Source of the DNA: a virus
Length of the DNA stretch: 48,119 nt
Direction: 5' to 3' (one strand)
Virus record (IMG/VR): IMGVR_UViG_3300037635_002421
Span: 1 to 48,119 of that record
Shown: in pieces, positions 1-48,119 of the stretch
Layout of the letters: the number at the start of each line of letters is the position of its first letter
Position numbering within the stretch: position 1 is the first letter of the stretch
The notes under the pieces: model-generated
Seen by the model: the letters and a program-made list of their open reading frames with translations, nothing else
The model's database searches: none
Told to the model about the DNA's origin: nothing
Made by a program: the position numbers and the translations under genes

Positions 1-60
1 GACCATCTCGGCGCAGGCTTGTCCTAACTTGCCTACCCCAATGAATCCGATTGAGGCCAT
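1..60 (-). CDS. NAD-dependent nucleotide-sugar dehydrogenase-like protein, N-terminus (partial)
   Basis: Only the first 20 codons lie in the window; the rest runs off the left edge. The N-terminus contains GFIGVGKLG, a glycine-rich Rossmann dinucleotide-binding turn (GxGxxG type) directly after the first strand. This is usual for UDP-sugar dehydrogenases and 6-phosphogluconate dehydrogenases. A strong AGGAG lies 7-8 nt before the ATG at 60, which settles the start. A late-type GATAAATA box and a 5' hairpin lie just upstream. The neighbouring glycosyltransferase-like gene and galE further along make sugar-nucleotide metabolism the best guess. The exact substrate cannot be told from 20 residues. 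Confidence 0.6.
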   Translation of the reverse strand, partial: MASIGFIGVGKLGQACAEMV

Positions 61-81
61 TTTGTTCTCCTGTTTATGTCT

Positions 82-98
82 CTGTACTAATTTCTAGT
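82..98 (-). other. 5'-UTR hairpin after late promoter
   Basis: On the minus strand, GTACTA-GAAAT-TAGTAC forms a perfect 6 bp stem with a 5 nt loop. It would sit at or near the 5' end of the transcript from the GATAAATA box at 106-113 and upstream of the AGGAG of the dehydrogenase gene. An outer CTCTG/CAGAG pairing also exists, but it includes promoter bases. A 5' stabilising hairpin is the simplest reading. Confidence 0.55.
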
Positions 99-105
99 AC
101 ACTCA

Positions 106-113
106 TATTTATC
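106..113 (-). promoter_or_regulatory. T4-type late promoter box GATAAATA
   Basis: The minus strand reads GATAAATA, one base from the T4 late consensus TATAAATA. The same octamer precedes the fibre genes elsewhere in this window. It would drive the dehydrogenase gene that starts at 60. Confidence 0.6.
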
Positions 114-131
114 AGAGATTTGTTTTGTTTT

Positions 132-1373
132 TTAGGATAGTTGGTATTGTTTGTTAGGCACAAACCATTTGTTGATCGGGCATTCAATTGTGCTCTTGTA
201 AAACAATTCTTTATTATGTTTTAGTTTTTCTTGTACAGAATCACTGTGGTAAAGTTCATGTATTTCATCTAGATCCATTTGCATAAACTTGTCTAAACTT
301 GCAACAATTTTATTCATTCTAGTATGATGATGCTGTTCATTATCATAGTCTTCATCAAAGAATTCAGGAAAAGTTTTGTAACCCATTTCTTTAATCTGTG
401 CAAGTATTCCTGGAAATGCAACTAGCAACATTGGTTGTTCGTATAAAAACGTTTTATAAGTTTTTTCAGTTATCAAACCGTTTGCTGTTCCTATGGGTTT
501 GATATTTATATCTGAATTACCTTGCTCATCATTACCATTAAATGCTACAGCAATAGAGTTAGGGTCAAAGAAAGATTCGGTTACAACTTGTACATAAGAA
601 TCATTTAATACACTAAATGACGGCTTCATCATCCAATCTTCATATTGCCTATCATACATTTCATAAGTTGGAGTAGTACCTGTGTCGCTGTTTACACCAG
701 TCTGTTTTCCTAGTGTTATATTTTTTTCTATGTAACTGTAATAACACTTTTCTTTATATTTGTTCTCAATGTGATTGACAATATAATCCCTGTGCCAGCA
801 CACTCTACCATTAAATGCTACAAAATGCTTATTGCGTTTTTCAACATTAGGCTGAAAATTTAATTCTTCATTATTGCAAAATATTCTATTATAATATACA
901 TTGTAAAATTGTATATCTGCTTTTGGTAAAACTTTTTTATAATCTTTAACAGTTAAAAAATTGTTTATATGAATACTGATATTTTCTTGTTTAATTAATC
1001 TAGTTTGATCTACTAACCAATTACGTCTTGCCTCTTCATCTAAATTATAGATATCCCAACCATTGGCAAATCTCCATTTAACATTATCAAAGTTTTTACA
1101 TTTAGATAATCTTTCTACAATACCAAATAATTTATCACCTGTTTCATAATCTAATTGTGGTCTTAAATGCAACCCAAACTGAATAGTAAGATTGTCATTT
1201 CCGGATTCAATGAGTTCTTCCAACTGCTCTATTGATCTCATGAGAACTATGTTTCTAGTGACATCTTCTGACATTGGGTATTCTAGTGCTTTATTGCAAA
1301 GCCTAGCAGGACGAGATTTTCCTAGTATATCGTCAAACTCTTCCCAGTAGGGAATTACTAGGATATCTTTCAT
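132..1373 (-). CDS. Glycosyltransferase-like phage protein
   Basis: 413 residues with no signal peptide or membrane segment. The C-terminal third contains a block of the form ITEKTYKTFLYEQPMLLVAFPG followed by an acidic stretch ending FFDEDYDNE. This resembles the nucleotide-sugar-binding region of fucosyltransferase-like GT-B proteins found in phages and giant viruses. No full family fingerprint is visible in the N-terminal half. Its start overlaps the stop of the upstream gene by 4 nt, so the two are translationally coupled. It sits beside a nucleotide-sugar dehydrogenase start. It probably transfers a sugar to a virion protein or host surface glycan; acceptor and sugar are unknown. Confidence 0.5.
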   Translation of the reverse strand: MKDILVIPYWEEFDDILGKSRPARLCNKALEYPMSEDVTRNIVLMRSIEQLEELIESGNDNLTIQFGLHLRPQLDYETGDKLFGIVERLSKCKNFDNVKWRFANGWDIYNLDEEARRNWLVDQTRLIKQENISIHINNFLTVKDYKKVLPKADIQFYNVYYNRIFCNNEELNFQPNVEKRNKHFVAFNGRVCWHRDYIVNHIENKYKEKCYYSYIEKNITLGKQTGVNSDTGTTPTYEMYDRQYEDWMMKPSFSVLNDSYVQVVTESFFDPNSIAVAFNGNDEQGNSDINIKPIGTANGLITEKTYKTFLYEQPMLLVAFPGILAQIKEMGYKTFPEFFDEDYDNEQHHHTRMNKIVASLDKFMQMDLDEIHELYHSDSVQEKLKHNKELFYKSTIECPINKWFVPNKQYQLS

Positions 1374-1642
1374 GCAGAGTTTCTTTGAAACTCTTGTATT
1401 AGGTCATCACCTTTAAGTTCTTTACCAAAGTAGACTGTATAACCATCGCTTGTTTGTCTTTCAATAAGTCCACTATTGTATTGTATATCCATCACAGAAT
1501 TTCCGTCTTGGGTATCTTGAGGCCTAGTATCATACCACATGGAACCAAGTGAATGTGCATGAACTGATTTAACACCTTTTGCCCAATCTTCAGCGGCAAG
1601 TAATACTCGTTGTCTTTCTACTGTATCGTCGTATTGCGTCAT
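1370..1642 (-). CDS. Hypothetical protein, probable leaderless gene
   Basis: 90 residues, acidic, no recognised domain. The ATG lies 6 nt downstream of a perfect late box TATAAATA (1649-1656), where transcription should begin. The only GGAGG is about 19 nt away, too far to serve this start. The gene overlaps the glycosyltransferase-like gene by 4 nt (ATGA), so both are likely expressed late together. Confidence 0.6.
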   Translation of the reverse strand: MTQYDDTVERQRVLLAAEDWAKGVKSVHAHSLGSMWYDTRPQDTQDGNSVMDIQYNSGLIERQTSDGYTVYFGKELKGDDLIQEFQRNSA

Positions 1643-1648
1643 AATAAT

Positions 1649-1656
1649 TATTTATA
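1649..1656 (-). promoter_or_regulatory. T4-type late promoter TATAAATA (leaderless arrangement)
   Basis: Exact T4 late consensus on the minus strand, ending 6 nt before the ATG at 1642. It overlaps the stop codon of the upstream 45-residue gene. The predicted first transcribed base falls on or next to the A of the ATG. Confidence 0.65.
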
Positions 1657-1789
1657 AAGAGGGTCCTCCGTTATGCCCTATTAAAGAATTTTTCTTTTGT
1701 TGCTCTCTCCACTTTAAAAAGTGTAGTGCTACTTCCTTTGTGCTGTGAGTTAAAGTGCTCACAGGTCTTTTTATTTTTTTAGTGCCCAA
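1652..1789 (-). CDS. Small protein with C-terminal HNGGPSL motif
   Basis: A 45-residue protein beginning MGTKKIKRPV and ending IGHNGGPSL. The start is TTG, chosen because AGGAG lies 6 nt upstream (AGGAGTACACATTG); a GTG nine codons later is the alternative. A basic N-terminus, a helical middle (KEVALHFLKWREQQKK) and a glycine/proline tail GHNGGPSL recur in small proteins of marine T4-like phages as far as I recall. Function unknown. It overlaps the 3' end of the upstream membrane peptide gene by 11 nt. Confidence 0.65.
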   Translation of the reverse strand: MGTKKIKRPVSTLTHSTKEVALHFLKWREQQKKNSLIGHNGGPSL

Positions 1790-1919
1790 TGTGTACTCCT
1801 ATTAGTATACCAATTAACAATATAAAACCATCAAATACAAAGTGCATAATAAAGGAGATAGCAAATATCTCTTTCCAATGAACTTTACAAATTTCTAACC
1901 ATTCTGCTATTTTTTTCAT
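1779..1919 (-). CDS. Small single-pass membrane protein
   Basis: 46 residues beginning MKKIAEWLEICKVHWKEIF and ending with a hydrophobic helix of about 22 residues (FVFDGFILLIGILIGVHIG). The ATG overlaps the stop of the upstream gene (ATGA), so translation is likely coupled. It is probably a small inner-membrane peptide of unknown role; lysis or host takeover are possibilities with no direct support. Confidence 0.6.
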   Translation of the reverse strand: MKKIAEWLEICKVHWKEIFAISFIMHFVFDGFILLIGILIGVHIGH

Positions 1920-2230
1920 AATCTACTTATTTTCCCTAACACATTATCTACATCTGGGTCACATTGATTTCTCAATACATCATCTGTTATGTCTGTGTCA
2001 TAACATAACTCTCCGAAAGAATCTAATACTGCAATCTCCCACCAACCTTTTTTAGGTTTCATTTTATTATTATCCTCAGGATTAAGGTGCTCATCATATT
2101 GCTCATCGTCTGTGATTATATATTCTGGTATTACACTAGCACCAAAACCATTTGGAAATTTGTATATACGTTGTCGACCACCAAAATGATGTTTGGTATC
2201 GCTTACTAAAAATTCTTCCCAAGCCTTCAT
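1916..2230 (-). CDS. Conserved hypothetical phage protein
   Basis: 104 residues, acidic. It contains IYKFPNGFGASVIPEY, then a tryptophan-rich strand GWWEIAVLDSFGELCYDT and a C-terminal helix. The pattern looks like a small alpha/beta protein that I associate with marine T4-like phages, but I know no function. It is coupled by 4 nt overlaps on both sides. Confidence 0.6.
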   Translation of the reverse strand: MKAWEEFLVSDTKHHFGGRQRIYKFPNGFGASVIPEYIITDDEQYDEHLNPEDNNKMKPKKGWWEIAVLDSFGELCYDTDITDDVLRNQCDPDVDNVLGKISRL

Positions 2231-2763
2231 TCGGGTAATTTCTCCGGATCAACTAGTGTGTCATCATCTAGGTGCTGATCTTCTAATTCGTCTTGATACT
2301 CGTCAAGCATTTCCGTGACATAAAAAGTATTATCTAAATCTTGTCCTGCTGGATCTGTTTCCCAAAAACTTCTTGGCTGATCAGTAATAGAGAAATCACC
2401 ATAGTGATTAGAACCAACAAAGTCATTTGCAGGTTCATAATACATACAGTGAATATCAACATCTGGGTTTGCCTCCTCGTAATGCATAATAGCATTTAAC
2501 GGTGGTGACCAGGCACTTTCAAAATAACCAACAATAGCAGATGTGCTCTCATTAATCATTTCTAATTCTAAATTACTGTCAGTTAAAGGTACGTCCCATT
2601 TAGTTCCCCATTCATCTACTGCTTTGTGATAATCCCATTCGCCGATTGGGTGTAAGGCACTTAACAATCCTTCATCGGATTCGTCACTTGCTTTACTCCA
2701 TATTGCTTCAACCTTATCAGTAGGTCCTTCAATTACAATATGATTATTACACCAATTTGGCAT
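2227..2763 (-). CDS. MPNWCxN-type phage protein (YubB/Api92 ferredoxin-like fold)
   Basis: 178 residues from the ATG that gives MPNWCNN, the usual start of this family; the reading frame is open 13 codons further upstream but those codons overlap the preceding small gene. N-terminal MPNWCNNHIVIEGP and the later SAWSPPLNAI match the API92/YubB ferredoxin-like phage and plasmid family, whose function is not known. The C-terminus is strongly acidic (EYQDELEDQHLDDDT). A GGAG lies about 13 nt upstream, and the upstream stop is 4 nt away. Confidence 0.7.
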   Translation of the reverse strand: MPNWCNNHIVIEGPTDKVEAIWSKASDESDEGLLSALHPIGEWDYHKAVDEWGTKWDVPLTDSNLELEMINESTSAIVGYFESAWSPPLNAIMHYEEANPDVDIHCMYYEPANDFVGSNHYGDFSITDQPRSFWETDPAGQDLDNTFYVTEMLDEYQDELEDQHLDDDTLVDPEKLPE

Positions 2764-2767
2764 TTTT

Positions 2768-2857
2768 CTATAATTTCTCCCAAATAATAACACTAGTACC
2801 AATGCTTAATAGAGCAAGATAACCAAAGTAAATAAATCCAAAAATTAATTCAGCCAT
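2768..2857 (-). CDS. 29-residue membrane peptide
   Basis: Reads MAELIFGFIYFGYLALLSIG then TSVIIWEKL. Nearly the whole peptide is one hydrophobic helix. The start is supported by GGAGAAACTGTAATG (GGAG 8 nt before the ATG) and by a 1 nt overlap with the ligase stop (TAATG). It is likely a single-pass membrane peptide of unknown role. Confidence 0.6.
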   Translation of the reverse strand: MAELIFGFIYFGYLALLSIGTSVIIWEKL

Positions 2858-4128
2858 TACAGTTTCTCCCCTAATTCAAAGCCACGGAATGTTTTAAATC
2901 TTGGAAACCTAAGGCTCCAAGTATCTTCTGCGTCCTGACTTTGCGTTGCCGCATCGGCTCTAATCTCAACTAACTGCCCAATAACAGCATCTTGGTTTGC
3001 CCAAATTTGCTCTCTGTTTTCATCAGTTAGTCCACTACCAACGTTAAGTCTAAAAAACTTACCATCGTCTTCGCCTTCTACAACAAGAGCACCAAGTAAT
3101 CCTTCATTCTTGCCTGTGCCTTCTTCTAGTGCTACAACACTTAAGGTTACTTCAATAAAAGGTTTGATCTTTAACCAAGCATGTGAACGTTTACACTTGT
3201 AGCCTTCGTTAACAGGCTTAATCATTAAGCCTTCGTAGCCTTCTTCTAGTGCCTGTTTGTTCATTGCTTTAAAACTTGCTTGGCCTTGCTCACTGTCTAA
3301 ATCTAAATTGATTGCTTGAACAAGTGTAATTCTGTTATTAAAATTAGCCTGTTTACTAATTAAACGTTCACGTCTTTCGAATGCAGTCATATCAGTACCA
3401 CCTGCATTAAACTCTTCAAGTGTAAGCATATCAAATACTGCTAAATATGAATCCTCAGTCTGAGCACCTTCTTTTCTGTGTACTTGCTTCATTAAACTTT
3501 GAAAGTCTTCACTCATTACTTCGCCATCAAACACTAAGCCTTCGAACTCAGGCTTGCTCAATGTTTCTTCAATGTGTGGAAAATTAGCAAGTAGTTTACC
3601 ATTACGTGAGTATAATGTAGCACTACCGTTTTGCACGATAGCAATAACTCTGACACCATCATACTTGTATTCGATAAAGCATTCGCCTGTAATCTTCTTA
3701 GGATGTTTAGCACCATCATGTGCTAACATACAACCAAATAGTGGAATAGTATCCTTTTGTACTTTGTTAATAAGTTTAGCACCAGTACCACAACGTAGGT
3801 CTTTAATTAAGATACGTCTGTACCAATCGTTCCATTGCTCGTTAGTTGCTAAATCACATAGTTCTTGAATAGCATCTCTGGCCGCATGTCCAGTAAGTTC
3901 TCTTGCAACTAGCATATCAGCAATTTTATAAAACTCTTCTGGAAGTATGCCTTTGCCATCTGCTTCACTGAATGGTACTTGTTGTACACCAAAGGTAACT
4001 AATGGATCTAAGGCATACTGAATACCAGTAACAAATTCACTGTTATCAATGTTTTGCTTGATAACGTCTTGCTTGAATAGAGAACTATTGTTGCTCTCTA
4101 ATTCTTGAATTATATTCCATGTATTCAT
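2857..4128 (-). CDS. lig: ATP-dependent DNA ligase
   Basis: 423 residues. Motif I EYKYDGVR places the adenylated lysine at about K155. It is followed by motif III-like FDGEVMSEDF, then EGLMIKP (motif IV) and WLKIKP (motif V), in the order expected for the nucleotidyltransferase and OB domains of ATP-dependent ligases. The N-terminal helical region (residues 1-145) matches the DNA-binding domain of T4 gp30-like and archaeal/eukaryotic type I ligases; T4 gp30 is longer (487). It seals nicks during replication and repair. It has its own sigma70-type promoter and a GTAGGAG site. Confidence 0.93.
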   Translation of the reverse strand: MNTWNIIQELESNNSSLFKQDVIKQNIDNSEFVTGIQYALDPLVTFGVQQVPFSEADGKGILPEEFYKIADMLVARELTGHAARDAIQELCDLATNEQWNDWYRRILIKDLRCGTGAKLINKVQKDTIPLFGCMLAHDGAKHPKKITGECFIEYKYDGVRVIAIVQNGSATLYSRNGKLLANFPHIEETLSKPEFEGLVFDGEVMSEDFQSLMKQVHRKEGAQTEDSYLAVFDMLTLEEFNAGGTDMTAFERRERLISKQANFNNRITLVQAINLDLDSEQGQASFKAMNKQALEEGYEGLMIKPVNEGYKCKRSHAWLKIKPFIEVTLSVVALEEGTGKNEGLLGALVVEGEDDGKFFRLNVGSGLTDENREQIWANQDAVIGQLVEIRADAATQSQDAEDTWSLRFPRFKTFRGFELGEKL

Positions 4129-4133
4129 AAAAA

Positions 4134-4171
4134 CTCCTACCTTTTTAATTTATACAACTATTATACTAAAA
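4134..4171 (-). repeat. 38 bp promoter/leader cassette, copy 1
   Basis: Identical over 38 bp to 5080-5117. The cassette runs from the -10 box through the untranslated leader to the GTAGGAG ribosome-binding site. A diverged copy (same CTCCTACCTTTTTA leader end, altered middle) lies upstream of the gene at 12531-13001. Confidence 0.85.
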
Positions 4172-4188
4172 ATGGCACTTATGGTCAA
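4160..4188 (-). promoter_or_regulatory. Sigma70-type promoter for DNA ligase
   Basis: Minus strand: TTGACC (4183-4188), 17 bp, TATAAT (4160-4165), with TTTTTAG just before the -10. The -35 touches the stop region of the upstream gene. Confidence 0.9.
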
Positions 4189-4189
4189 C

Positions 4190-4552
4190 CTATTTTACCA
4201 AATTTTCTGGCCTTGTTTTCCTATACTCAGCCATTGTTTCTTTGATCATTGTTCTGTATTCACCCATTAACTGCCAACCATTTAGGTCCCCAGTTGTTTG
4301 AATATCAAAACCATAGCCTGATTTCTCACTTCTGTTTGGTCTGTAAGAAACTTGGGTGACTGGGCCAAATACTATTTTGTAATACTTTTGCTCGTAGTAG
4401 TCGCCTCTTTTATCACCCGATACCCAAAATGCATTTTCCTTACCTTTCACTGGTGTCATTTTAGCACCAGTACAATGCTTAACAAATTTTTTAAGTTGCT
4501 CAGTGCTTTGATAGTCACTTGCAAGAACAGTTGTATTTCTTTGTTTAATCAT
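4190..4552 (-). CDS. Hypothetical protein
   Basis: 120 residues, basic, no recognised domain. Predicted strands around ENAFWVSGDKRGDYYEQKYYKIVFGP suggest a small beta-rich or alpha/beta fold. Its ATG overlaps the stop of the upstream gene by one base (TAATG), so it forms a two-gene unit with the 172-residue gene under the promoter at 5106-5134. Confidence 0.6.
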   Translation of the reverse strand: MIKQRNTTVLASDYQSTEQLKKFVKHCTGAKMTPVKGKENAFWVSGDKRGDYYEQKYYKIVFGPVTQVSYRPNRSEKSGYGFDIQTTGDLNGWQLMGEYRTMIKETMAEYRKTRPENLVK

Positions 4553-5070
4553 TACGCCGCCTCCTGAACTTCTTTTTTCAGTTGGGCATCTTTTTGATCA
4601 AACCAACCATTCTTGGTCTTGTACTGACATTTGTAGTCTGATCTACCTTGCTCCTCTAAAGGAATCCATTGTTCAGCCTTGCCTATGATAGCACGGTTCC
4701 AGTGGCTATATTCAGGATTGGGAGTGTGATGGGTACGACATAACCAACGGTCTCCGCCCCAGTAAAATTCTACTGGAGTTTCCCATGGTTCGCAAATTGG
4801 ACCTTTGCCGTCGCCATTTTTACCAAGGTCACGGATCTCCCAATCCAGGATATATTCTTCTGAAGCCTCATTCGAGTATTCGATCAATTTGGATAAGGTA
4901 GGGATACCTTTATGAGCAATCTTGTTGATTTGCTCAGAAGTAAGATCAGTAACAAAATAAGTGCTACCACCCTTATACTTCCAGTGAGCCTCACTTACAC
5001 CATGCTCATAATTATCATCATGAGCGGCATAGTTCTCTCTGTATTGGGTGTTTATTACTAAAGTTTGCAT
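4552..5070 (-). CDS. Hypothetical phage protein
   Basis: 172 residues, rich in Trp and Tyr, beginning MQTLVINTQYRENYAAHD. It has a GGSTYFVTDLT segment and a central WEIRDLGKNGDGKGP. I recognise no catalytic motif. It is the first gene after the promoter at 5106-5134 and has a GTAGGAG site 8-9 nt upstream. Confidence 0.6.
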   Translation of the reverse strand: MQTLVINTQYRENYAAHDDNYEHGVSEAHWKYKGGSTYFVTDLTSEQINKIAHKGIPTLSKLIEYSNEASEEYILDWEIRDLGKNGDGKGPICEPWETPVEFYWGGDRWLCRTHHTPNPEYSHWNRAIIGKAEQWIPLEEQGRSDYKCQYKTKNGWFDQKDAQLKKEVQEAA

Positions 5071-5079
5071 AATTAAAAT

Positions 5080-5117
5080 CTCCTACCTTTTTAATTTATA
5101 CAACTATTATACTAAAA
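5080..5117 (-). repeat. 38 bp promoter/leader cassette, copy 2
   Basis: Exact copy of 4134-4171, here serving the next gene upstream in the map. Two nearby identical promoter-leader modules could recombine and suggest modular early gene addition. Confidence 0.85.
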
Positions 5118-5134
5118 TAATGGGTCGAGGTCAA
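5106..5134 (-). promoter_or_regulatory. Sigma70-type promoter
   Basis: Minus strand: TTGACC (5129-5134), 17 bp, TATAAT (5106-5111). Drives the 172- and 120-residue genes. Confidence 0.9.
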
Positions 5135-5140
5135 CCTTTT

Positions 5141-5383
5141 TTACCGGTTTTTTTGGCCTAATTTGTCTTTAATTACACCATTTATATCGGTGTATTGTGT
5201 ATTAAAATACTTTTTGGCAGGATATGTAGGTGGCATCCAGTCAATGATTATAGTTCTTTTATATATGAATTTAAGCCAAACTTTTTTGCCATTTGTTAAT
5301 GTGCGAGGCTTCCATGCAAATACTTTGTACCAGTTTGAATATCTTGGTTGGGTTGGGTCATGGGCACTCTGATCTAGTGGCAC
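5141..5383 (-). CDS. Hypothetical protein
   Basis: 80 residues, basic, aromatic-rich (WYKVFAWKPRTLTNGKKVWLKFIYKRT), which looks like a small beta-sheet domain. No family recognised. Its start overlaps the stop of the sulfotransferase-like gene by one base. Confidence 0.55.
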   Translation of the reverse strand: MPLDQSAHDPTQPRYSNWYKVFAWKPRTLTNGKKVWLKFIYKRTIIIDWMPPTYPAKKYFNTQYTDINGVIKDKLGQKNR

Positions 5384-6285
5384 TAGTCCTCTCTTAGTGT
5401 AACATCACCTATCTTAAGACCGATAGTGTTTTGTAAGAATACACCTCTATTTTTGCCTTCTGGCATGAATCTATAACTTAATGCATCAGCAAGTAATATT
5501 CTTCGATCACCATAAAATTGTTTAAGTGGCCAATCTGACATCATATCTATATAAGGATCTGAACTAGGCTTTGGCATTTCACCTATATTACGACTTGGGG
5601 AATCATCTTCATTCATCCAGTCTTTGTTGTAACCAAATGTTTCAAAGTCCCAATCATAAAACTCATACACCATATCTAATACTTCTTGTGTATTTTCTTG
5701 TTGTTCATAAATTAGACGCCAATCCATTTCGCTTTGATTTAGTTTCCTTGTCCATGGAGTTCCATTTTGCATTGCAACATGTTTTACATATCCGTAATCC
5801 TCGTGGAACTTCTTTCTAGTGAAATCATAAATTTCTTCATAACGTTCAAAACAGCCTATGTAGTCTACTCGTAATTTTGCATCTTCATCAACTAAGTAAA
5901 GTATCTGTGGTGTTTTATGCATACCCCATAAAGCAGTTACAGTTACAGGATCTAAGTATGTGAGTAAGTTAGATGCATCTTTAGGTCTGCCTTGGAACCT
6001 CCAACGACACCAATACTCGAATGTCATATCAGAAGCCGCTAATGCACCTGCTCTACCAAATCTCCATAAACTTACTTCTCTAGCATAAGGATTTCTAACA
6101 ATGGATAGTTTAGTATTTGCATCTGCATTGTCTAAAAAATAACATGCAGTTTGCACAGGACTGTGATTGTCAAACAATTCTATGTCTGTGTTAGTGCCGT
6201 AATTTTCTAAAAATCTTTTGTAAGACGTTCCGCCTGTTCTAGGTATGTGTATAAAAAGTAAATCTTGTTCAGGTAGGTAAAACAT
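5383..6285 (-). CDS. Sulfotransferase-like protein
   Basis: 300 residues. Residues 11-21 FIHIPRTGGTS form the 5'-phosphosulfate-binding loop, and residues 61-72 SIVRNPYAREVS form the 3'-phosphate-binding motif of PAPS-dependent sulfotransferases (sulfotransferase family 2/Stf0-like). A CFERYEEIYDF block follows, as is common in this family. It would transfer sulfate from PAPS to a carbohydrate or other acceptor; the acceptor is unknown. It is tightly packed between hypothetical genes. Two shorter relatives sit in tandem at 22059-23208. Confidence 0.78.
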   Translation of the reverse strand: MFYLPEQDLLFIHIPRTGGTSYKRFLENYGTNTDIELFDNHSPVQTACYFLDNADANTKLSIVRNPYAREVSLWRFGRAGALAASDMTFEYWCRWRFQGRPKDASNLLTYLDPVTVTALWGMHKTPQILYLVDEDAKLRVDYIGCFERYEEIYDFTRKKFHEDYGYVKHVAMQNGTPWTRKLNQSEMDWRLIYEQQENTQEVLDMVYEFYDWDFETFGYNKDWMNEDDSPSRNIGEMPKPSSDPYIDMMSDWPLKQFYGDRRILLADALSYRFMPEGKNRGVFLQNTIGLKIGDVTLRED

Positions 6286-6602
6286 TATTCGTCAAATTTA
6301 TCTAATAACTTTTTTGTTTCCATCGTAACAAATTTTTCTACCTTTTGAATATTAAGAAAAACTTCTACTGATGTGGTTTCTTGATTCCATATTTTTGAGA
6401 GAGGTGAATCTACACTTGGATTTAATGGTATAGGGCCATCAATTTCCTTGCCGGTTTTCTTACTAATATTTCCGTTCTTATCAGTCAAAATAATCTCATC
6501 GACAAAGACATTAGGTATCTCTGTCGTAAAAATGTCTTTCAACAGTTGGTCGAAGTTGCTAAGTTGGGAATTGTGAGTAAGGATTATTTTCCTTTGGCCC
6601 AT
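6285..6602 (-). CDS. Hypothetical protein
   Basis: 105 residues beginning MGQRKIILTHNSQLSNFDQLL; a beta-alpha start, an acidic/glycine middle and a C-terminal helix (VEKFVTMETKKLLDKFDE). No domain recognised. It is joined to the sulfotransferase-like gene by a one-base overlap. Confidence 0.55.
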   Translation of the reverse strand: MGQRKIILTHNSQLSNFDQLLKDIFTTEIPNVFVDEIILTDKNGNISKKTGKEIDGPIPLNPSVDSPLSKIWNQETTSVEVFLNIQKVEKFVTMETKKLLDKFDE

Positions 6603-6608
6603 AACTCC

Positions 6609-7244
6609 CTACTTAATTGCTGTCTTCTTTGGTCTGCCTGGTTTTGGCTTTGGCTTTAATTCAGGTGCTCTTGCGTATGCTTCTTCTCTTTTACTGTTAG
6701 CATCTGCGATCATCTGTTGTTGAACTCTTTCAATATCTTGTTCAATCATATCCGCTTGTTCCAATAAACCTTTAGCAATTCCTAACTGTTCGTCTGCTTC
6801 TCTTTCTGATAACTGTCTAGGTCTTTCAACTTGATTAACTGCATCAATTTCCGATGTGTCTGCAAATTGAGGTTTCTCGTTTTCTTTACCTTCTTCAATC
6901 TGTGAAATAGACTTATTTAGTTCTGCTAAAGGAACTTCATCAGTTGGGGTAGGACACATTATAACTTCACTTACTGGTGCCTTTGTAATCATCCCATCAC
7001 TGTGAATAGCCTGTAGCATAATTCTGCCATCACTAAAGTTTCTACCGTTAAGTACCTGTGCTAAGTCACTATTTGCCTGTGCTTCATCGCTGTCTACAAC
7101 AGACACGATTTCGTCGTGTTGTGTAGTACCAAGTTCGCCAGTCATAATTAATAGTGCGTTTTCAGGCTCGCCTGGTACTTCTCTAAAAAGTACTAGACAT
7201 TTACGGTCATTCCATTTAGCAACGTGTTTCATTACTTTAGCCAT
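6609..7244 (-). CDS. Conserved hypothetical phage protein with basic tail
   Basis: 211 residues from the ATG giving MAKVMKHVAKW. The open frame extends 25 codons upstream, but AAGGAG lies just before this ATG and the upstream gene ends 1 nt earlier. The N-terminal 120 residues look like a compact beta-rich domain (KCLVLFREVPGEPENALLIM). A long helical region follows (LGIAKGLLEQADMIEQDIER), then a tail KPKPGRPKK that resembles an AT-hook. It may be a DNA-binding or virion-assembly protein; function unknown. Confidence 0.6.
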   Translation of the reverse strand: MAKVMKHVAKWNDRKCLVLFREVPGEPENALLIMTGELGTTQHDEIVSVVDSDEAQANSDLAQVLNGRNFSDGRIMLQAIHSDGMITKAPVSEVIMCPTPTDEVPLAELNKSISQIEEGKENEKPQFADTSEIDAVNQVERPRQLSEREADEQLGIAKGLLEQADMIEQDIERVQQQMIADANSKREEAYARAPELKPKPKPGRPKKTAIK

Positions 7245-7245
7245 A

Positions 7246-7536
7246 TTATTCTCCTTCTGCAGGAGCCTCTGCCTCTGCTGGTGCATCTGCTTCTGCTTCT
7301 GCTTGTTGACTTTGTGCAACTATGCTAAGAAAATTATTTAACCTATCAAAAACAGCACCTACTTGTGATGCTTCTGCACCCCTAAATGCTCCTCTGCTTA
7401 CTGCTAAATCAACGATTTGTAATAATGCATTGAGTTCCTCAAGGCTTAGTGAAGCCTGTTGTTGCTCAGGTGCATCTCCTTCTACTGATTGTTCAACTTC
7501 TTCGTTTACAATCTCTGTGTTTTCTGTATCTGCCAT
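7246..7536 (-). CDS. Conserved hypothetical phage protein (acidic)
   Basis: 96 residues from MADTENTEIV, chosen because GGAGG lies 6 nt before it; four codons of open frame upstream are the Shine-Dalgarno itself. Acidic, Ala/Glu-rich ends flank a helical core LSLEELNALLQIVDLAVSRGAFRG, with EASQVGAVFDRLNNFL after it. I recall similar core sequences in marine T4-like phages. Function unknown. It is coupled to the AT-hook-tail gene. Confidence 0.6.
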   Translation of the reverse strand: MADTENTEIVNEEVEQSVEGDAPEQQQASLSLEELNALLQIVDLAVSRGAFRGAEASQVGAVFDRLNNFLSIVAQSQQAEAEADAPAEAEAPAEGE

Positions 7537-7565
7537 TTTTTCCTCCAATGGTAATTTACAAGTAT

Positions 7566-7573
7566 TATTTATT
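7566..7573 (-). promoter_or_regulatory. Possible late-type box AATAAATA
   Basis: Minus strand AATAAATA, two substitutions-free except the first base compared with the GATAAATA boxes, 30 nt before the gene starting at 7536. Weaker than the other boxes, so tentative. Confidence 0.35.
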
Positions 7574-7584
7574 AACTGATGTTT

Positions 7585-8355
7585 TTAAGTGAACGATAAA
7601 AAGGTCTCAATTCCTAGTTGATTGTAGTTATTAAAGGTCATTTTGGCACCACTAAGTGTTCCGCCTTTGCCACTACCTGTATCTAGGAAAACTACTCTTT
7701 CTTCTTTTTTTGTCCAATACACTAAAGGCATTTTTAAGTTGTCTTCAAAGTTAGGCTCACTTTGTAATGGTGATCTATCGTGTCCAACAAATACTATTTT
7801 ACCCTTAGGTATTGCTTCTGCCCAGTCGTAAACTCTATGAGCATACATTTGACCGTTGTATTCAACCTGCTTTGAGTTATCAACTTGACCGTATAAGAAT
7901 ACACTTTCCATAGACTTCTTGGTTATCTTTTTTGTTTCCCAAAACTCAGGGTGTACACCACCGTGTGTAAAGAAAAAGTCTTTGTAAGTAGCATAAAGCG
8001 GTTGCTGAGATGCAACTTCTAATACTAAATCTTTAAAAAGATCTATACCAAAGTCTACTCTTGCAAGAGTATCTCTTTGAGGTTTGCCTAATTTAACGTC
8101 ATTGCCTTTTGCCCAACGATAAAGTTTGTTATCGTGATTACCTTGTATAATAGTACCGTGTCCAGCATCAAGTATTTCTTTTGCTAGTAACATGGTTTCT
8201 AAAGGCTTTGGACCGTAATCTAATATATCACCTAATTGCAAGTAATATAAATTGTGTTTACGAGCATATGAATATGAAGTAGCAAAGTCAGAGAATACTG
8301 AGTGAACATCGCCCACTACTAGTAAACCTTTGTAACCTTCTAAATTAAGTTCCAT
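7585..8355 (-). CDS. Metallophosphoesterase (Ser/Thr phosphatase-like)
   Basis: 256 residues with the complete calcineurin-type metal site: GDVH (15-18), GD (42-43), GNHD (72-75), then THGGVH and VGHD. It resembles lambda-type phosphatases. The substrate may be a phosphoprotein or a dinucleotide such as Ap4A; the sequence does not decide. It has its own sigma70 promoter and GTAGGAG. Confidence 0.85.
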   Translation of the reverse strand: MELNLEGYKGLLVVGDVHSVFSDFATSYSYARKHNLYYLQLGDILDYGPKPLETMLLAKEILDAGHGTIIQGNHDNKLYRWAKGNDVKLGKPQRDTLARVDFGIDLFKDLVLEVASQQPLYATYKDFFFTHGGVHPEFWETKKITKKSMESVFLYGQVDNSKQVEYNGQMYAHRVYDWAEAIPKGKIVFVGHDRSPLQSEPNFEDNLKMPLVYWTKKEERVVFLDTGSGKGGTLSGAKMTFNNYNQLGIETFLSFT

Positions 8356-8385
8356 AACTCCTACTCAACTACTTAATATACTATA

Positions 8386-8414
8386 ATTATACTAAAAATA
8401 AGGGGTAAAGTCAA
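8386..8414 (-). promoter_or_regulatory. Sigma70-type promoter for metallophosphoesterase
   Basis: Minus strand: TTGACT (8409-8414), 17 bp, TATAAT (8386-8391), with the shared TTTTTAG before the -10. Confidence 0.88.
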
Positions 8415-8417
8415 CTG

Positions 8418-9491
8418 CTATTTCCAGTAACTTTCTAGTTTGCCTTCTCTAACTAAGTCCTGGCTCACACAATGTGGACCACCTGCTAGTGTTCTCATAT
8501 GACGCATTTGAACTGGCACTGGTGTTACACCGTGTTTTTCCATTGCCTTCATTAAGTGTATCTCATCACTTGGTACTAATACATGCTGTGGGTCTATGCT
8601 GAGTACATTCATACCTATCCAACTACTTGCTGGAGCATAATCTTCTAAACATGGTTGCCCTACACACATATCTTCGTCATACCAAATAATATCCCAACCT
8701 TTGTATATTGCTGGCACCTTGTCTGCATCAACCCTACTGGCATTTAGAATAACTAGTCCAGGTCTTAGTGGCATAATGGTACTGTCAACATGAGCCCAAC
8801 TGTATAAGTCATGCATCATGTGTACACGAAATTCGGGGCCTAGAGCGTTCTGTAACCACCTAGCACCCATTTCATTGCCTGTATTGGATATAAGGTACAG
8901 TATATCATAACCCATGCGTATGAGGTTAGCAGGGTCTAATATAGGCTCATTGTTGTTTACACTTGGGTCTCTGCCTGGCTGTATTTTAAATAAATCATCT
9001 TGTAAACGTGGCTTAGGCATCTGTAACCAATTGGCACCACCCATCATCTTCTCTTGAAAGAGGTCTCTGAATAGAAAAGTTTCATGGTACCTTGCTCTCA
9101 AACTCATAGCACCTTCTATGATTTTGTCACCTATCACAGTAACACTATCACGTGGACAGTATGCTTCATATTGGTCTGTGTCCCATAAGCCGTTGCTAAC
9201 GTTCGCTGTAAAGTCTATAGCATTTAGGTTAGGCCTATGTACCTTTACACCGAAATCGTTGCTTAGAACGTTACACAATGCGTCTAAGTCCTCTTCTGCT
9301 TCGGTATATACATGCTCTGGGTATCTACCCTTAGGCATTTGTGCATACTGTTCAGCACTTAGGTTGGCATAGTTGGTTGCGTGGTGCGAAAGGTCTCCGT
9401 GTGGAATGTTGGCGTCTACGGCCGTTCCTATTATTACTTCTTTGAGAGTGTCCCATTCATTACAGGACCATAGATTTTTATTCTGCGTCAT
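8418..9491 (-). CDS. Arginine:glycine amidinotransferase-like enzyme
   Basis: 357 residues of the amidinotransferase fold. Blocks match L-arginine:glycine amidinotransferase: CPRDSVTVIGDKIIEGAMSLRARY (112-135 region), NLIRMGYDILYLISNTGNEMG, AHVDSTIMPLRPGLVI and LAGGPHCVSQDLVR. By alignment from memory the catalytic Asp-His-Cys are D196, H234 and C341, all present. AGATs move the amidino group of arginine to an amine acceptor, giving guanidinoacetate plus ornithine when glycine is the acceptor. The phage substrate is not known. It overlaps the upstream 111-residue gene by 14 nt. An auxiliary metabolic gene is likely. Confidence 0.85.
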   Translation of the reverse strand: MTQNKNLWSCNEWDTLKEVIIGTAVDANIPHGDLSHHATNYANLSAEQYAQMPKGRYPEHVYTEAEEDLDALCNVLSNDFGVKVHRPNLNAIDFTANVSNGLWDTDQYEAYCPRDSVTVIGDKIIEGAMSLRARYHETFLFRDLFQEKMMGGANWLQMPKPRLQDDLFKIQPGRDPSVNNNEPILDPANLIRMGYDILYLISNTGNEMGARWLQNALGPEFRVHMMHDLYSWAHVDSTIMPLRPGLVILNASRVDADKVPAIYKGWDIIWYDEDMCVGQPCLEDYAPASSWIGMNVLSIDPQHVLVPSDEIHLMKAMEKHGVTPVPVQMRHMRTLAGGPHCVSQDLVREGKLESYWK

Positions 9492-9813
9492 GTGTAGTAT
9501 TTACTACAACTGACTCAATACTGCCTATATTATCTGGTTTTTTACTAGGTGCTCTTGCTAACTCTATGAATGTGAGCATGTCGCCTGTATGCTCAAAGTA
9601 AATTCTCCATATGTTATCACTACCAAGTGTAGACATATGAAGTAGACCTTGCCCGTGCTCATCGAAGTGCGACACTAAATCAAATATAGTGTCGTCTTCC
9701 ATTGTATTAGAATAAATGCAAATTTTGTTTTTCATTAGGTTCTCATAGGTTAGAGTACCTTTTAAACCTTCTAGTTCACCTACACCTAATTTTTTACTTA
9801 CGTGAATCTTCAT
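9478..9813 (-). CDS. Hypothetical protein
   Basis: 111 residues, an alternating strand pattern (KICIYSNTMEDDTIFDLV, NIWRIYFEHTGDMLTFIEL) suggesting an alpha/beta fold. No family recognised. Linked by overlaps to the VWA gene (4 nt) and the amidinotransferase (14 nt), so all three follow the promoter at 11065-11093. Confidence 0.55.
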   Translation of the reverse strand: MKIHVSKKLGVGELEGLKGTLTYENLMKNKICIYSNTMEDDTIFDLVSHFDEHGQGLLHMSTLGSDNIWRIYFEHTGDMLTFIELARAPSKKPDNIGSIESVVVNTTHDAE

Positions 9814-11036
9814 GCTTTATACTTCACTGATACGCCATATGGTGCTTCTGGAGTTCTACCACCGTAGCCAGAGCCATGAATAATAAACAATGTATCACAG
9901 TAGTCTTCATCACCCCAACTACCCCATGGGTAACCATCTGTGAATACAATTAACTTCTGCGGAACAATGTCTTCTTCTTTGAGTCGATCAAACATACAAT
10001 CAAACTCAGTACCACCACCGCCTTCAATTTCAATGTCATAAATGTCATCAACGTTAGTTGAATCAAACTCATGAATTGTGTATGTAGATGTATCAAAGAA
10101 ACAAAGTCTAAGTTTAAAGTTAGTGTATTGCTCCATGCAACCTTTTACTTCGCTTAGAAGGTCTCTTAGCATTTCATCTGACATAGAACCGGAACTATCA
10201 ATAAAGCAGAACACATCTAAGTCTGTGTCGTAGTCCATACCTGGTAAGTATACTCTTTCAGCAATACCTTTTCTAGCAGGTCTCATAAATGTAAAATCAT
10301 TCTTTACAACACTTTGAATATTAGTTGCAAGTAACTCTCTCCAGTCTAACTCAGGGTTAGTAAGATCTTTAATCATCTTCCTAACACCATTAGGAAGATC
10401 TTTATTACCAGCACCTTTGGCCGCATTCATTACTGCTTCTTTAACTTCGTCGTTGATCTGCTGTCTTTCTTCCTTAGAATATGCTGGTGGGCCATCTTGC
10501 TTATCACCACCATCTACATTACCTTGTGCACCTTGACCATCGCCATCTTCCTCGCTATAGTCCAAATGCATATCAAGTGTTTCTTGGGTAACATGCTCAG
10601 CATTTTCATACAAGTCATCATAGATCTCATCTGAAATCCAGTTCTGATATTTGTAATCAAAACAAATATTAACTTTGGTAATTCTCTTACCAATGTTGTT
10701 TTCTACTAAGTCCATATTCACAACATAGTCATTTGCTATGTTCCAAAGACGAGGATCTCTGTTACCACGTCTGTCCATATGGTCATAAACATTATGTAGA
10801 ACTTCGTGGCCCATCAAAAAGATCAGTTCGTCATCATCTAACGAATTGATAAACTCAGTATTATAAAAAAAGTATCTGCCATCTGTTGCGGCAGTTGGGC
10901 ACCAACTTGATGCTTCTTGTAATTGTAACCTAGTTGCTAAGTTACCAAAGAAACCATTCTTAAGAAGCAGTTGCACTCTAGCAGTAATTAATCTGTCCTT
11001 TACTGCTTGATCTGTATTTTGTGCTAAATTGTTCAT
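9810..11036 (-). CDS. VWA-domain protein with metallopeptidase-like N-terminus
   Basis: 408 residues. The N-terminal half carries HEVLH (77-81), an HExxH zinc site, followed by a conserved DPRLWNIANDYVVN block. An acidic linker (160-185) leads to a C-terminal von Willebrand A domain with MIDAS DSSGS (280-284) and a later FTDG. This matches the DUF2201-type putative metallopeptidase/VWA proteins that pair with MoxR AAA ATPases. The MoxR gene is next upstream. The pair may remodel or cleave a protein target during infection; the target is unknown. It has its own sigma70 promoter. Confidence 0.82.
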   Translation of the reverse strand: MNNLAQNTDQAVKDRLITARVQLLLKNGFFGNLATRLQLQEASSWCPTAATDGRYFFYNTEFINSLDDDELIFLMGHEVLHNVYDHMDRRGNRDPRLWNIANDYVVNMDLVENNIGKRITKVNICFDYKYQNWISDEIYDDLYENAEHVTQETLDMHLDYSEEDGDGQGAQGNVDGGDKQDGPPAYSKEERQQINDEVKEAVMNAAKGAGNKDLPNGVRKMIKDLTNPELDWRELLATNIQSVVKNDFTFMRPARKGIAERVYLPGMDYDTDLDVFCFIDSSGSMSDEMLRDLLSEVKGCMEQYTNFKLRLCFFDTSTYTIHEFDSTNVDDIYDIEIEGGGGTEFDCMFDRLKEEDIVPQKLIVFTDGYPWGSWGDEDYCDTLFIIHGSGYGGRTPEAPYGVSVKYKA

Positions 11037-11064
11037 TGTGTGTTCTCCTACAAACTATACTTAT

Positions 11065-11093
11065 ATTATACTAAAAATTACCTGGGAGGTCAA
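11065..11093 (-). promoter_or_regulatory. Sigma70-type promoter for VWA gene
   Basis: Minus strand: TTGACC (11088-11093), 17 bp, TATAAT (11065-11070), followed by GTAGGAG. Confidence 0.9.
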
Positions 11094-11104
11094 CCTATTA
11101 TTTG

Positions 11105-11140
11105 GATAAAAAGGATGGGGGGACCTTGTAGATCCCCCCT
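11105..11140 (-). terminator. Probable intrinsic terminator after MoxR gene
   Basis: Minus strand GGGGGGA (11133-11139 side) pairs with TCCCCCC (11117-11123 side) around a 9 nt loop, followed after ATCC by TTTTT. It lies between the MoxR stop and the VWA promoter. A weaker outer inverted repeat (AGTCTCTGTG/CACAGACT) lies at about 11141-11190. Confidence 0.7.
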
Positions 11141-11194
11141 TAGTCTGTGCCGCTTAGTGTAGGTTGTAGGAGTAACTGGCGACACAGAGACTAA

Positions 11195-12274
11195 CTAGTC
11201 GATGTTCATGTATTTGCCGTATCGATCAACCCACTCATCAATACGTTTTACGTCTGCAAAGTCAACATCAATGTCATACTCGCTCAATGCAATTTTACAG
11301 CCTAATACACACATCTCAGGTTCGAAGTTGTCCATTAAGAAGTTAATGAAGTTATTGAAAGCCTCTGTGAGTTCTTTCTCTTCACCATTGTCTTGAATGT
11401 TCTTCAACTCATAACTCATACCAACTGTAAGAGCATACTTAGAAGATATCTCAAGTTTCTTCAACTCCTTGACCTTACCTGAAAGGATTTCAGATGGCTT
11501 AGGAAGTTTAGAAGCATTCTTCTTATGGTTCATAAACTTGATTGCCATACCTTCACCAACCAAACCAGTTACAATGTCCATTTCCTCTTCATGAGTCATG
11601 TCACTGTCTTCTAGCATTTGGCTAACGAATGCCCAAGACCTAGGAGTAGCAAAACTCCTGCTTGAACTCTTTGGATCAAAGTCAAAAAGGTCTTGTTTAG
11701 CAAAAGCCAAGTAACCAACAACATCTGGGTTGATGTCATTATCAACTGCCCAAGACTGCCAATCGTCATGATTAACTTCAACTTCTAAGTGAAGGAATCT
11801 GTTTGCTAAAGGACTTGGCATCCTGTAAGTAACACCTTTATCAGTGTCTCTATTACCAGCCGCCGCAATTACCACGTTATCTGGTAATACATATTGTCCA
11901 ACCCTACGGTTAAGGATCAACTGGTAAGCAGTTGCCTGCACACTTGGAGGTGCAGAGTTAAGTTCGTCTAAGAACAAGAAGACAGTTTCATACTGACTAG
12001 CAAGTTCTTCTGATGGTAGTTCGGCAGGTGCCGCCCACATCATTTTGTTAGTGTCCTCATCTCTGTAAGGATACCCTTTGATATCTGTTGGGTCTAGCAA
12101 AGCCATTCTCAAATCAATTAAAAGGTTGTTACCTTCTTCAGCGATCTGAGCCAGTACGTCGGACTTACCAACTCCTGGAGGACCCCAAATGAATACAGGA
12201 CGTTTTTTAGAGAAAGCACGTTTGATGTGGTTCTTTGCCCTGCTTAGTTTTACTGTTCGAATGTTATCTGACAT
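11195..12274 (-). CDS. MoxR-type AAA+ ATPase
   Basis: 359 residues. Walker A GPPGVGKS at 31-38, Walker B VFLFLDELNSAP near 93-104, sensor-1 VVIAAAGNRDTDKG, then PSPLANRFLHLEV as the arginine-finger region. This is the MoxR subgroup, which acts with VWA proteins as a chaperone-like pair. The VWA partner is the next gene, although each has its own promoter and a terminator lies between them. Confidence 0.9.
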   Translation of the reverse strand: MSDNIRTVKLSRAKNHIKRAFSKKRPVFIWGPPGVGKSDVLAQIAEEGNNLLIDLRMALLDPTDIKGYPYRDEDTNKMMWAAPAELPSEELASQYETVFLFLDELNSAPPSVQATAYQLILNRRVGQYVLPDNVVIAAAGNRDTDKGVTYRMPSPLANRFLHLEVEVNHDDWQSWAVDNDINPDVVGYLAFAKQDLFDFDPKSSSRSFATPRSWAFVSQMLEDSDMTHEEEMDIVTGLVGEGMAIKFMNHKKNASKLPKPSEILSGKVKELKKLEISSKYALTVGMSYELKNIQDNGEEKELTEAFNNFINFLMDNFEPEMCVLGCKIALSEYDIDVDFADVKRIDEWVDRYGKYMNID

Positions 12275-12309
12275 ATAATTACTCCTACGAAATTATTTAA
12301 TATGTATAT

Positions 12310-12338
12310 ATTATACTAAAAAACCTGACCTAGGTCAA
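12310..12338 (-). promoter_or_regulatory. Sigma70-type promoter for MoxR gene
   Basis: Minus strand: TTGACC (12333-12338), 17 bp, TATAAT (12310-12315). The -35 lies inside the last codons of the upstream 71-residue gene. Confidence 0.9.
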
Positions 12339-12531
12339 CCTTTTCTTTCTTATTTTTTAAATTAAAAGTTAATTCAACCAAGTAGCCTAATGCTTGTAAC
12401 TCATCTAACCTAAGGAAAACGTCACTATCAGAATAAGTTTTAGGGTCAGATATCCAATTATGTTTACCTGCCCTAGCACTAAATTTATCTAAGTAACGGA
12501 TTTTATAATCCAAAGATTCGACGTATTCCAT
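12316..12531 (-). CDS. Hypothetical protein
   Basis: 71 residues, no recognised domain; helix-rich C-terminus (DVFLRLDELQALGYLVEL). Its ATG overlaps the stop of the 156-residue gene by one base, and its 3' end contains the -35 of the MoxR promoter. Confidence 0.55.
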   Translation of the reverse strand: MEYVESLDYKIRYLDKFSARAGKHNWISDPKTYSDSDVFLRLDELQALGYLVELTFNLKNKKEKVDLGQVF

Positions 12532-13001
12532 TATGCTACTTGTTGAACTCCTGAAAGAACATCAGAAGTGATGTCCTTAAAACCCCAACTATCAACAATG
12601 TGATATGAATCATCAACTGAATCAAATACAATGTCGCCAACTGAAAGAGAATGCATGTCACGATATGTAACAACCTCACCATCTTTCCTAGTGAACGTCT
12701 TCATTTTGAAACCACTTACGAATGTGTCGAACCACTGATCTAAACCAGTGTCGTCATCATAGTAGTAACCATTCAAAATTTTGAATACTTCTTCTAAGTT
12801 GCTGTCTTCAAAGTGAGCAACTTCACAAACTTGGGTATAATGATTAAACATTTCTCCCTTGAAACCTTCAGCACCTCGCATCACTTCCATGTGTGCGTTA
12901 TACTCAGGATATTTTTCAGCGGCACCTGTGTGTCCTCTGTCGTTAGAATTAACGAAATCTGTAACTTCGTCACTTAACTTGATTTGAAATACTTTGTACA
13001 T
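12531..13001 (-). CDS. Hypothetical phage protein
   Basis: 156 residues. The segment FVSGFKMKTFTRKDGEVVTYRDMHSLSVGDIVF suggests a C-terminal small beta domain. No function recognised. It is first in a two-gene unit after the promoter at 13035-13063, with GTAGGAG 6-7 nt before its ATG. Confidence 0.6.
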   Translation of the reverse strand: MYKVFQIKLSDEVTDFVNSNDRGHTGAAEKYPEYNAHMEVMRGAEGFKGEMFNHYTQVCEVAHFEDSNLEEVFKILNGYYYDDDTGLDQWFDTFVSGFKMKTFTRKDGEVVTYRDMHSLSVGDIVFDSVDDSYHIVDSWGFKDITSDVLSGVQQVA

Positions 13002-13034
13002 AAAAACTCCTACCTTTTTACAAATTATGCATAT

Positions 13035-13063
13035 ATTATACTAAATTTTGGGGTACTGGTCAA
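13035..13063 (-). promoter_or_regulatory. Sigma70-type promoter
   Basis: Minus strand: TTGACC (13058-13063), 17 bp, TATAAT (13035-13040), with a leader resembling the 38 bp cassette. Confidence 0.9.
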
Positions 13064-13101
13064 CCTATTTTCAGTAAAAATTGTATGATTTTCGTACAAA
13101 T

Positions 13102-13109
13102 GATAAATA
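13102..13109 (+). promoter_or_regulatory. T4-type late promoter box GATAAATA (+ strand)
   Basis: One of only two late boxes on the + strand. Expected transcription start is about 13115-13116, exactly where the first helix of the putative structured RNA begins. Confidence 0.6.
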
Positions 13110-13115
13110 CTTTTG

Positions 13116-13201
13116 TAACATAATTGTAACATAGAGTTTGGTATTCTGTAACAGAGCCCAATAGGGATGAAGTTACTGCAAACCTACTAGCAGTTATGTT
13201 A
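13116..13201 (+). ncRNA. Putative structured leader RNA (three-way junction)
   Basis: Pairings read by eye: P1 TAACATAA (13116-13123) with TTATGTTA (13194-13201). P2 TTGG (13138-13141) with CCAA (13158-13161), continuing as TTCTG (13144-13148) with CAGAG (13152-13156) around loop TAA. P3 ACTGC (13175-13179) with GCAGT (13190-13194), sharing base 13194 with P1. TAGG (13162-13165) can pair with CCTA (13183-13186) in the P3 loop, a possible pseudoknot. GTAACA occurs three times (13115, 13126, 13148). The RNA sits between a late box and AGGAG of a 41-codon gene. It does not match the riboswitch consensus sequences I know. Confidence 0.5.
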
Positions 13202-13221
13202 GAATATCACAGGAGAATAAC

Positions 13222-13347
13222 ATGGCGAAGTCCTTAGGAATAGTAGCCAGTGCAACTCATCGTTTCGCATTGGTCACTTGGAAAAAATTAGATACACTGA
13301 TGAAATCAGGTCGTATGGAAAACGTGCAAGATATAATTGCATCGTAG
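13222..13347 (+). CDS. 41-residue peptide downstream of structured RNA
   Basis: Encodes MAKSLGIVASATHRFALVTW then KKLDTLMKSGRMENVQDIIAS. A good AGGAG lies 7 nt upstream of the ATG. It is basic and helical, with no membrane segment strong enough to call. It is the only gene of this + strand island: late-type box, structured leader, peptide, terminator. Codons and base composition look like genuine coding sequence. Function unknown. Confidence 0.6.
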   Translation: MAKSLGIVASATHRFALVTWKKLDTLMKSGRMENVQDIIAS

Positions 13348-13358
13348 ACACAACCACT

Positions 13359-13386
13359 AAAAAAGGGTCCTAGGACCCTTTTTTTA
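13359..13386. terminator. Bidirectional intrinsic terminator
   Basis: AAAAAGGGTCC followed by TAGGACCCTTTTTTT: a perfect palindrome centred on CCTAGG with A and T tracts on both sides. It ends the + strand 41-codon gene and the minus strand gene at 13403-13615, which converge here. Confidence 0.9.
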
Positions 13387-13402
13387 TACAGTACCTAAAT
13401 AC

Positions 13403-13615
13403 TTACTTTTCGTTAACGAATGCGTAAAGTTCTTTGGCTGTATTGATTACTTCCTCCGGAGAGATCCAGATAACCGGTGCTGATTTACCTTCTCTGTGAT
13501 CTTCTGGGATACTGTAAAATGAATGTACTTCCTGGTCTCTGTTATTTTCTAACATGCCCATTGCCATTCCTAAGATATCGGTTCGTAGTTCGAACCCACT
13601 TTTTCCTTGTGACAT
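13403..13615 (-). CDS. Conserved hypothetical phage protein
   Basis: 70 residues with the arrangement SGFELRTDILGMAMGML, an acidic middle and IWISPEEVINTAKELYAFVNEK. Small phage proteins with this layout occur in marine T4-like phages near structural genes, as far as I recall. Function unknown. A GGAG lies about 8 nt before the ATG. Confidence 0.6.
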   Translation of the reverse strand: MSQGKSGFELRTDILGMAMGMLENNRDQEVHSFYSIPEDHREGKSAPVIWISPEEVINTAKELYAFVNEK

Positions 13616-13665
13616 AATTTTCTCCTTGTGTGTCAGTGTGTATGTACGTTAATGTACATTAATAT

Positions 13666-14088
13666 TTACTCAGAGAGATCGTCTTTGGTAGGATTTTTTG
13701 GTTTGCGGAGACCTTGTAACCATTTCTCCAAGTTCTGACCTTTCAGTTTAAGTATAACAGAATCCTTTTCGCTGAATAGCACTAACTTTTTATTGTCTAC
13801 AAAGTAAGGCCATTGCATAGTTTGATCTAGTTTAACTACTGCTTTGTTTGATAATTTAAAGTTATCTAGTTTAAAATTATAGCAAGTAAAACTCTTTTCC
13901 ATAAGTGTTAAACCGTACTTGGTGAGTCTAACTCCTATAACCTTGTTACCTCTAATCCTGTGATTTTTAAAAAACAAAGGCATAATGTCAAGTACAGAAT
14001 ACTGACTAATATCTAATTCTTGTTTGATTTTATCTACTATTTTATATTGTAAACTATTTTGAATTGCCATTTTTGACTTCATCTTCAC
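13666..14088 (-). CDS. Hypothetical phage protein
   Basis: 140 residues, basic. Strands FTCYNFKLDNFKL and KLVLFSEKDSVILKLKG suggest a beta-rich fold. The ATG at 14070 (MAIQNSL) is an alternative start; neither has a clear Shine-Dalgarno. The start overlaps the upstream gene by 35 nt. Confidence 0.55.
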   Translation of the reverse strand: MKMKSKMAIQNSLQYKIVDKIKQELDISQYSVLDIMPLFFKNHRIRGNKVIGVRLTKYGLTLMEKSFTCYNFKLDNFKLSNKAVVKLDQTMQWPYFVDNKKLVLFSEKDSVILKLKGQNLEKWLQGLRKPKNPTKDDLSE

Positions 14089-14368
14089 TTACAACAGGCC
14101 CACTTTCTAATTTAACTACACAAAATTCTTCTGTGTTAAATTGTTTGTTTAGCCGCTCTGCTAAGTTAAATGCATGTCCAGGATTAGAAAAACTAGTTTT
14201 CTTATACTTTGGTCCAGGATAATCTAAGTAAGAATGCATAGTTCTTAGATTAATTGGCGAACCTTGAAAGAACACACTAAAAACGTTTCCAGCCGCTAGT
14301 ACCTGCTCTGTTTTATAATTTGTAGTATCGTGATGCTCTAAAATTACTGTTGGTTTTGGTCTACTCAT
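14054..14368 (-). CDS. Hypothetical protein
   Basis: 104 residues beginning MSRPKPTVILEHHDTTNYKT; contains YLDYPGPKYKKTSFSNPGHAFNLAERLNK. It looks like a small DNA- or protein-binding alpha/beta domain; not recognised. AGGAG is 8 nt upstream, preceded by a GATAAATA box. Confidence 0.6.
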   Translation of the reverse strand: MSRPKPTVILEHHDTTNYKTEQVLAAGNVFSVFFQGSPINLRTMHSYLDYPGPKYKKTSFSNPGHAFNLAERLNKQFNTEEFCVVKLESGPVVSEDEVKNGNSK

Positions 14369-14386
14369 GTATGTCTCCTGTACTTT

Positions 14387-14394
14387 TATTTATC
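14387..14394 (-). promoter_or_regulatory. T4-type late promoter box GATAAATA
   Basis: Minus strand GATAAATA, 18 nt before the ATG at 14368, leaving room for a short leader with AGGAG. Confidence 0.6.
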
Positions 14395-14416
14395 TAAAAT
14401 ACAGTTAAAACATACT

Positions 14417-14647
14417 TTAATTAATTAGTTTTGACCTAAGAAGATGTTGAAAACCTCCTATTCTTTCTCCATCTACGAATATTTGTGGTACAGTATTAAC
14501 GTTATCTCCGCAACTTTCGTAGAATTGTGTGCGTTTATCGTCATCATCTAATACTGTTTCTGTGAATTCATATCCATTAAGATCTAACACTTGTTTTGCC
14601 ATAGTGCTATAAGGACATGTAGTTTTTGTATATATTTCAATTTTCAT
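14417..14647 (-). CDS. grx: Glutaredoxin (monothiol-type CPYS)
   Basis: 76 residues of a thioredoxin fold: IEIYTKTTCPYS with the active site C11-P-Y-S14, then TVPQIFVDGERIGG with the cis-proline and GG glutathione-binding turn. Phage glutaredoxins usually carry CPxC and reduce ribonucleotide reductase. Here the second cysteine is Ser, so it would act by a monothiol mechanism or in iron-sulfur handling. No ribonucleotide reductase is in this window. The start overlaps the upstream gene by 11 nt. Confidence 0.88.
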   Translation of the reverse strand: MKIEIYTKTTCPYSTMAKQVLDLNGYEFTETVLDDDDKRTQFYESCGDNVNTVPQIFVDGERIGGFQHLLRSKLIN

Positions 14648-14933
14648 TTTGCTTTAACATATACCAAGTAAATTTAGCATGGTCTTCTTTTGTTTTAAAA
14701 CTTACAAATGCCCTATCGTCTTTGTGTGGTTCGGTAATATAAGGCTCAGTTCTTTTAAACCACCAACCAAATCCATTTGTTATATTATCTTCGCACCATT
14801 TTAAGTAATGATGATTAATACCATAACTAGGCATTTTGTAATTGTATTTATATTTGGCGTTGTATGTACCTTTGTTAAAACTCACGAAACCATGTTGCCT
14901 TGTTAAAAAACTAGAACTTGCCGCCATCGGCAT
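14637..14933 (-). CDS. Hypothetical phage protein, start uncertain
   Basis: Up to 98 residues. The well-formed part is KYKYNYKMPSYGINHHYLKW, then a tryptophan-rich GFGWWFKRTEPYI and a C-terminal helix. The first ATG lies inside the upstream 56-residue gene and has no Shine-Dalgarno; GTG at codon 17 is an alternative. Function unknown. It precedes and overlaps glutaredoxin. Confidence 0.55.
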   Translation of the reverse strand: MPMAASSSFLTRQHGFVSFNKGTYNAKYKYNYKMPSYGINHHYLKWCEDNITNGFGWWFKRTEPYITEPHKDDRAFVSFKTKEDHAKFTWYMLKQNEN

Positions 14934-15081
14934 TCAACGTTAGGCTTTTCTTTGGTTTTATCTCATCGACTTTTGATACGTCTTGTAATGCTTCAAGTAA
15001 ATCGTTAATGTCCAATGTTACTTCAGAACTTCCGATAGACTTATAGTATTTAAGATTCTCAATCAGAGTTTTTAATTTCAT
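14911..15081 (-). CDS. Small hypothetical protein
   Basis: 56 residues: MKLKTLIENLKYYKSIGSSE, a helical acidic middle (VTLDINDLLEALQDVSKVDE) and KKSLTLNADGGKF at the end. It overlaps the 3' end of the 174-residue gene by 23 nt, consistent with translational coupling. No domain recognised. Confidence 0.6.
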   Translation of the reverse strand: MKLKTLIENLKYYKSIGSSEVTLDINDLLEALQDVSKVDEIKPKKSLTLNADGGKF

Positions 15082-15583
15082 TTCTTTTGATCTTATTAAG
15101 TTCTTTAAGTCTGAATCTTAATTCATCCTTGGTTTTAAAAGGGCCTTCGTAGCCATATTGGAATAGTGTACTTGCTTTAGGACAGTAACCATGTTTCCAA
15201 CCTTTCTCAAAGTTAATAGCATACCAACCTGCCGCATACAATACATCGCTGTTTGCAGTTTTACTGAATAGTGGTACATCTTTTGTGTACTCAGGGTGGT
15301 CAGGTGTAATAAGTTCAGGTGATGGAAAAGGTATTTCAAATCCTGCAATAAACATTTTATCTGGTTGTATTGCACTTTCAACAGTTTGTTGCTGGAATAC
15401 TCTAGCACCAAAGTACTTTTCTACTGCTCGATCGCTTTTAAATTTTTCCTTAATATCACTTGCCAAGTATTCATAATCACCTTGGACATTTTGATATAAG
15501 ACACCTACGTTCCCACGATGTTGATCTATTACTAGCCAACTTGCATCATCAACCTTCTTAATTGTTGCTTTTTTACTCATCAT
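15059..15583 (-). CDS. Conserved hypothetical phage protein
   Basis: 174 residues (173 from the second ATG). Starts with a strand pair SWLVIDQHRGNVGVLYQN, then a central FIAGFEIPFPSPELITPDHPEYTKD and a C-terminal basic helix. It is not a known enzyme to me. AAGGAG precedes the double ATG by 4 and 7 nt. It lies downstream of RNase H in the same run of genes, which suggests a replication- or repair-linked role. Confidence 0.6.
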   Translation of the reverse strand: MMSKKATIKKVDDASWLVIDQHRGNVGVLYQNVQGDYEYLASDIKEKFKSDRAVEKYFGARVFQQQTVESAIQPDKMFIAGFEIPFPSPELITPDHPEYTKDVPLFSKTANSDVLYAAGWYAINFEKGWKHGYCPKASTLFQYGYEGPFKTKDELRFRLKELNKIKRNEIKNSD

Positions 15584-15752
15584 TATTCTCCTTAATCAAC
15601 TCTCGTTGTCTTGTTATTTGTCCTGTTCTTTTATTTGTTGTTGATGTACATTGAAATACTGTTTTACCTTTATCAGGTGATTCAAATGTAACCAACGTTT
15701 CCTCTGGACCATACTTAATGGCATCCCATATTTTTCTTATTGTTTCTGACAT
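15573..15752 (-). CDS. Small hypothetical protein
   Basis: 59 residues: MSETIRKIWDAIKYGPEETL, a beta segment VTFESPDKGKTVFQCTSTT and a basic C-terminus. It overlaps the RNase H gene by 16 nt and the next gene by 11 nt. The AAGGAG that starts the next gene lies within its last codons. Confidence 0.6.
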   Translation of the reverse strand: MSETIRKIWDAIKYGPEETLVTFESPDKGKTVFQCTSTTNKRTGQITRQRELIKENNDE

Positions 15753-16729
15753 GCGTTAAGTATTTCTCCAAATTCTGTTGCGGCATCTGTAAGTTTAGGC
15801 ATATTCCACTTGTTACAGAATTTCATAAAATGTATTCCTACATTTTGCACTTTGTCTTTGTTAGATGATTCGTTAAATACTTCTCTAATAGCAGTTTTAA
15901 TTTCATCTGGTTGTTGTGTAAGATCAATAAGTATTTTATTACGTTCAAAGTCATCTATTACTCTGTGCTCTTGCTCATTGTGATCTACCCAACGTTGTAA
16001 CATAAAGTTATTGTAGTCAAAGCCTCCACGTTCCATATCAGCATAGGCTTCTAGCATACCTGTTTTGTTTTTACTGCCTTTCTTTCTAGCACCTGGAAAA
16101 GCAGAGAAGATGTTATCTGATGTATCACCTCTTACACACTTTTCAAACAGTAACCATTTAGGGTCTGGTACTGCTTTAGGCTCTTGTGTCTTTTTATCAA
16201 TAGCACGTTTCATAGTCTTTGCTTCGTATATGCCATCTATCTTTACTATTTGGTCTGTTACACCATTATACTGACTGATGTTATTGCTTATAAGTTGATA
16301 AAAGTCACTGTCTGTGCTAACAATAACGTGTTCGTCATTTGGGTGTTCTTGTGTCCACATAGCAATTAAATCATCTGCTTCAGATTGTGGTTGATGTAAT
16401 ACAGTACAATTAGTCTTAGTCTTTAAGTAATCAACAAAGTGATCGTATGCTTCAAAAAATATTTCATCTTCTTCTTGTTGACTAGGAGACCTTTGATCCA
16501 TTGTGACCTTTCTATTCTTCTTGTAAGGTTCGTAAAAGTCTTTACGCCATGAACGTCCTTCTAAACAGAATATTACATGATCACCATCAAACTCTCTCCA
16601 CACTTTCTTTACACTATTAAACATGATGTGCATTGCCATACCAACTTTCATATCAATATCGCTAGTACGAGCAGTCACATGTTTTGCTCTAAAGAACATG
16701 TTAAGTGTGTCAACTAAAATGTATTTCAT
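15737..16729 (-). CDS. rnh: RNase H / 5'-3' exonuclease (T4 rnh-like)
   Basis: 330 residues of the FEN/PIN-like nuclease family. Metal ligands visible: D7 in LVDTLNMF, then EADDLIA (117-123), STDSDFYQL (D140, D142) and RGDTSDNI. Length is close to T4 RNase H (305). In T4 this enzyme removes RNA primers and adjacent DNA from lagging-strand fragments, working with ligase, which is also in this window. It starts with a one-base overlap on the upstream gene. Confidence 0.9.
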   Translation of the reverse strand: MKYILVDTLNMFFRAKHVTARTSDIDMKVGMAMHIMFNSVKKVWREFDGDHVIFCLEGRSWRKDFYEPYKKNRKVTMDQRSPSQQEEDEIFFEAYDHFVDYLKTKTNCTVLHQPQSEADDLIAMWTQEHPNDEHVIVSTDSDFYQLISNNISQYNGVTDQIVKIDGIYEAKTMKRAIDKKTQEPKAVPDPKWLLFEKCVRGDTSDNIFSAFPGARKKGSKNKTGMLEAYADMERGGFDYNNFMLQRWVDHNEQEHRVIDDFERNKILIDLTQQPDEIKTAIREVFNESSNKDKVQNVGIHFMKFCNKWNMPKLTDAATEFGEILNACQKQ

Positions 16730-17142
16730 TATTCCTTCGCTTCTTTGTCTTCGTCTGTTACTGTTATGACATCATTACTGTTAGGTGCCATATCCTGCAT
16801 ACCAAAGTCCATGTCAGCCATTTCTTGTTGCAGTATAGTTCTGCACAAATCGTTAAACCATGCATTTACAATGTCGTCATCGCTTTTGCCACTGTAACCG
16901 TTTGTCTGTAACATTGTAACAAATTGCTCGTTAAAGTCAAGTTCAACAAAGCCTTTTTTAGGATTTATTGGATCAACATCCATTTGCAATACGTTTACAT
17001 AAGGCTTATCTTCAATAGTAGCAAGTTCTTTTTCTAACTCGCCGCCAGTTAAATCTCTATTAGCAATAGCAATACGTCTATCCTTTTCGCTTTTGAACCA
17101 TAATTTAGGGTCCATCATATCTTTAAACTTCATCTTTGCCAT
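16729..17142 (-). CDS. Conserved hypothetical phage protein
   Basis: 137 residues with charged N-terminus and DFNEQFVTMLQTNGYSGKSDDDIVNAWFNDLCR in the middle; acidic tail. Function unknown. Its AAGGAG site lies within the upstream 50-residue gene, and it overlaps rnh by one base. Confidence 0.6.
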   Translation of the reverse strand: MAKMKFKDMMDPKLWFKSEKDRRIAIANRDLTGGELEKELATIEDKPYVNVLQMDVDPINPKKGFVELDFNEQFVTMLQTNGYSGKSDDDIVNAWFNDLCRTILQQEMADMDFGMQDMAPNSNDVITVTDEDKEAKE

Positions 17143-17275
17143 CTTCTTTCTCCTTTAATTGTTGATAGTATGTTAGGCTACAACTAGCACCACAAAATAT
17201 TTTAGTTTTATCTGCTGTATGATATTTTATATCTAAATAATTTACGGCCTTGCTACAGATAAAACACTTATACAT
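17123..17275 (-). CDS. Small four-cysteine (zinc-ribbon-like) protein
   Basis: 50 residues: MYKCFICSKAVNYLDIKYHT then ADKTKIFCGASCSLTYYQQL and an acidic tail. C4-x2-C7 and C28-x3-C32 are spaced as a metal-binding pair-of-pairs. It overlaps the next gene by 20 nt and supplies its ribosome-binding site. Confidence 0.6.
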   Translation of the reverse strand: MYKCFICSKAVNYLDIKYHTADKTKIFCGASCSLTYYQQLKEKEDGKDEV

Positions 17276-17280
17276 AAATT

Positions 17281-17694
17281 TTATTCTTCCTCAACCGCCA
17301 AATACATACTTTTTATTGTACAAGGATATTTTCCTTTATTTGTCCAACCTATAGGCGTGATGTTGTCTCCCTTACCAATAAAAGTAGTTCCTGCCCATGA
17401 GTTGAATTGCAAGGCTGAAGCATACTGTATGTCCCAGCATCTATTATAAAACTCTACATCTATTTTTTTCTTATTTGTAAATCTTAGAGTTAGTATATTT
17501 TCCTCATCATTCCATTCCCAACCTCTAACTCTTGTGTAATTAAATGTGTTAATTTCTAAAGCATCTTTAGTAACAGGAATACCGTGTTCAGTATACCCTA
17601 TAACTTTGTCATCTGCAAATGCCCATGCTACCCATAAAGGTAATGTGACTATAATTGTAAATTTAATAATATGTTTGTGAAAAAACTCTTCCAT
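17281..17694 (-). CDS. Secreted hypothetical protein (DUF6491-like)
   Basis: 137 residues. Residues 10-27 are a hydrophobic segment ending AFA-DD, a likely signal peptide. The mature part is beta-rich with two cysteines, RCWDIQYA and YPCTIKSM, which may form a disulfide. The spacing of RCWD, KGD.ITP.G and PCTI recalls bacterial DUF6491 proteins. A periplasmic phage product placed just after queE is unusual. Confidence 0.55.
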   Translation of the reverse strand: MEEFFHKHIIKFTIIVTLPLWVAWAFADDKVIGYTEHGIPVTKDALEINTFNYTRVRGWEWNDEENILTLRFTNKKKIDVEFYNRCWDIQYASALQFNSWAGTTFIGKGDNITPIGWTNKGKYPCTIKSMYLAVEEE

Positions 17695-17695
17695 T

Positions 17696-18583
17696 TTATT
17701 TTCCTATTGCATTTCCGTATATATGAACGTGGACTCTGCTTGTATAATTGTATCCACGTTGTATAGCCTCATCGGCAATGGTGGCTTCAGTTTGTACTAA
17801 GCCTTCAAATGTGCCGCCAACTCCCATAATCCATACAGGGAAATTACAGCCAGCATCTCTAAACAGTTTTACATTGTCTTCCACTTCTTGCCAACTTGCT
17901 TCTGAGCCATTAACAACAAACTTCAATTGTCCTTTAGGACTTACTTCAGCATATCTACCAATTACTTCTGGCTGTATTGCTTTCTTAGGCTTCTCACCAG
18001 CAGTACTCCATAACTTAGGCGATAAACTCCAATACCATTCTCTGCCTATCCAACCTGTATAATTACGATGTACCCAATCAGCAAATTCATCTGTGATAGG
18101 CTTGGTGCCGTTAGTTTCCACAGTAACGTTCATTGGCATATTATCTCTGCGTTTGAACTCTTCTATAATGTTCATCATGCCAGGCTGTGTGTTTTTAAGC
18201 ATTGGCTCGCCGCCTGTAAAGACCATGTGTGCGTTTTGTTGTGTAACTGGGTGTACAAACTTACCGTGCGGTAGAAGTGCTGTAAGTTCGTCTACGGCTT
18301 CATCTACAGTTTTATCAGTGATAAGATGTTTATATTTCTTACTCCAAGTGTAACTGCTATCACAACCTTTTTCAAACACAGGTAAATCAAATACATTAGT
18401 GATGTCTGTGATATCTAATTTTTCATATGGTAAATCATATGTGCTAGGGTCTGTTGGGTCTTTTTGTCCAAAGCCATTACATTGTAAATTGCATAGGAAG
18501 AATCTCATCCACAGACTAGGGATACCTACATACTGGCCTTCCCCTTGTGCTGAATAAAATGTTTCGCTATACTTTAATGTCAT
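17696..18583 (-). CDS. queE: QueE-like radical SAM enzyme (7-carboxy-7-deazaguanine synthase)
   Basis: 295 residues. Starts KYSETFYSAQGEGQYVGIPS, the classic QueE opening. Cluster cysteines are C31 and C35 (CNLQC) and, after a 38-residue insert, C74 in GCDSSYTW, which corresponds to the WCDTPYAW of ordinary QueE. FTGGEPML and VETNGT follow. It would turn 6-carboxytetrahydropterin into 7-carboxy-7-deazaguanine. It overlaps folE by one base, forming a two-gene pathway unit. The split cysteine motif is odd; I believe related marine phages share it, but cannot check. Confidence 0.88.
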   Translation of the reverse strand: MTLKYSETFYSAQGEGQYVGIPSLWMRFFLCNLQCNGFGQKDPTDPSTYDLPYEKLDITDITNVFDLPVFEKGCDSSYTWSKKYKHLITDKTVDEAVDELTALLPHGKFVHPVTQQNAHMVFTGGEPMLKNTQPGMMNIIEEFKRRDNMPMNVTVETNGTKPITDEFADWVHRNYTGWIGREWYWSLSPKLWSTAGEKPKKAIQPEVIGRYAEVSPKGQLKFVVNGSEASWQEVEDNVKLFRDAGCNFPVWIMGVGGTFEGLVQTEATIADEAIQRGYNYTSRVHVHIYGNAIGK

Positions 18584-19272
18584 TACTTATCGCAAGAATA
18601 TTGTTGTTGTAGTTTAATGTTATCCATAAACTCTTTCTTTGTACCTGCGTCATTTTTAAATGCGCCTTTTAATACAGTTGTTTGTGTAAGACTACTATGT
18701 GCCTTAACACCTCTGTTCTCTACGCAACCATGTGTGGCTTGTACATACACACCTAAGTGCTCGGCCCCTGTTGCTTTTTGAATCTCTCTAACAATGTCGT
18801 TAGCAAGTTCTTCTTGTAATGTACCTCTAGCCGCACACCATTGTGCAATCCTAGTGTACTTACTCAAACCAATTAGTTTGTCTGCGGCAATGATACCAAT
18901 GTATGCCACACCTCTAACAATCTGATGGTGATGTGAACACATACTTGTGAGTTCACTTCTTACAACCAGCATACCTTCATATCTATCTTCGCTGTCGTTA
19001 GGGAAAGCAGTTGCATTAGGCATGTTTTCGTATCTACCAGCCATTAGTTCATTAATATACATTTTAGCAAGACGCCTACCAGTATCATTACTGTTAGGAT
19101 CATTTTCAGTATCAATAACCAAGCCTTGTAATACATCCTCGAACTTAACCGCAAGTTCGTCAATCAGTTGTTGCTTCTCTCCGTCTTCAATAAAGTCAGA
19201 GATATTGTCGCCGGCCCAATGTCTTTTGCCTGCCTCAACTAATCTTTGTTTAATTTTTTTACTTGTTTCCAT
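18583..19272 (-). CDS. folE: GTP cyclohydrolase I
   Basis: 229 residues. Zinc ligands in CSHHHQ (C112, H114/H115) and C183 in THGCVENRGV; GLSKYTRIAQWCAARGTLQEELA matches the family core. It makes dihydroneopterin triphosphate from GTP, the entry to folate and to 7-deazaguanines. With QueE next to it, the deazaguanine role is favoured. AAGGAG lies upstream, within the coiled-coil gene it overlaps by 14 nt. Confidence 0.92.
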   Translation of the reverse strand: METSKKIKQRLVEAGKRHWAGDNISDFIEDGEKQQLIDELAVKFEDVLQGLVIDTENDPNSNDTGRRLAKMYINELMAGRYENMPNATAFPNDSEDRYEGMLVVRSELTSMCSHHHQIVRGVAYIGIIAADKLIGLSKYTRIAQWCAARGTLQEELANDIVREIQKATGAEHLGVYVQATHGCVENRGVKAHSSLTQTTVLKGAFKNDAGTKKEFMDNIKLQQQYSCDK

Positions 19273-19471
19273 GTTCTTCTTTCTCCTTTATAGAAATTTC
19301 ATGTTTAAGTTGTTCGATGTCTTGCTTGAGTTTAAGTTTCTGAAATTTGTGCTTTTTAACAATTTCATCATTATCATAATGATCATACTCCTCGTTAATT
19401 GCTTTATCTAACTCTCTGTGCCTTGCTTCTAAGACACTAAGATGATTTTTCAAACTTCTTGATGTACTCAT
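19259..19471 (-). CDS. YdcH/DUF465-like coiled-coil protein
   Basis: 70 residues forming one long helix pair: HLSVLEARHRELDKAINEEY and KHKFQKLKLKQDIEQLKHEI. The pattern (short N-helix, ReLd, then LK..L.LKdeI) is that of DUF465/YdcH proteins, common in alphaproteobacteria. Function unknown in bacteria. Its presence hints at the host group. Confidence 0.6.
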   Translation of the reverse strand: MSTSRSLKNHLSVLEARHRELDKAINEEYDHYDNDEIVKKHKFQKLKLKQDIEQLKHEISIKEKEEHGNK

Positions 19472-19631
19472 TGTCTTCCCTTAAGATACCATTTTCCCAA
19501 TTCTCTGCAACATCCTGTGCATAGTGTATCGACTTATCTCTAACGTCAATTTTACCAAAAGCATCACCGTCTTTTAATAGATGTACTATGTAACCAGTAC
19601 CATCTACATTTACTATTTCTGCTGTTCTCAT
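19437..19631 (-). CDS. Hypothetical protein
   Basis: 64 residues from the ATG of MRTAEIVNVDGTGYIVHLL, chosen because it overlaps the upstream stop as ATGA with GAGGAG nearby; GTG codons 3 upstream are alternatives. Beta-rich N-terminus, helical end. Not recognised. Confidence 0.55.
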   Translation of the reverse strand: MRTAEIVNVDGTGYIVHLLKDGDAFGKIDVRDKSIHYAQDVAENWENGILREDNEYIKKFEKSS

Positions 19632-20116
19632 CTCCACCACTCCTCATACGGAAACACTATCCAACGTTCTTGATCGGGTAATACATTGTTAGCAGTAAAT
19701 TCAACTTTGTCAAAACTGCTAGACTCTTTATCAAACAATGTAGCATATCTAATATCCTGATGTGCATAAGCCATCTTATTAGTTGTGCTATCTACATAGT
19801 CTGTGATTACCTTATCAATACCTTGTAATGTTGTTCCAGTATCATTAATATCGTCAACAACTAAAACTGTTTTATCATTGTATTTAGATAAAATATGTCT
19901 TAGAGTCTCCGAATCTTCGATATGTGCGTCTCTAGTTTGCCATCTAAATGCTTCAAATGGCACTTCATAGTAATGACTCATCATTACACCAAAGGCATAC
20001 GCACCTCTTCCAGGACCAATTATAACTTCAGGCTTGTAACTTTCATGTGCCATTTCTCGCACAATAATTCTACAATCTCTGTTTAAGTCGTCCCAACTAT
20101 AATATAGTTTATCCAT
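19628..20116 (-). CDS. Phosphoribosyltransferase (type I), probable leaderless gene
   Basis: 162 residues with the PRPP-binding motif VLVVDDINDTGTT (84-96) and an IIGPGRGAYAFG flexible region. It most resembles xanthine-guanine/hypoxanthine phosphoribosyltransferases of purine salvage, though the base is not certain. It is followed directly by genes leading to folE and queE, and guanine nucleotides feed that pathway. The ATG is 6 nt after a consensus -10, with no Shine-Dalgarno, so the mRNA is probably leaderless. Confidence 0.85.
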   Translation of the reverse strand: MDKLYYSWDDLNRDCRIIVREMAHESYKPEVIIGPGRGAYAFGVMMSHYYEVPFEAFRWQTRDAHIEDSETLRHILSKYNDKTVLVVDDINDTGTTLQGIDKVITDYVDSTTNKMAYAHQDIRYATLFDKESSSFDKVEFTANNVLPDQERWIVFPYEEWWR

Positions 20117-20120
20117 GTTC

Positions 20121-20153
20121 TTATTATACCATTTTTTGTGGCCAATGTCAACC
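20121..20153 (-). repeat. 33 bp promoter repeat, copy 1
   Basis: Matches 26601-26633 with one mismatch over 33 bp. It covers the complete -35, spacer (TTGGCCACAAAAAATG) and -10. Confidence 0.9.
20123..20151 (-). promoter_or_regulatory. Consensus sigma70 promoter, leaderless arrangement
   Basis: Minus strand: TTGACA (20146-20151), 17 bp, TATAAT (20123-20128): both hexamers perfect. Only 6 nt (AAGAAC) separate the -10 from the ATG. Confidence 0.93.
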
Positions 20154-20725
20154 TATCTTTCAAAGTCGTTTTCTAATAAAACAAAGTCCACTTTATCAAA
20201 ATCATCTAAGTTTATTTTAGATGCCTCCTCTACAATATCTCTGCCAGTAAATTCTAAAAACAATTTAAGTTCTTTATAAAATCCAGCATCTAAAACAGGA
20301 TTTAACACTTCGCTATCTCCTGATATATTATATGTGTCGTCAAGAATCTTGCTACTAAGGTTTAAAACAACACCAAATGTCATTTTAAGACCTTCTGATA
20401 GCATATCATCAAAATCAGTTATTTTTTTATATTTAAAGATATATCTGTTTAACATTCTTAAGTAGAATTCTGCAGATATTTCGTCAAGTTGTACTGATAT
20501 TTTATTATCATCAAATTCAACTGCTTTAAACACAGACAAATGACTTTGATCAAAATCTACATTATTACAAAAGAAATGTATAACATCTATTATTTCTTTA
20601 TCAGTTACAGGAAATTTCTTTTTGATTAAACTTAAATCATCTCCTTTGCCTATTGCACCGACAACTGACATAACAGGTGTACCTGTTCTATTAATAACGT
20701 TTACTGATTTACGTCTTCCTATCAT
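20153..20725 (-). CDS. Hypothetical protein
   Basis: 190 residues, acidic, mostly helical with strands at both ends. Begins MIGRRKSVNVINRTGTPVMS. No catalytic motif seen. Its start overlaps galE by 4 nt. The -35 of the promoter at 20123-20151 abuts its stop codon. Confidence 0.55.
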   Translation of the reverse strand: MIGRRKSVNVINRTGTPVMSVVGAIGKGDDLSLIKKKFPVTDKEIIDVIHFFCNNVDFDQSHLSVFKAVEFDDNKISVQLDEISAEFYLRMLNRYIFKYKKITDFDDMLSEGLKMTFGVVLNLSSKILDDTYNISGDSEVLNPVLDAGFYKELKLFLEFTGRDIVEEASKINLDDFDKVDFVLLENDFER

Positions 20726-21717
20726 TTATTTTTAATTACCTTGTTTTTATTGTCTACCCAAAACTTAGAATGTGCAAACATATCATCTAATGAATATGTT
20801 GGTTCCCAATCTAATAAAGTTTTGGCTTTAGATATATCTCCACATAAGTACGATGGATCTCCTGCTCTTCTAGGACCTACTTCATATTTTAAACTTTTTC
20901 CAACAACGTTTTGTGCTGAAATTATTAAATCATGAATACTAAATCCTGTACCAGAGCCTAAGTTTACAATACCACTTTCACCGTCATTGCTTAAATGCTC
21001 TACTGCTTTTAGTTTAGCATTTGCTATGTCTTGTATATGACAGTAATCTCTAATGCAAGTACCGTCTTTAGTATCGTAATCATCGCCACAAATATTAAAT
21101 ACCTCGTCATTTGTAATTTTATCAATAATGATAGGCATTACATGAGTTGCTGGTTCTTGTGTATAACCATTTTTACCTTCTGGGTCTGCACCAGCGGCAT
21201 TAAAATATCTTGTACTAATATAATTTAACCCATATGCTTTGCTGTAATCTTCTAACATAAGTTCTGTCATGTGCTTACTCATTGCATACGGACTCATTGG
21301 TGTTGGTGTAAGAGTTTCTGCAAATGGTTCTCTGCTATCTCTTTCACCATATACACTACTAGAACCGCTAAAGATAAAGTTTTTAACTCCTGCTTTAACA
21401 CACATATCTAATAGTGCTTGAGTACCCGACACATTATTTTTATAATACTTGCCAGGGTCAATAATACTATCAGGAACAACATGACTGGCCGCTAAATGTA
21501 TAACCGCTTGTGGTTTAAACATTTCGAGTATACCTGCTGTAGTTGTAGCCTGAAATTCATGTGGAAATAAAGTAGCACCTTCTGGTAGTGTCCACTTTCT
21601 GCTCGTGTTAGAATCTATAACAATTACGTCATATCCAGCACCTGCAAAAGTTTTACTTACCTGTGCACCAATAAAACCAAGTCCGCCTGTAATAACTACT
21701 GTTGGTTTATCACTCAT
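20722..21717 (-). CDS. galE: UDP-glucose 4-epimerase-like (extended SDR)
   Basis: 331 residues. NAD-binding VVITGGLGFIGAQ (7-19), catalytic Y144-x3-K148 in SPYAMSKHM, an upstream SGSSSVYGE, and RYFNAAGADPEG typical of GalE. It would interconvert UDP-glucose and UDP-galactose or the N-acetyl forms. With the dehydrogenase, glycosyltransferase-like and sulfotransferase-like genes, it suggests sugar decoration. AAAGGAGG lies upstream. Confidence 0.88.
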   Translation of the reverse strand: MSDKPTVVITGGLGFIGAQVSKTFAGAGYDVIVIDSNTSRKWTLPEGATLFPHEFQATTTAGILEMFKPQAVIHLAASHVVPDSIIDPGKYYKNNVSGTQALLDMCVKAGVKNFIFSGSSSVYGERDSREPFAETLTPTPMSPYAMSKHMTELMLEDYSKAYGLNYISTRYFNAAGADPEGKNGYTQEPATHVMPIIIDKITNDEVFNICGDDYDTKDGTCIRDYCHIQDIANAKLKAVEHLSNDGESGIVNLGSGTGFSIHDLIISAQNVVGKSLKYEVGPRRAGDPSYLCGDISKAKTLLDWEPTYSLDDMFAHSKFWVDNKNKVIKNK

Positions 21718-21874
21718 CTTTATTTTCCTCCTTTGGATCTAAAAGTCCGCCCCAATCCTCAACTTCATCAACAACATCTGTAAGAGATCCTGCTGGTTTA
21801 GATTTAGTAGGTTGGACTACTGTCTCCTTGTTTCCTTTCTTTTCAGTGAAAGGAATACGTTTAATGTTAGGCAT
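21710..21874 (-). CDS. Small hypothetical protein
   Basis: 54 residues from MPNIKRIPFTEKKGNK; basic first half, acidic second half (VVDEVEDWGGLLDPKEENK). The frame is open 8 codons upstream, but this ATG lies in the short overlap with the Hc1-like gene. Function unknown. Confidence 0.5.
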   Translation of the reverse strand: MPNIKRIPFTEKKGNKETVVQPTKSKPAGSLTDVVDEVEDWGGLLDPKEENKDE

Positions 21875-22049
21875 TATTTTTTGCGTCTTGAATCTCACCT
21901 CTTCTAACTTTCGCTAGTTTAGTAATTTCCATTAATGCCTTCCTTGCTCTTGTTGCCGATGCTTTTACGCCTTGGCCTTCTTTAAATTTTTCGTTTTCAC
22001 TTACATACTCTTCGAAAAGTGCTTTAATTTTTAAATGTGTCTCTGTCAT
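21867..22049 (-). CDS. Hc1-type histone-like protein
   Basis: 60 residues: a helical region EYVSENEKFKEGQGVKASAT followed by RARKALMEITKLAKVRRGEI and QDAKN. This matches the Hc1 (chlamydial histone H1-like) family core, xGNKAA.TRARKAL.EL.KL...R.EI. It may bind phage or host DNA. GGAG lies about 8 nt upstream. Confidence 0.7.
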   Translation of the reverse strand: MTETHLKIKALFEEYVSENEKFKEGQGVKASATRARKALMEITKLAKVRRGEIQDAKNNA

Positions 22050-22058
22050 AATTATCTC

Positions 22059-22649
22059 CTATGTGTTTTTAAATTGTACAGATTTAATTAAATCGTAATC
22101 GGCTCTATAAGCCTGTCTGACTACTGATTTATTAACGTCATTAACAATGTCTATTGATTGCATCAAACGTTTTGTTGCGTCAATGTTGAAACCATATTCA
22201 TCATTGATTTGATTATAAATATTTTTGTTATAATAAAAATAATCTATGATAGGGTTGGCATTATATTTTTTTATAATATCAAACATATCAATTAAGAAAC
22301 TTTTTTGTGGCTTAAAATGTGCATCGTTAGATTCTAAATAAAATCCTTCATCACTAAAATTAAAAGTAACATAGTTTGTATGAGGTTCTACTTCTCTCCA
22401 ACCTAAGTACATATTAATAGTACTGATAAATCGTTCTACTGGATCTCTTAATATCACAATAAACCTACTTGGGCATTTTTCTTCTTCCCATAATGTAATT
22501 CTTTTCCAATCGTTATTTGTTTTTTCAAAATCTCTAATTACACTTGTAGCACATTTAGGTACTAACAAGAATGCAATGTCCTCTTTTTTGTTGTATACAC
22601 AATCACCTGGCATACAATTTGTATATTTGTTATCAATTGATGTTTCCAT
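22059..22649 (-). CDS. Sulfotransferase-like protein, tandem copy A
   Basis: 196 residues. PKCATSV (31-37) takes the place of the P-loop-like phosphosulfate site, and LRDPVERFIST (67-77) is the 3'-phosphate motif. Shorter than typical (250-300). It shares the pattern with copy B, including MYL after RFIS. The product is probably a small sulfotransferase-family protein; activity is not assured because the N-terminal lysine/loop is reduced. Confidence 0.65.
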   Translation of the reverse strand: METSIDNKYTNCMPGDCVYNKKEDIAFLLVPKCATSVIRDFEKTNNDWKRITLWEEEKCPSRFIVILRDPVERFISTINMYLGWREVEPHTNYVTFNFSDEGFYLESNDAHFKPQKSFLIDMFDIIKKYNANPIIDYFYYNKNIYNQINDEYGFNIDATKRLMQSIDIVNDVNKSVVRQAYRADYDLIKSVQFKNT

Positions 22650-23208
22650 TGTCTACCTTATTAACGAACTTAACAGAGTCAATTAACTCATAGTCTTTTA
22701 CATAAACATCTTTAATAATGTCAATATCAACACTTTTTACTATTTTACTAAATCGATTTATATAATTTTGTTCCATATTTAAATTATAAAAATTATTTAA
22801 ATCATCAATTATATTATTGTTTAACCAAAAGAAATCAATTTTACTTTTGTCCAAACCCTCAATAAAAGTATTTTGCGAAAAAAAGTGTGCATCGTTGCTT
22901 TTAAATATACCGTATTTGTTATCCTCTTTCCTAATGTCTACATAATTAGATGTAATCTTTCTAGGGTGCAAATACATATTTACAGCACTTATAAATCGTT
23001 CTACTGGATCTCTTAATATTACACAAAATTTATCTATAGTAAGATCTTTTAAAATTATTTCGGTTTTATCAGTAATTGGTTTTAATGCACGTTTTATTGA
23101 CGAAGAAGCATTCTTTGGTAAATGTAAAATACCAAGATTACTTTTTTCTATATAAGCACCGCTGTATAGCGGATGTATAGAACCATTAATACCAATTACA
23201 TTGTTCAC
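22633..23208 (-). CDS. Sulfotransferase-like protein, tandem copy B
   Basis: 191 residues. HLPKNASSSIKRAL (29-42) and LRDPVERFISAVNMYL (65-80) align with copy A, and NDAHF occurs in both. It overlaps copy A by 17 nt and the QueD-like gene by 4 nt. The tandem pair likely arose by duplication and then diverged strongly. Confidence 0.65.
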   Translation of the reverse strand: MNNVIGINGSIHPLYSGAYIEKSNLGILHLPKNASSSIKRALKPITDKTEIILKDLTIDKFCVILRDPVERFISAVNMYLHPRKITSNYVDIRKEDNKYGIFKSNDAHFFSQNTFIEGLDKSKIDFFWLNNNIIDDLNNFYNLNMEQNYINRFSKIVKSVDIDIIKDVYVKDYELIDSVKFVNKVDNGNIN

Positions 23209-23636
23209 TTTAAACTCTCAAATACATCAACTAAGTCTTGATCTGGGCCTTCCTCATGATCCTCAACAAAGTATTCCATTTCGCAACCGTTCTCGTTATC
23301 CTCGGCTACCGAAATCTTTATGTAGCGATCAGGATACATTGCTTGTATCTCACTCGCTAAATCGTCTGCAATCATTTCACAACTCTTGTAATCTAATTGC
23401 AATGTGTCATGTGCATACAGTCTTTCCATCCATCTCTTGAACTGTATAAATTCTACGTCTCTGTCATCATGAAACACTTCAAGCCATACCTTAAAGTGAA
23501 AGATGTGTCTGTGTGGATATCCTAAAAAGGATACATCGTCCCAATCGCCTGTTGCTAAATTAGGATCTTCCAAGGCGGCAGGGTACTTGTGAATACCCTC
23601 TTTACTGAATGTTACCCAAATACTTCTCACTACCAA
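23205..23636 (-). CDS. queD: QueD/6-pyruvoyltetrahydropterin synthase-like protein
   Basis: 143 residues. FSKEGIHKYP (H16) and PHRHIFHFKV (H42, H44) can supply the three zinc histidines of the T-fold family. DVEFIQFKRW corresponds to the VxDFxxLK strand-helix, SCEMIADDLASEI (E87) to PTxENLA, and VAEDNENG to the final strand. The catalytic Cys normally found before HGH is absent. It would make 6-carboxytetrahydropterin for QueE. The assignment is from motif order, not from a search, so another T-fold role is possible. Confidence 0.65.
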   Translation of the reverse strand: MVVRSIWVTFSKEGIHKYPAALEDPNLATGDWDDVSFLGYPHRHIFHFKVWLEVFHDDRDVEFIQFKRWMERLYAHDTLQLDYKSCEMIADDLASEIQAMYPDRYIKISVAEDNENGCEMEYFVEDHEEGPDQDLVDVFESLK

Positions 23637-23812
23637 CCTCCGTCAATTGTTTCCATTACTTCATTCATATGACCTAACAGTTGTGTGATAGGTTCATCGT
23701 AGTCACCAATCTCATAGTCAACGTCATCTTGTTCTTTGAACATTGCTTTTATTTGATCACCATACTGAACAATCTGTTCTAGTTGTTCTCTCATCTCATC
23801 TGATATTGCCAT
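23630..23812 (-). CDS. Small acidic hypothetical protein
   Basis: 60 residues from MAISDEMREQLEQIVQYGDQ; AGGAGG lies 4 nt before this ATG, which overlaps the upstream stop as TAATG. Helical and acidic. It overlaps the QueD-like gene by 7 nt. Confidence 0.6.
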   Translation of the reverse strand: MAISDEMREQLEQIVQYGDQIKAMFKEQDDVDYEIGDYDEPITQLLGHMNEVMETIDGGW

Positions 23813-24222
23813 TACGCCTCCTTGCCTGGATCCCACATAACTAGGTTTTTCTTTTTCAACCTATTAGTTATTATGGTATATCTATTTTGCTCTTCCTTCC
23901 ATTCCTTTAACCATTTGTGTCCATCACGTTCTGCATCAACAAAGATTGCATTAGTAAATGCTAATGGTAGTAAAATAGAAATATGTATAATAATACTAGT
24001 AACAGTATTATAATCAAAGAATCCTAAGTAGTTTGCGGCTAAGAAGCCAAAGAACACACTCCATACAGTAAACAATACCAACATAAAGTATGTTTGTAAA
24101 CTTGGGTCTTTAATTACTCTTAATGGATTGTATCTCACATCCATTACACGTCTCCAGCCTTTTACAAGTCCCATTACAGTTCTTCTAAATAAACTAGGTC
24201 TCTTTACACTAGGTTCTATCAT
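23812..24222 (-). CDS. Two-pass membrane protein
   Basis: 136 residues. Basic N-terminus (RRTVMGLVKGWRR), hydrophobic helices around 44-68 (YFMLVLFTVWSVFFGFLA) and 76-97 (SIIIHISILLPLAFTNAIFV), and a charged C-terminal tail. Likely inner membrane with both ends cytoplasmic. Function unknown. Confidence 0.6.
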   Translation of the reverse strand: MIEPSVKRPSLFRRTVMGLVKGWRRVMDVRYNPLRVIKDPSLQTYFMLVLFTVWSVFFGFLAANYLGFFDYNTVTSIIIHISILLPLAFTNAIFVDAERDGHKWLKEWKEEQNRYTIITNRLKKKNLVMWDPGKEA

Positions 24223-24231
24223 TTCATTCTC

Positions 24232-24327
24232 CTATTCTATGTGATTTCTCACAAACTCTTTTATTACATGTAATCCTACTGATGCCCATGTAATTACTAT
24301 TAAACTCCATATCAGTATCTCAATCAT
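24232..24327 (-). CDS. 31-residue membrane peptide
   Basis: Reads MIEILIWSLIVITWASVGLH then VIKEFVRNHIE: a single hydrophobic helix with a short basic tail. It overlaps the upstream gene by 8 nt, so translation may be coupled. Unknown role. Confidence 0.5.
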   Translation of the reverse strand: MIEILIWSLIVITWASVGLHVIKEFVRNHIE

Positions 24328-24538
24328 CTACTTCAGGATCATATGTTTCTTGGCTATCGTCTTTATGCGGGTTACCGCCTTCGTACCAACTGCCCTCTTT
24401 TTCTTTATCTTTCCAACCGCTTTCAATGTGTAATCCTGCTGGGCGACCTTGTTGTTTGATCACTTCTAACTCACGGAGTATTTTAGCAACACCTTCGTCT
24501 ATTGCTTTTTTAATCTGTGTATTAGTAGGATGACCCAT
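24320..24538 (-). CDS. Hypothetical protein
   Basis: 72 residues from the ATG of MGHPTNTQIKKAIDEG, which overlaps the upstream stop (TAATG). N-terminal helix, then a charged, glycine-rich disordered tail. Not recognised. Confidence 0.5.
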   Translation of the reverse strand: MGHPTNTQIKKAIDEGVAKILRELEVIKQQGRPAGLHIESGWKDKEKEGSWYEGGNPHKDDSQETYDPEVDD

Positions 24539-25200
24539 TACCACTTAACTCCTATTGTAACACTTAAAACATTATTGTCAATCGGATCTTCTGTGTAAGT
24601 GTTACTAAAACCTAATGATACCTTTTCATTTAAACTATAATTAATTGCTGTTTCATTACGCAAATATGTATCTGTGCCTGTTTCATTTAACAACTTGTTA
24701 GTAATATTAAGACTGTCATTTAGTTTATAAAATACCCATAAACTGTTTCTAAGTATTGCTTCGTCTACTTCATCTGTGGTTAAGTATGCAACTGAAGCCT
24801 CATGACTTATTTTCCAATTATCATTTCTAAAAACTTTTATACCAATGCCGCCACCAGTAACTATTCTATCACCTGACAATCTCAATTTATCTCTATCATA
24901 ACTTGAAACACTAAATGCATAATACTTAGGTGTAATATCTTTATTTGCTTTGCCTATAATACTAAACTTATCCATTTTGACTACGTCTTCTTGTTCCTTG
25001 TAAACATAGTCTGTTTCTACAACATAGTCAATAAGTGGATTATCCCATTCATGGTCTAGACTTAACTTTAATGTAGTTGTGTCGCTATTAATTTGGGTCC
25101 ATCCAAATTTAGCATTGCCTGTTGCATTAGCAGGCATAGTAATTAATACTAATCCTACTATAACTAAAATAAACAATACTGCTTTTTTAATTCTGCTCAT
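24538..25200 (-). CDS. Secreted outer-membrane beta-barrel-like protein (DUF481-like)
   Basis: 220 residues. Signal peptide: basic MSRIKK, hydrophobic 8-21, cleavage near ANA at 26. The mature part is a run of amphipathic strands (TTLKLSLDHEW, YYAFSVSSYDRDKL, VSLGFSNTYTED) ending in an aromatic residue (VTIGVKW). This fits the YdiY/DUF481 family of barrel-like proteins. A phage-made outer-membrane protein could alter the host surface, for example against superinfection; that is inference. Confidence 0.65.
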   Translation of the reverse strand: MSRIKKAVLFILVIVGLVLITMPANATGNAKFGWTQINSDTTTLKLSLDHEWDNPLIDYVVETDYVYKEQEDVVKMDKFSIIGKANKDITPKYYAFSVSSYDRDKLRLSGDRIVTGGGIGIKVFRNDNWKISHEASVAYLTTDEVDEAILRNSLWVFYKLNDSLNITNKLLNETGTDTYLRNETAINYSLNEKVSLGFSNTYTEDPIDNNVLSVTIGVKW

Positions 25201-25363
25201 CGTTCTCCTCTATTGGATTATCGTAATAATCATGTGTACCTGCTCTATACCTTGCTTTCCTTTCAGAAACAAGTACACTACTCATATAGGCAAAGTATGC
25301 CGCTACTATAACAAACACTATACCTATAAAAAAATTAACAACTGTCATTAATGCTTCAATCAT
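25187..25363 (-). CDS. Small membrane protein
   Basis: 58 residues: MIEALMTVVNFFIGIVFVIV then AAYFAYMSSVLVSERKARYR and an acidic tail. One transmembrane helix (6-30). It overlaps the glycosyltransferase gene by 8 nt and the barrel protein gene by 14 nt; GAGGAG in its last codons serves the latter. Confidence 0.6.
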   Translation of the reverse strand: MIEALMTVVNFFIGIVFVIVAAYFAYMSSVLVSERKARYRAGTHDYYDNPIEENDEQN

Positions 25364-26582
25364 ATTTTGCCTTTGCTACCTTTCTTCTGTAATGCTGTCT
25401 GTCTCTTTGTTGTTCAAGACCTAATCCAGAAAGTACTTTTAATGTTCTTTCGATAGTGCCATTCTGATAGTCACTAATCTTACCGATATTGTATTCGCTT
25501 AGGTTATCTGTTTTAATGTCATCAAACATATTAGACAGTTTGCTTACACAATCTTCCATACTCCATGGAACGTATAAGTGTCTACCGTTGTTAGCAAATA
25601 CTTCTGGGAAACTTCTATATGCTGGATATAGTGTAAGTGTACCAAATGTATCGGCTTCACTAACAGTATTGCTTACCCAATCTTGCAATGCACAATTGAA
25701 TAACACTTTACTGTCTGCTAACAAATTATAGTAATCGTTTTTCTTTAAGCCTGTGTAAATTTTAAAGTTTGCAGTATCACCTTCTTGTAATGCTAATGCT
25801 CTATCAACATACTCTTGATCTGAACTTTTAAGTTCTGGGTGTCCACAAAAGATTGCAAACTCAACAGTAGGATCTATTTTGTAATACTCCTCTGCTAAGT
25901 CCATATAAAAGTGTGGTTGCTTCTCATCGTCCCAACGTGCCGCAAAGCCTACTCTGTTACTTCTTTCATTAAGTGGCTTAGGATTAGGAACACGTTCTTG
26001 CACTTCTTCCTTACCAAACGGTAAGCCTGTTACATATATAGGCTTCTTAAATCCTGCTGTTCTTAAGTGTGCTACAAATTCTTCACTTGCTACAATAATA
26101 CCTGTAACAAACTCATCTACCATTTGTTCATATCTACGCATCCAGTCAAACATACCTTCTCTAATAAGGAAGTCATCTGGGTCTGTTGTTTGTGCTAAGA
26201 ACCTTAGGAATACTTTAGGTCTGTATTCTTCTGGAGACTGGTCCATTATGTAAGGTAAACATTCTAAGCCTGGTGTAAACATATCTTCATAGAAGATTAC
26301 GTCATCGCTTGTGATTTCACCGTTCTTCATTTTCTGTACTAAGTTCATTGTTTGACTTAGACTGTAATAACTTCTTCCATGTGCATCAAGTACACTACCT
26401 GTAACGATTGCTTTACTGTTATCAAGTTCTTCACCTTTGATTATTTCATAATCAATATCATGCTTTTTAAACTCTCGCTCGTTCCAGTCTTGTAATTGTA
26501 ATGTGTATCTTGCTTCATAAGACTCAAGACCCATGTAGAACAATTTACGCATTTTCATTTTGTACAAATTACCTTCCTCCAT
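25356..26582 (-). CDS. GT-B type glycosyltransferase-like protein
   Basis: 408 residues. The C-terminal half has a GT4-like layout: NRVGFAARWDDEKQPHFYMDLA, FKIYTGLKKNDYYNLLADSKVLFN and a donor-site-like NTVSEADTFGTLTLYPAYRSFPEVF. It probably transfers a sugar to DNA, a virion protein or a surface glycan; acceptor unknown. The start at 26582 has GGAG 7 nt upstream; ATG codons 9 and 11 are alternatives. It has its own consensus promoter. Confidence 0.7.
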   Translation of the reverse strand: MEEGNLYKMKMRKLFYMGLESYEARYTLQLQDWNEREFKKHDIDYEIIKGEELDNSKAIVTGSVLDAHGRSYYSLSQTMNLVQKMKNGEITSDDVIFYEDMFTPGLECLPYIMDQSPEEYRPKVFLRFLAQTTDPDDFLIREGMFDWMRRYEQMVDEFVTGIIVASEEFVAHLRTAGFKKPIYVTGLPFGKEEVQERVPNPKPLNERSNRVGFAARWDDEKQPHFYMDLAEEYYKIDPTVEFAIFCGHPELKSSDQEYVDRALALQEGDTANFKIYTGLKKNDYYNLLADSKVLFNCALQDWVSNTVSEADTFGTLTLYPAYRSFPEVFANNGRHLYVPWSMEDCVSKLSNMFDDIKTDNLSEYNIGKISDYQNGTIERTLKVLSGLGLEQQRDRQHYRRKVAKAKYD

Positions 26583-26600
26583 ATAGATTCTCCATATTAG

Positions 26601-26633
26601 TTATTATATCATTTTTTGTGGCCAATGTCAACC
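26601..26633 (-). repeat. 33 bp promoter repeat, copy 2
   Basis: One mismatch to 20121-20153. Here the promoter is followed by a leader with a Shine-Dalgarno rather than directly by the ATG. Confidence 0.9.
26603..26631 (-). promoter_or_regulatory. Consensus sigma70 promoter for glycosyltransferase gene
   Basis: Minus strand: TTGACA (26626-26631), 17 bp, TATAAT (26603-26608). The -35 overlaps the stop codon of the alternative oxidase gene. Confidence 0.93.
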
Positions 26634-27221
26634 GTTTTTCCTTTTAAATGATGTATCGCCATCTGCGTACTTGTGATTAATTTTGCTGTGATGTTGTTCA
26701 TCTGCTCTAACTTTTTTAATCAAATCACTTAACTTAGCATCATCCTTCATTTTATAATATTTGATAGCAAGTTTAGGTGCAGGTACATTTGGCACTTCAC
26801 CACTTTCAACTAATTCTAAATAACTAGTATAACTTCTTACTGCCTCTTCTTCAAAGTAAGCAATCATTCTGTGTGCTGTTTTGTAATCTATTATATACAA
26901 TACAGAGTAAAATAACATAAAAATAAATTGAGCAAACAAAACCAAATACCTTTCAAACCAATTAGGTTGTGCTATCTCAATAAAGAACATTAAGTGCATT
27001 CTTTCATTCTCTGCTTCTGCTAACATCTCTCTTATGTCAGGCCCATACCCAACTTTCATCTTACGCAGGCTTTTCATGTGTAACCACATACCAGCAACCA
27101 TGCCAGGAACACCTGCTACTGTTTCTAATACAACTGCTCTATGACCATAACGTTTAGCAAAGAATGTATCTGCTATAAAGCGAAAAAACTTTGTCATGCT
27201 CATTGCTAACTTGTCTCGCAT
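26628..27221 (-). CDS. aox: Alternative oxidase (AOX)
   Basis: 197 residues of the membrane-bound diiron ubiquinol oxidase family. Ligand motifs: LETVAGVPGMV (E33), AENERMHLM (E73, H76), FEEEAVRSYT (E124-E126) and RADEQHH (E175, H178). A hydrophobic stretch at 92-111 is the monotopic membrane patch. AENERMHLM marks it as AOX rather than the plastid-type PTOX known in cyanophages (NExHHLL). AOX passes electrons from ubiquinol to oxygen without proton pumping, so it could keep redox balance during infection. Smaller than plant AOX, as in bacteria. It starts with a one-base overlap on the next gene. Confidence 0.9.
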   Translation of the reverse strand: MRDKLAMSMTKFFRFIADTFFAKRYGHRAVVLETVAGVPGMVAGMWLHMKSLRKMKVGYGPDIREMLAEAENERMHLMFFIEIAQPNWFERYLVLFAQFIFMLFYSVLYIIDYKTAHRMIAYFEEEAVRSYTSYLELVESGEVPNVPAPKLAIKYYKMKDDAKLSDLIKKVRADEQHHSKINHKYADGDTSFKRKNG

Positions 27222-27727
27222 TAATCAATAACCTCGTCTTTGGTATATTTTGTCCAGTCTGTAAATCCTTTTCTATTTTGTAGTTCATGTAAACTATGAC
27301 ACCAAACACCTGGATTAGTTGCTTTAAAGTCTTTGTCATCTAGTTTAAGTGTAGCATTGTAGTTAAATTGATTAATGTAAGGTAACTTAACACTAATCAT
27401 TGGTATAAATGTACTATACTCAGTCCAGCCACATTCTAATACTCTTTCTGCTAAACTAACATCAAAGTCTAACGTAATCCAAATATCATCTTTTAAAAGT
27501 CCAGTAATAAGTTCGTCCCAACCCTGCCAATCCTTATCAGTTGGAGGGTTGAAACTTTGGTTGGCACCCAAATAGATATGTGGACACCCGCTGTTTAATG
27601 CCCTAGCAAGTATTTCTTCCTTAGGCTGATAACCAACTACAAATAATGTTTTTTGTCCGTATGCAGGAGATTGCTCTACCTCAGTACCAACAAAAAACTT
27701 TACGTCTTCGTGTCCTTCTCTATCCAT
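27221..27727 (-). CDS. Conserved hypothetical phage protein
   Basis: 168 residues. Strand-helix order suggests an alpha/beta fold: KTLFVVGYQPKEEILARAL, WITLDFDVSLAERVLECG, FIPMISVKLPYINQFNYNAT and a conserved-looking NPGVWCHSLHEL. I associate similar sequences with marine T4-like phages but know no function. It lies between AOX and the DpdA-like gene, one-base overlaps on both sides, so a link to DNA modification is possible. Confidence 0.6.
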   Translation of the reverse strand: MDREGHEDVKFFVGTEVEQSPAYGQKTLFVVGYQPKEEILARALNSGCPHIYLGANQSFNPPTDKDWQGWDELITGLLKDDIWITLDFDVSLAERVLECGWTEYSTFIPMISVKLPYINQFNYNATLKLDDKDFKATNPGVWCHSLHELQNRKGFTDWTKYTKDEVID

Positions 27728-27924
27728 TAGTAACTAGTGTACCCCCATTTAATTAACTTATCCTGAAAGTCTACACCTTCTTCAAGGTCTACAAGTCTAA
27801 CAGGCATTGTTTTACCGTCTTTAGTTTCTACTATTTCCATTGTTGCACCATTCTCCAACACATGAAATTGTACGTCATGCCCTTCGAATGTGTATGTACC
27901 ACTGTATGCTTTATTCTCCGTCAT
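27727..27924 (-). CDS. Small hypothetical protein
   Basis: 65 residues of mainly beta character (SGTYTFEGHDVQFHVLENGA, TMEIVETKDGKTMPVRLVDL). It overlaps the DpdA-like gene by 14 nt and the 168-residue gene by one base. Not recognised. Confidence 0.55.
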   Translation of the reverse strand: MTENKAYSGTYTFEGHDVQFHVLENGATMEIVETKDGKTMPVRLVDLEEGVDFQDKLIKWGYTSY

Positions 27925-29452
27925 AATCGGCCCTCATTATATCTTCTTGCATGTCTGCTTCACTGTCACCTGACTCGTATTCTTCTGTTTCGAATAACGA
28001 ACCAAATGTAGTTTGCTCAGCACTACCGTCTGAGAAACTAATCTCTTTTAAAAATTCTTTGTTATCTTCTAACATTTGTCTTGCATTGGTGTTATTTGGA
28101 TCTAACACTTCTTCTGCAAAACTATCGAACATCAAAATAGTACCTGGTACATAAGGAGAAGTTTCATTGCTCACACTACTGCCTTTTACCTTCTTCCAGT
28201 TCTTCCAATGTGTAGGTGTTCTGTGTTTTTCCATATCAGCAAGTCTGTTTGCTTCTTGCGTTGCTGTAATGTGATTGTAAACACTATGACCCATATAAAG
28301 TGCATAACTTAGTGTGTCCCAACTAGTTGTAGTCTCTTTACCATTCCTATTAACATCACCATGTCCTAAAACACAGATGTCACCAACTGTAAGTCTACTC
28401 ATTATAGGGGAATGTGCAAAAGGCATAGGCATCTTTGATCCTTTGAGATCTTTGTTATCGAATGCTCTATCCATAAAGTATCCGAATCGCTTGGCTCTAA
28501 ACTCATTATGTGTGTAGGTTTGGCCATATGCTGTATTAACAAAAGGTGATGCCGCATCAAATGATAGTGTAATATTAGGATTGTCATATTTTCTCAACTG
28601 TCTTTGGATACTAGTAAGGTGACATGCCCAATTAAGGCGTCCAGTACCCAAGAAGTGTATCCAATCCTTACCTTCAAGTAAACCATCTTCTCTAAGATCC
28701 AATAGTCTACTTAACACACTATACATGTGTTTCATATTGATACCAGCGAATGCGTAACCTTCTAAGGTTCTATTCTCATCACCGTATGCTTCTTGCACAA
28801 AACTTTTATTGGAAAAATGCTTTACAGCATCATACCATTGTTTGCTATTTTCTTCGTTACTACCACTTAACACATTTAAGAACTTGGTAGCACCTGGTGT
28901 TCTGTTCCTCATAAAATAGTCTAAATTAAGTAGACTAATATCTAGTGTGTCTTGAAATTCTGTAAGTCCTGTTCTTTCACTTAGTTTACCAACTGCCGCA
29001 AAAGCAGGAACATCTAATGTCATACTCCAGTCTGCTGTATGCTCTAACCACGTAAGTATCTTATTACAAAACTCTGTTCTAGCAGGGTCATTGGGATCTT
29101 TTGCATTACTCCAATCCATTTTAATAACACCAGTAGCAAGTTGGAAACCACCTGAGTCTCCTAGTATCATTGTTTTGCTACGGTCTCTGCCTTGTATCAT
29201 TGGTTCACGTTCGTCACTTTTTACAGGATCTAAGTGTGCGTGTCCACCGGAGTATAGACCCCATGGATAATGATAATAACTATTCTCAGGATCAAGGAAG
29301 TTCATGCCTTGTGTGCCTTTTTCAAAGCCTTCAGGACATCTCCATTCACTTGGATTAGCATTCATCTTTTGTAATTGTGTTACATAGAAGCCACTAATAG
29401 CAGGCAGGTAAACTGCCCAATCCTGGTGCTTCTTTCCTAAGTCTTCTGTCAT
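27911..29452 (-). CDS. dpdA: DpdA-like TGT-family DNA transglycosylase
   Basis: 513 residues. MILGDSGGFQLATG (96-108; D99) is the base-binding motif of tRNA-guanine transglycosylases. TLSFDAASPF (295-304; D299) stands where the catalytic aspartate of the MFDCVxPT motif is. It lacks the C-terminal four-ligand zinc site of bacterial TGT and has an acidic tail. This matches DpdA, which swaps guanine in DNA for a 7-deazaguanine base. FolE, QueE and a QueD-like gene are within 11 kb. It may protect phage DNA from host restriction. A tRNA-modifying role is the alternative. Confidence 0.8.
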   Translation of the reverse strand: MTEDLGKKHQDWAVYLPAISGFYVTQLQKMNANPSEWRCPEGFEKGTQGMNFLDPENSYYHYPWGLYSGGHAHLDPVKSDEREPMIQGRDRSKTMILGDSGGFQLATGVIKMDWSNAKDPNDPARTEFCNKILTWLEHTADWSMTLDVPAFAAVGKLSERTGLTEFQDTLDISLLNLDYFMRNRTPGATKFLNVLSGSNEENSKQWYDAVKHFSNKSFVQEAYGDENRTLEGYAFAGINMKHMYSVLSRLLDLREDGLLEGKDWIHFLGTGRLNWACHLTSIQRQLRKYDNPNITLSFDAASPFVNTAYGQTYTHNEFRAKRFGYFMDRAFDNKDLKGSKMPMPFAHSPIMSRLTVGDICVLGHGDVNRNGKETTTSWDTLSYALYMGHSVYNHITATQEANRLADMEKHRTPTHWKNWKKVKGSSVSNETSPYVPGTILMFDSFAEEVLDPNNTNARQMLEDNKEFLKEISFSDGSAEQTTFGSLFETEEYESGDSEADMQEDIMRADYDGE

Positions 29453-29454
29453 GT

Positions 29455-30198
29455 TTAACTCTTAGCAGGTAATATGTATTTGTATTCGCCTAAACCACTG
29501 TCAATAACAATTTGCATTGCACCTGCATTAGCAAAACTAACAGTACAATTAGCACTATCGCTTAGTCTTAGAATGCTTAGTGCTTTATCAATTTCCCATT
29601 TCCAGTTACCGGATAGTTCGCCATCGACATTGTTGTTGATTGGTAATTTACCTTTATCACCGGCACCTTCGCCAATGCTAAAATATAATGCACCATCTTC
29701 TGTACTTGGAGAGAACACAGGTTCAAAACCACCTAACACACCATTGAAGTAACCTAAGTCTTTTAAGTTCTTCTGTGATGGCACAATAGTAACGTCCCAT
29801 GGGATCTCTTTCATTGTAACAGATTTTAGTTGCTGATTAATTACATCTGCTAACATAAATCTGTAACTACCAGTGTGTCCTTCTGCACTTTTAAAACTAA
29901 TTTGTACAGGTATGTCATCTCCGTTTCTGCTCTGTGTTTCTACACTTACTTCAGAACCTTCGTCTACAAAACCTGGAAATTTTAAATATCCATCTAGTAC
30001 ACTCATTCTGCTAAGACCTACTGTTTGATCTACAAAGTCTGCTACAGGATTATGTAGTTTACCTTGCAGGATAACAGTTTTGTCTGCATCCATGGCTTCA
30101 ATTGTAGTAGACGACTCATCGCCACTAATCTTAACCATTTCAATAAAACCTAAGGCGTGAGTATGCCTTAGTATGTCTTTAAATATATCTTTTATCAT
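29455..30198 (-). CDS. 45: Sliding clamp, gp45-like
   Basis: 247 residues. Two beta-rich clamp halves; landmarks are KISGDESSTTIEAMDADKTV in the first and NCTVSFANAGAMQIVID near the end. Length is like T4 gp45 (228). It forms a trimeric ring that tethers gp43 and, in T4, is also the mobile activator of late transcription with gp33/gp55. It follows gp43 in the same orientation. GAGGTGA precedes the ATG. Confidence 0.85.
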   Translation of the reverse strand: MIKDIFKDILRHTHALGFIEMVKISGDESSTTIEAMDADKTVILQGKLHNPVADFVDQTVGLSRMSVLDGYLKFPGFVDEGSEVSVETQSRNGDDIPVQISFKSAEGHTGSYRFMLADVINQQLKSVTMKEIPWDVTIVPSQKNLKDLGYFNGVLGGFEPVFSPSTEDGALYFSIGEGAGDKGKLPINNNVDGELSGNWKWEIDKALSILRLSDSANCTVSFANAGAMQIVIDSGLGEYKYILPAKS

Positions 30199-30228
30199 AT
30201 GTTGTCACCTCTTATATTAAAGTTATTA

Positions 30229-30248
30229 TTTAGGCCTTTACACCTAAA
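30229..30248 (-). other. Small hairpin between genes 43 and 45
   Basis: Minus strand TTTAGG-TGTAAAGG-CCTAAA, 6 bp stem with an 8 nt loop, in the 90 nt gap between the polymerase stop and the clamp start. No U-tract follows, so it is not a terminator. It may be an RNA processing or regulator-binding site. Confidence 0.4.
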
Positions 30249-30288
30249 AAGTTTATAAATCCTGGCCGTTTGATACCTAACGACCAAG

Positions 30289-32994
30289 TTAATCATCAAA
30301 ATCAAATAAACTATGGAATGTATTACTAGTATCTGTCTGCGACAAATCCCATTTTAGTACATTCAATAAGTTTTCTACTTTCTTATCAACTACTGCCTCT
30401 TCCATTGCATCGTCATCAAAAGGCAGTTGTTTAAACCAATCTGGTATATGCATTTCATCTGTTGGGTATGCAATACTTGTATAACCCATTGCATTACTCT
30501 TTAACCTGCACACAATTACTTTCATACCATCTGTTATTTGCATACTGTATTGATCACTGTTTGCTTTTAACATGTTATTCCAGTTAATACTTGCTCTAAC
30601 ATGCCCAGGAATCATTACTTTCTTTTCGTCTTTGAGTTTTTCTAACTTGTAAAGACTAGCACTCTTGTTCATACTGAATGCTTTATTGTATGCTTCTGTG
30701 TAATATGTTAAGTTGTTTACCCTTTTAGGCATACCTTTCTTCCAAGAGTCCATTGCTTTGAACTCCTTCTTAAACTCTCTTACACTTGCAAGTACTTTTG
30801 TTTCACCGTCACCGTTTAGTGTCTGCCCTAGTATGTCACTTAAGAAGTCTTGCACAAACTCAGGTGTGTCTGATCTCTTAAGATCTAGGCCCATTACTTT
30901 AAGTTTTCCGCCTTCTGGTTGCCAACCTTCTAAGTCTAATACATTGATAGCATACCTTTTCTTAGTAATAAAGATACCTGCTCTACCAACAACTTCTCTA
31001 CCTGCTTTAAGTATATTACCTTGACTAGTAGAAATGTTAAAGGCCTGTTTAGCAAATGAAGGGAAAGAGTCACTAACTGTATCTGAAATATTATCATATA
31101 ATGCAATAGCACTATCCATGTCTAACTCAATATCTTGCTTTTTACTAATTTCATGAGCACTAAAATATACAGAGTCAGTATCACCATAAACAATAGTATC
31201 GCCTGTGTGATCATATTCGCCAGTCAACATTTTGTTTGTTTCTGCTCCCATGTGTCTAGTAATTGCTCTACCAGTGAGTGTTGTACTTTGTCCTATTCTA
31301 TGGTCAAAGAACCTACTACCTGGATTACAAATAGCACCATATGTACTGTTAAGTAAAATTTTTCTAACTAACTGTCTCTTATCCCAGAATGCTATGTCCT
31401 CTGGTGTTGTTGCTTGTTTCTTTTTAGCCTGTAATTCTTGTCTCTCTGAATACCATTTCTCTAATAGACCGGGTATAATACCTTGTACGTCTGTTCTATA
31501 TACAGTACCATTTGCACTAATGCACCATGGCTCCTCGCTATTAAACAGCATGTTATACACGTCAGCACCTTTAACACTAATTTCTCTTTTGTCTTCTAAG
31601 TCTAATATAAGTGGCTTGTCAACATCTTTAGCCATAACCATTTCATATTCATTAGTACCAAACTTACCTGCCCATGCATCTGCAAATGATTTCTTTTCTA
31701 TTTGCATTTTTTCTGTAATTTCTTTATCTGTGTACTCTTGCCTTAGTTGTCCTACAATAGTTTCAGGAGCCATATTCAATGCTCTAATGACACTAGGATA
31801 CAGACTGTTTATGTCCATCGACCCTACCCATTCATGCATACCTTTCTTAGGAAATGCCACATAGGCACCTGCTACTGTATGCCCCCATGGGTTATCTGAA
31901 TCTTTAGTTCTATTTCTATCAGGAACAACCATGCCACGTCTGTGTGCTTCATTAACTATTGCTTGGTCAATAGTCTGTACCGCACCCATTGTTACTGGAA
32001 GTAATACTGTATTTTGATGTGCAATCTCACTGGCAAGACTTATAAACTGCAACTTATCATCTAGTTTCTTAAGTAGCATTGTGTCTTGTATGTTATACTC
32101 TAAGAACAGTTCAAAGTCGTGATTGTATAGTCTGTCTAAACTACCATCATACACAACTTTCTTTTCACCTACTTCCATTTCACCAATGTAGTCTAGTCTG
32201 TAACTATGACGCTCTTCATAGTTATACTTTCTGTACAGTTGCATATAGTCTAAGTGTACACGACCTACTAAGTCATATGTTTGTGTTTCTCTACCGTGAT
32301 TAACATATTCTCTTTTAATCACGTTTTTGTCTAGTAAACACAGACGTCTTGTTTCGCTTTTACCTAACACTTTGATAATTCTGTTTACAGTATAAGGAAT
32401 ATCATAACCTTCACTGTTCCAACCACTCAATATATCTGCATCATCTATGAGACTAAGAAAAGCATCTAACATTGCTTTTTCATTACCAAACAATATAGTG
32501 TCGCCTACATTATCTGCTATCTTTTGTGCTTGTTCCCAATTAAGTGTCTTAGGCGGAACTGCTAAACAAACAATCTTATCCATCCAGTCTAAGTAAACAC
32601 TGATACTGGTAATAGGCATAAATGCATCTTCAGGAGAACTATAACCTCTATCTGGATCAAAGTCTACCTCGATATCAAAAAAGCATTTGTGTAAGTCTGG
32701 TGCATCCATGCCCAAGTAATGATCTGCTAATACTCTGTTTACAGGTTTTAGATCACTTTCATATGTGCGTTTGTTTTGATACAATGCAACATTACGTTTA
32801 AAGTCTTTCCAATTGTTTGCTGTAATCTTACTTACTGGGTCGCCATACACACTATGCTGTTTGCCTTTAGGATCATCTACATAAAAGTAGTATCGCATAG
32901 GGTGATCAATAATCTTGCGTTCGCCCTCTTTAGTACGTTCAACGACTCTTACTATGCCTTTGTTCTGTTCAAAAACTGCGTCAACGTAACTCAT
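30289..32994 (-). CDS. 43: DNA polymerase, gp43-like (family B)
   Basis: 901 residues, close to T4 gp43 (898). Exonuclease: FFDIEVDFD near 108 (Exo I), GWNSEGYDIPY (Exo II) and a later YNIQDTMLL (Exo III). Polymerase: MDINSLYPSVIRAL near 393 (motif A), KILLNSTYGA (motif B) and YGDTDSVYF near 605 (motif C). Both activities look intact. It replicates the phage genome with the gp45 clamp encoded next to it. It overlaps the upstream 86-residue gene by 14 nt. Confidence 0.96.
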   Translation of the reverse strand: MSYVDAVFEQNKGIVRVVERTKEGERKIIDHPMRYYFYVDDPKGKQHSVYGDPVSKITANNWKDFKRNVALYQNKRTYESDLKPVNRVLADHYLGMDAPDLHKCFFDIEVDFDPDRGYSSPEDAFMPITSISVYLDWMDKIVCLAVPPKTLNWEQAQKIADNVGDTILFGNEKAMLDAFLSLIDDADILSGWNSEGYDIPYTVNRIIKVLGKSETRRLCLLDKNVIKREYVNHGRETQTYDLVGRVHLDYMQLYRKYNYEERHSYRLDYIGEMEVGEKKVVYDGSLDRLYNHDFELFLEYNIQDTMLLKKLDDKLQFISLASEIAHQNTVLLPVTMGAVQTIDQAIVNEAHRRGMVVPDRNRTKDSDNPWGHTVAGAYVAFPKKGMHEWVGSMDINSLYPSVIRALNMAPETIVGQLRQEYTDKEITEKMQIEKKSFADAWAGKFGTNEYEMVMAKDVDKPLILDLEDKREISVKGADVYNMLFNSEEPWCISANGTVYRTDVQGIIPGLLEKWYSERQELQAKKKQATTPEDIAFWDKRQLVRKILLNSTYGAICNPGSRFFDHRIGQSTTLTGRAITRHMGAETNKMLTGEYDHTGDTIVYGDTDSVYFSAHEISKKQDIELDMDSAIALYDNISDTVSDSFPSFAKQAFNISTSQGNILKAGREVVGRAGIFITKKRYAINVLDLEGWQPEGGKLKVMGLDLKRSDTPEFVQDFLSDILGQTLNGDGETKVLASVREFKKEFKAMDSWKKGMPKRVNNLTYYTEAYNKAFSMNKSASLYKLEKLKDEKKVMIPGHVRASINWNNMLKANSDQYSMQITDGMKVIVCRLKSNAMGYTSIAYPTDEMHIPDWFKQLPFDDDAMEEAVVDKKVENLLNVLKWDLSQTDTSNTFHSLFDFDD

Positions 32995-33241
32995 TTAATT
33001 TGTCCGAATATTTTAACATAAATTTATATTTGCTTGCCTCTGTTATAAACTTTGCATATATTTTTGCTACTGGTTTATAACTGCTTGTATAGTCTACTTC
33101 TCTAGAAAAGGTTGCTTCTTCACCAAATGCAAAGAAAGGAATCATTGTGTCATGCAGGCGATCTTCGAAGATGTGCTCATAGTCAGCATCATCTGTCCAT
33201 TGCATGTCAAATAAATATACCTTTTCTACAGTCAGACTCAT
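32981..33241 (-). CDS. Hypothetical protein, probable leaderless gene
   Basis: 86 residues: KVYLFDMQWTDDADYEHIFE, acidic N-terminal half and a C-terminal basic helix. I recall similar proteins beside phage polymerases but no function. The ATG is 6 nt after the -10 box with no Shine-Dalgarno. As first gene upstream of gp43 with a 14 nt overlap, its expression probably affects gp43 translation. Confidence 0.6.
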   Translation of the reverse strand: MSLTVEKVYLFDMQWTDDADYEHIFEDRLHDTMIPFFAFGEEATFSREVDYTSSYKPVAKIYAKFITEASKYKFMLKYSDKLNELR

Positions 33242-33247
33242 ATTAGT

Positions 33248-33275
33248 AGTATAACAGATAGAACTATATTGTCAA
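33248..33275 (-). promoter_or_regulatory. Sigma70-type promoter, leaderless arrangement, upstream of gp43
   Basis: Minus strand: TTGACA (33270-33275), 16 bp, TATACT (33248-33253), then ACTAAT and the ATG. Probably the main promoter for the polymerase region. Confidence 0.85.
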
Positions 33276-33301
33276 CCTGTTTTTAGTTTATTGGTCCTGT
33301 T

Positions 33302-33568
33302 TTATAAGTGATCTTTACCGACTGCGGCTAGAATAGTTTCTAGTGCATCAAACTTGTCTGTTTCGTCAGTAAATGATGCCTTATGAGCAACTTTAACTGC
33401 TTTCATAAGGATTGCAGGTTTAATATCCATTTCTTCTGCTATTGCTTTAACAGTTTCTCTTAAACCTACTTGGAGTGATTCTACTTCGTAAAGGACTTGG
33501 TCTCCTTCTTGAACTAGTTTTTTAAGTCTTGCGACTTCTTCTTGATTGAATGTTTTATTGAACGCCAT
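33302..33568 (-). CDS. dsbA: DsbA-like dsDNA-binding protein
   Basis: 88 residues, helical: NQEEVARLKKLVQEGDQVLY, then GLRETVKAIAEEMDIKPAIL and MKAVKVAHKASF. The size and helix layout are those of T4 DsbA and its marine-phage relatives; in T4 DsbA binds DNA near late promoters. The match is by memory of the pattern, so moderate. It has its own sigma70 promoter. Confidence 0.6.
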   Translation of the reverse strand: MAFNKTFNQEEVARLKKLVQEGDQVLYEVESLQVGLRETVKAIAEEMDIKPAILMKAVKVAHKASFTDETDKFDALETILAAVGKDHL

Positions 33569-33603
33569 AATAATCCTGTGTGTATGTAATTAATTATCTA
33601 AGT

Positions 33604-33632
33604 ATTATACTAAAAAAGTAGATTGTGGTCAA
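33604..33632 (-). promoter_or_regulatory. Sigma70-type promoter for DsbA-like gene
   Basis: Minus strand: TTGACC (33627-33632), 17 bp, TATAAT (33604-33609), with TTTTTTAG before the -10. Confidence 0.9.
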
Positions 33633-33635
33633 GTA

Positions 33636-33941
33636 CTAATATTCAGTACTGGCCTCAAAGTCCCAATCGACCACATCTAATTCTTCTGCAAGTATATCTG
33701 CAATTTTAGTGCCTTCCTCAGCACTAATATCTTCTTCAGTTAATACTTCGTACACTTGTACATCATCTGATTCGTAATGGACTACTTCTGCTTTAACTTT
33801 ATTGCCACTACCATCAAATGATGAAAATACTTTGGTAGGAACAACACTTTGAACTATGTCAAAAAAGTCAACAATATCATCACGTGATATTTCCTTTTCA
33901 ACTACAATCCTTACAAAATGTTTTCTTACCTTATCTACCAT
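33636..33941 (-). CDS. Hypothetical protein
   Basis: 101 residues, very acidic C-terminus. KHFVRIVVEKEISRDDIVDF and KVKAEVVHYESDDVQVYEVL suggest a small alpha/beta domain. Not recognised. Follows the EF-hand membrane gene by 5 nt. Confidence 0.55.
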   Translation of the reverse strand: MVDKVRKHFVRIVVEKEISRDDIVDFFDIVQSVVPTKVFSSFDGSGNKVKAEVVHYESDDVQVYEVLTEEDISAEEGTKIADILAEELDVVDWDFEASTEY

Positions 33942-33946
33942 AGTAA

Positions 33947-34273
33947 TTACTTACCTTTACTAAATGCTTGAGCACCAAAGAAGGCGGCAACGATACCGGC
34001 AACTGCTACAAAGTATGTAGCGGCCATGTCACCTAGTATTTCACTTGCTTGATTTAAGCCAGCCAATACTGCTATTACTACTGCAAAAGGATACAGTAAC
34101 ATACCACTTAGTGCAAACCAAGCCATGCTACGTTGAGCATCTCTCATTGCATCTAGATCTTCAAGTTCTTTTCTTTTGAACTCTAAGTACATTTGCTCTT
34201 CTGCTTTTGAAACTTTCCCATCTCCATTTGTATCAGCCGGATGGTGTACTGCTGTTGTTGTTTCTTCTGCCAT
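33947..34273 (-). CDS. Membrane protein with EF-hand loop (possible holin)
   Basis: 108 residues. DTNGDGKVSKAE (14-25) is a textbook calcium-binding EF-hand/dockerin loop with ligands at positions 1, 3, 5, 9 and 12. A charged helix follows, then two transmembrane helices (about 50-70 and 84-103) and a short basic end. Two-helix topology and late-region placement would suit a holin, but lysozyme is 12 kb away and I have no direct evidence. Confidence 0.55.
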   Translation of the reverse strand: MAEETTTAVHHPADTNGDGKVSKAEEQMYLEFKRKELEDLDAMRDAQRSMAWFALSGMLLYPFAVVIAVLAGLNQASEILGDMAATYFVAVAGIVAAFFGAQAFSKGK

Positions 34274-34285
34274 TATGTTCTCCTA

Positions 34286-35398
34286 CTAACTTATGACTGC
34301 TCTGTCTGTTACTCTTCTCCAGTTAGTGCCATCGCTAAATGCCATTACTGGACCTCCTGTTTCATTGGTTACATATATCATATGCCCAATGTATGCAGAT
34401 GCATCAGGTACTGATAATACTGCATATCGTGGAAACTCAACTGGTCCTCCACTTGTTTCAACAACGCCATAGTCACTGTTGACTAGGGCAACTACTGAAT
34501 CTGTTAAATTACCATAGTCTAAACTGTCTGTTACTGAGGCTGTAATTGCACCGTAATCGCTTACAGTTTCAAATAATATTGATGAAACAGAACCACCTAC
34601 TGATAGTTTTGCTTCTGACTCATCATATGTAAATGCTGATGAACCATTGAATGTACCTTCATCGTTATATTGAATTTGCGTGTTACTGCCGCCTGGTGTA
34701 GCATCTACATTAGCAAAACTTACTGTACCACTACCATCTGTAGTTAATACTTGATTAGCACTACCATCTGCTGTTGGCATAGTGTAAGTGCCGTTTACAA
34801 TAAGTGTATTTGCTCTTACAACGTTAGGTGCTCCATTGGGTGCTATACTTCCTGTTACATTACCACTTAGGTTACCAACAAAAGCACCAGCACTAAACGT
34901 TTGACCATTTACGGTCCATTCGCCTTCTTCTTCGTCCCAGCGAATATAAACATTACTTTCGTTACCTCTGTTTACTAATATTCCTGCGTTAGCAGTTGCG
35001 GGTTGGTTTGATGGAAGGTCGCTGTTTAAAACTATTTCATTGTCAGCAATATTGAGAGTTTCTGTATTAATGATAGACTGTGTACCGTTTACAGTAAGAT
35101 TACCTGTTATAGTAATATCATTTGCAAAGGTATTGTCTGTATCAATTCTAGCAAAACTTGTACTATTAATGCTATCTAATGTGTCAGCATCGCCTACCGT
35201 CAGTTTATTCCATGTTACAGAACCACCTGATACAGTTGCAATTTTTAATAGTGTATTGCTTGAATCGAACCAAAGATCACCTGTCGAGATATTACTAACG
35301 TCACTAGGTGCGTCAGATGTCCCGTAAATTCTAGAACCGCGTTTTCCAATTCTAAAACTACTTTGCGAGGTACCTTTGGCGTTCATTATGATTGCCAT
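34286..35398 (-). CDS. Tail fibre/virion structural protein
   Basis: 370 residues, rich in Asn, Thr, Ser, Gly. Contains DITITGNLTVNGTQSIINTE and NIADNEIVLNSDLP followed by IRWDEEEGEWTVNG, a domain that recurs in marine phage tail fibres and in the 582-residue protein at 38302-40050. A C-terminal region (SDYGAITASVTDSLDYGNLT) has short repeats. Preceded by a GATAAATA late box and three leader hairpins. Confidence 0.75.
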   Translation of the reverse strand: MAIIMNAKGTSQSSFRIGKRGSRIYGTSDAPSDVSNISTGDLWFDSSNTLLKIATVSGGSVTWNKLTVGDADTLDSINSTSFARIDTDNTFANDITITGNLTVNGTQSIINTETLNIADNEIVLNSDLPSNQPATANAGILVNRGNESNVYIRWDEEEGEWTVNGQTFSAGAFVGNLSGNVTGSIAPNGAPNVVRANTLIVNGTYTMPTADGSANQVLTTDGSGTVSFANVDATPGGSNTQIQYNDEGTFNGSSAFTYDESEAKLSVGGSVSSILFETVSDYGAITASVTDSLDYGNLTDSVVALVNSDYGVVETSGGPVEFPRYAVLSVPDASAYIGHMIYVTNETGGPVMAFSDGTNWRRVTDRAVIS

Positions 35399-35426
35399 TA
35401 GTTACGTCTCTCCAATATGTACTTGT

Positions 35427-35476
35427 CTAGCATACTGCTAGTCTACATGTAAACATGTAGTCAAATCCTATTAGGA
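35427..35476 (-). other. Three tandem hairpins in late leader
   Basis: Inverted repeats: TCCT-ATT-AGGA (35466-35476), CTACATGT-AA-ACATGTAG (35443-35460; perfect 8 bp arms) and CTAGCA-TAC-TGCTAG (35427-35441; perfect 6 bp arms), as read on the + strand. All lie in the leader between the late box at 35485-35492 and the fibre gene starting at 35398. Confidence 0.8.
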
Positions 35477-35484
35477 CTTAACTA

Positions 35485-35492
35485 TATTTATC
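35485..35492 (-). promoter_or_regulatory. T4-type late promoter box GATAAATA for fibre gene
   Basis: Minus strand GATAAATA. It is divergent from the + strand TATAAATA at 35498-35505, with 5 bp between them. Confidence 0.7.
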
Positions 35493-35497
35493 TTTTT

Positions 35498-35505
35498 TAT
35501 AAATA
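35498..35505 (+). promoter_or_regulatory. T4-type late promoter TATAAATA (+ strand, leaderless arrangement)
   Basis: Exact T4 late consensus, 5 nt before the ATG at 35511. No Shine-Dalgarno is present. Confidence 0.7.
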
Positions 35506-35510
35506 TATGT

Positions 35511-36179
35511 ATGAGTACAGAATACACTAAATGGACTGTAGATAGAATATTAGATACAGCACCAATTGAAACAGATAAACTACACGTTATGGATGTAGAA
35601 AATTTTATGCACCCTGATTTGTACGCACAGGTACAAAATTGTATACCATGGAATCAATGGCAAAACGAGGAACTACCAGGTAGACATGGGTATCATATAG
35701 GTCCAGACGACCCACAAGAAGCATTGCAAATAGCCACAGAATATGTGTATAGAAACCAAGAGGTTTTAGATGCAATAGGTAATGTAATGAATATGTCAAG
35801 TAATGTAAACATCAATCAACCGTTTATGTGGATGGACACAAACAAAAATTCAGTACATGATGTTCACGTAGATCACCCTTCTTACTATTATACAGTTCAG
35901 CATTCATTAGCAGATACAGATGAATTTGCACACACAGGTACTATGTTTTGGGAGGTTGATTGTGCTTATGATCAAGCCATAGACGAAGGACTAGATCCTA
36001 CATTTGGCGAAGATAGTAAATTAGTACGAATGGGACACCAAATGCCTTATGTTCCTAATAGGGCATACATATTACCAAGAAGCAGTAAAGGTTGGCATAG
36101 TTGCCCGGACCTTACTGTAGAACCGGACACTATGCAAAGGGTTATGGTTTATTTAATTGCTACTCTTCAGAAAACTTAA
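35511..36179 (+). CDS. 2OG-Fe(II) oxygenase-like protein
   Basis: 222 residues, the only large gene on the + strand. Motif order fits a double-stranded beta-helix dioxygenase: H119-V-D121 in HDVHVDHP, distal H196 in KGWHSCP and R210 in QRVMVYLIA as the 2-oxoglutarate anchor. It would use oxygen and 2-oxoglutarate to hydroxylate a substrate. It sits among tail-fibre genes, one of them collagen-like, so a virion protein is a possible target; DNA or a host factor cannot be excluded. Probable leaderless start. Its 3' end overlaps the convergent gene by 20 bp. Confidence 0.7.
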   Translation: MSTEYTKWTVDRILDTAPIETDKLHVMDVENFMHPDLYAQVQNCIPWNQWQNEELPGRHGYHIGPDDPQEALQIATEYVYRNQEVLDAIGNVMNMSSNVNINQPFMWMDTNKNSVHDVHVDHPSYYYTVQHSLADTDEFAHTGTMFWEVDCAYDQAIDEGLDPTFGEDSKLVRMGHQMPYVPNRAYILPRSSKGWHSCPDLTVEPDTMQRVMVYLIATLQKT

Positions 36180-36909
36180 CTCTGTTCAAGTAAGTTTCAG
36201 CACCACGTGACATTTTGCCACTTGTATGATCTTTGACAAATGCAGTAATAGTAATGCTATCACCTACGTCAGCATTAGACTTTTGTGAAAAGAATTTTAC
36301 AATATTGGAGTTGCCTTCTTTGGCAACATACAAATAACTGTTACTTCTCCAAATAAATTTCTTGTGAAGTATTTCAACATTAAATGTTTCACGTTCATGT
36401 AGTCTTCCAACATGCTGACTTTGTTGTGCAAGTTCTTTTTCCATTTTGTTAAATGCACGTTGCTTTTGTCCGTTTTCATATACACTAGGCAAACTTGCAA
36501 TAATACCAATGTCCTTGTATTGAACAAATTCCTTATTAATAAGTCCTAGGATCGATTTTTCAAAGTCACTGATGTCACGTTTGATTGCTTTTAGACTTAG
36601 GCCTTTGAAATATTTAATCATATGCTCAACATTTTCGCTATCGCTTTCAACAACTGAGATATCATTGTAATAGGTATCTAGTGTTTTATCAATACGAGAT
36701 GTTTTGAATTTTTCAATACCTAAGTGGTTATTGATAATAAACAGGTTAGGCAATTTCTTTTGATAACCGTTTTCATCTTCTTCGATGTTGGCATCCTTTT
36801 TGATGTAACCACCATTTACTCTGTTTACTGCTACTGACAATGAAAGAAGATCAGTAAGACTATACTGATCCTCAAACCATTTACCTGTTCTTGCTTTCTT
36901 AATATTCAT
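36160..36909 (-). CDS. Hypothetical phage protein
   Basis: 249 residues with a basic start (MNIKKARTGKWFEDQYSLTD). The C-terminal region FKDH-free but rich in strands ends AFVKDHTSGKMSRGAETYLN, which looks like a small OB- or SH3-like beta domain. No function recognised. One-base overlap with the KOW-like gene upstream, so part of a three-gene unit. Confidence 0.55.
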   Translation of the reverse strand: MNIKKARTGKWFEDQYSLTDLLSLSVAVNRVNGGYIKKDANIEEDENGYQKKLPNLFIINNHLGIEKFKTSRIDKTLDTYYNDISVVESDSENVEHMIKYFKGLSLKAIKRDISDFEKSILGLINKEFVQYKDIGIIASLPSVYENGQKQRAFNKMEKELAQQSQHVGRLHERETFNVEILHKKFIWRSNSYLYVAKEGNSNIVKFFSQKSNADVGDSITITAFVKDHTSGKMSRGAETYLNRVKFSEE

Positions 36910-37166
36910 TAAGCGGCCTCTATCATTGAAAGTGGAACACTATATGAACGGCCTCGCATATCTACAATAGCCTTCTTAACATTCACTTTGGTAATAACAC
37001 CAGGTGTGCGTTTTGTTTTTTGAACAACAAATACATTGTCGCCGACACTTAGACTTGCTTTAGCATTAAGTGTTTTAACAGAATTGGTAAATGCACTTAG
37101 TTCGTTAAGTTCTGACAAACTAAAGTTACCGTTTTTAATTGCTTGTTTAATTTCTAAAAGTTCCAT
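36909..37166 (-). CDS. Small KOW/SH3-like domain protein
   Basis: 85 residues. An N-terminal helix is followed by ASLSVGDNVFVVQKTKRTPG and VITKVNVKKAIVDMRGRSYS, the strand pattern of an SH3-like/KOW barrel that binds RNA or protein. Middle gene of the unit after the promoter at 37581-37609. Confidence 0.55.
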   Translation of the reverse strand: MELLEIKQAIKNGNFSLSELNELSAFTNSVKTLNAKASLSVGDNVFVVQKTKRTPGVITKVNVKKAIVDMRGRSYSVPLSMIEAA

Positions 37167-37540
37167 TACACATTCCTCAAAACATATCTACCTTCAACAA
37201 CATCATCTCTGAAACTGCCATCTTTGTTTCTACCAGGTGATGTACTTGCATGAATAACATTTGAATAATCTGCAGGGTTGATACCTGTTCTAGCATAAAC
37301 ACTATCACATACTCTTTTCACCATCACATTTCTGTGAGCAGTATTGACACCAGTTGGATATTCGCTACCTTCTGGGTGATCAATGTTTTCTTCGTGATTG
37401 TACCACATGCTTTCTAATCCAGTAAGTTGGATATTGTAACTAGGCAATGCCTTGTCAATCAAAGTAAGCGAACTAATCCAGTAACCTAGTGGTGCTGTAA
37501 TTTTATCTTTGCTTTGATTTGTTGTATTTAAGTTTTGCAT
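37166..37540 (-). CDS. Hypothetical phage protein
   Basis: 124 residues. Contains TAHRNVMVKRVCDSVYARTG and NVIHASTSPGRNKDGSFRDD. No family recognised. First gene after its promoter, with GTAGGAGG 7 nt before the ATG. Confidence 0.55.
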   Translation of the reverse strand: MQNLNTTNQSKDKITAPLGYWISSLTLIDKALPSYNIQLTGLESMWYNHEENIDHPEGSEYPTGVNTAHRNVMVKRVCDSVYARTGINPADYSNVIHASTSPGRNKDGSFRDDVVEGRYVLRNV

Positions 37541-37580
37541 AAAGACCTCCTACCGTCTGTTTTTGCTAAATTATGTATAT

Positions 37581-37609
37581 ATTATAGCAAATTCTAGGGT
37601 CGAGGTCAA
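37581..37609 (-). promoter_or_regulatory. Sigma70-type promoter
   Basis: Minus strand: TTGACC (37604-37609), 17 bp, TATAAT (37581-37586). The -35 overlaps the end of the HAD gene. Confidence 0.9.
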
Positions 37610-38202
37610 CCGGTTTTTACAATTAAATTGTATATTTCTTCCCAGTTTTTACATACACTTGCATCACCTTTGTAATGCATATTGTGTCCATGTTCAACTA
37701 AGATACCTTTTAGACCAGCATCTATGCCCCAATCAACATTCTGTGGCTTGTCTTCAATCCAGTATGCTCCAGGATATTTTTTACCAAACTCTAGTAATAT
37801 TTCATCCTTGTCTGCACCTGTATCTAAACAAATAACTTCTTTAAAACAGTCGTCACCAAACAGTTTATTCAAGTTCTTAGTTCTAAGTTCTTGTGCATAA
37901 GGGTCTAAACTCAAACTTGTAATTGCTACAAATTGATATTGATGTTGCTCATGTAACTTTTTAACAAAGTATTGAGCATCTCTAAGTGGAGGCAAAAATC
38001 CAATTGCCGCACTTTCATTAAAATTTTTAATTACTTGATCACCAGTAGAGTCGTTTCTAAGATCAAACTTTTCTCTAATGCTGTAATGTAATCTGTGATT
38101 TTCTACTGGGAAGTGTCCTCTGTGTTCCATCCAATTATGGAATGCAAACTCCCAATCTAATACCACACCGTCGCAGTCTGTTAATATAACTTTATTTTTC
38201 AT
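37606..38202 (-). CDS. HAD-family phosphatase, probable leaderless gene
   Basis: 198 residues from MKNKVILTDCDGVVLDW. D9-x-D11-G-V is HAD motif I; ITSLS is motif II, and WIEDKPQN carries motif IV acidic residues. A 5'-nucleotidase or small-molecule phosphatase is likely. The frame is open 5 codons further, but those codons are the -10 box itself (ATGTATAATACATGT). The chosen ATG is 6 nt after TATAAT with no Shine-Dalgarno, so a leaderless transcript is expected. Confidence 0.8.
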   Translation of the reverse strand: MKNKVILTDCDGVVLDWEFAFHNWMEHRGHFPVENHRLHYSIREKFDLRNDSTGDQVIKNFNESAAIGFLPPLRDAQYFVKKLHEQHQYQFVAITSLSLDPYAQELRTKNLNKLFGDDCFKEVICLDTGADKDEILLEFGKKYPGAYWIEDKPQNVDWGIDAGLKGILVEHGHNMHYKGDASVCKNWEEIYNLIVKTG

Positions 38203-38208
38203 ACATGT

Positions 38209-38237
38209 ATTATACATTCTTTTATCCTCTGTGTCAA
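38209..38237 (-). promoter_or_regulatory. Consensus sigma70 promoter, leaderless arrangement
   Basis: Minus strand: TTGACA (38232-38237), 17 bp, TATAAT (38209-38214), then ACATGT and the HAD gene ATG. Both hexamers perfect. Confidence 0.93.
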
Positions 38238-38240
38238 GTC

Positions 38241-38269
38241 AAAAGAAAAGCGACCGAAGCCGCTTTTCC
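38241..38269 (-). terminator. Intrinsic terminator with UUCG tetraloop
   Basis: Minus strand AAAAGCGGC-TTCG-GTCGCTTTT: 9 bp stem with one G-U pair closed by a C(UUCG)G tetraloop, followed by CTTTT. It ends the fibre transcript from 38302-40050 just before the HAD promoter. Confidence 0.88.
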
Positions 38270-38301
38270 AATGTTTATTTTGATTAGTCTAAACTAAACG
38301 A

Positions 38302-40050
38302 TTAAACAACATACTTGTATTCAACAACACCTGTTACAACACCTGCTGTAGGTGTAGCACTTGTTGATCCGTCACTTTGAACGAACTCAAGTTGTACTGC
38401 CGCATTTTTAGTTAGCGAACTTGCAAAAGGTAAGTCAATAACATAAGTTCCAACTGCAACGTCGTTAGTTGTATGAGCCGCTAGTACATTACCTGCACCT
38501 GCGTTATCTTTAACTAACATACCGTCAACTGAACCACCTGCTATCAATGTTGTAACATTAAGAATCACTCTACTTGCGTAATATGTTCTTCCTGATACGT
38601 TAGGTACAGTACCTATATCAAAAGAAGAGTCACTGCTGTTTGCTGTGAAACTTGCTCTTAATGTAAGACCGTCACCACCGTTGTTATCAACATAGTCTTT
38701 AACTGCCGCTGATGTTGGTAAAGTAGTATCGTTATCGTTACTACTAATTCCGTCTGCTTCATCAACGAACTTAGTTACTGCAATACTTTCACCACTGTCA
38801 GTTAATGTACCAAAAGATACAATTCCTGAAGCAGTTACGTTTACTAGTCCAGTAGCACTACCAGAATTAATAGAAGCAGTTCCGTCTGTTAATGTACCAC
38901 CTTGTAGTGATCCACTAAATGTACCTGCTGTCATATCTGATAATGTTTGATCCATTGCAAAAGTAACGTCATCATTTGTGTTACTTGAAGTAATGTTTCT
39001 TCCACCTAATAGTTTTAACTTGTCACTTGCTAATGCAACTACGTTATCAGCCGCATCATCTGACTGGATAGTCAATGATGTTGCAATTGATACTTCTGCC
39101 GCCGCTGTTATACGACCTTGTGCATCAACTGTAAAAGTTGCTACATTAGAAGCATCACCGTAATCACCTGCTGTAACGGCTGTATTATCTAAACCTAATG
39201 TTACACTACTTGCGCCGGAGGCTGAAGTTATTCCAGTTCCACCTGCGATAGTTAATGTACCAGTATCTAAGTCTAGAGTTCTTCCTGTACCGTCGTCACC
39301 AGTAAATGCTAAGTCATCGTCTCTGTCTAAGCCATCGACGTATGCTTTCATTTCAGTGTTAGCAGTATTTACATACGTGAGCATGTTACTGTTTGCTGTT
39401 GTAATAGTACTGTTTAAAGTAGTAACTTCGCCATCAACATAAGCCTTCACACTTTGTTGAGTTGGTACAGCAGTAGCACTATCTGAAGACATATTATCTT
39501 CATCTAGGAATGCTGTGATTGACGCACCACTGGCACCAGTAAAACTAGAACCTGTGATTCCAGCCGCCTGCATGTCAGCCGCAGTATAAGTTAAAGCACC
39601 TGTTGAAGAACCTGTGAAAGATCCTGTTCCAAATACTACTTTATCTGCTGATTCGTCCCAACCTAAAAATACGTTGTCGCTGTCGCCTCTTTCGATAACA
39701 AGACCGACGTCGTTTGAAGGTGTACCAGTTGTGCCTGTTCCTAATTCTAGTAAGGCATCACTGATTGTTGTATTAGTTGAACTAACAGTTGTGGTTGCAC
39801 CATTAACCGTTAAGTCACCTGTAATGACTGCGTCACCGTTAACAGTAACACTACTTGATGTTATATCGTCTGAAAGTAATGATCCTTGAACGTCAACGTT
39901 GGCGGCTCTAATAGCCTTAAGTGTTGAACCATCTGACCCTGTGAATTCGTATCTATCATTAGCACTTACCCACTTAAATCGTCCACCACCTTTGCCAAGT
40001 TGTACATCGTTGGATATACCTTTTAGACCAAAATTCTTTACATCTGCCAT
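38302..40050 (-). CDS. Tail fibre/virion structural protein
   Basis: 582 residues from MADVKNFGLKGISNDVQLGK, chosen because AAGGAG lies 9 nt upstream; 12 further open codons precede it. Ser/Thr/Asp/Gly-rich, with ITGDLTVNGATTTVSSTNTT and a following segment IERGDSDNVFLGWDESADKV homologous to the protein at 34286-35398. PTQQSVKAYVDG and LPTSAAVKDYVDN are repeated fibre motifs. Late box upstream, terminator downstream. Confidence 0.8.
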   Translation of the reverse strand: MADVKNFGLKGISNDVQLGKGGGRFKWVSANDRYEFTGSDGSTLKAIRAANVDVQGSLLSDDITSSSVTVNGDAVITGDLTVNGATTTVSSTNTTISDALLELGTGTTGTPSNDVGLVIERGDSDNVFLGWDESADKVVFGTGSFTGSSTGALTYTAADMQAAGITGSSFTGASGASITAFLDEDNMSSDSATAVPTQQSVKAYVDGEVTTLNSTITTANSNMLTYVNTANTEMKAYVDGLDRDDDLAFTGDDGTGRTLDLDTGTLTIAGGTGITSASGASSVTLGLDNTAVTAGDYGDASNVATFTVDAQGRITAAAEVSIATSLTIQSDDAADNVVALASDKLKLLGGRNITSSNTNDDVTFAMDQTLSDMTAGTFSGSLQGGTLTDGTASINSGSATGLVNVTASGIVSFGTLTDSGESIAVTKFVDEADGISSNDNDTTLPTSAAVKDYVDNNGGDGLTLRASFTANSSDSSFDIGTVPNVSGRTYYASRVILNVTTLIAGGSVDGMLVKDNAGAGNVLAAHTTNDVAVGTYVIDLPFASSLTKNAAVQLEFVQSDGSTSATPTAGVVTGVVEYKYVV

Positions 40051-40146
40051 TTTGATTTTCTCCTTGGAGTTTTTGAGGGTATTCAACTCCCTCTTTCAAT
40101 TTTTACATTGTTCCGGAATAATGTGTGTTGATGTATTGTGTACTAC

Positions 40147-40154
40147 TATTTATC
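40147..40154 (-). promoter_or_regulatory. T4-type late promoter box GATAAATA for fibre gene
   Basis: Minus strand GATAAATA in the 155 nt gap before the ATG at 40050. Downstream in the leader, ACATT-ATTCCGGAAC-AATGT can fold into a hairpin. Confidence 0.7.
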
Positions 40155-40205
40155 TTTGAACCAGAAAAACTGGCCTTTAAATACCTTAAAATTTCTGTGC
40201 TTTTT

Positions 40206-42218
40206 TTAAACGTATGTGACTTTAACAGTGGCATTACCGGCTGTTGCGCCGTAATGATTGATTCTGAAGTTTACTTCTAATTCATCTGTATTAGAAGAAG
40301 GCCATACATACTCTGGATTTGTTATGTATCCGCCTGCTGAGCCAGGATCGTTATCGTCCTGTCCATGTAAGAAATCTGTATCTACTGTGGTACCAACTTC
40401 CATTGTGGCTTCTTGTGAACCACCTGTGAATGCTGTGTGTACTTCGACACTAACACTTTGTATTTTACCACCTGGCGATACATTACCTAAGTCATAATTT
40501 TGACTGTTACCAAAGCCTCCTACTGGTGCTGTTACGTTGTATGTGAGCGTCTGTGCGTCGGTATTAGCACTATCCTGGTCACTTACCTTAGTCCAACTAC
40601 TACCATCATATAAGTATAATGCCCACTCACCAACACCGTTATCTATAACGTATGCTTGGTCACCTGTTGTAGGTGATAGTGAATTTCTAGCACTTATATC
40701 TGATACTACTGTTACACTAGCACTTCTAATACCTTGTTCTACATTCATTGCTAATGGGAACATTCCATTGTGTACACTGAAAATACCTGCGTTGTTTTCA
40801 AAGTTACCTGTGCTATCGTAAATATCAATTGGCCCACCATCAGTTCTAGTAAGTTTTAGTTTACTACCTGTACTTGCTGATGTAAAAGAAGGTAACCCAG
40901 AAACATTACTACTACCTACAAATGGATTACCGTTAGTATCATTAGAATTATTAAAGATGTTTATAGCATTACCGTTTGCTTCTGTGAGTGTTAATGCACT
41001 ACTAGTAAATGTAGCAGTCAAATTAGGAATACTTGCGGCATTAATATCTGTTGCCATGTCTTCTGGAATAGCAACTGCTATACCGTATGCACTTTGTCCT
41101 GCGGCATTAGTAGTAAAGTTTACTGTTGTATTACCACTACCGCCATTAAAAATAGCACTAAATGTTGTATAACCGCCAACTAGTCCGTATGCTGTTCCAC
41201 TAGCACTTGAAGTCACAGTTGTTGGTGCCGGTGATGTATCTGCTGTTATACTTGTACCACTAAGTCCATTTATTTGACTTACAGTTTCTGATAATGTACT
41301 ACTAAAGCCTGCTCCATTAAATGTGTGACTTACACCATTAAATTTAACAACTGTACCATCTGGTATTGTTGGGTTTATTGCTGAACCAGTTGTGCTTGTT
41401 TCTACAGCATTAGCAATCTTTAAGAACATTATTTTACCTGTATCAGATGTAGTTAAGTCTCCATCTGTATCTGCGTAAATAAAATCTCCTGCTGAACCTG
41501 GTATTGCTGGTACAAAGTCTATAATTCTGTTATTAGGTGACACCATAAATGCGTTAGGTCCTGGGCCATTCTCTACTACAACACCAAAACTCTTACTTAC
41601 TAGAGCGGCATTTGCCTTAACAAAATCTCCTGTATCACTGACTGCTATAACATCACCTACACTAAAACCGTGTGCTGTCTTTTCTAATAAGTAATTTAAT
41701 TGTGGATTTAAGTATTGAAATCTACTGTTTACGTTTGCGTAAAAGTCCGAACTAACAATACCAGTTGGAAGTGGATCTAACATTGGGTGTCCACTTTCGT
41801 TTAGTGTGAACACTACAGCACTACCACTATTGAATATACCAAGTCCTGTATTACTTTTAAATGTATTGTAACGTGCTACGTCTTCAACAACACATGTTAC
41901 TGAACTAGCACTTTTGCTGTCAACTGAAATAATTTTTAAACACTTACCGTCAGTTGCTCCTGCTACCCAGTCGCCAACTGCTACATCAAGTCCGTTAAAC
42001 TCTCTGTCTTTTCTTGTTAAGTGAGAACCATGTGATTGAGATGTAACTGAAAACACAATAGTCCATTGATAATTTTTTGGGGAACTACCACCTGAGTACC
42101 ATCTGTCTGCTGAACCGTTAGCATGTGGCCATACAGTTTTACCAGTAATGCTAGTTACATTAACACCTAAAACTTTATTTGGTACATTGAGTTCTATTTG
42201 ACTAGTCTTATAAGACAT
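40206..42218 (-). CDS. Large virion/tail protein
   Basis: 670 residues, beta-rich, Gly/Ser/Thr/Asn-rich. The N-terminus (SQIELNVPNKVLGVNVTSIT) is followed by a head-proximal-looking domain, a repetitive middle (GTVVKFNGVSHTFNGAG, TSSASGTAYGLVGGY) and a C-terminal jelly-roll-like domain. No enzymatic motif seen. GGAG overlaps the stop of the upstream collagen-like gene, so the two are co-translated. Probably a baseplate-attached fibre or spike. Confidence 0.7.
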   Translation of the reverse strand: MSYKTSQIELNVPNKVLGVNVTSITGKTVWPHANGSADRWYSGGSSPKNYQWTIVFSVTSQSHGSHLTRKDREFNGLDVAVGDWVAGATDGKCLKIISVDSKSASSVTCVVEDVARYNTFKSNTGLGIFNSGSAVVFTLNESGHPMLDPLPTGIVSSDFYANVNSRFQYLNPQLNYLLEKTAHGFSVGDVIAVSDTGDFVKANAALVSKSFGVVVENGPGPNAFMVSPNNRIIDFVPAIPGSAGDFIYADTDGDLTTSDTGKIMFLKIANAVETSTTGSAINPTIPDGTVVKFNGVSHTFNGAGFSSTLSETVSQINGLSGTSITADTSPAPTTVTSSASGTAYGLVGGYTTFSAIFNGGSGNTTVNFTTNAAGQSAYGIAVAIPEDMATDINAASIPNLTATFTSSALTLTEANGNAINIFNNSNDTNGNPFVGSSNVSGLPSFTSASTGSKLKLTRTDGGPIDIYDSTGNFENNAGIFSVHNGMFPLAMNVEQGIRSASVTVVSDISARNSLSPTTGDQAYVIDNGVGEWALYLYDGSSWTKVSDQDSANTDAQTLTYNVTAPVGGFGNSQNYDLGNVSPGGKIQSVSVEVHTAFTGGSQEATMEVGTTVDTDFLHGQDDNDPGSAGGYITNPEYVWPSSNTDELEVNFRINHYGATAGNATVKVTYV

Positions 42219-42222
42219 AGTA

Positions 42223-45200
42223 TTACTCCGCCATCACAAACGTAATCCAAGCATGGGTGCTTGTTCCAAACGATCTACTTGCTCCTGTTATCGCTTCTGT
42301 GACTTTCAAGTCTACGTTAGCATCACTTGAGAAACTTCCAAATGCTGTTGGAGATCCACTGCTTCCGCCGCCGTCTACTGTTCTTGTTGTCCAGTCACCA
42401 CTAACAGCATTCATGCTGTATTTGTTTGACGCATATTGATAACCATGGGCCATAATTGCTACTGGTGGATAATCAAATCCTGTAAACTGTACTTCAATCT
42501 CAGCACCTGTATCGCTGGTAATTGTTGTAGCATTAATGCCTGCTGTAGTATCTGATATACTTGATAGTGCGCCTGACGTACTGTAATTGAGTTTCATTCT
42601 TTCATAAGTGTTACCACGTGTTACGGAACCGCCGCCTCCGCCGCCACCTGGCTCACCTTTTTGTCCTTTATCTCCAGCCGCACCATCTGATCCATCTGCT
42701 CCATCTGATCCTGCTGGTCCTTGTGGACCTGCTACTGTACTTGGTTCACCCTTAGCACCTGTTGGTCCTTGTGGACCTGTTGGACCTGCATTACCGTCAC
42801 TACCTGCTGTACCCTGTGGTCCAGTGTCACCTTTTTGTCCTTTATCACCTGTCGGTCCAGTTGGGCCACCTAATTCACCTTTGTCACCCTTACTTCCTGT
42901 TGGACCTACTGGTCCTACGTTACCTTGAGGTCCTGTTGGTCCTGTAGCACCTGCTGAACCCTGTGGACCTACTTCACCTTTAGTACCCTGTCCACCCTGT
43001 GGTCCAGTTGCACCTTGTGGTCCTAATTCTCCTTTTTGTCCTTTGGCTCCATCGTTACCAGCATCTCCCTGAGGACCTGTTGGACCTGCTGGTCCTGTTG
43101 CTCCTGCTGGTCCTGTTGGACCTGCTACTGTACTATCAGCACCTGTGGCTCCCTTCTGTCCTTGAGCACCTTGAGGTCCTGTGGCACCTTGAGCACCAGT
43201 TGAACCTTGTGGACCTATATCACCTTTTGATCCTTGTGGACCTGTTGGACCTGCTACACCTTGAGCACCAGTTGTACCTTGAGCACCTGTGGCTCCAGTT
43301 TCACCTTTTTGTCCAGTATCACCTTTTTGTCCTTTATCTCCTGCTGATGAGGCCGCTACCCATGAACTATCATAATAAATGTATAGATCACCGTCATCAC
43401 TTGCCCACCATAAGTCGCCTTCAGAGCCACCACTTGGGGAAACATTTGCAACGGCAACTGAGGCATCAACACTATCTAATGCTGAACTTATATCAACATT
43501 ACTACTACCGCCACTAATTGAAATGACATTACCTGTCATACTTAGTGTTTGGTTAGTACCAGCACCTATTTCACCTTTTTGTCCTTGTGGTCCAGTTGCT
43601 CCAACTTCACCTTTATCTCCAGCAGTTCCTTGTGGTCCTGTTGGTCCTGCATCTCCTTGAGGTCCTGTTGCTCCAGTGGCTCCTTTATCTCCGGCAGTTC
43701 CTTGTGGTCCTTGTGGGCCAACTTCGCCTTTTGCTCCATCGTTTCCTGCTGGTCCAGTTGCACCTGCTGGTCCTGTTGGTCCAACATCTCCTTGTGCACC
43801 TTTATCTCCAGTTGCACCAGTTGTTCCCTGGGCACCTTGATCTCCTTTTGAACCTTTGTCTCCATTGGCTCCTGCAGGTCCTGTATTACCTACATTTCCT
43901 TGTGGACCTGTGGCTCCTGTTGCGCCAGTCTCTCCTACTTCACCCTTTTGTCCTTTTGCCCCATCACTACCTGCTGGGCCAGTTGCTCCAGTATCACCTT
44001 TGACTCCTGAACCTGAACCGGTAGCATCGATTGTAATTGTTTGAGCATTGCTATCTGCTGATATTGTTGCATTAGCACCTGCTATAAATGTTAATTGGTC
44101 TGCGGCTACATTTGCTACTACACTATTACCACCTTGTACACTTACAGTTTTAAATGCTTCGCCGGCTCCACCGCCTCCGCCACTGCCTGTGTTATTAATT
44201 GTAATAGTATCAGTACTTGCATCAGCAGTAATCGAAATACCGCTACCTGCTACAAAATTTAATGTATCTTGATTATTTTCTGCAATAATTAAGTCTTGTC
44301 CAGCAACACTAATATTTTTAAATATACCATCATTTAGTTGGGTATTATTAATTGTTACTGTATCGCCTGTAACTGATGTTGTTATACCTGTACCACCAAC
44401 AATATTAAATGTATCGTCTTTGGCACTAGCATCTGTTGAACCTGAATCGCCTGTAAAACTCTTATAATATCTTAATGCAGATACATTAGAGGTAATTGCT
44501 GTATTAACTTCTGCTTTAGTGTACTTGTCAATACTACTATCATTTAATGTAGCATCAATTATAATTGAATCTGTTCCTGGATTAGCAGTAAAACTTACAT
44601 TACTACCGCTAACTAAATTTAATGTATCATTATTGTTATCTGCAATAAGAAGTGTGCCATCTACATCGACGTTTTTAAATACGCCTGTGATAGCATCTGT
44701 TTTTGAAATCTGTATAGTATTGTTGGCTGTATATTGATTTACATCAATACCTGTTCCGCCCTCAAATCTAATTGCGTGGGTGGCACTTGTGGCACTGATT
44801 GTATTTGCTGAGCCAACACTAGTAACTGTGCTTATAGCATTTTGTAATTGTGCTGATGCAATATTGGCATCAACTTCTGCTTTGCTGTAAACACCTAAAT
44901 TTGTTCTTGCTGTTGCGGCATCTGGTAAGTCACTTAAATTATTTGTTTTGTTGACTGCGTTTGCTAATGTTGCCGCTGTAATAATAGTTGAGCCATCTTC
45001 TAATCTAATGGCCGAGTCTGCTGTTCCTCTAAATCTGTTTGCAAATATATTTAAATATTTGTAATTGCTGTTACCAATGTCATATGACATTGTTGTATCT
45101 GGTGCACTTGTGGCACTCTTAGGAATATAATTTGCTAAGTTGGCAGTTAGTTGACTAGCAGTTAAACCACCAGTTTGTAATGTTGTCCAACTAACACCAC

Positions 45201-45900
45201 CTGAACCATTTGTTACAAGTACTTGTCCGTTAGTACCATCTGATGTTGGTAATGTAAATGCGTTAGCAAATGTTGTACTTCTATTAGAATTTATTTTTAA
45301 TGCTGGTGTTGTACTACTTGCACTACCTACATAAAATACAGTACTGTTTGCACTTCTAACTTCAATATGACCATCTGTGCTTTTTGTTCCTAATATTAAA
45401 CTATGTTGTGAACTAAGTTCTACATCTGCGGCATCGTTTGAACTAATAACAAATCTTGTTTTAGCATCAAATCCTGCACTTTGACTGTTAGTAGGATAGT
45501 TTGCGTTATTTAATATACCTGCGTATGCTGTGATATTAGCATTATCACCAAAGTTTCTACCTGAGAAGATATTTGTATTGCCATTCACATTGTGAATGCT
45601 TAATGGTGTTGGTAGTGTATATGCTGTTGAGGAAACAGTAATAACGTTTGCAGATTCAGTTACAGTTGTTGCACCTGAGCCTTGTATCTTTTTAAAGTTT
45701 AATTGTGAACCGTCTTTTGCTGAGAATAGTCCAATGCCTGAAGCACCAACATTAGCACCACCAGTAACGGCGGCATTGGCATCTGAAGACAAACTATCTT
45801 GTGCTACAAAAATTCCTTGTGCAGAATCGTAAACTAGGATCTGATTATCGGTGATCCCGTCTATATTAAAAGTTAAATTATCTCCTGTTACATTTGGCAT
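42223..45900 (-). CDS. Collagen-like tail fibre protein
   Basis: 1225 residues. N-terminal attachment region with NITD-type repeats ([40 protein letters not shown]). Two Gly-X-Y runs, at about 630-780 and 850-1085, separated by a globular insert ([20 protein letters not shown]). Lys is frequent at the Y position (GAKGQKG, GDKGQKG), Pro mostly at X. A C-terminal domain (about 1095-1225) probably trimerises and binds the receptor. Collagen-like phage fibres form trimeric rods. Late box upstream. Confidence 0.88.
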
Positions 45901-45931
45901 AGTATTCCTATTCTAATTTGCAATTATAATG

Positions 45932-45939
45932 TATTTATC
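45932..45939 (-). promoter_or_regulatory. T4-type late promoter box GATAAATA for collagen-like fibre
   Basis: Minus strand GATAAATA, 32 nt before the ATG. It is flanked by GCAATTA/TAATTGC arms and overlaps a small ATCAAC-TTA-GTTGAT hairpin. Confidence 0.7.
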
Positions 45940-45951
45940 AACTAAGTTGAT

Positions 45952-46311
45952 TTAATTGCTTAATAAAATTTGTGAGATACTACCGTAAGATGACTCGTAT
46001 GTACTACCATCGCCGACTCCTGTTCTATCTAGAACGGCTCTTAGGTATACATAATTACCCTTAAATGTGTGAATTTCTGTGCCTGTAGTTGCAGATGCTT
46101 TTTCAATTAGTTTAATATCTCCCCAATCGGCTGATTCAGGGGTTAATGATAGTGTGCCTTGCAGTTTAATCTTGCCTACAAAAGCATTTAACTTTACACT
46201 AACGGAGTGAATTCCGTCCGTATAACCGAAATAACTATCTGCTTTGATTTTGTCGCCGGTTAAACTCATGTTATCGCTTGAGTTTCCTAGCATTTCTAAT
46301 GTTCTTCTCAT
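45952..46311 (-). CDS. Small virion structural-like protein
   Basis: 119 residues from MRRTLEMLGNSSDNMSLTGD, chosen because GAGG lies 6 nt upstream; the longer frame uses a TTG within that site. Beta-rich (IHSVSVKLNAFVGKIKLQGT), similar in feel to small fibre-associated proteins of marine phages. Its ribosome-binding site and ATG lie in the stem of a long inverted repeat. Confidence 0.65.
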   Translation of the reverse strand: MRRTLEMLGNSSDNMSLTGDKIKADSYFGYTDGIHSVSVKLNAFVGKIKLQGTLSLTPESADWGDIKLIEKASATTGTEIHTFKGNYVYLRAVLDRTGVGDGSTYESSYGSISQILLSN

Positions 46312-46355
46312 AAGTAGCCTCAATTGTATTTATCTCAATAAGGCACTTATGAGAA
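46305..46355 (-). promoter_or_regulatory. Inverted repeat hiding a ribosome-binding site, late promoter in loop
   Basis: In the minus-strand RNA, UUCUCAUAAGU pairs with ACUUAUGAGAA (11 bp), GCCU with AGGC (4 bp) and UAUUG with CAAUUG-type bases (5 bp) across two single-base bulges. The 9 nt loop is AGAUAAAUA, which contains the late -10 box. The 3' arm holds GAGG and the AUG of the gene at 45952-46311. Read-through RNA would fold and mask the start; RNA started at the late box lacks the 5' arm. Confidence 0.8.
46327..46334 (-). promoter_or_regulatory. T4-type late promoter box GATAAATA
   Basis: Minus strand GATAAATA inside the loop of the inverted repeat at 46305-46355. Expected start about 46320-46321, just upstream of GAGG. 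Confidence 0.75.
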
Positions 46356-46360
46356 TGTTG

Positions 46361-46834
46361 TTAAACTTGTTCGAGTCGAGTCATCAGTCTTTCAGCACGG
46401 TTAGTTACTTGTTTGTGCCATCTTGAATCTCTACCTTCCTTTGCGGCTTCTTTCCAATCTTCTTTTAGAATTGCGGCATGCATTTTCTTAAACTTACTAA
46501 GTCTTGTACGACCCATGTTAAACATCATATTAACCAAGATTTGCTGGACCTCGTCTGGTAAGTCTCCAAACACCCCTTCTTCGTATAATAACTCACACTC
46601 AGATATTGCTGTGTCAAGGTCTCTTTCAAAACATTCTTTAACACGTTCTTCTGATACTGGTGTTCCAACTTCTGCTCCATGCTCTGGATCGGTGTCGAGG
46701 ACCAAATGCCCCACTCCAAAAGTCGGGTATCCCAAGTGGTCGAGGTAGATCTCATTGACTACTCCTTCATCTATTTTAAGTTGCTCAAAAACTGCTTCTC
46801 TATCTAATTTTGTGTCTCTTCCAAATAATCCCAT
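46361..46834 (-). CDS. e: T4-type lysozyme (GH24 endolysin)
   Basis: 157 residues, close to T4 lysozyme (164). Catalytic E23-D32-T38 have the same spacing as T4 E11-D20-T26, in IDEGVVNEIYLDHLGYPTFGVGH. The C-terminal lobe contains VNMMFNMGRTRLSKFKKM and the closing DSRWHKQVTNRAERL. No signal peptide is visible, so a holin or baseplate association would be needed for access to the wall. It cleaves peptidoglycan glycosidic bonds. Confidence 0.93.
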   Translation of the reverse strand: MGLFGRDTKLDREAVFEQLKIDEGVVNEIYLDHLGYPTFGVGHLVLDTDPEHGAEVGTPVSEERVKECFERDLDTAISECELLYEEGVFGDLPDEVQQILVNMMFNMGRTRLSKFKKMHAAILKEDWKEAAKEGRDSRWHKQVTNRAERLMTRLEQV

Positions 46835-47383
46835 TTATAATTCCTCTGTGGTAACAACTTTATATATTTCGCTATTACCTACTGTTAATTGTAATTTAGC
46901 AACATCTTTTTTATTGGTCATGTAAACTGTTGATTTCCAACCATCACCAGTGTGTGTTACTTTTGCATCCATACTAAGTTTGCTAACTTTTTTAACCCAA
47001 TCAATATTTGGCCAATACTTGTATGCTACATATCTATATTTATTAAAAAACAGTTGTCTTCTAAGTATTTGATTATTTGATGTAATAACATCATATTCTT
47101 CTTGCGAACGTATACCTTGTACACTAATTATACTATCTTTAAATTTTCTAATAAATTTTTTAGCAACTTTGCTATCTGAAAAATACACTGAATAATTTTT
47201 GTGCCATGCAAATTTCATTGTGTCCCAGCAGTACTGATTTTGAAATTTGTATATTTCTTCTAATACCATAGGATCGTGTATAAGCCAATTGCCTTTTACT
47301 TCTGCTTTGATATGATACTTATTCCACCATAATTTAAATGATGGCCGGATATCTATACCGGAAACAGTATTGCCTAAATTCAT
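46835..47383 (-). CDS. Hypothetical phage protein
   Basis: 182 residues, basic and aromatic-rich (FKLWWNKYHIKAEVKGNWLI, KFAWHKNYSVYFSDSKVAKK). Alternating strands suggest an alpha/beta domain. No family recognised. It overlaps the Clp gene by 4 nt and abuts lysozyme. Confidence 0.55.
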   Translation of the reverse strand: MNLGNTVSGIDIRPSFKLWWNKYHIKAEVKGNWLIHDPMVLEEIYKFQNQYCWDTMKFAWHKNYSVYFSDSKVAKKFIRKFKDSIISVQGIRSQEEYDVITSNNQILRRQLFFNKYRYVAYKYWPNIDWVKKVSKLSMDAKVTHTGDGWKSTVYMTNKKDVAKLQLTVGNSEIYKVVTTEEL

Positions 47384-48119
47384 TTGACAGTGAATTCAAA
47401 CTGCTCAATATAATCTACAAGTACTACGCCTTCCTCTATTTTATCAAACAATATTTTTTTACTAATTGGCTTCTTGACAACATCTTCGAACAATCTTTTT
47501 AAAGGCCTTGCACCCATGCTAGGTTCAAATCCGTTATCTGCAATATATTTCTTAGCCGCTTTGGTAAGTTCAATACTAACTTTACTGTCATTACTAGCAA
47601 GTAATTCGTTTGTTTCTCTAACAATTTTATCAATAATAAGATTAACTTCTTTCATTCCTAGTTTGTTAAACTTAACATAAGAGTCTATCCTGTTTCTAAA
47701 CTCTGGTGTGAAGAAACTTTTGACTGCTTTTATATCTGTGTCTGTATGTGATGTTTCACCAAATCCAATCTTGCTTGTTTCTGCCTTGGCGGCACCTAAG
47801 TTACTTGTCATTATAAGTGTAACATTACTGAAGTCTACTTGCTTGCCTGTTGCACCTGTAAGTCTACCATCGTCCATTACTTGTAGTAACACTTGTAATA
47901 CTTCTGGTGCGGCTTTCTCTACTTCATCTAGTAGCAACACACAATTAGGATTCTTATCAATTTCAGAAAGCAACATGCCTTGTCCTAGTTCGCCTTCTGC
48001 GTGTCCTACATAACCTGGAGGAGCACCAATTAGTTTACTTACACTATGTCTTTCCATATACTCTGACATGTCAAACTTAACAAGTTTAATATCTAATTCG
48101 TCTGCTAATGCTCTTGCTG
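47380..48119 (-). CDS. ClpA/ClpB-type AAA+ ATPase, C-terminal part (5' end outside window)
   Basis: About 246 residues visible; the frame runs through the right edge. RALADELDIKLVKFDMSEYM and GAPPGYVG (pore loop) are D2-domain signatures, followed by Walker B VLLLDEVEKA, TLIMTSNLGA (sensor 1), FRNRIDSYVKF (arginine finger) and GARPLKRLFE (sensor 2). ClpA needs an IGF/IGL loop to bind ClpP; the D2 region between sensor 1 and sensor 2 has IGFGE, which hints at ClpA but is not in the usual place. It may unfold or disaggregate proteins. Confidence 0.88.
   Translation of the reverse strand, partial: ARALADELDIKLVKFDMSEYMERHSVSKLIGAPPGYVGHAEGELGQGMLLSEIDKNPNCVLLLDEVEKAAPEVLQVLLQVMDDGRLTGATGKQVDFSNVTLIMTSNLGAAKAETSKIGFGETSHTDTDIKAVKSFFTPEFRNRIDSYVKFNKLGMKEVNLIIDKIVRETNELLASNDSKVSIELTKAAKKYIADNGFEPSMGARPLKRLFEDVVKKPISKKILFDKIEEGVVLVDYIEQFEFTVK

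Follow-up and report, generated by a model that had tools for sequence, protein, structure and literature searches.

Introduction

Control of late translation by a leader hairpin is documented, in the available text of the respective papers, for the bacteriophage T4 genes e, soc, 49 and I-TevI (PMC3014915), and the same mechanism for I-TevII, I-TevIII, segB and the mobE gene of phage Aeh1 (PMC2988022). In I-TevI, I-TevII, I-TevIII, segB and mobE, as far as the latter text describes them, the hairpin sequesters the ribosome-binding site (RBS), overlaps the promoter and forms on longer transcripts (PMC2988022), and soc and gene 49 are presented as late genes with an inhibitory leader structure (PMC3014915). 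Among jumbo phages, CBB and GAP32 are described as carrying the late motif ATAAATA, with 35 sites in CBB, which also has a gp55-like sigma (PMC5259590). Their box is the same as the one analysed here, and the available text of that paper mentions neither an RBS-masking nor a leaderless arrangement (PMC5259590). Our search of the open-access literature returned nothing on this arrangement outside T4, or on leaderless late genes behind the box, which is not proof of absence.

Here, we analysed a stretch of 48,119 nt of viral DNA (IMG/VR record IMGVR_UViG_3300037635_002421; hereafter, the window), in which the initial annotation had placed a late promoter inside the loop of an RBS-masking hairpin. 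The locus resembles T4 gene e in that the box lies largely in the loop, the Shine–Dalgarno sequence (SD) is located in the 3′ arm and the late RNA would lack the 5′ arm; moreover, an identical start rule gives each of them a late leader beginning with GAGG. With the same folding, six of the eight box bases of gene e fall in the terminal loop (five of eight in I-TevII), compared to all eight in the window, so that the geometry here is essentially that of gene e, and the coincidence of promoter and loop, originally regarded as a departure from T4, amounts to a more exact overlap. The spacing between the box and the ATG is 13 nt in gene e and 15 nt in the window, where the 20-bp stem, unlike that of gene e, takes in the AUG and the first codons. 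Moreover, the window belongs to another phage group, its masked gene probably specifies a virion protein, and its hairpin is known from predicted folds. The I-Tev, segB and mobE genes encode homing endonucleases, whereas the masked gene of the window is not recognized as one; a homing-endonuclease leader of the I-TevI type was rejected because the open reading frame (ORF) has no endonuclease match and its PHROGs are either unknown or virion structural.

Predicted structure of the hairpin

In minus-strand RNA, positions 46355-46336 pair with 46326-46305, enclosing the loop 46335-46327 (AGAUAAAUA), which consists of an A followed by the late box GATAAATA (Table 1). The claim of an approximately 20-bp repeat around a 9-nt loop nearly identical to the late box was thus exact in its coordinates, and the GAGG (46321-46318) and the ATG (46311-46309) of the gene at 45952-46311 are indeed contained in the 3′ arm, where the fold predicted for read-through RNA pairs both, as proposed. 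Folding with and without the 5′ arm agreed with the same annotation: the full hairpin is stable (minimum free energy (MFE) −22.2 kcal/mol, z −4.59; none of 200 shuffled sequences reaches this energy), and RNA from the predicted late start at 46321 has no fold (−2.1 kcal/mol, z +0.9). RNAs begun at 46336 or 46326, which also lack the 5′ arm, are similarly unstructured (−1.6 kcal/mol).

Table 1. Features of the hairpin locus and of related sites in the window
Feature	Position	Strand	Remarks
RBS-masking RNA hairpin	46305..46355	-	predicted fold; 20 bp, two bulged bases, 9-nt loop
5′ arm	46336..46355	-	predicted absent from late RNA; first base 5 nt past the lysozyme stop codon
3′ arm with SD and start codon	46305..46326	-	
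Late box GATAAATA within the hairpin loop	46327..46334	-	T4-type
Shine–Dalgarno GAGG	46318..46321	-	paired in the stem
Predicted late transcription start	46321	-	6th base past the box; predicted from the T4 rule, the spacing-5 peak and the purine rise
Masked ORF, 119 aa	45952..46311	-	PHROG 13657 (unknown) and 14467 (virion structural protein)
Phage lysozyme gene (PF00959), upstream of the masked ORF	46361..46834	-	
ClpA-like gene, farther upstream	47380..48117	-	
Second hairpin of the same design	14369..14415	-	loop A+GATAAATA, GGAG in the 3′ arm; p 0.01
Late box of the second hairpin	14387..14394	-	
ORF masked by the second hairpin, 104 aa	14054..14368	-	MSRPKP family, no known function
Late box TATAAATA, spaced exactly 5 nt from the downstream ATG (ORF 35511-36179)	35498..35505	+	predicted leaderless late mRNA

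In raw MFE, the hairpin is unexceptional, being matched by 387 of 19,216 segments of 81 nt (top 2%). By raw energy, the window folds most strongly at positions 11116-11194, in a gap between two minus-strand ORFs, where a GGGGGG/CCCCCC stem is combined with a second long stem. Upon composition correction, for which 25 shuffles per segment yield a noisy z, the segment starting at 46379, over the hairpin, ranked best of 4804 (z −5.8), and the exact segment from 46360 had a z of −4.7, reached by 15 of the 4804; the top 25 include the plus-strand copy of the hairpin and the second hairpin at 14369-14415. The hairpin is absent from the list of a gapless inverted-repeat finder, and no Rfam family was found in the window at gathering thresholds.

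Because no T-run follows the stem on either strand, the hairpin does not resemble an intrinsic terminator (a GC-rich stem plus a T-run), and this candidate was rejected. The PeSL cassette of T4-type phages comprises a sigma-70 promoter and a terminator stem-loop; here, we found no terminator beside the hairpin, and the loop contains a late-type box. Elsewhere in the window, a perfect 13-bp palindrome at 13359-13384 (AAAAAAGGGTCCT/AGGACCCTTTTTT) resembles a two-way terminator.

The masked gene and its neighbours

The length of the masked ORF is counted from the ATG at 46311-46309; in the ORF list, the first codon is instead an in-frame TTG at 46323. The PA5oct ortholog, which shares 36% identity and is located directly after clpA, is annotated as a structural protein on the basis of ESI-MS/MS, and the masked gene probably codes for a virion protein. 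Upstream on the same strand follow the lysozyme gene, an ORF without known function and the ClpA-like gene. With the two nearest matches listed per locus, 50 of the 54 distinct orthologous loci have clpA or lysozyme at most 2.5 kb upstream, 42 of them clpA, and in the five distinct close-clade loci, lysozyme is immediately upstream of the masked gene. The B-family polymerase of the window is, among the listed records, nearest to those of Phosso (48% identity) and Atu_ph07 (44%). The window also encodes a phage-borne alternative oxidase (26628-27221, minus strand; PF01786, E 9e-69) and a GTP cyclohydrolase I (18583-19272, minus strand; PF01227) adjoining an ORF (17696-18583) that weakly matches radical-SAM proteins; together (17696-19272), the latter two might be part of a deazaguanine pathway.

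Conservation of the hairpin in relatives

All 21 close relatives that we fetched keep the inverted repeat with GATAAATAC in its loop and GAGG in its arm, so that the arm comparison suggested at the outset came out in favour of a maintained stem, box and SD. These relatives reduce to six distinct hairpins (z −2.6 to −7.3), and on these six sequences only rests the covariation, namely pair-preserving changes on both sides at about four positions, one beside the loop and three just before the ATG; the latter three may represent a single coordinated shift. Six cells of the pair-by-pair comparison are U-G pairs, which leave the pairing intact exclusively in the minus-strand RNA, and a DNA palindrome or an opposite-strand RNA therefore explains them less well. 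The pairing-probability test and the scan for neighbours and terminators used nine of the 21 close loci, the others being identical or nearly so. Part of the basal stem is missing from L016; neither L016 (p 0.78) nor L020 (p 0.25) is significant in the pairing-probability test, and the L020 helix (record G010) is significant in the helix test (p 0.02).

In more distant relatives, the Phosso ortholog has a 16-bp stem (AAAATCTCCTTTCCTG/CAGGAAAGGAGATTTT) with the loop GUAAAUA and GGAG in the arm (z −6.0). Nine of the 23 GTAAATA copies of Phosso precede genes, and GTAAATA is plausibly a box variant there; the stem, with the T's after it, could also act as a terminator. In the Atu_ph07 ortholog, AAAATCTCC pairs with GGAGATTTT (z −5.3), the arms enclosing a longer, itself partly paired stretch with TATAAGTA. 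The arm sequences of these two orthologs are unrelated and the masking hairpin is still present; judging from the relatives compared, structure rather than sequence is what is kept. The PA5oct ortholog has no masking hairpin.

Among the distinct ortholog upstream regions (collapsed at 90% identity), the range searched for a box contained none in 17 of 54. Because this range left out spacing 5, the predicted leaderless loci L169, L193 and L221 are among the 17; L104 and L105, which have variant boxes, belong to them as well. These counts cover 53 of 59 further loci (all but L195, L203, L212, L215, L216 and L225). In the pairing-probability test, p ≤ 0.05 is attained by only five of the 37 box-containing orthologs, two of them via a distant box, and we rejected the idea that every ortholog of the gene has the hairpin. 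The masking reading of the hairpin itself is well supported by the maintained stem, box and SD of the close relatives and by the masking hairpins of the two deep orthologs.

The metric used to score masking is not a clean classifier: when applied to T4, it returned p 0.01 for e, 0.07 for both gene 49 and I-TevII, 0.21 for soc and 0.40 for segB, so that two known cases fail and two others are only at 0.07.

The same device at other genes

The initial annotation considered the arrangement specific to this gene, which did not hold: by predicted fold, at least two more genes of the phage lineage share the device, namely the ORF at 14368, with a hairpin of the same design (Table 1), and a class-3 lipase (PF01764), with a close variant. 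The lipase is encoded by the 92-kb, very close relative G001, which also encodes both masked window proteins at 100% identity. A 12-bp masking stem surrounds its box and has AGGAG inside; the box, located between the arms, is mostly paired in an inner stem, with two of eight bases free, and the masking test gave p 0.01 in two runs and 0.059 in a third. The lipase box (L264, L267) is also part of the palindrome TATTTATCGATAAATA, which places a late box on the opposite strand as well.

In the MSRPKP family (79 of 80 loci and four isolate loci, collapsed at 85% identity), a box precedes the gene in 54 of 60 distinct upstream regions, 16 of which reach p ≤ 0.05; over the 54 regions, the SD/AUG segment has a median pairing of 0.67 when the RNA reads through, compared to 0.54 for shuffled sequences and 0.33 for RNA from the predicted late start. 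A second layout within this family has the predicted start inside the 5′ arm, and 22 of its 23 distinct members pair at 7-8 of 8 positions, with one pair being A-U in 7, G-C in 13 and G-U in 2. At least six enclosing pairs were counted in 35 of 80 loci of this layout analysis, a figure with no null behind it.

Across records, the duplex test found 12 of 68 gene-associated boxes at p ≤ 0.05 (window 2/4, G001 3/8, G004 3/8, G010 1/6, G013 1/9 and G014 2/33), and the helix test, in seven records, 19 of 124 boxes, with about 6 expected (G001 3/7, G014 3/33, G013 1/9, G004 2/7, G010 1/6, Phosso 6/37 and PA5oct 3/25); because the window, G001, G004 and G010 share orthologs, these record counts are not independent. 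A hairpin at every late promoter is rejected by both totals. Most late boxes of the 237-kb relative G014 lack a masking hairpin.

Late box, late start and predicted leaderless mRNAs

The related records show an enrichment of ATAAATA ahead of genes; within the window itself, 4 of 15 copies precede genes, hardly above controls, and a reversed-motif control is uninformative, since the motif is its own mirror image. In T4, late transcription begins at the sixth base past the box. Over all fetched loci (T4 excluded; ORFs of at least 70 codons), an ATG follows ATAAATA at a spacing of exactly 5 nt in 32 distinct genes, at a spacing of 4 in 7 and at a spacing of 6 in 2. Spacing 5 accounts for 32 of 629 ATAAATA sites versus 33 of 8657 sites of ten control heptamers (Fisher 8e-21), and this contrast is conservative because one control, TTAAATA, itself peaks at spacing 5 with 18 of the 33 pooled sites; TTAAATA is perhaps another box variant. 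An SD-like motif precedes one of the 32 genes and is lacking in the other 31. Because spacing 5 puts the sixth base past the box at the A of the AUG, it predicts leaderless late mRNAs. Boxes with a leader show a purine rise at the sixth base (A 0.52, G 0.18; n 110), and the spacing-5 peak and this rise lend independent support to a start at that base.

The spacing-5 class is concentrated in the metagenomic relatives: seven boxes each in G001 and G004, eight in G014, three in G013 and two in G010, compared to two in PA5oct and none in the scanned 110 of 169 kb of T4 or 396 of 469 kb of Phosso. Examples are found at 35498-35511 on the plus strand of the window, in G001 (pieces L111-L115) and in G014 (L116-L127). 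Of ten spacing-5 genes scanned, two match virion structural PHROGs and one matches tail tube PHROGs. Two radical SAM proteins of the 92-kb relative (L113:18253-19791 and L114:12105-13955, both minus strand) also have spacing-5 boxes; they combine PF04055 with a B12-binding-like PF02310, the latter below the cut-off in the L113 protein.

A gp55-like late-sigma profile matches six of the 11 records of the group; none was found in the other five, namely the window, G001, G004 and G010, which are incomplete (48-92 kb), and the 237-kb G014.

Three arrangements upstream of one gene

The 54 distinct ortholog upstream regions include seven with the hairpin (five from the window clade, Phosso and Atu_ph07) and three with spacing 5 (L169, L193 and L221), of which L193 and L221 also have a terminator. 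In eleven others, all distant orthologs, an intrinsic terminator lies directly before a leadered box and there is no masking hairpin (L103, L192, L198, L199, L207, L208, L209, L211, L213, L222 and L227). The terminator scan of the five window-clade regions (L001, L011, L016, L017 and L020) found none, and in the remaining 33 of the 54 regions, many of them box-less, our scans detected no hairpin, spacing 5 or terminator. Hairpin, leaderless start and terminator would each render read-through RNA useless for the masked gene, and selection appears to act to keep this gene silent until late.

Discussion

Our analyses point to a start-site-gated translation switch of the T4 gene e type at the masked gene, to which, on the strength of the predicted folds, their conservation and their recurrence at other genes, we assign a probability of roughly 0.8. 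RNA reading in from the clpA–lysozyme side would contain both arms, fold and hide the GAGG and the AUG from the ribosome. A phage late sigma would bring RNA polymerase to GATAAATA, and RNA would start about 6 nt past the box, at the GAGG; this late RNA would be devoid of the 5′ arm, leaving the short leader GAGGCUACUU-AUG free for translation. We infer the exact late start, the phage's own late sigma, the early read-through RNA, the translational effect and the timing.

One alternative to the switch arises from the position of the lysozyme stop codon, just 5 nt before the 5′ arm. Given the size of the ribosome footprint, a ribosome terminating there would cover the basal arm, and ribosomes finishing lysozyme could thus open the stem, the masked ORF being translated from read-through RNA whenever lysozyme is. 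When the arm outside 46347 is removed, the stability of the remainder exceeds that of shuffled sequences only slightly (z −1.4), in line with such coupling; however, the remaining stem still pairs the GAGG (−8.3 kcal/mol), though the AUG is freed, and we regard translational coupling as unlikely. The same short distance, together with the lysozyme gene immediately preceding the masked one in all five distinct close-clade loci, would also suit a hairpin that serves the lysozyme mRNA as a 3′-end stabilizer or an RNase processing site, its overlap with the next gene being incidental. Yet the ORF at 14368 and the lipase have similar hairpins behind other upstream genes, the box is located between the arm and the SD in every such hairpin, and the hairpin would be missing from the late RNA, which makes a role in lysozyme mRNA very improbable.

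Equally improbable, in our estimate, is a function of the inverted repeat as a DNA operator, with a dimeric repressor bound to the palindrome around the late box, similar to the autorepression by I-TevI. The late box is central in the repeat, and T4 offers, according to the available text, a case of a late promoter under autorepression (PMC2988022). Nevertheless, the arms vary between genes and deep orthologs, yet the pairing stays, and U-G pairs and bulges are tolerated, which fits RNA in the sense direction.

For the jumbo-phage group as a whole, we consider the chances to be about even that the late programme is imposed mostly at the level of translation, through the site at which the RNA starts. 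Many late genes would be leaderless, with the box 5 nt before the ATG and without an SD, others would have a masking hairpin, with either the box in the loop or the late start inside the 5′ arm, and the virion gene behind clpA would swap hairpin, leaderless start and terminator between lineages, with the start codon of read-through RNA being unusable in every case. The pattern of hairpin, leaderless start and terminator at one gene, combined with the exact spacing of 5, is a more novel part of these findings than the switch itself.

The hairpin class is testable in the cultured phages Phosso and Atu_ph07, and cultured PA5oct offers two spacing-5 candidates. The spacing of 5 between box and ATG would fix the position of the late start from sequence alone and predicts leaderless late mRNAs, and the switch, as read here, would extend the mechanism of T4 gene e to a distant, mostly uncultured group of jumbo phages.
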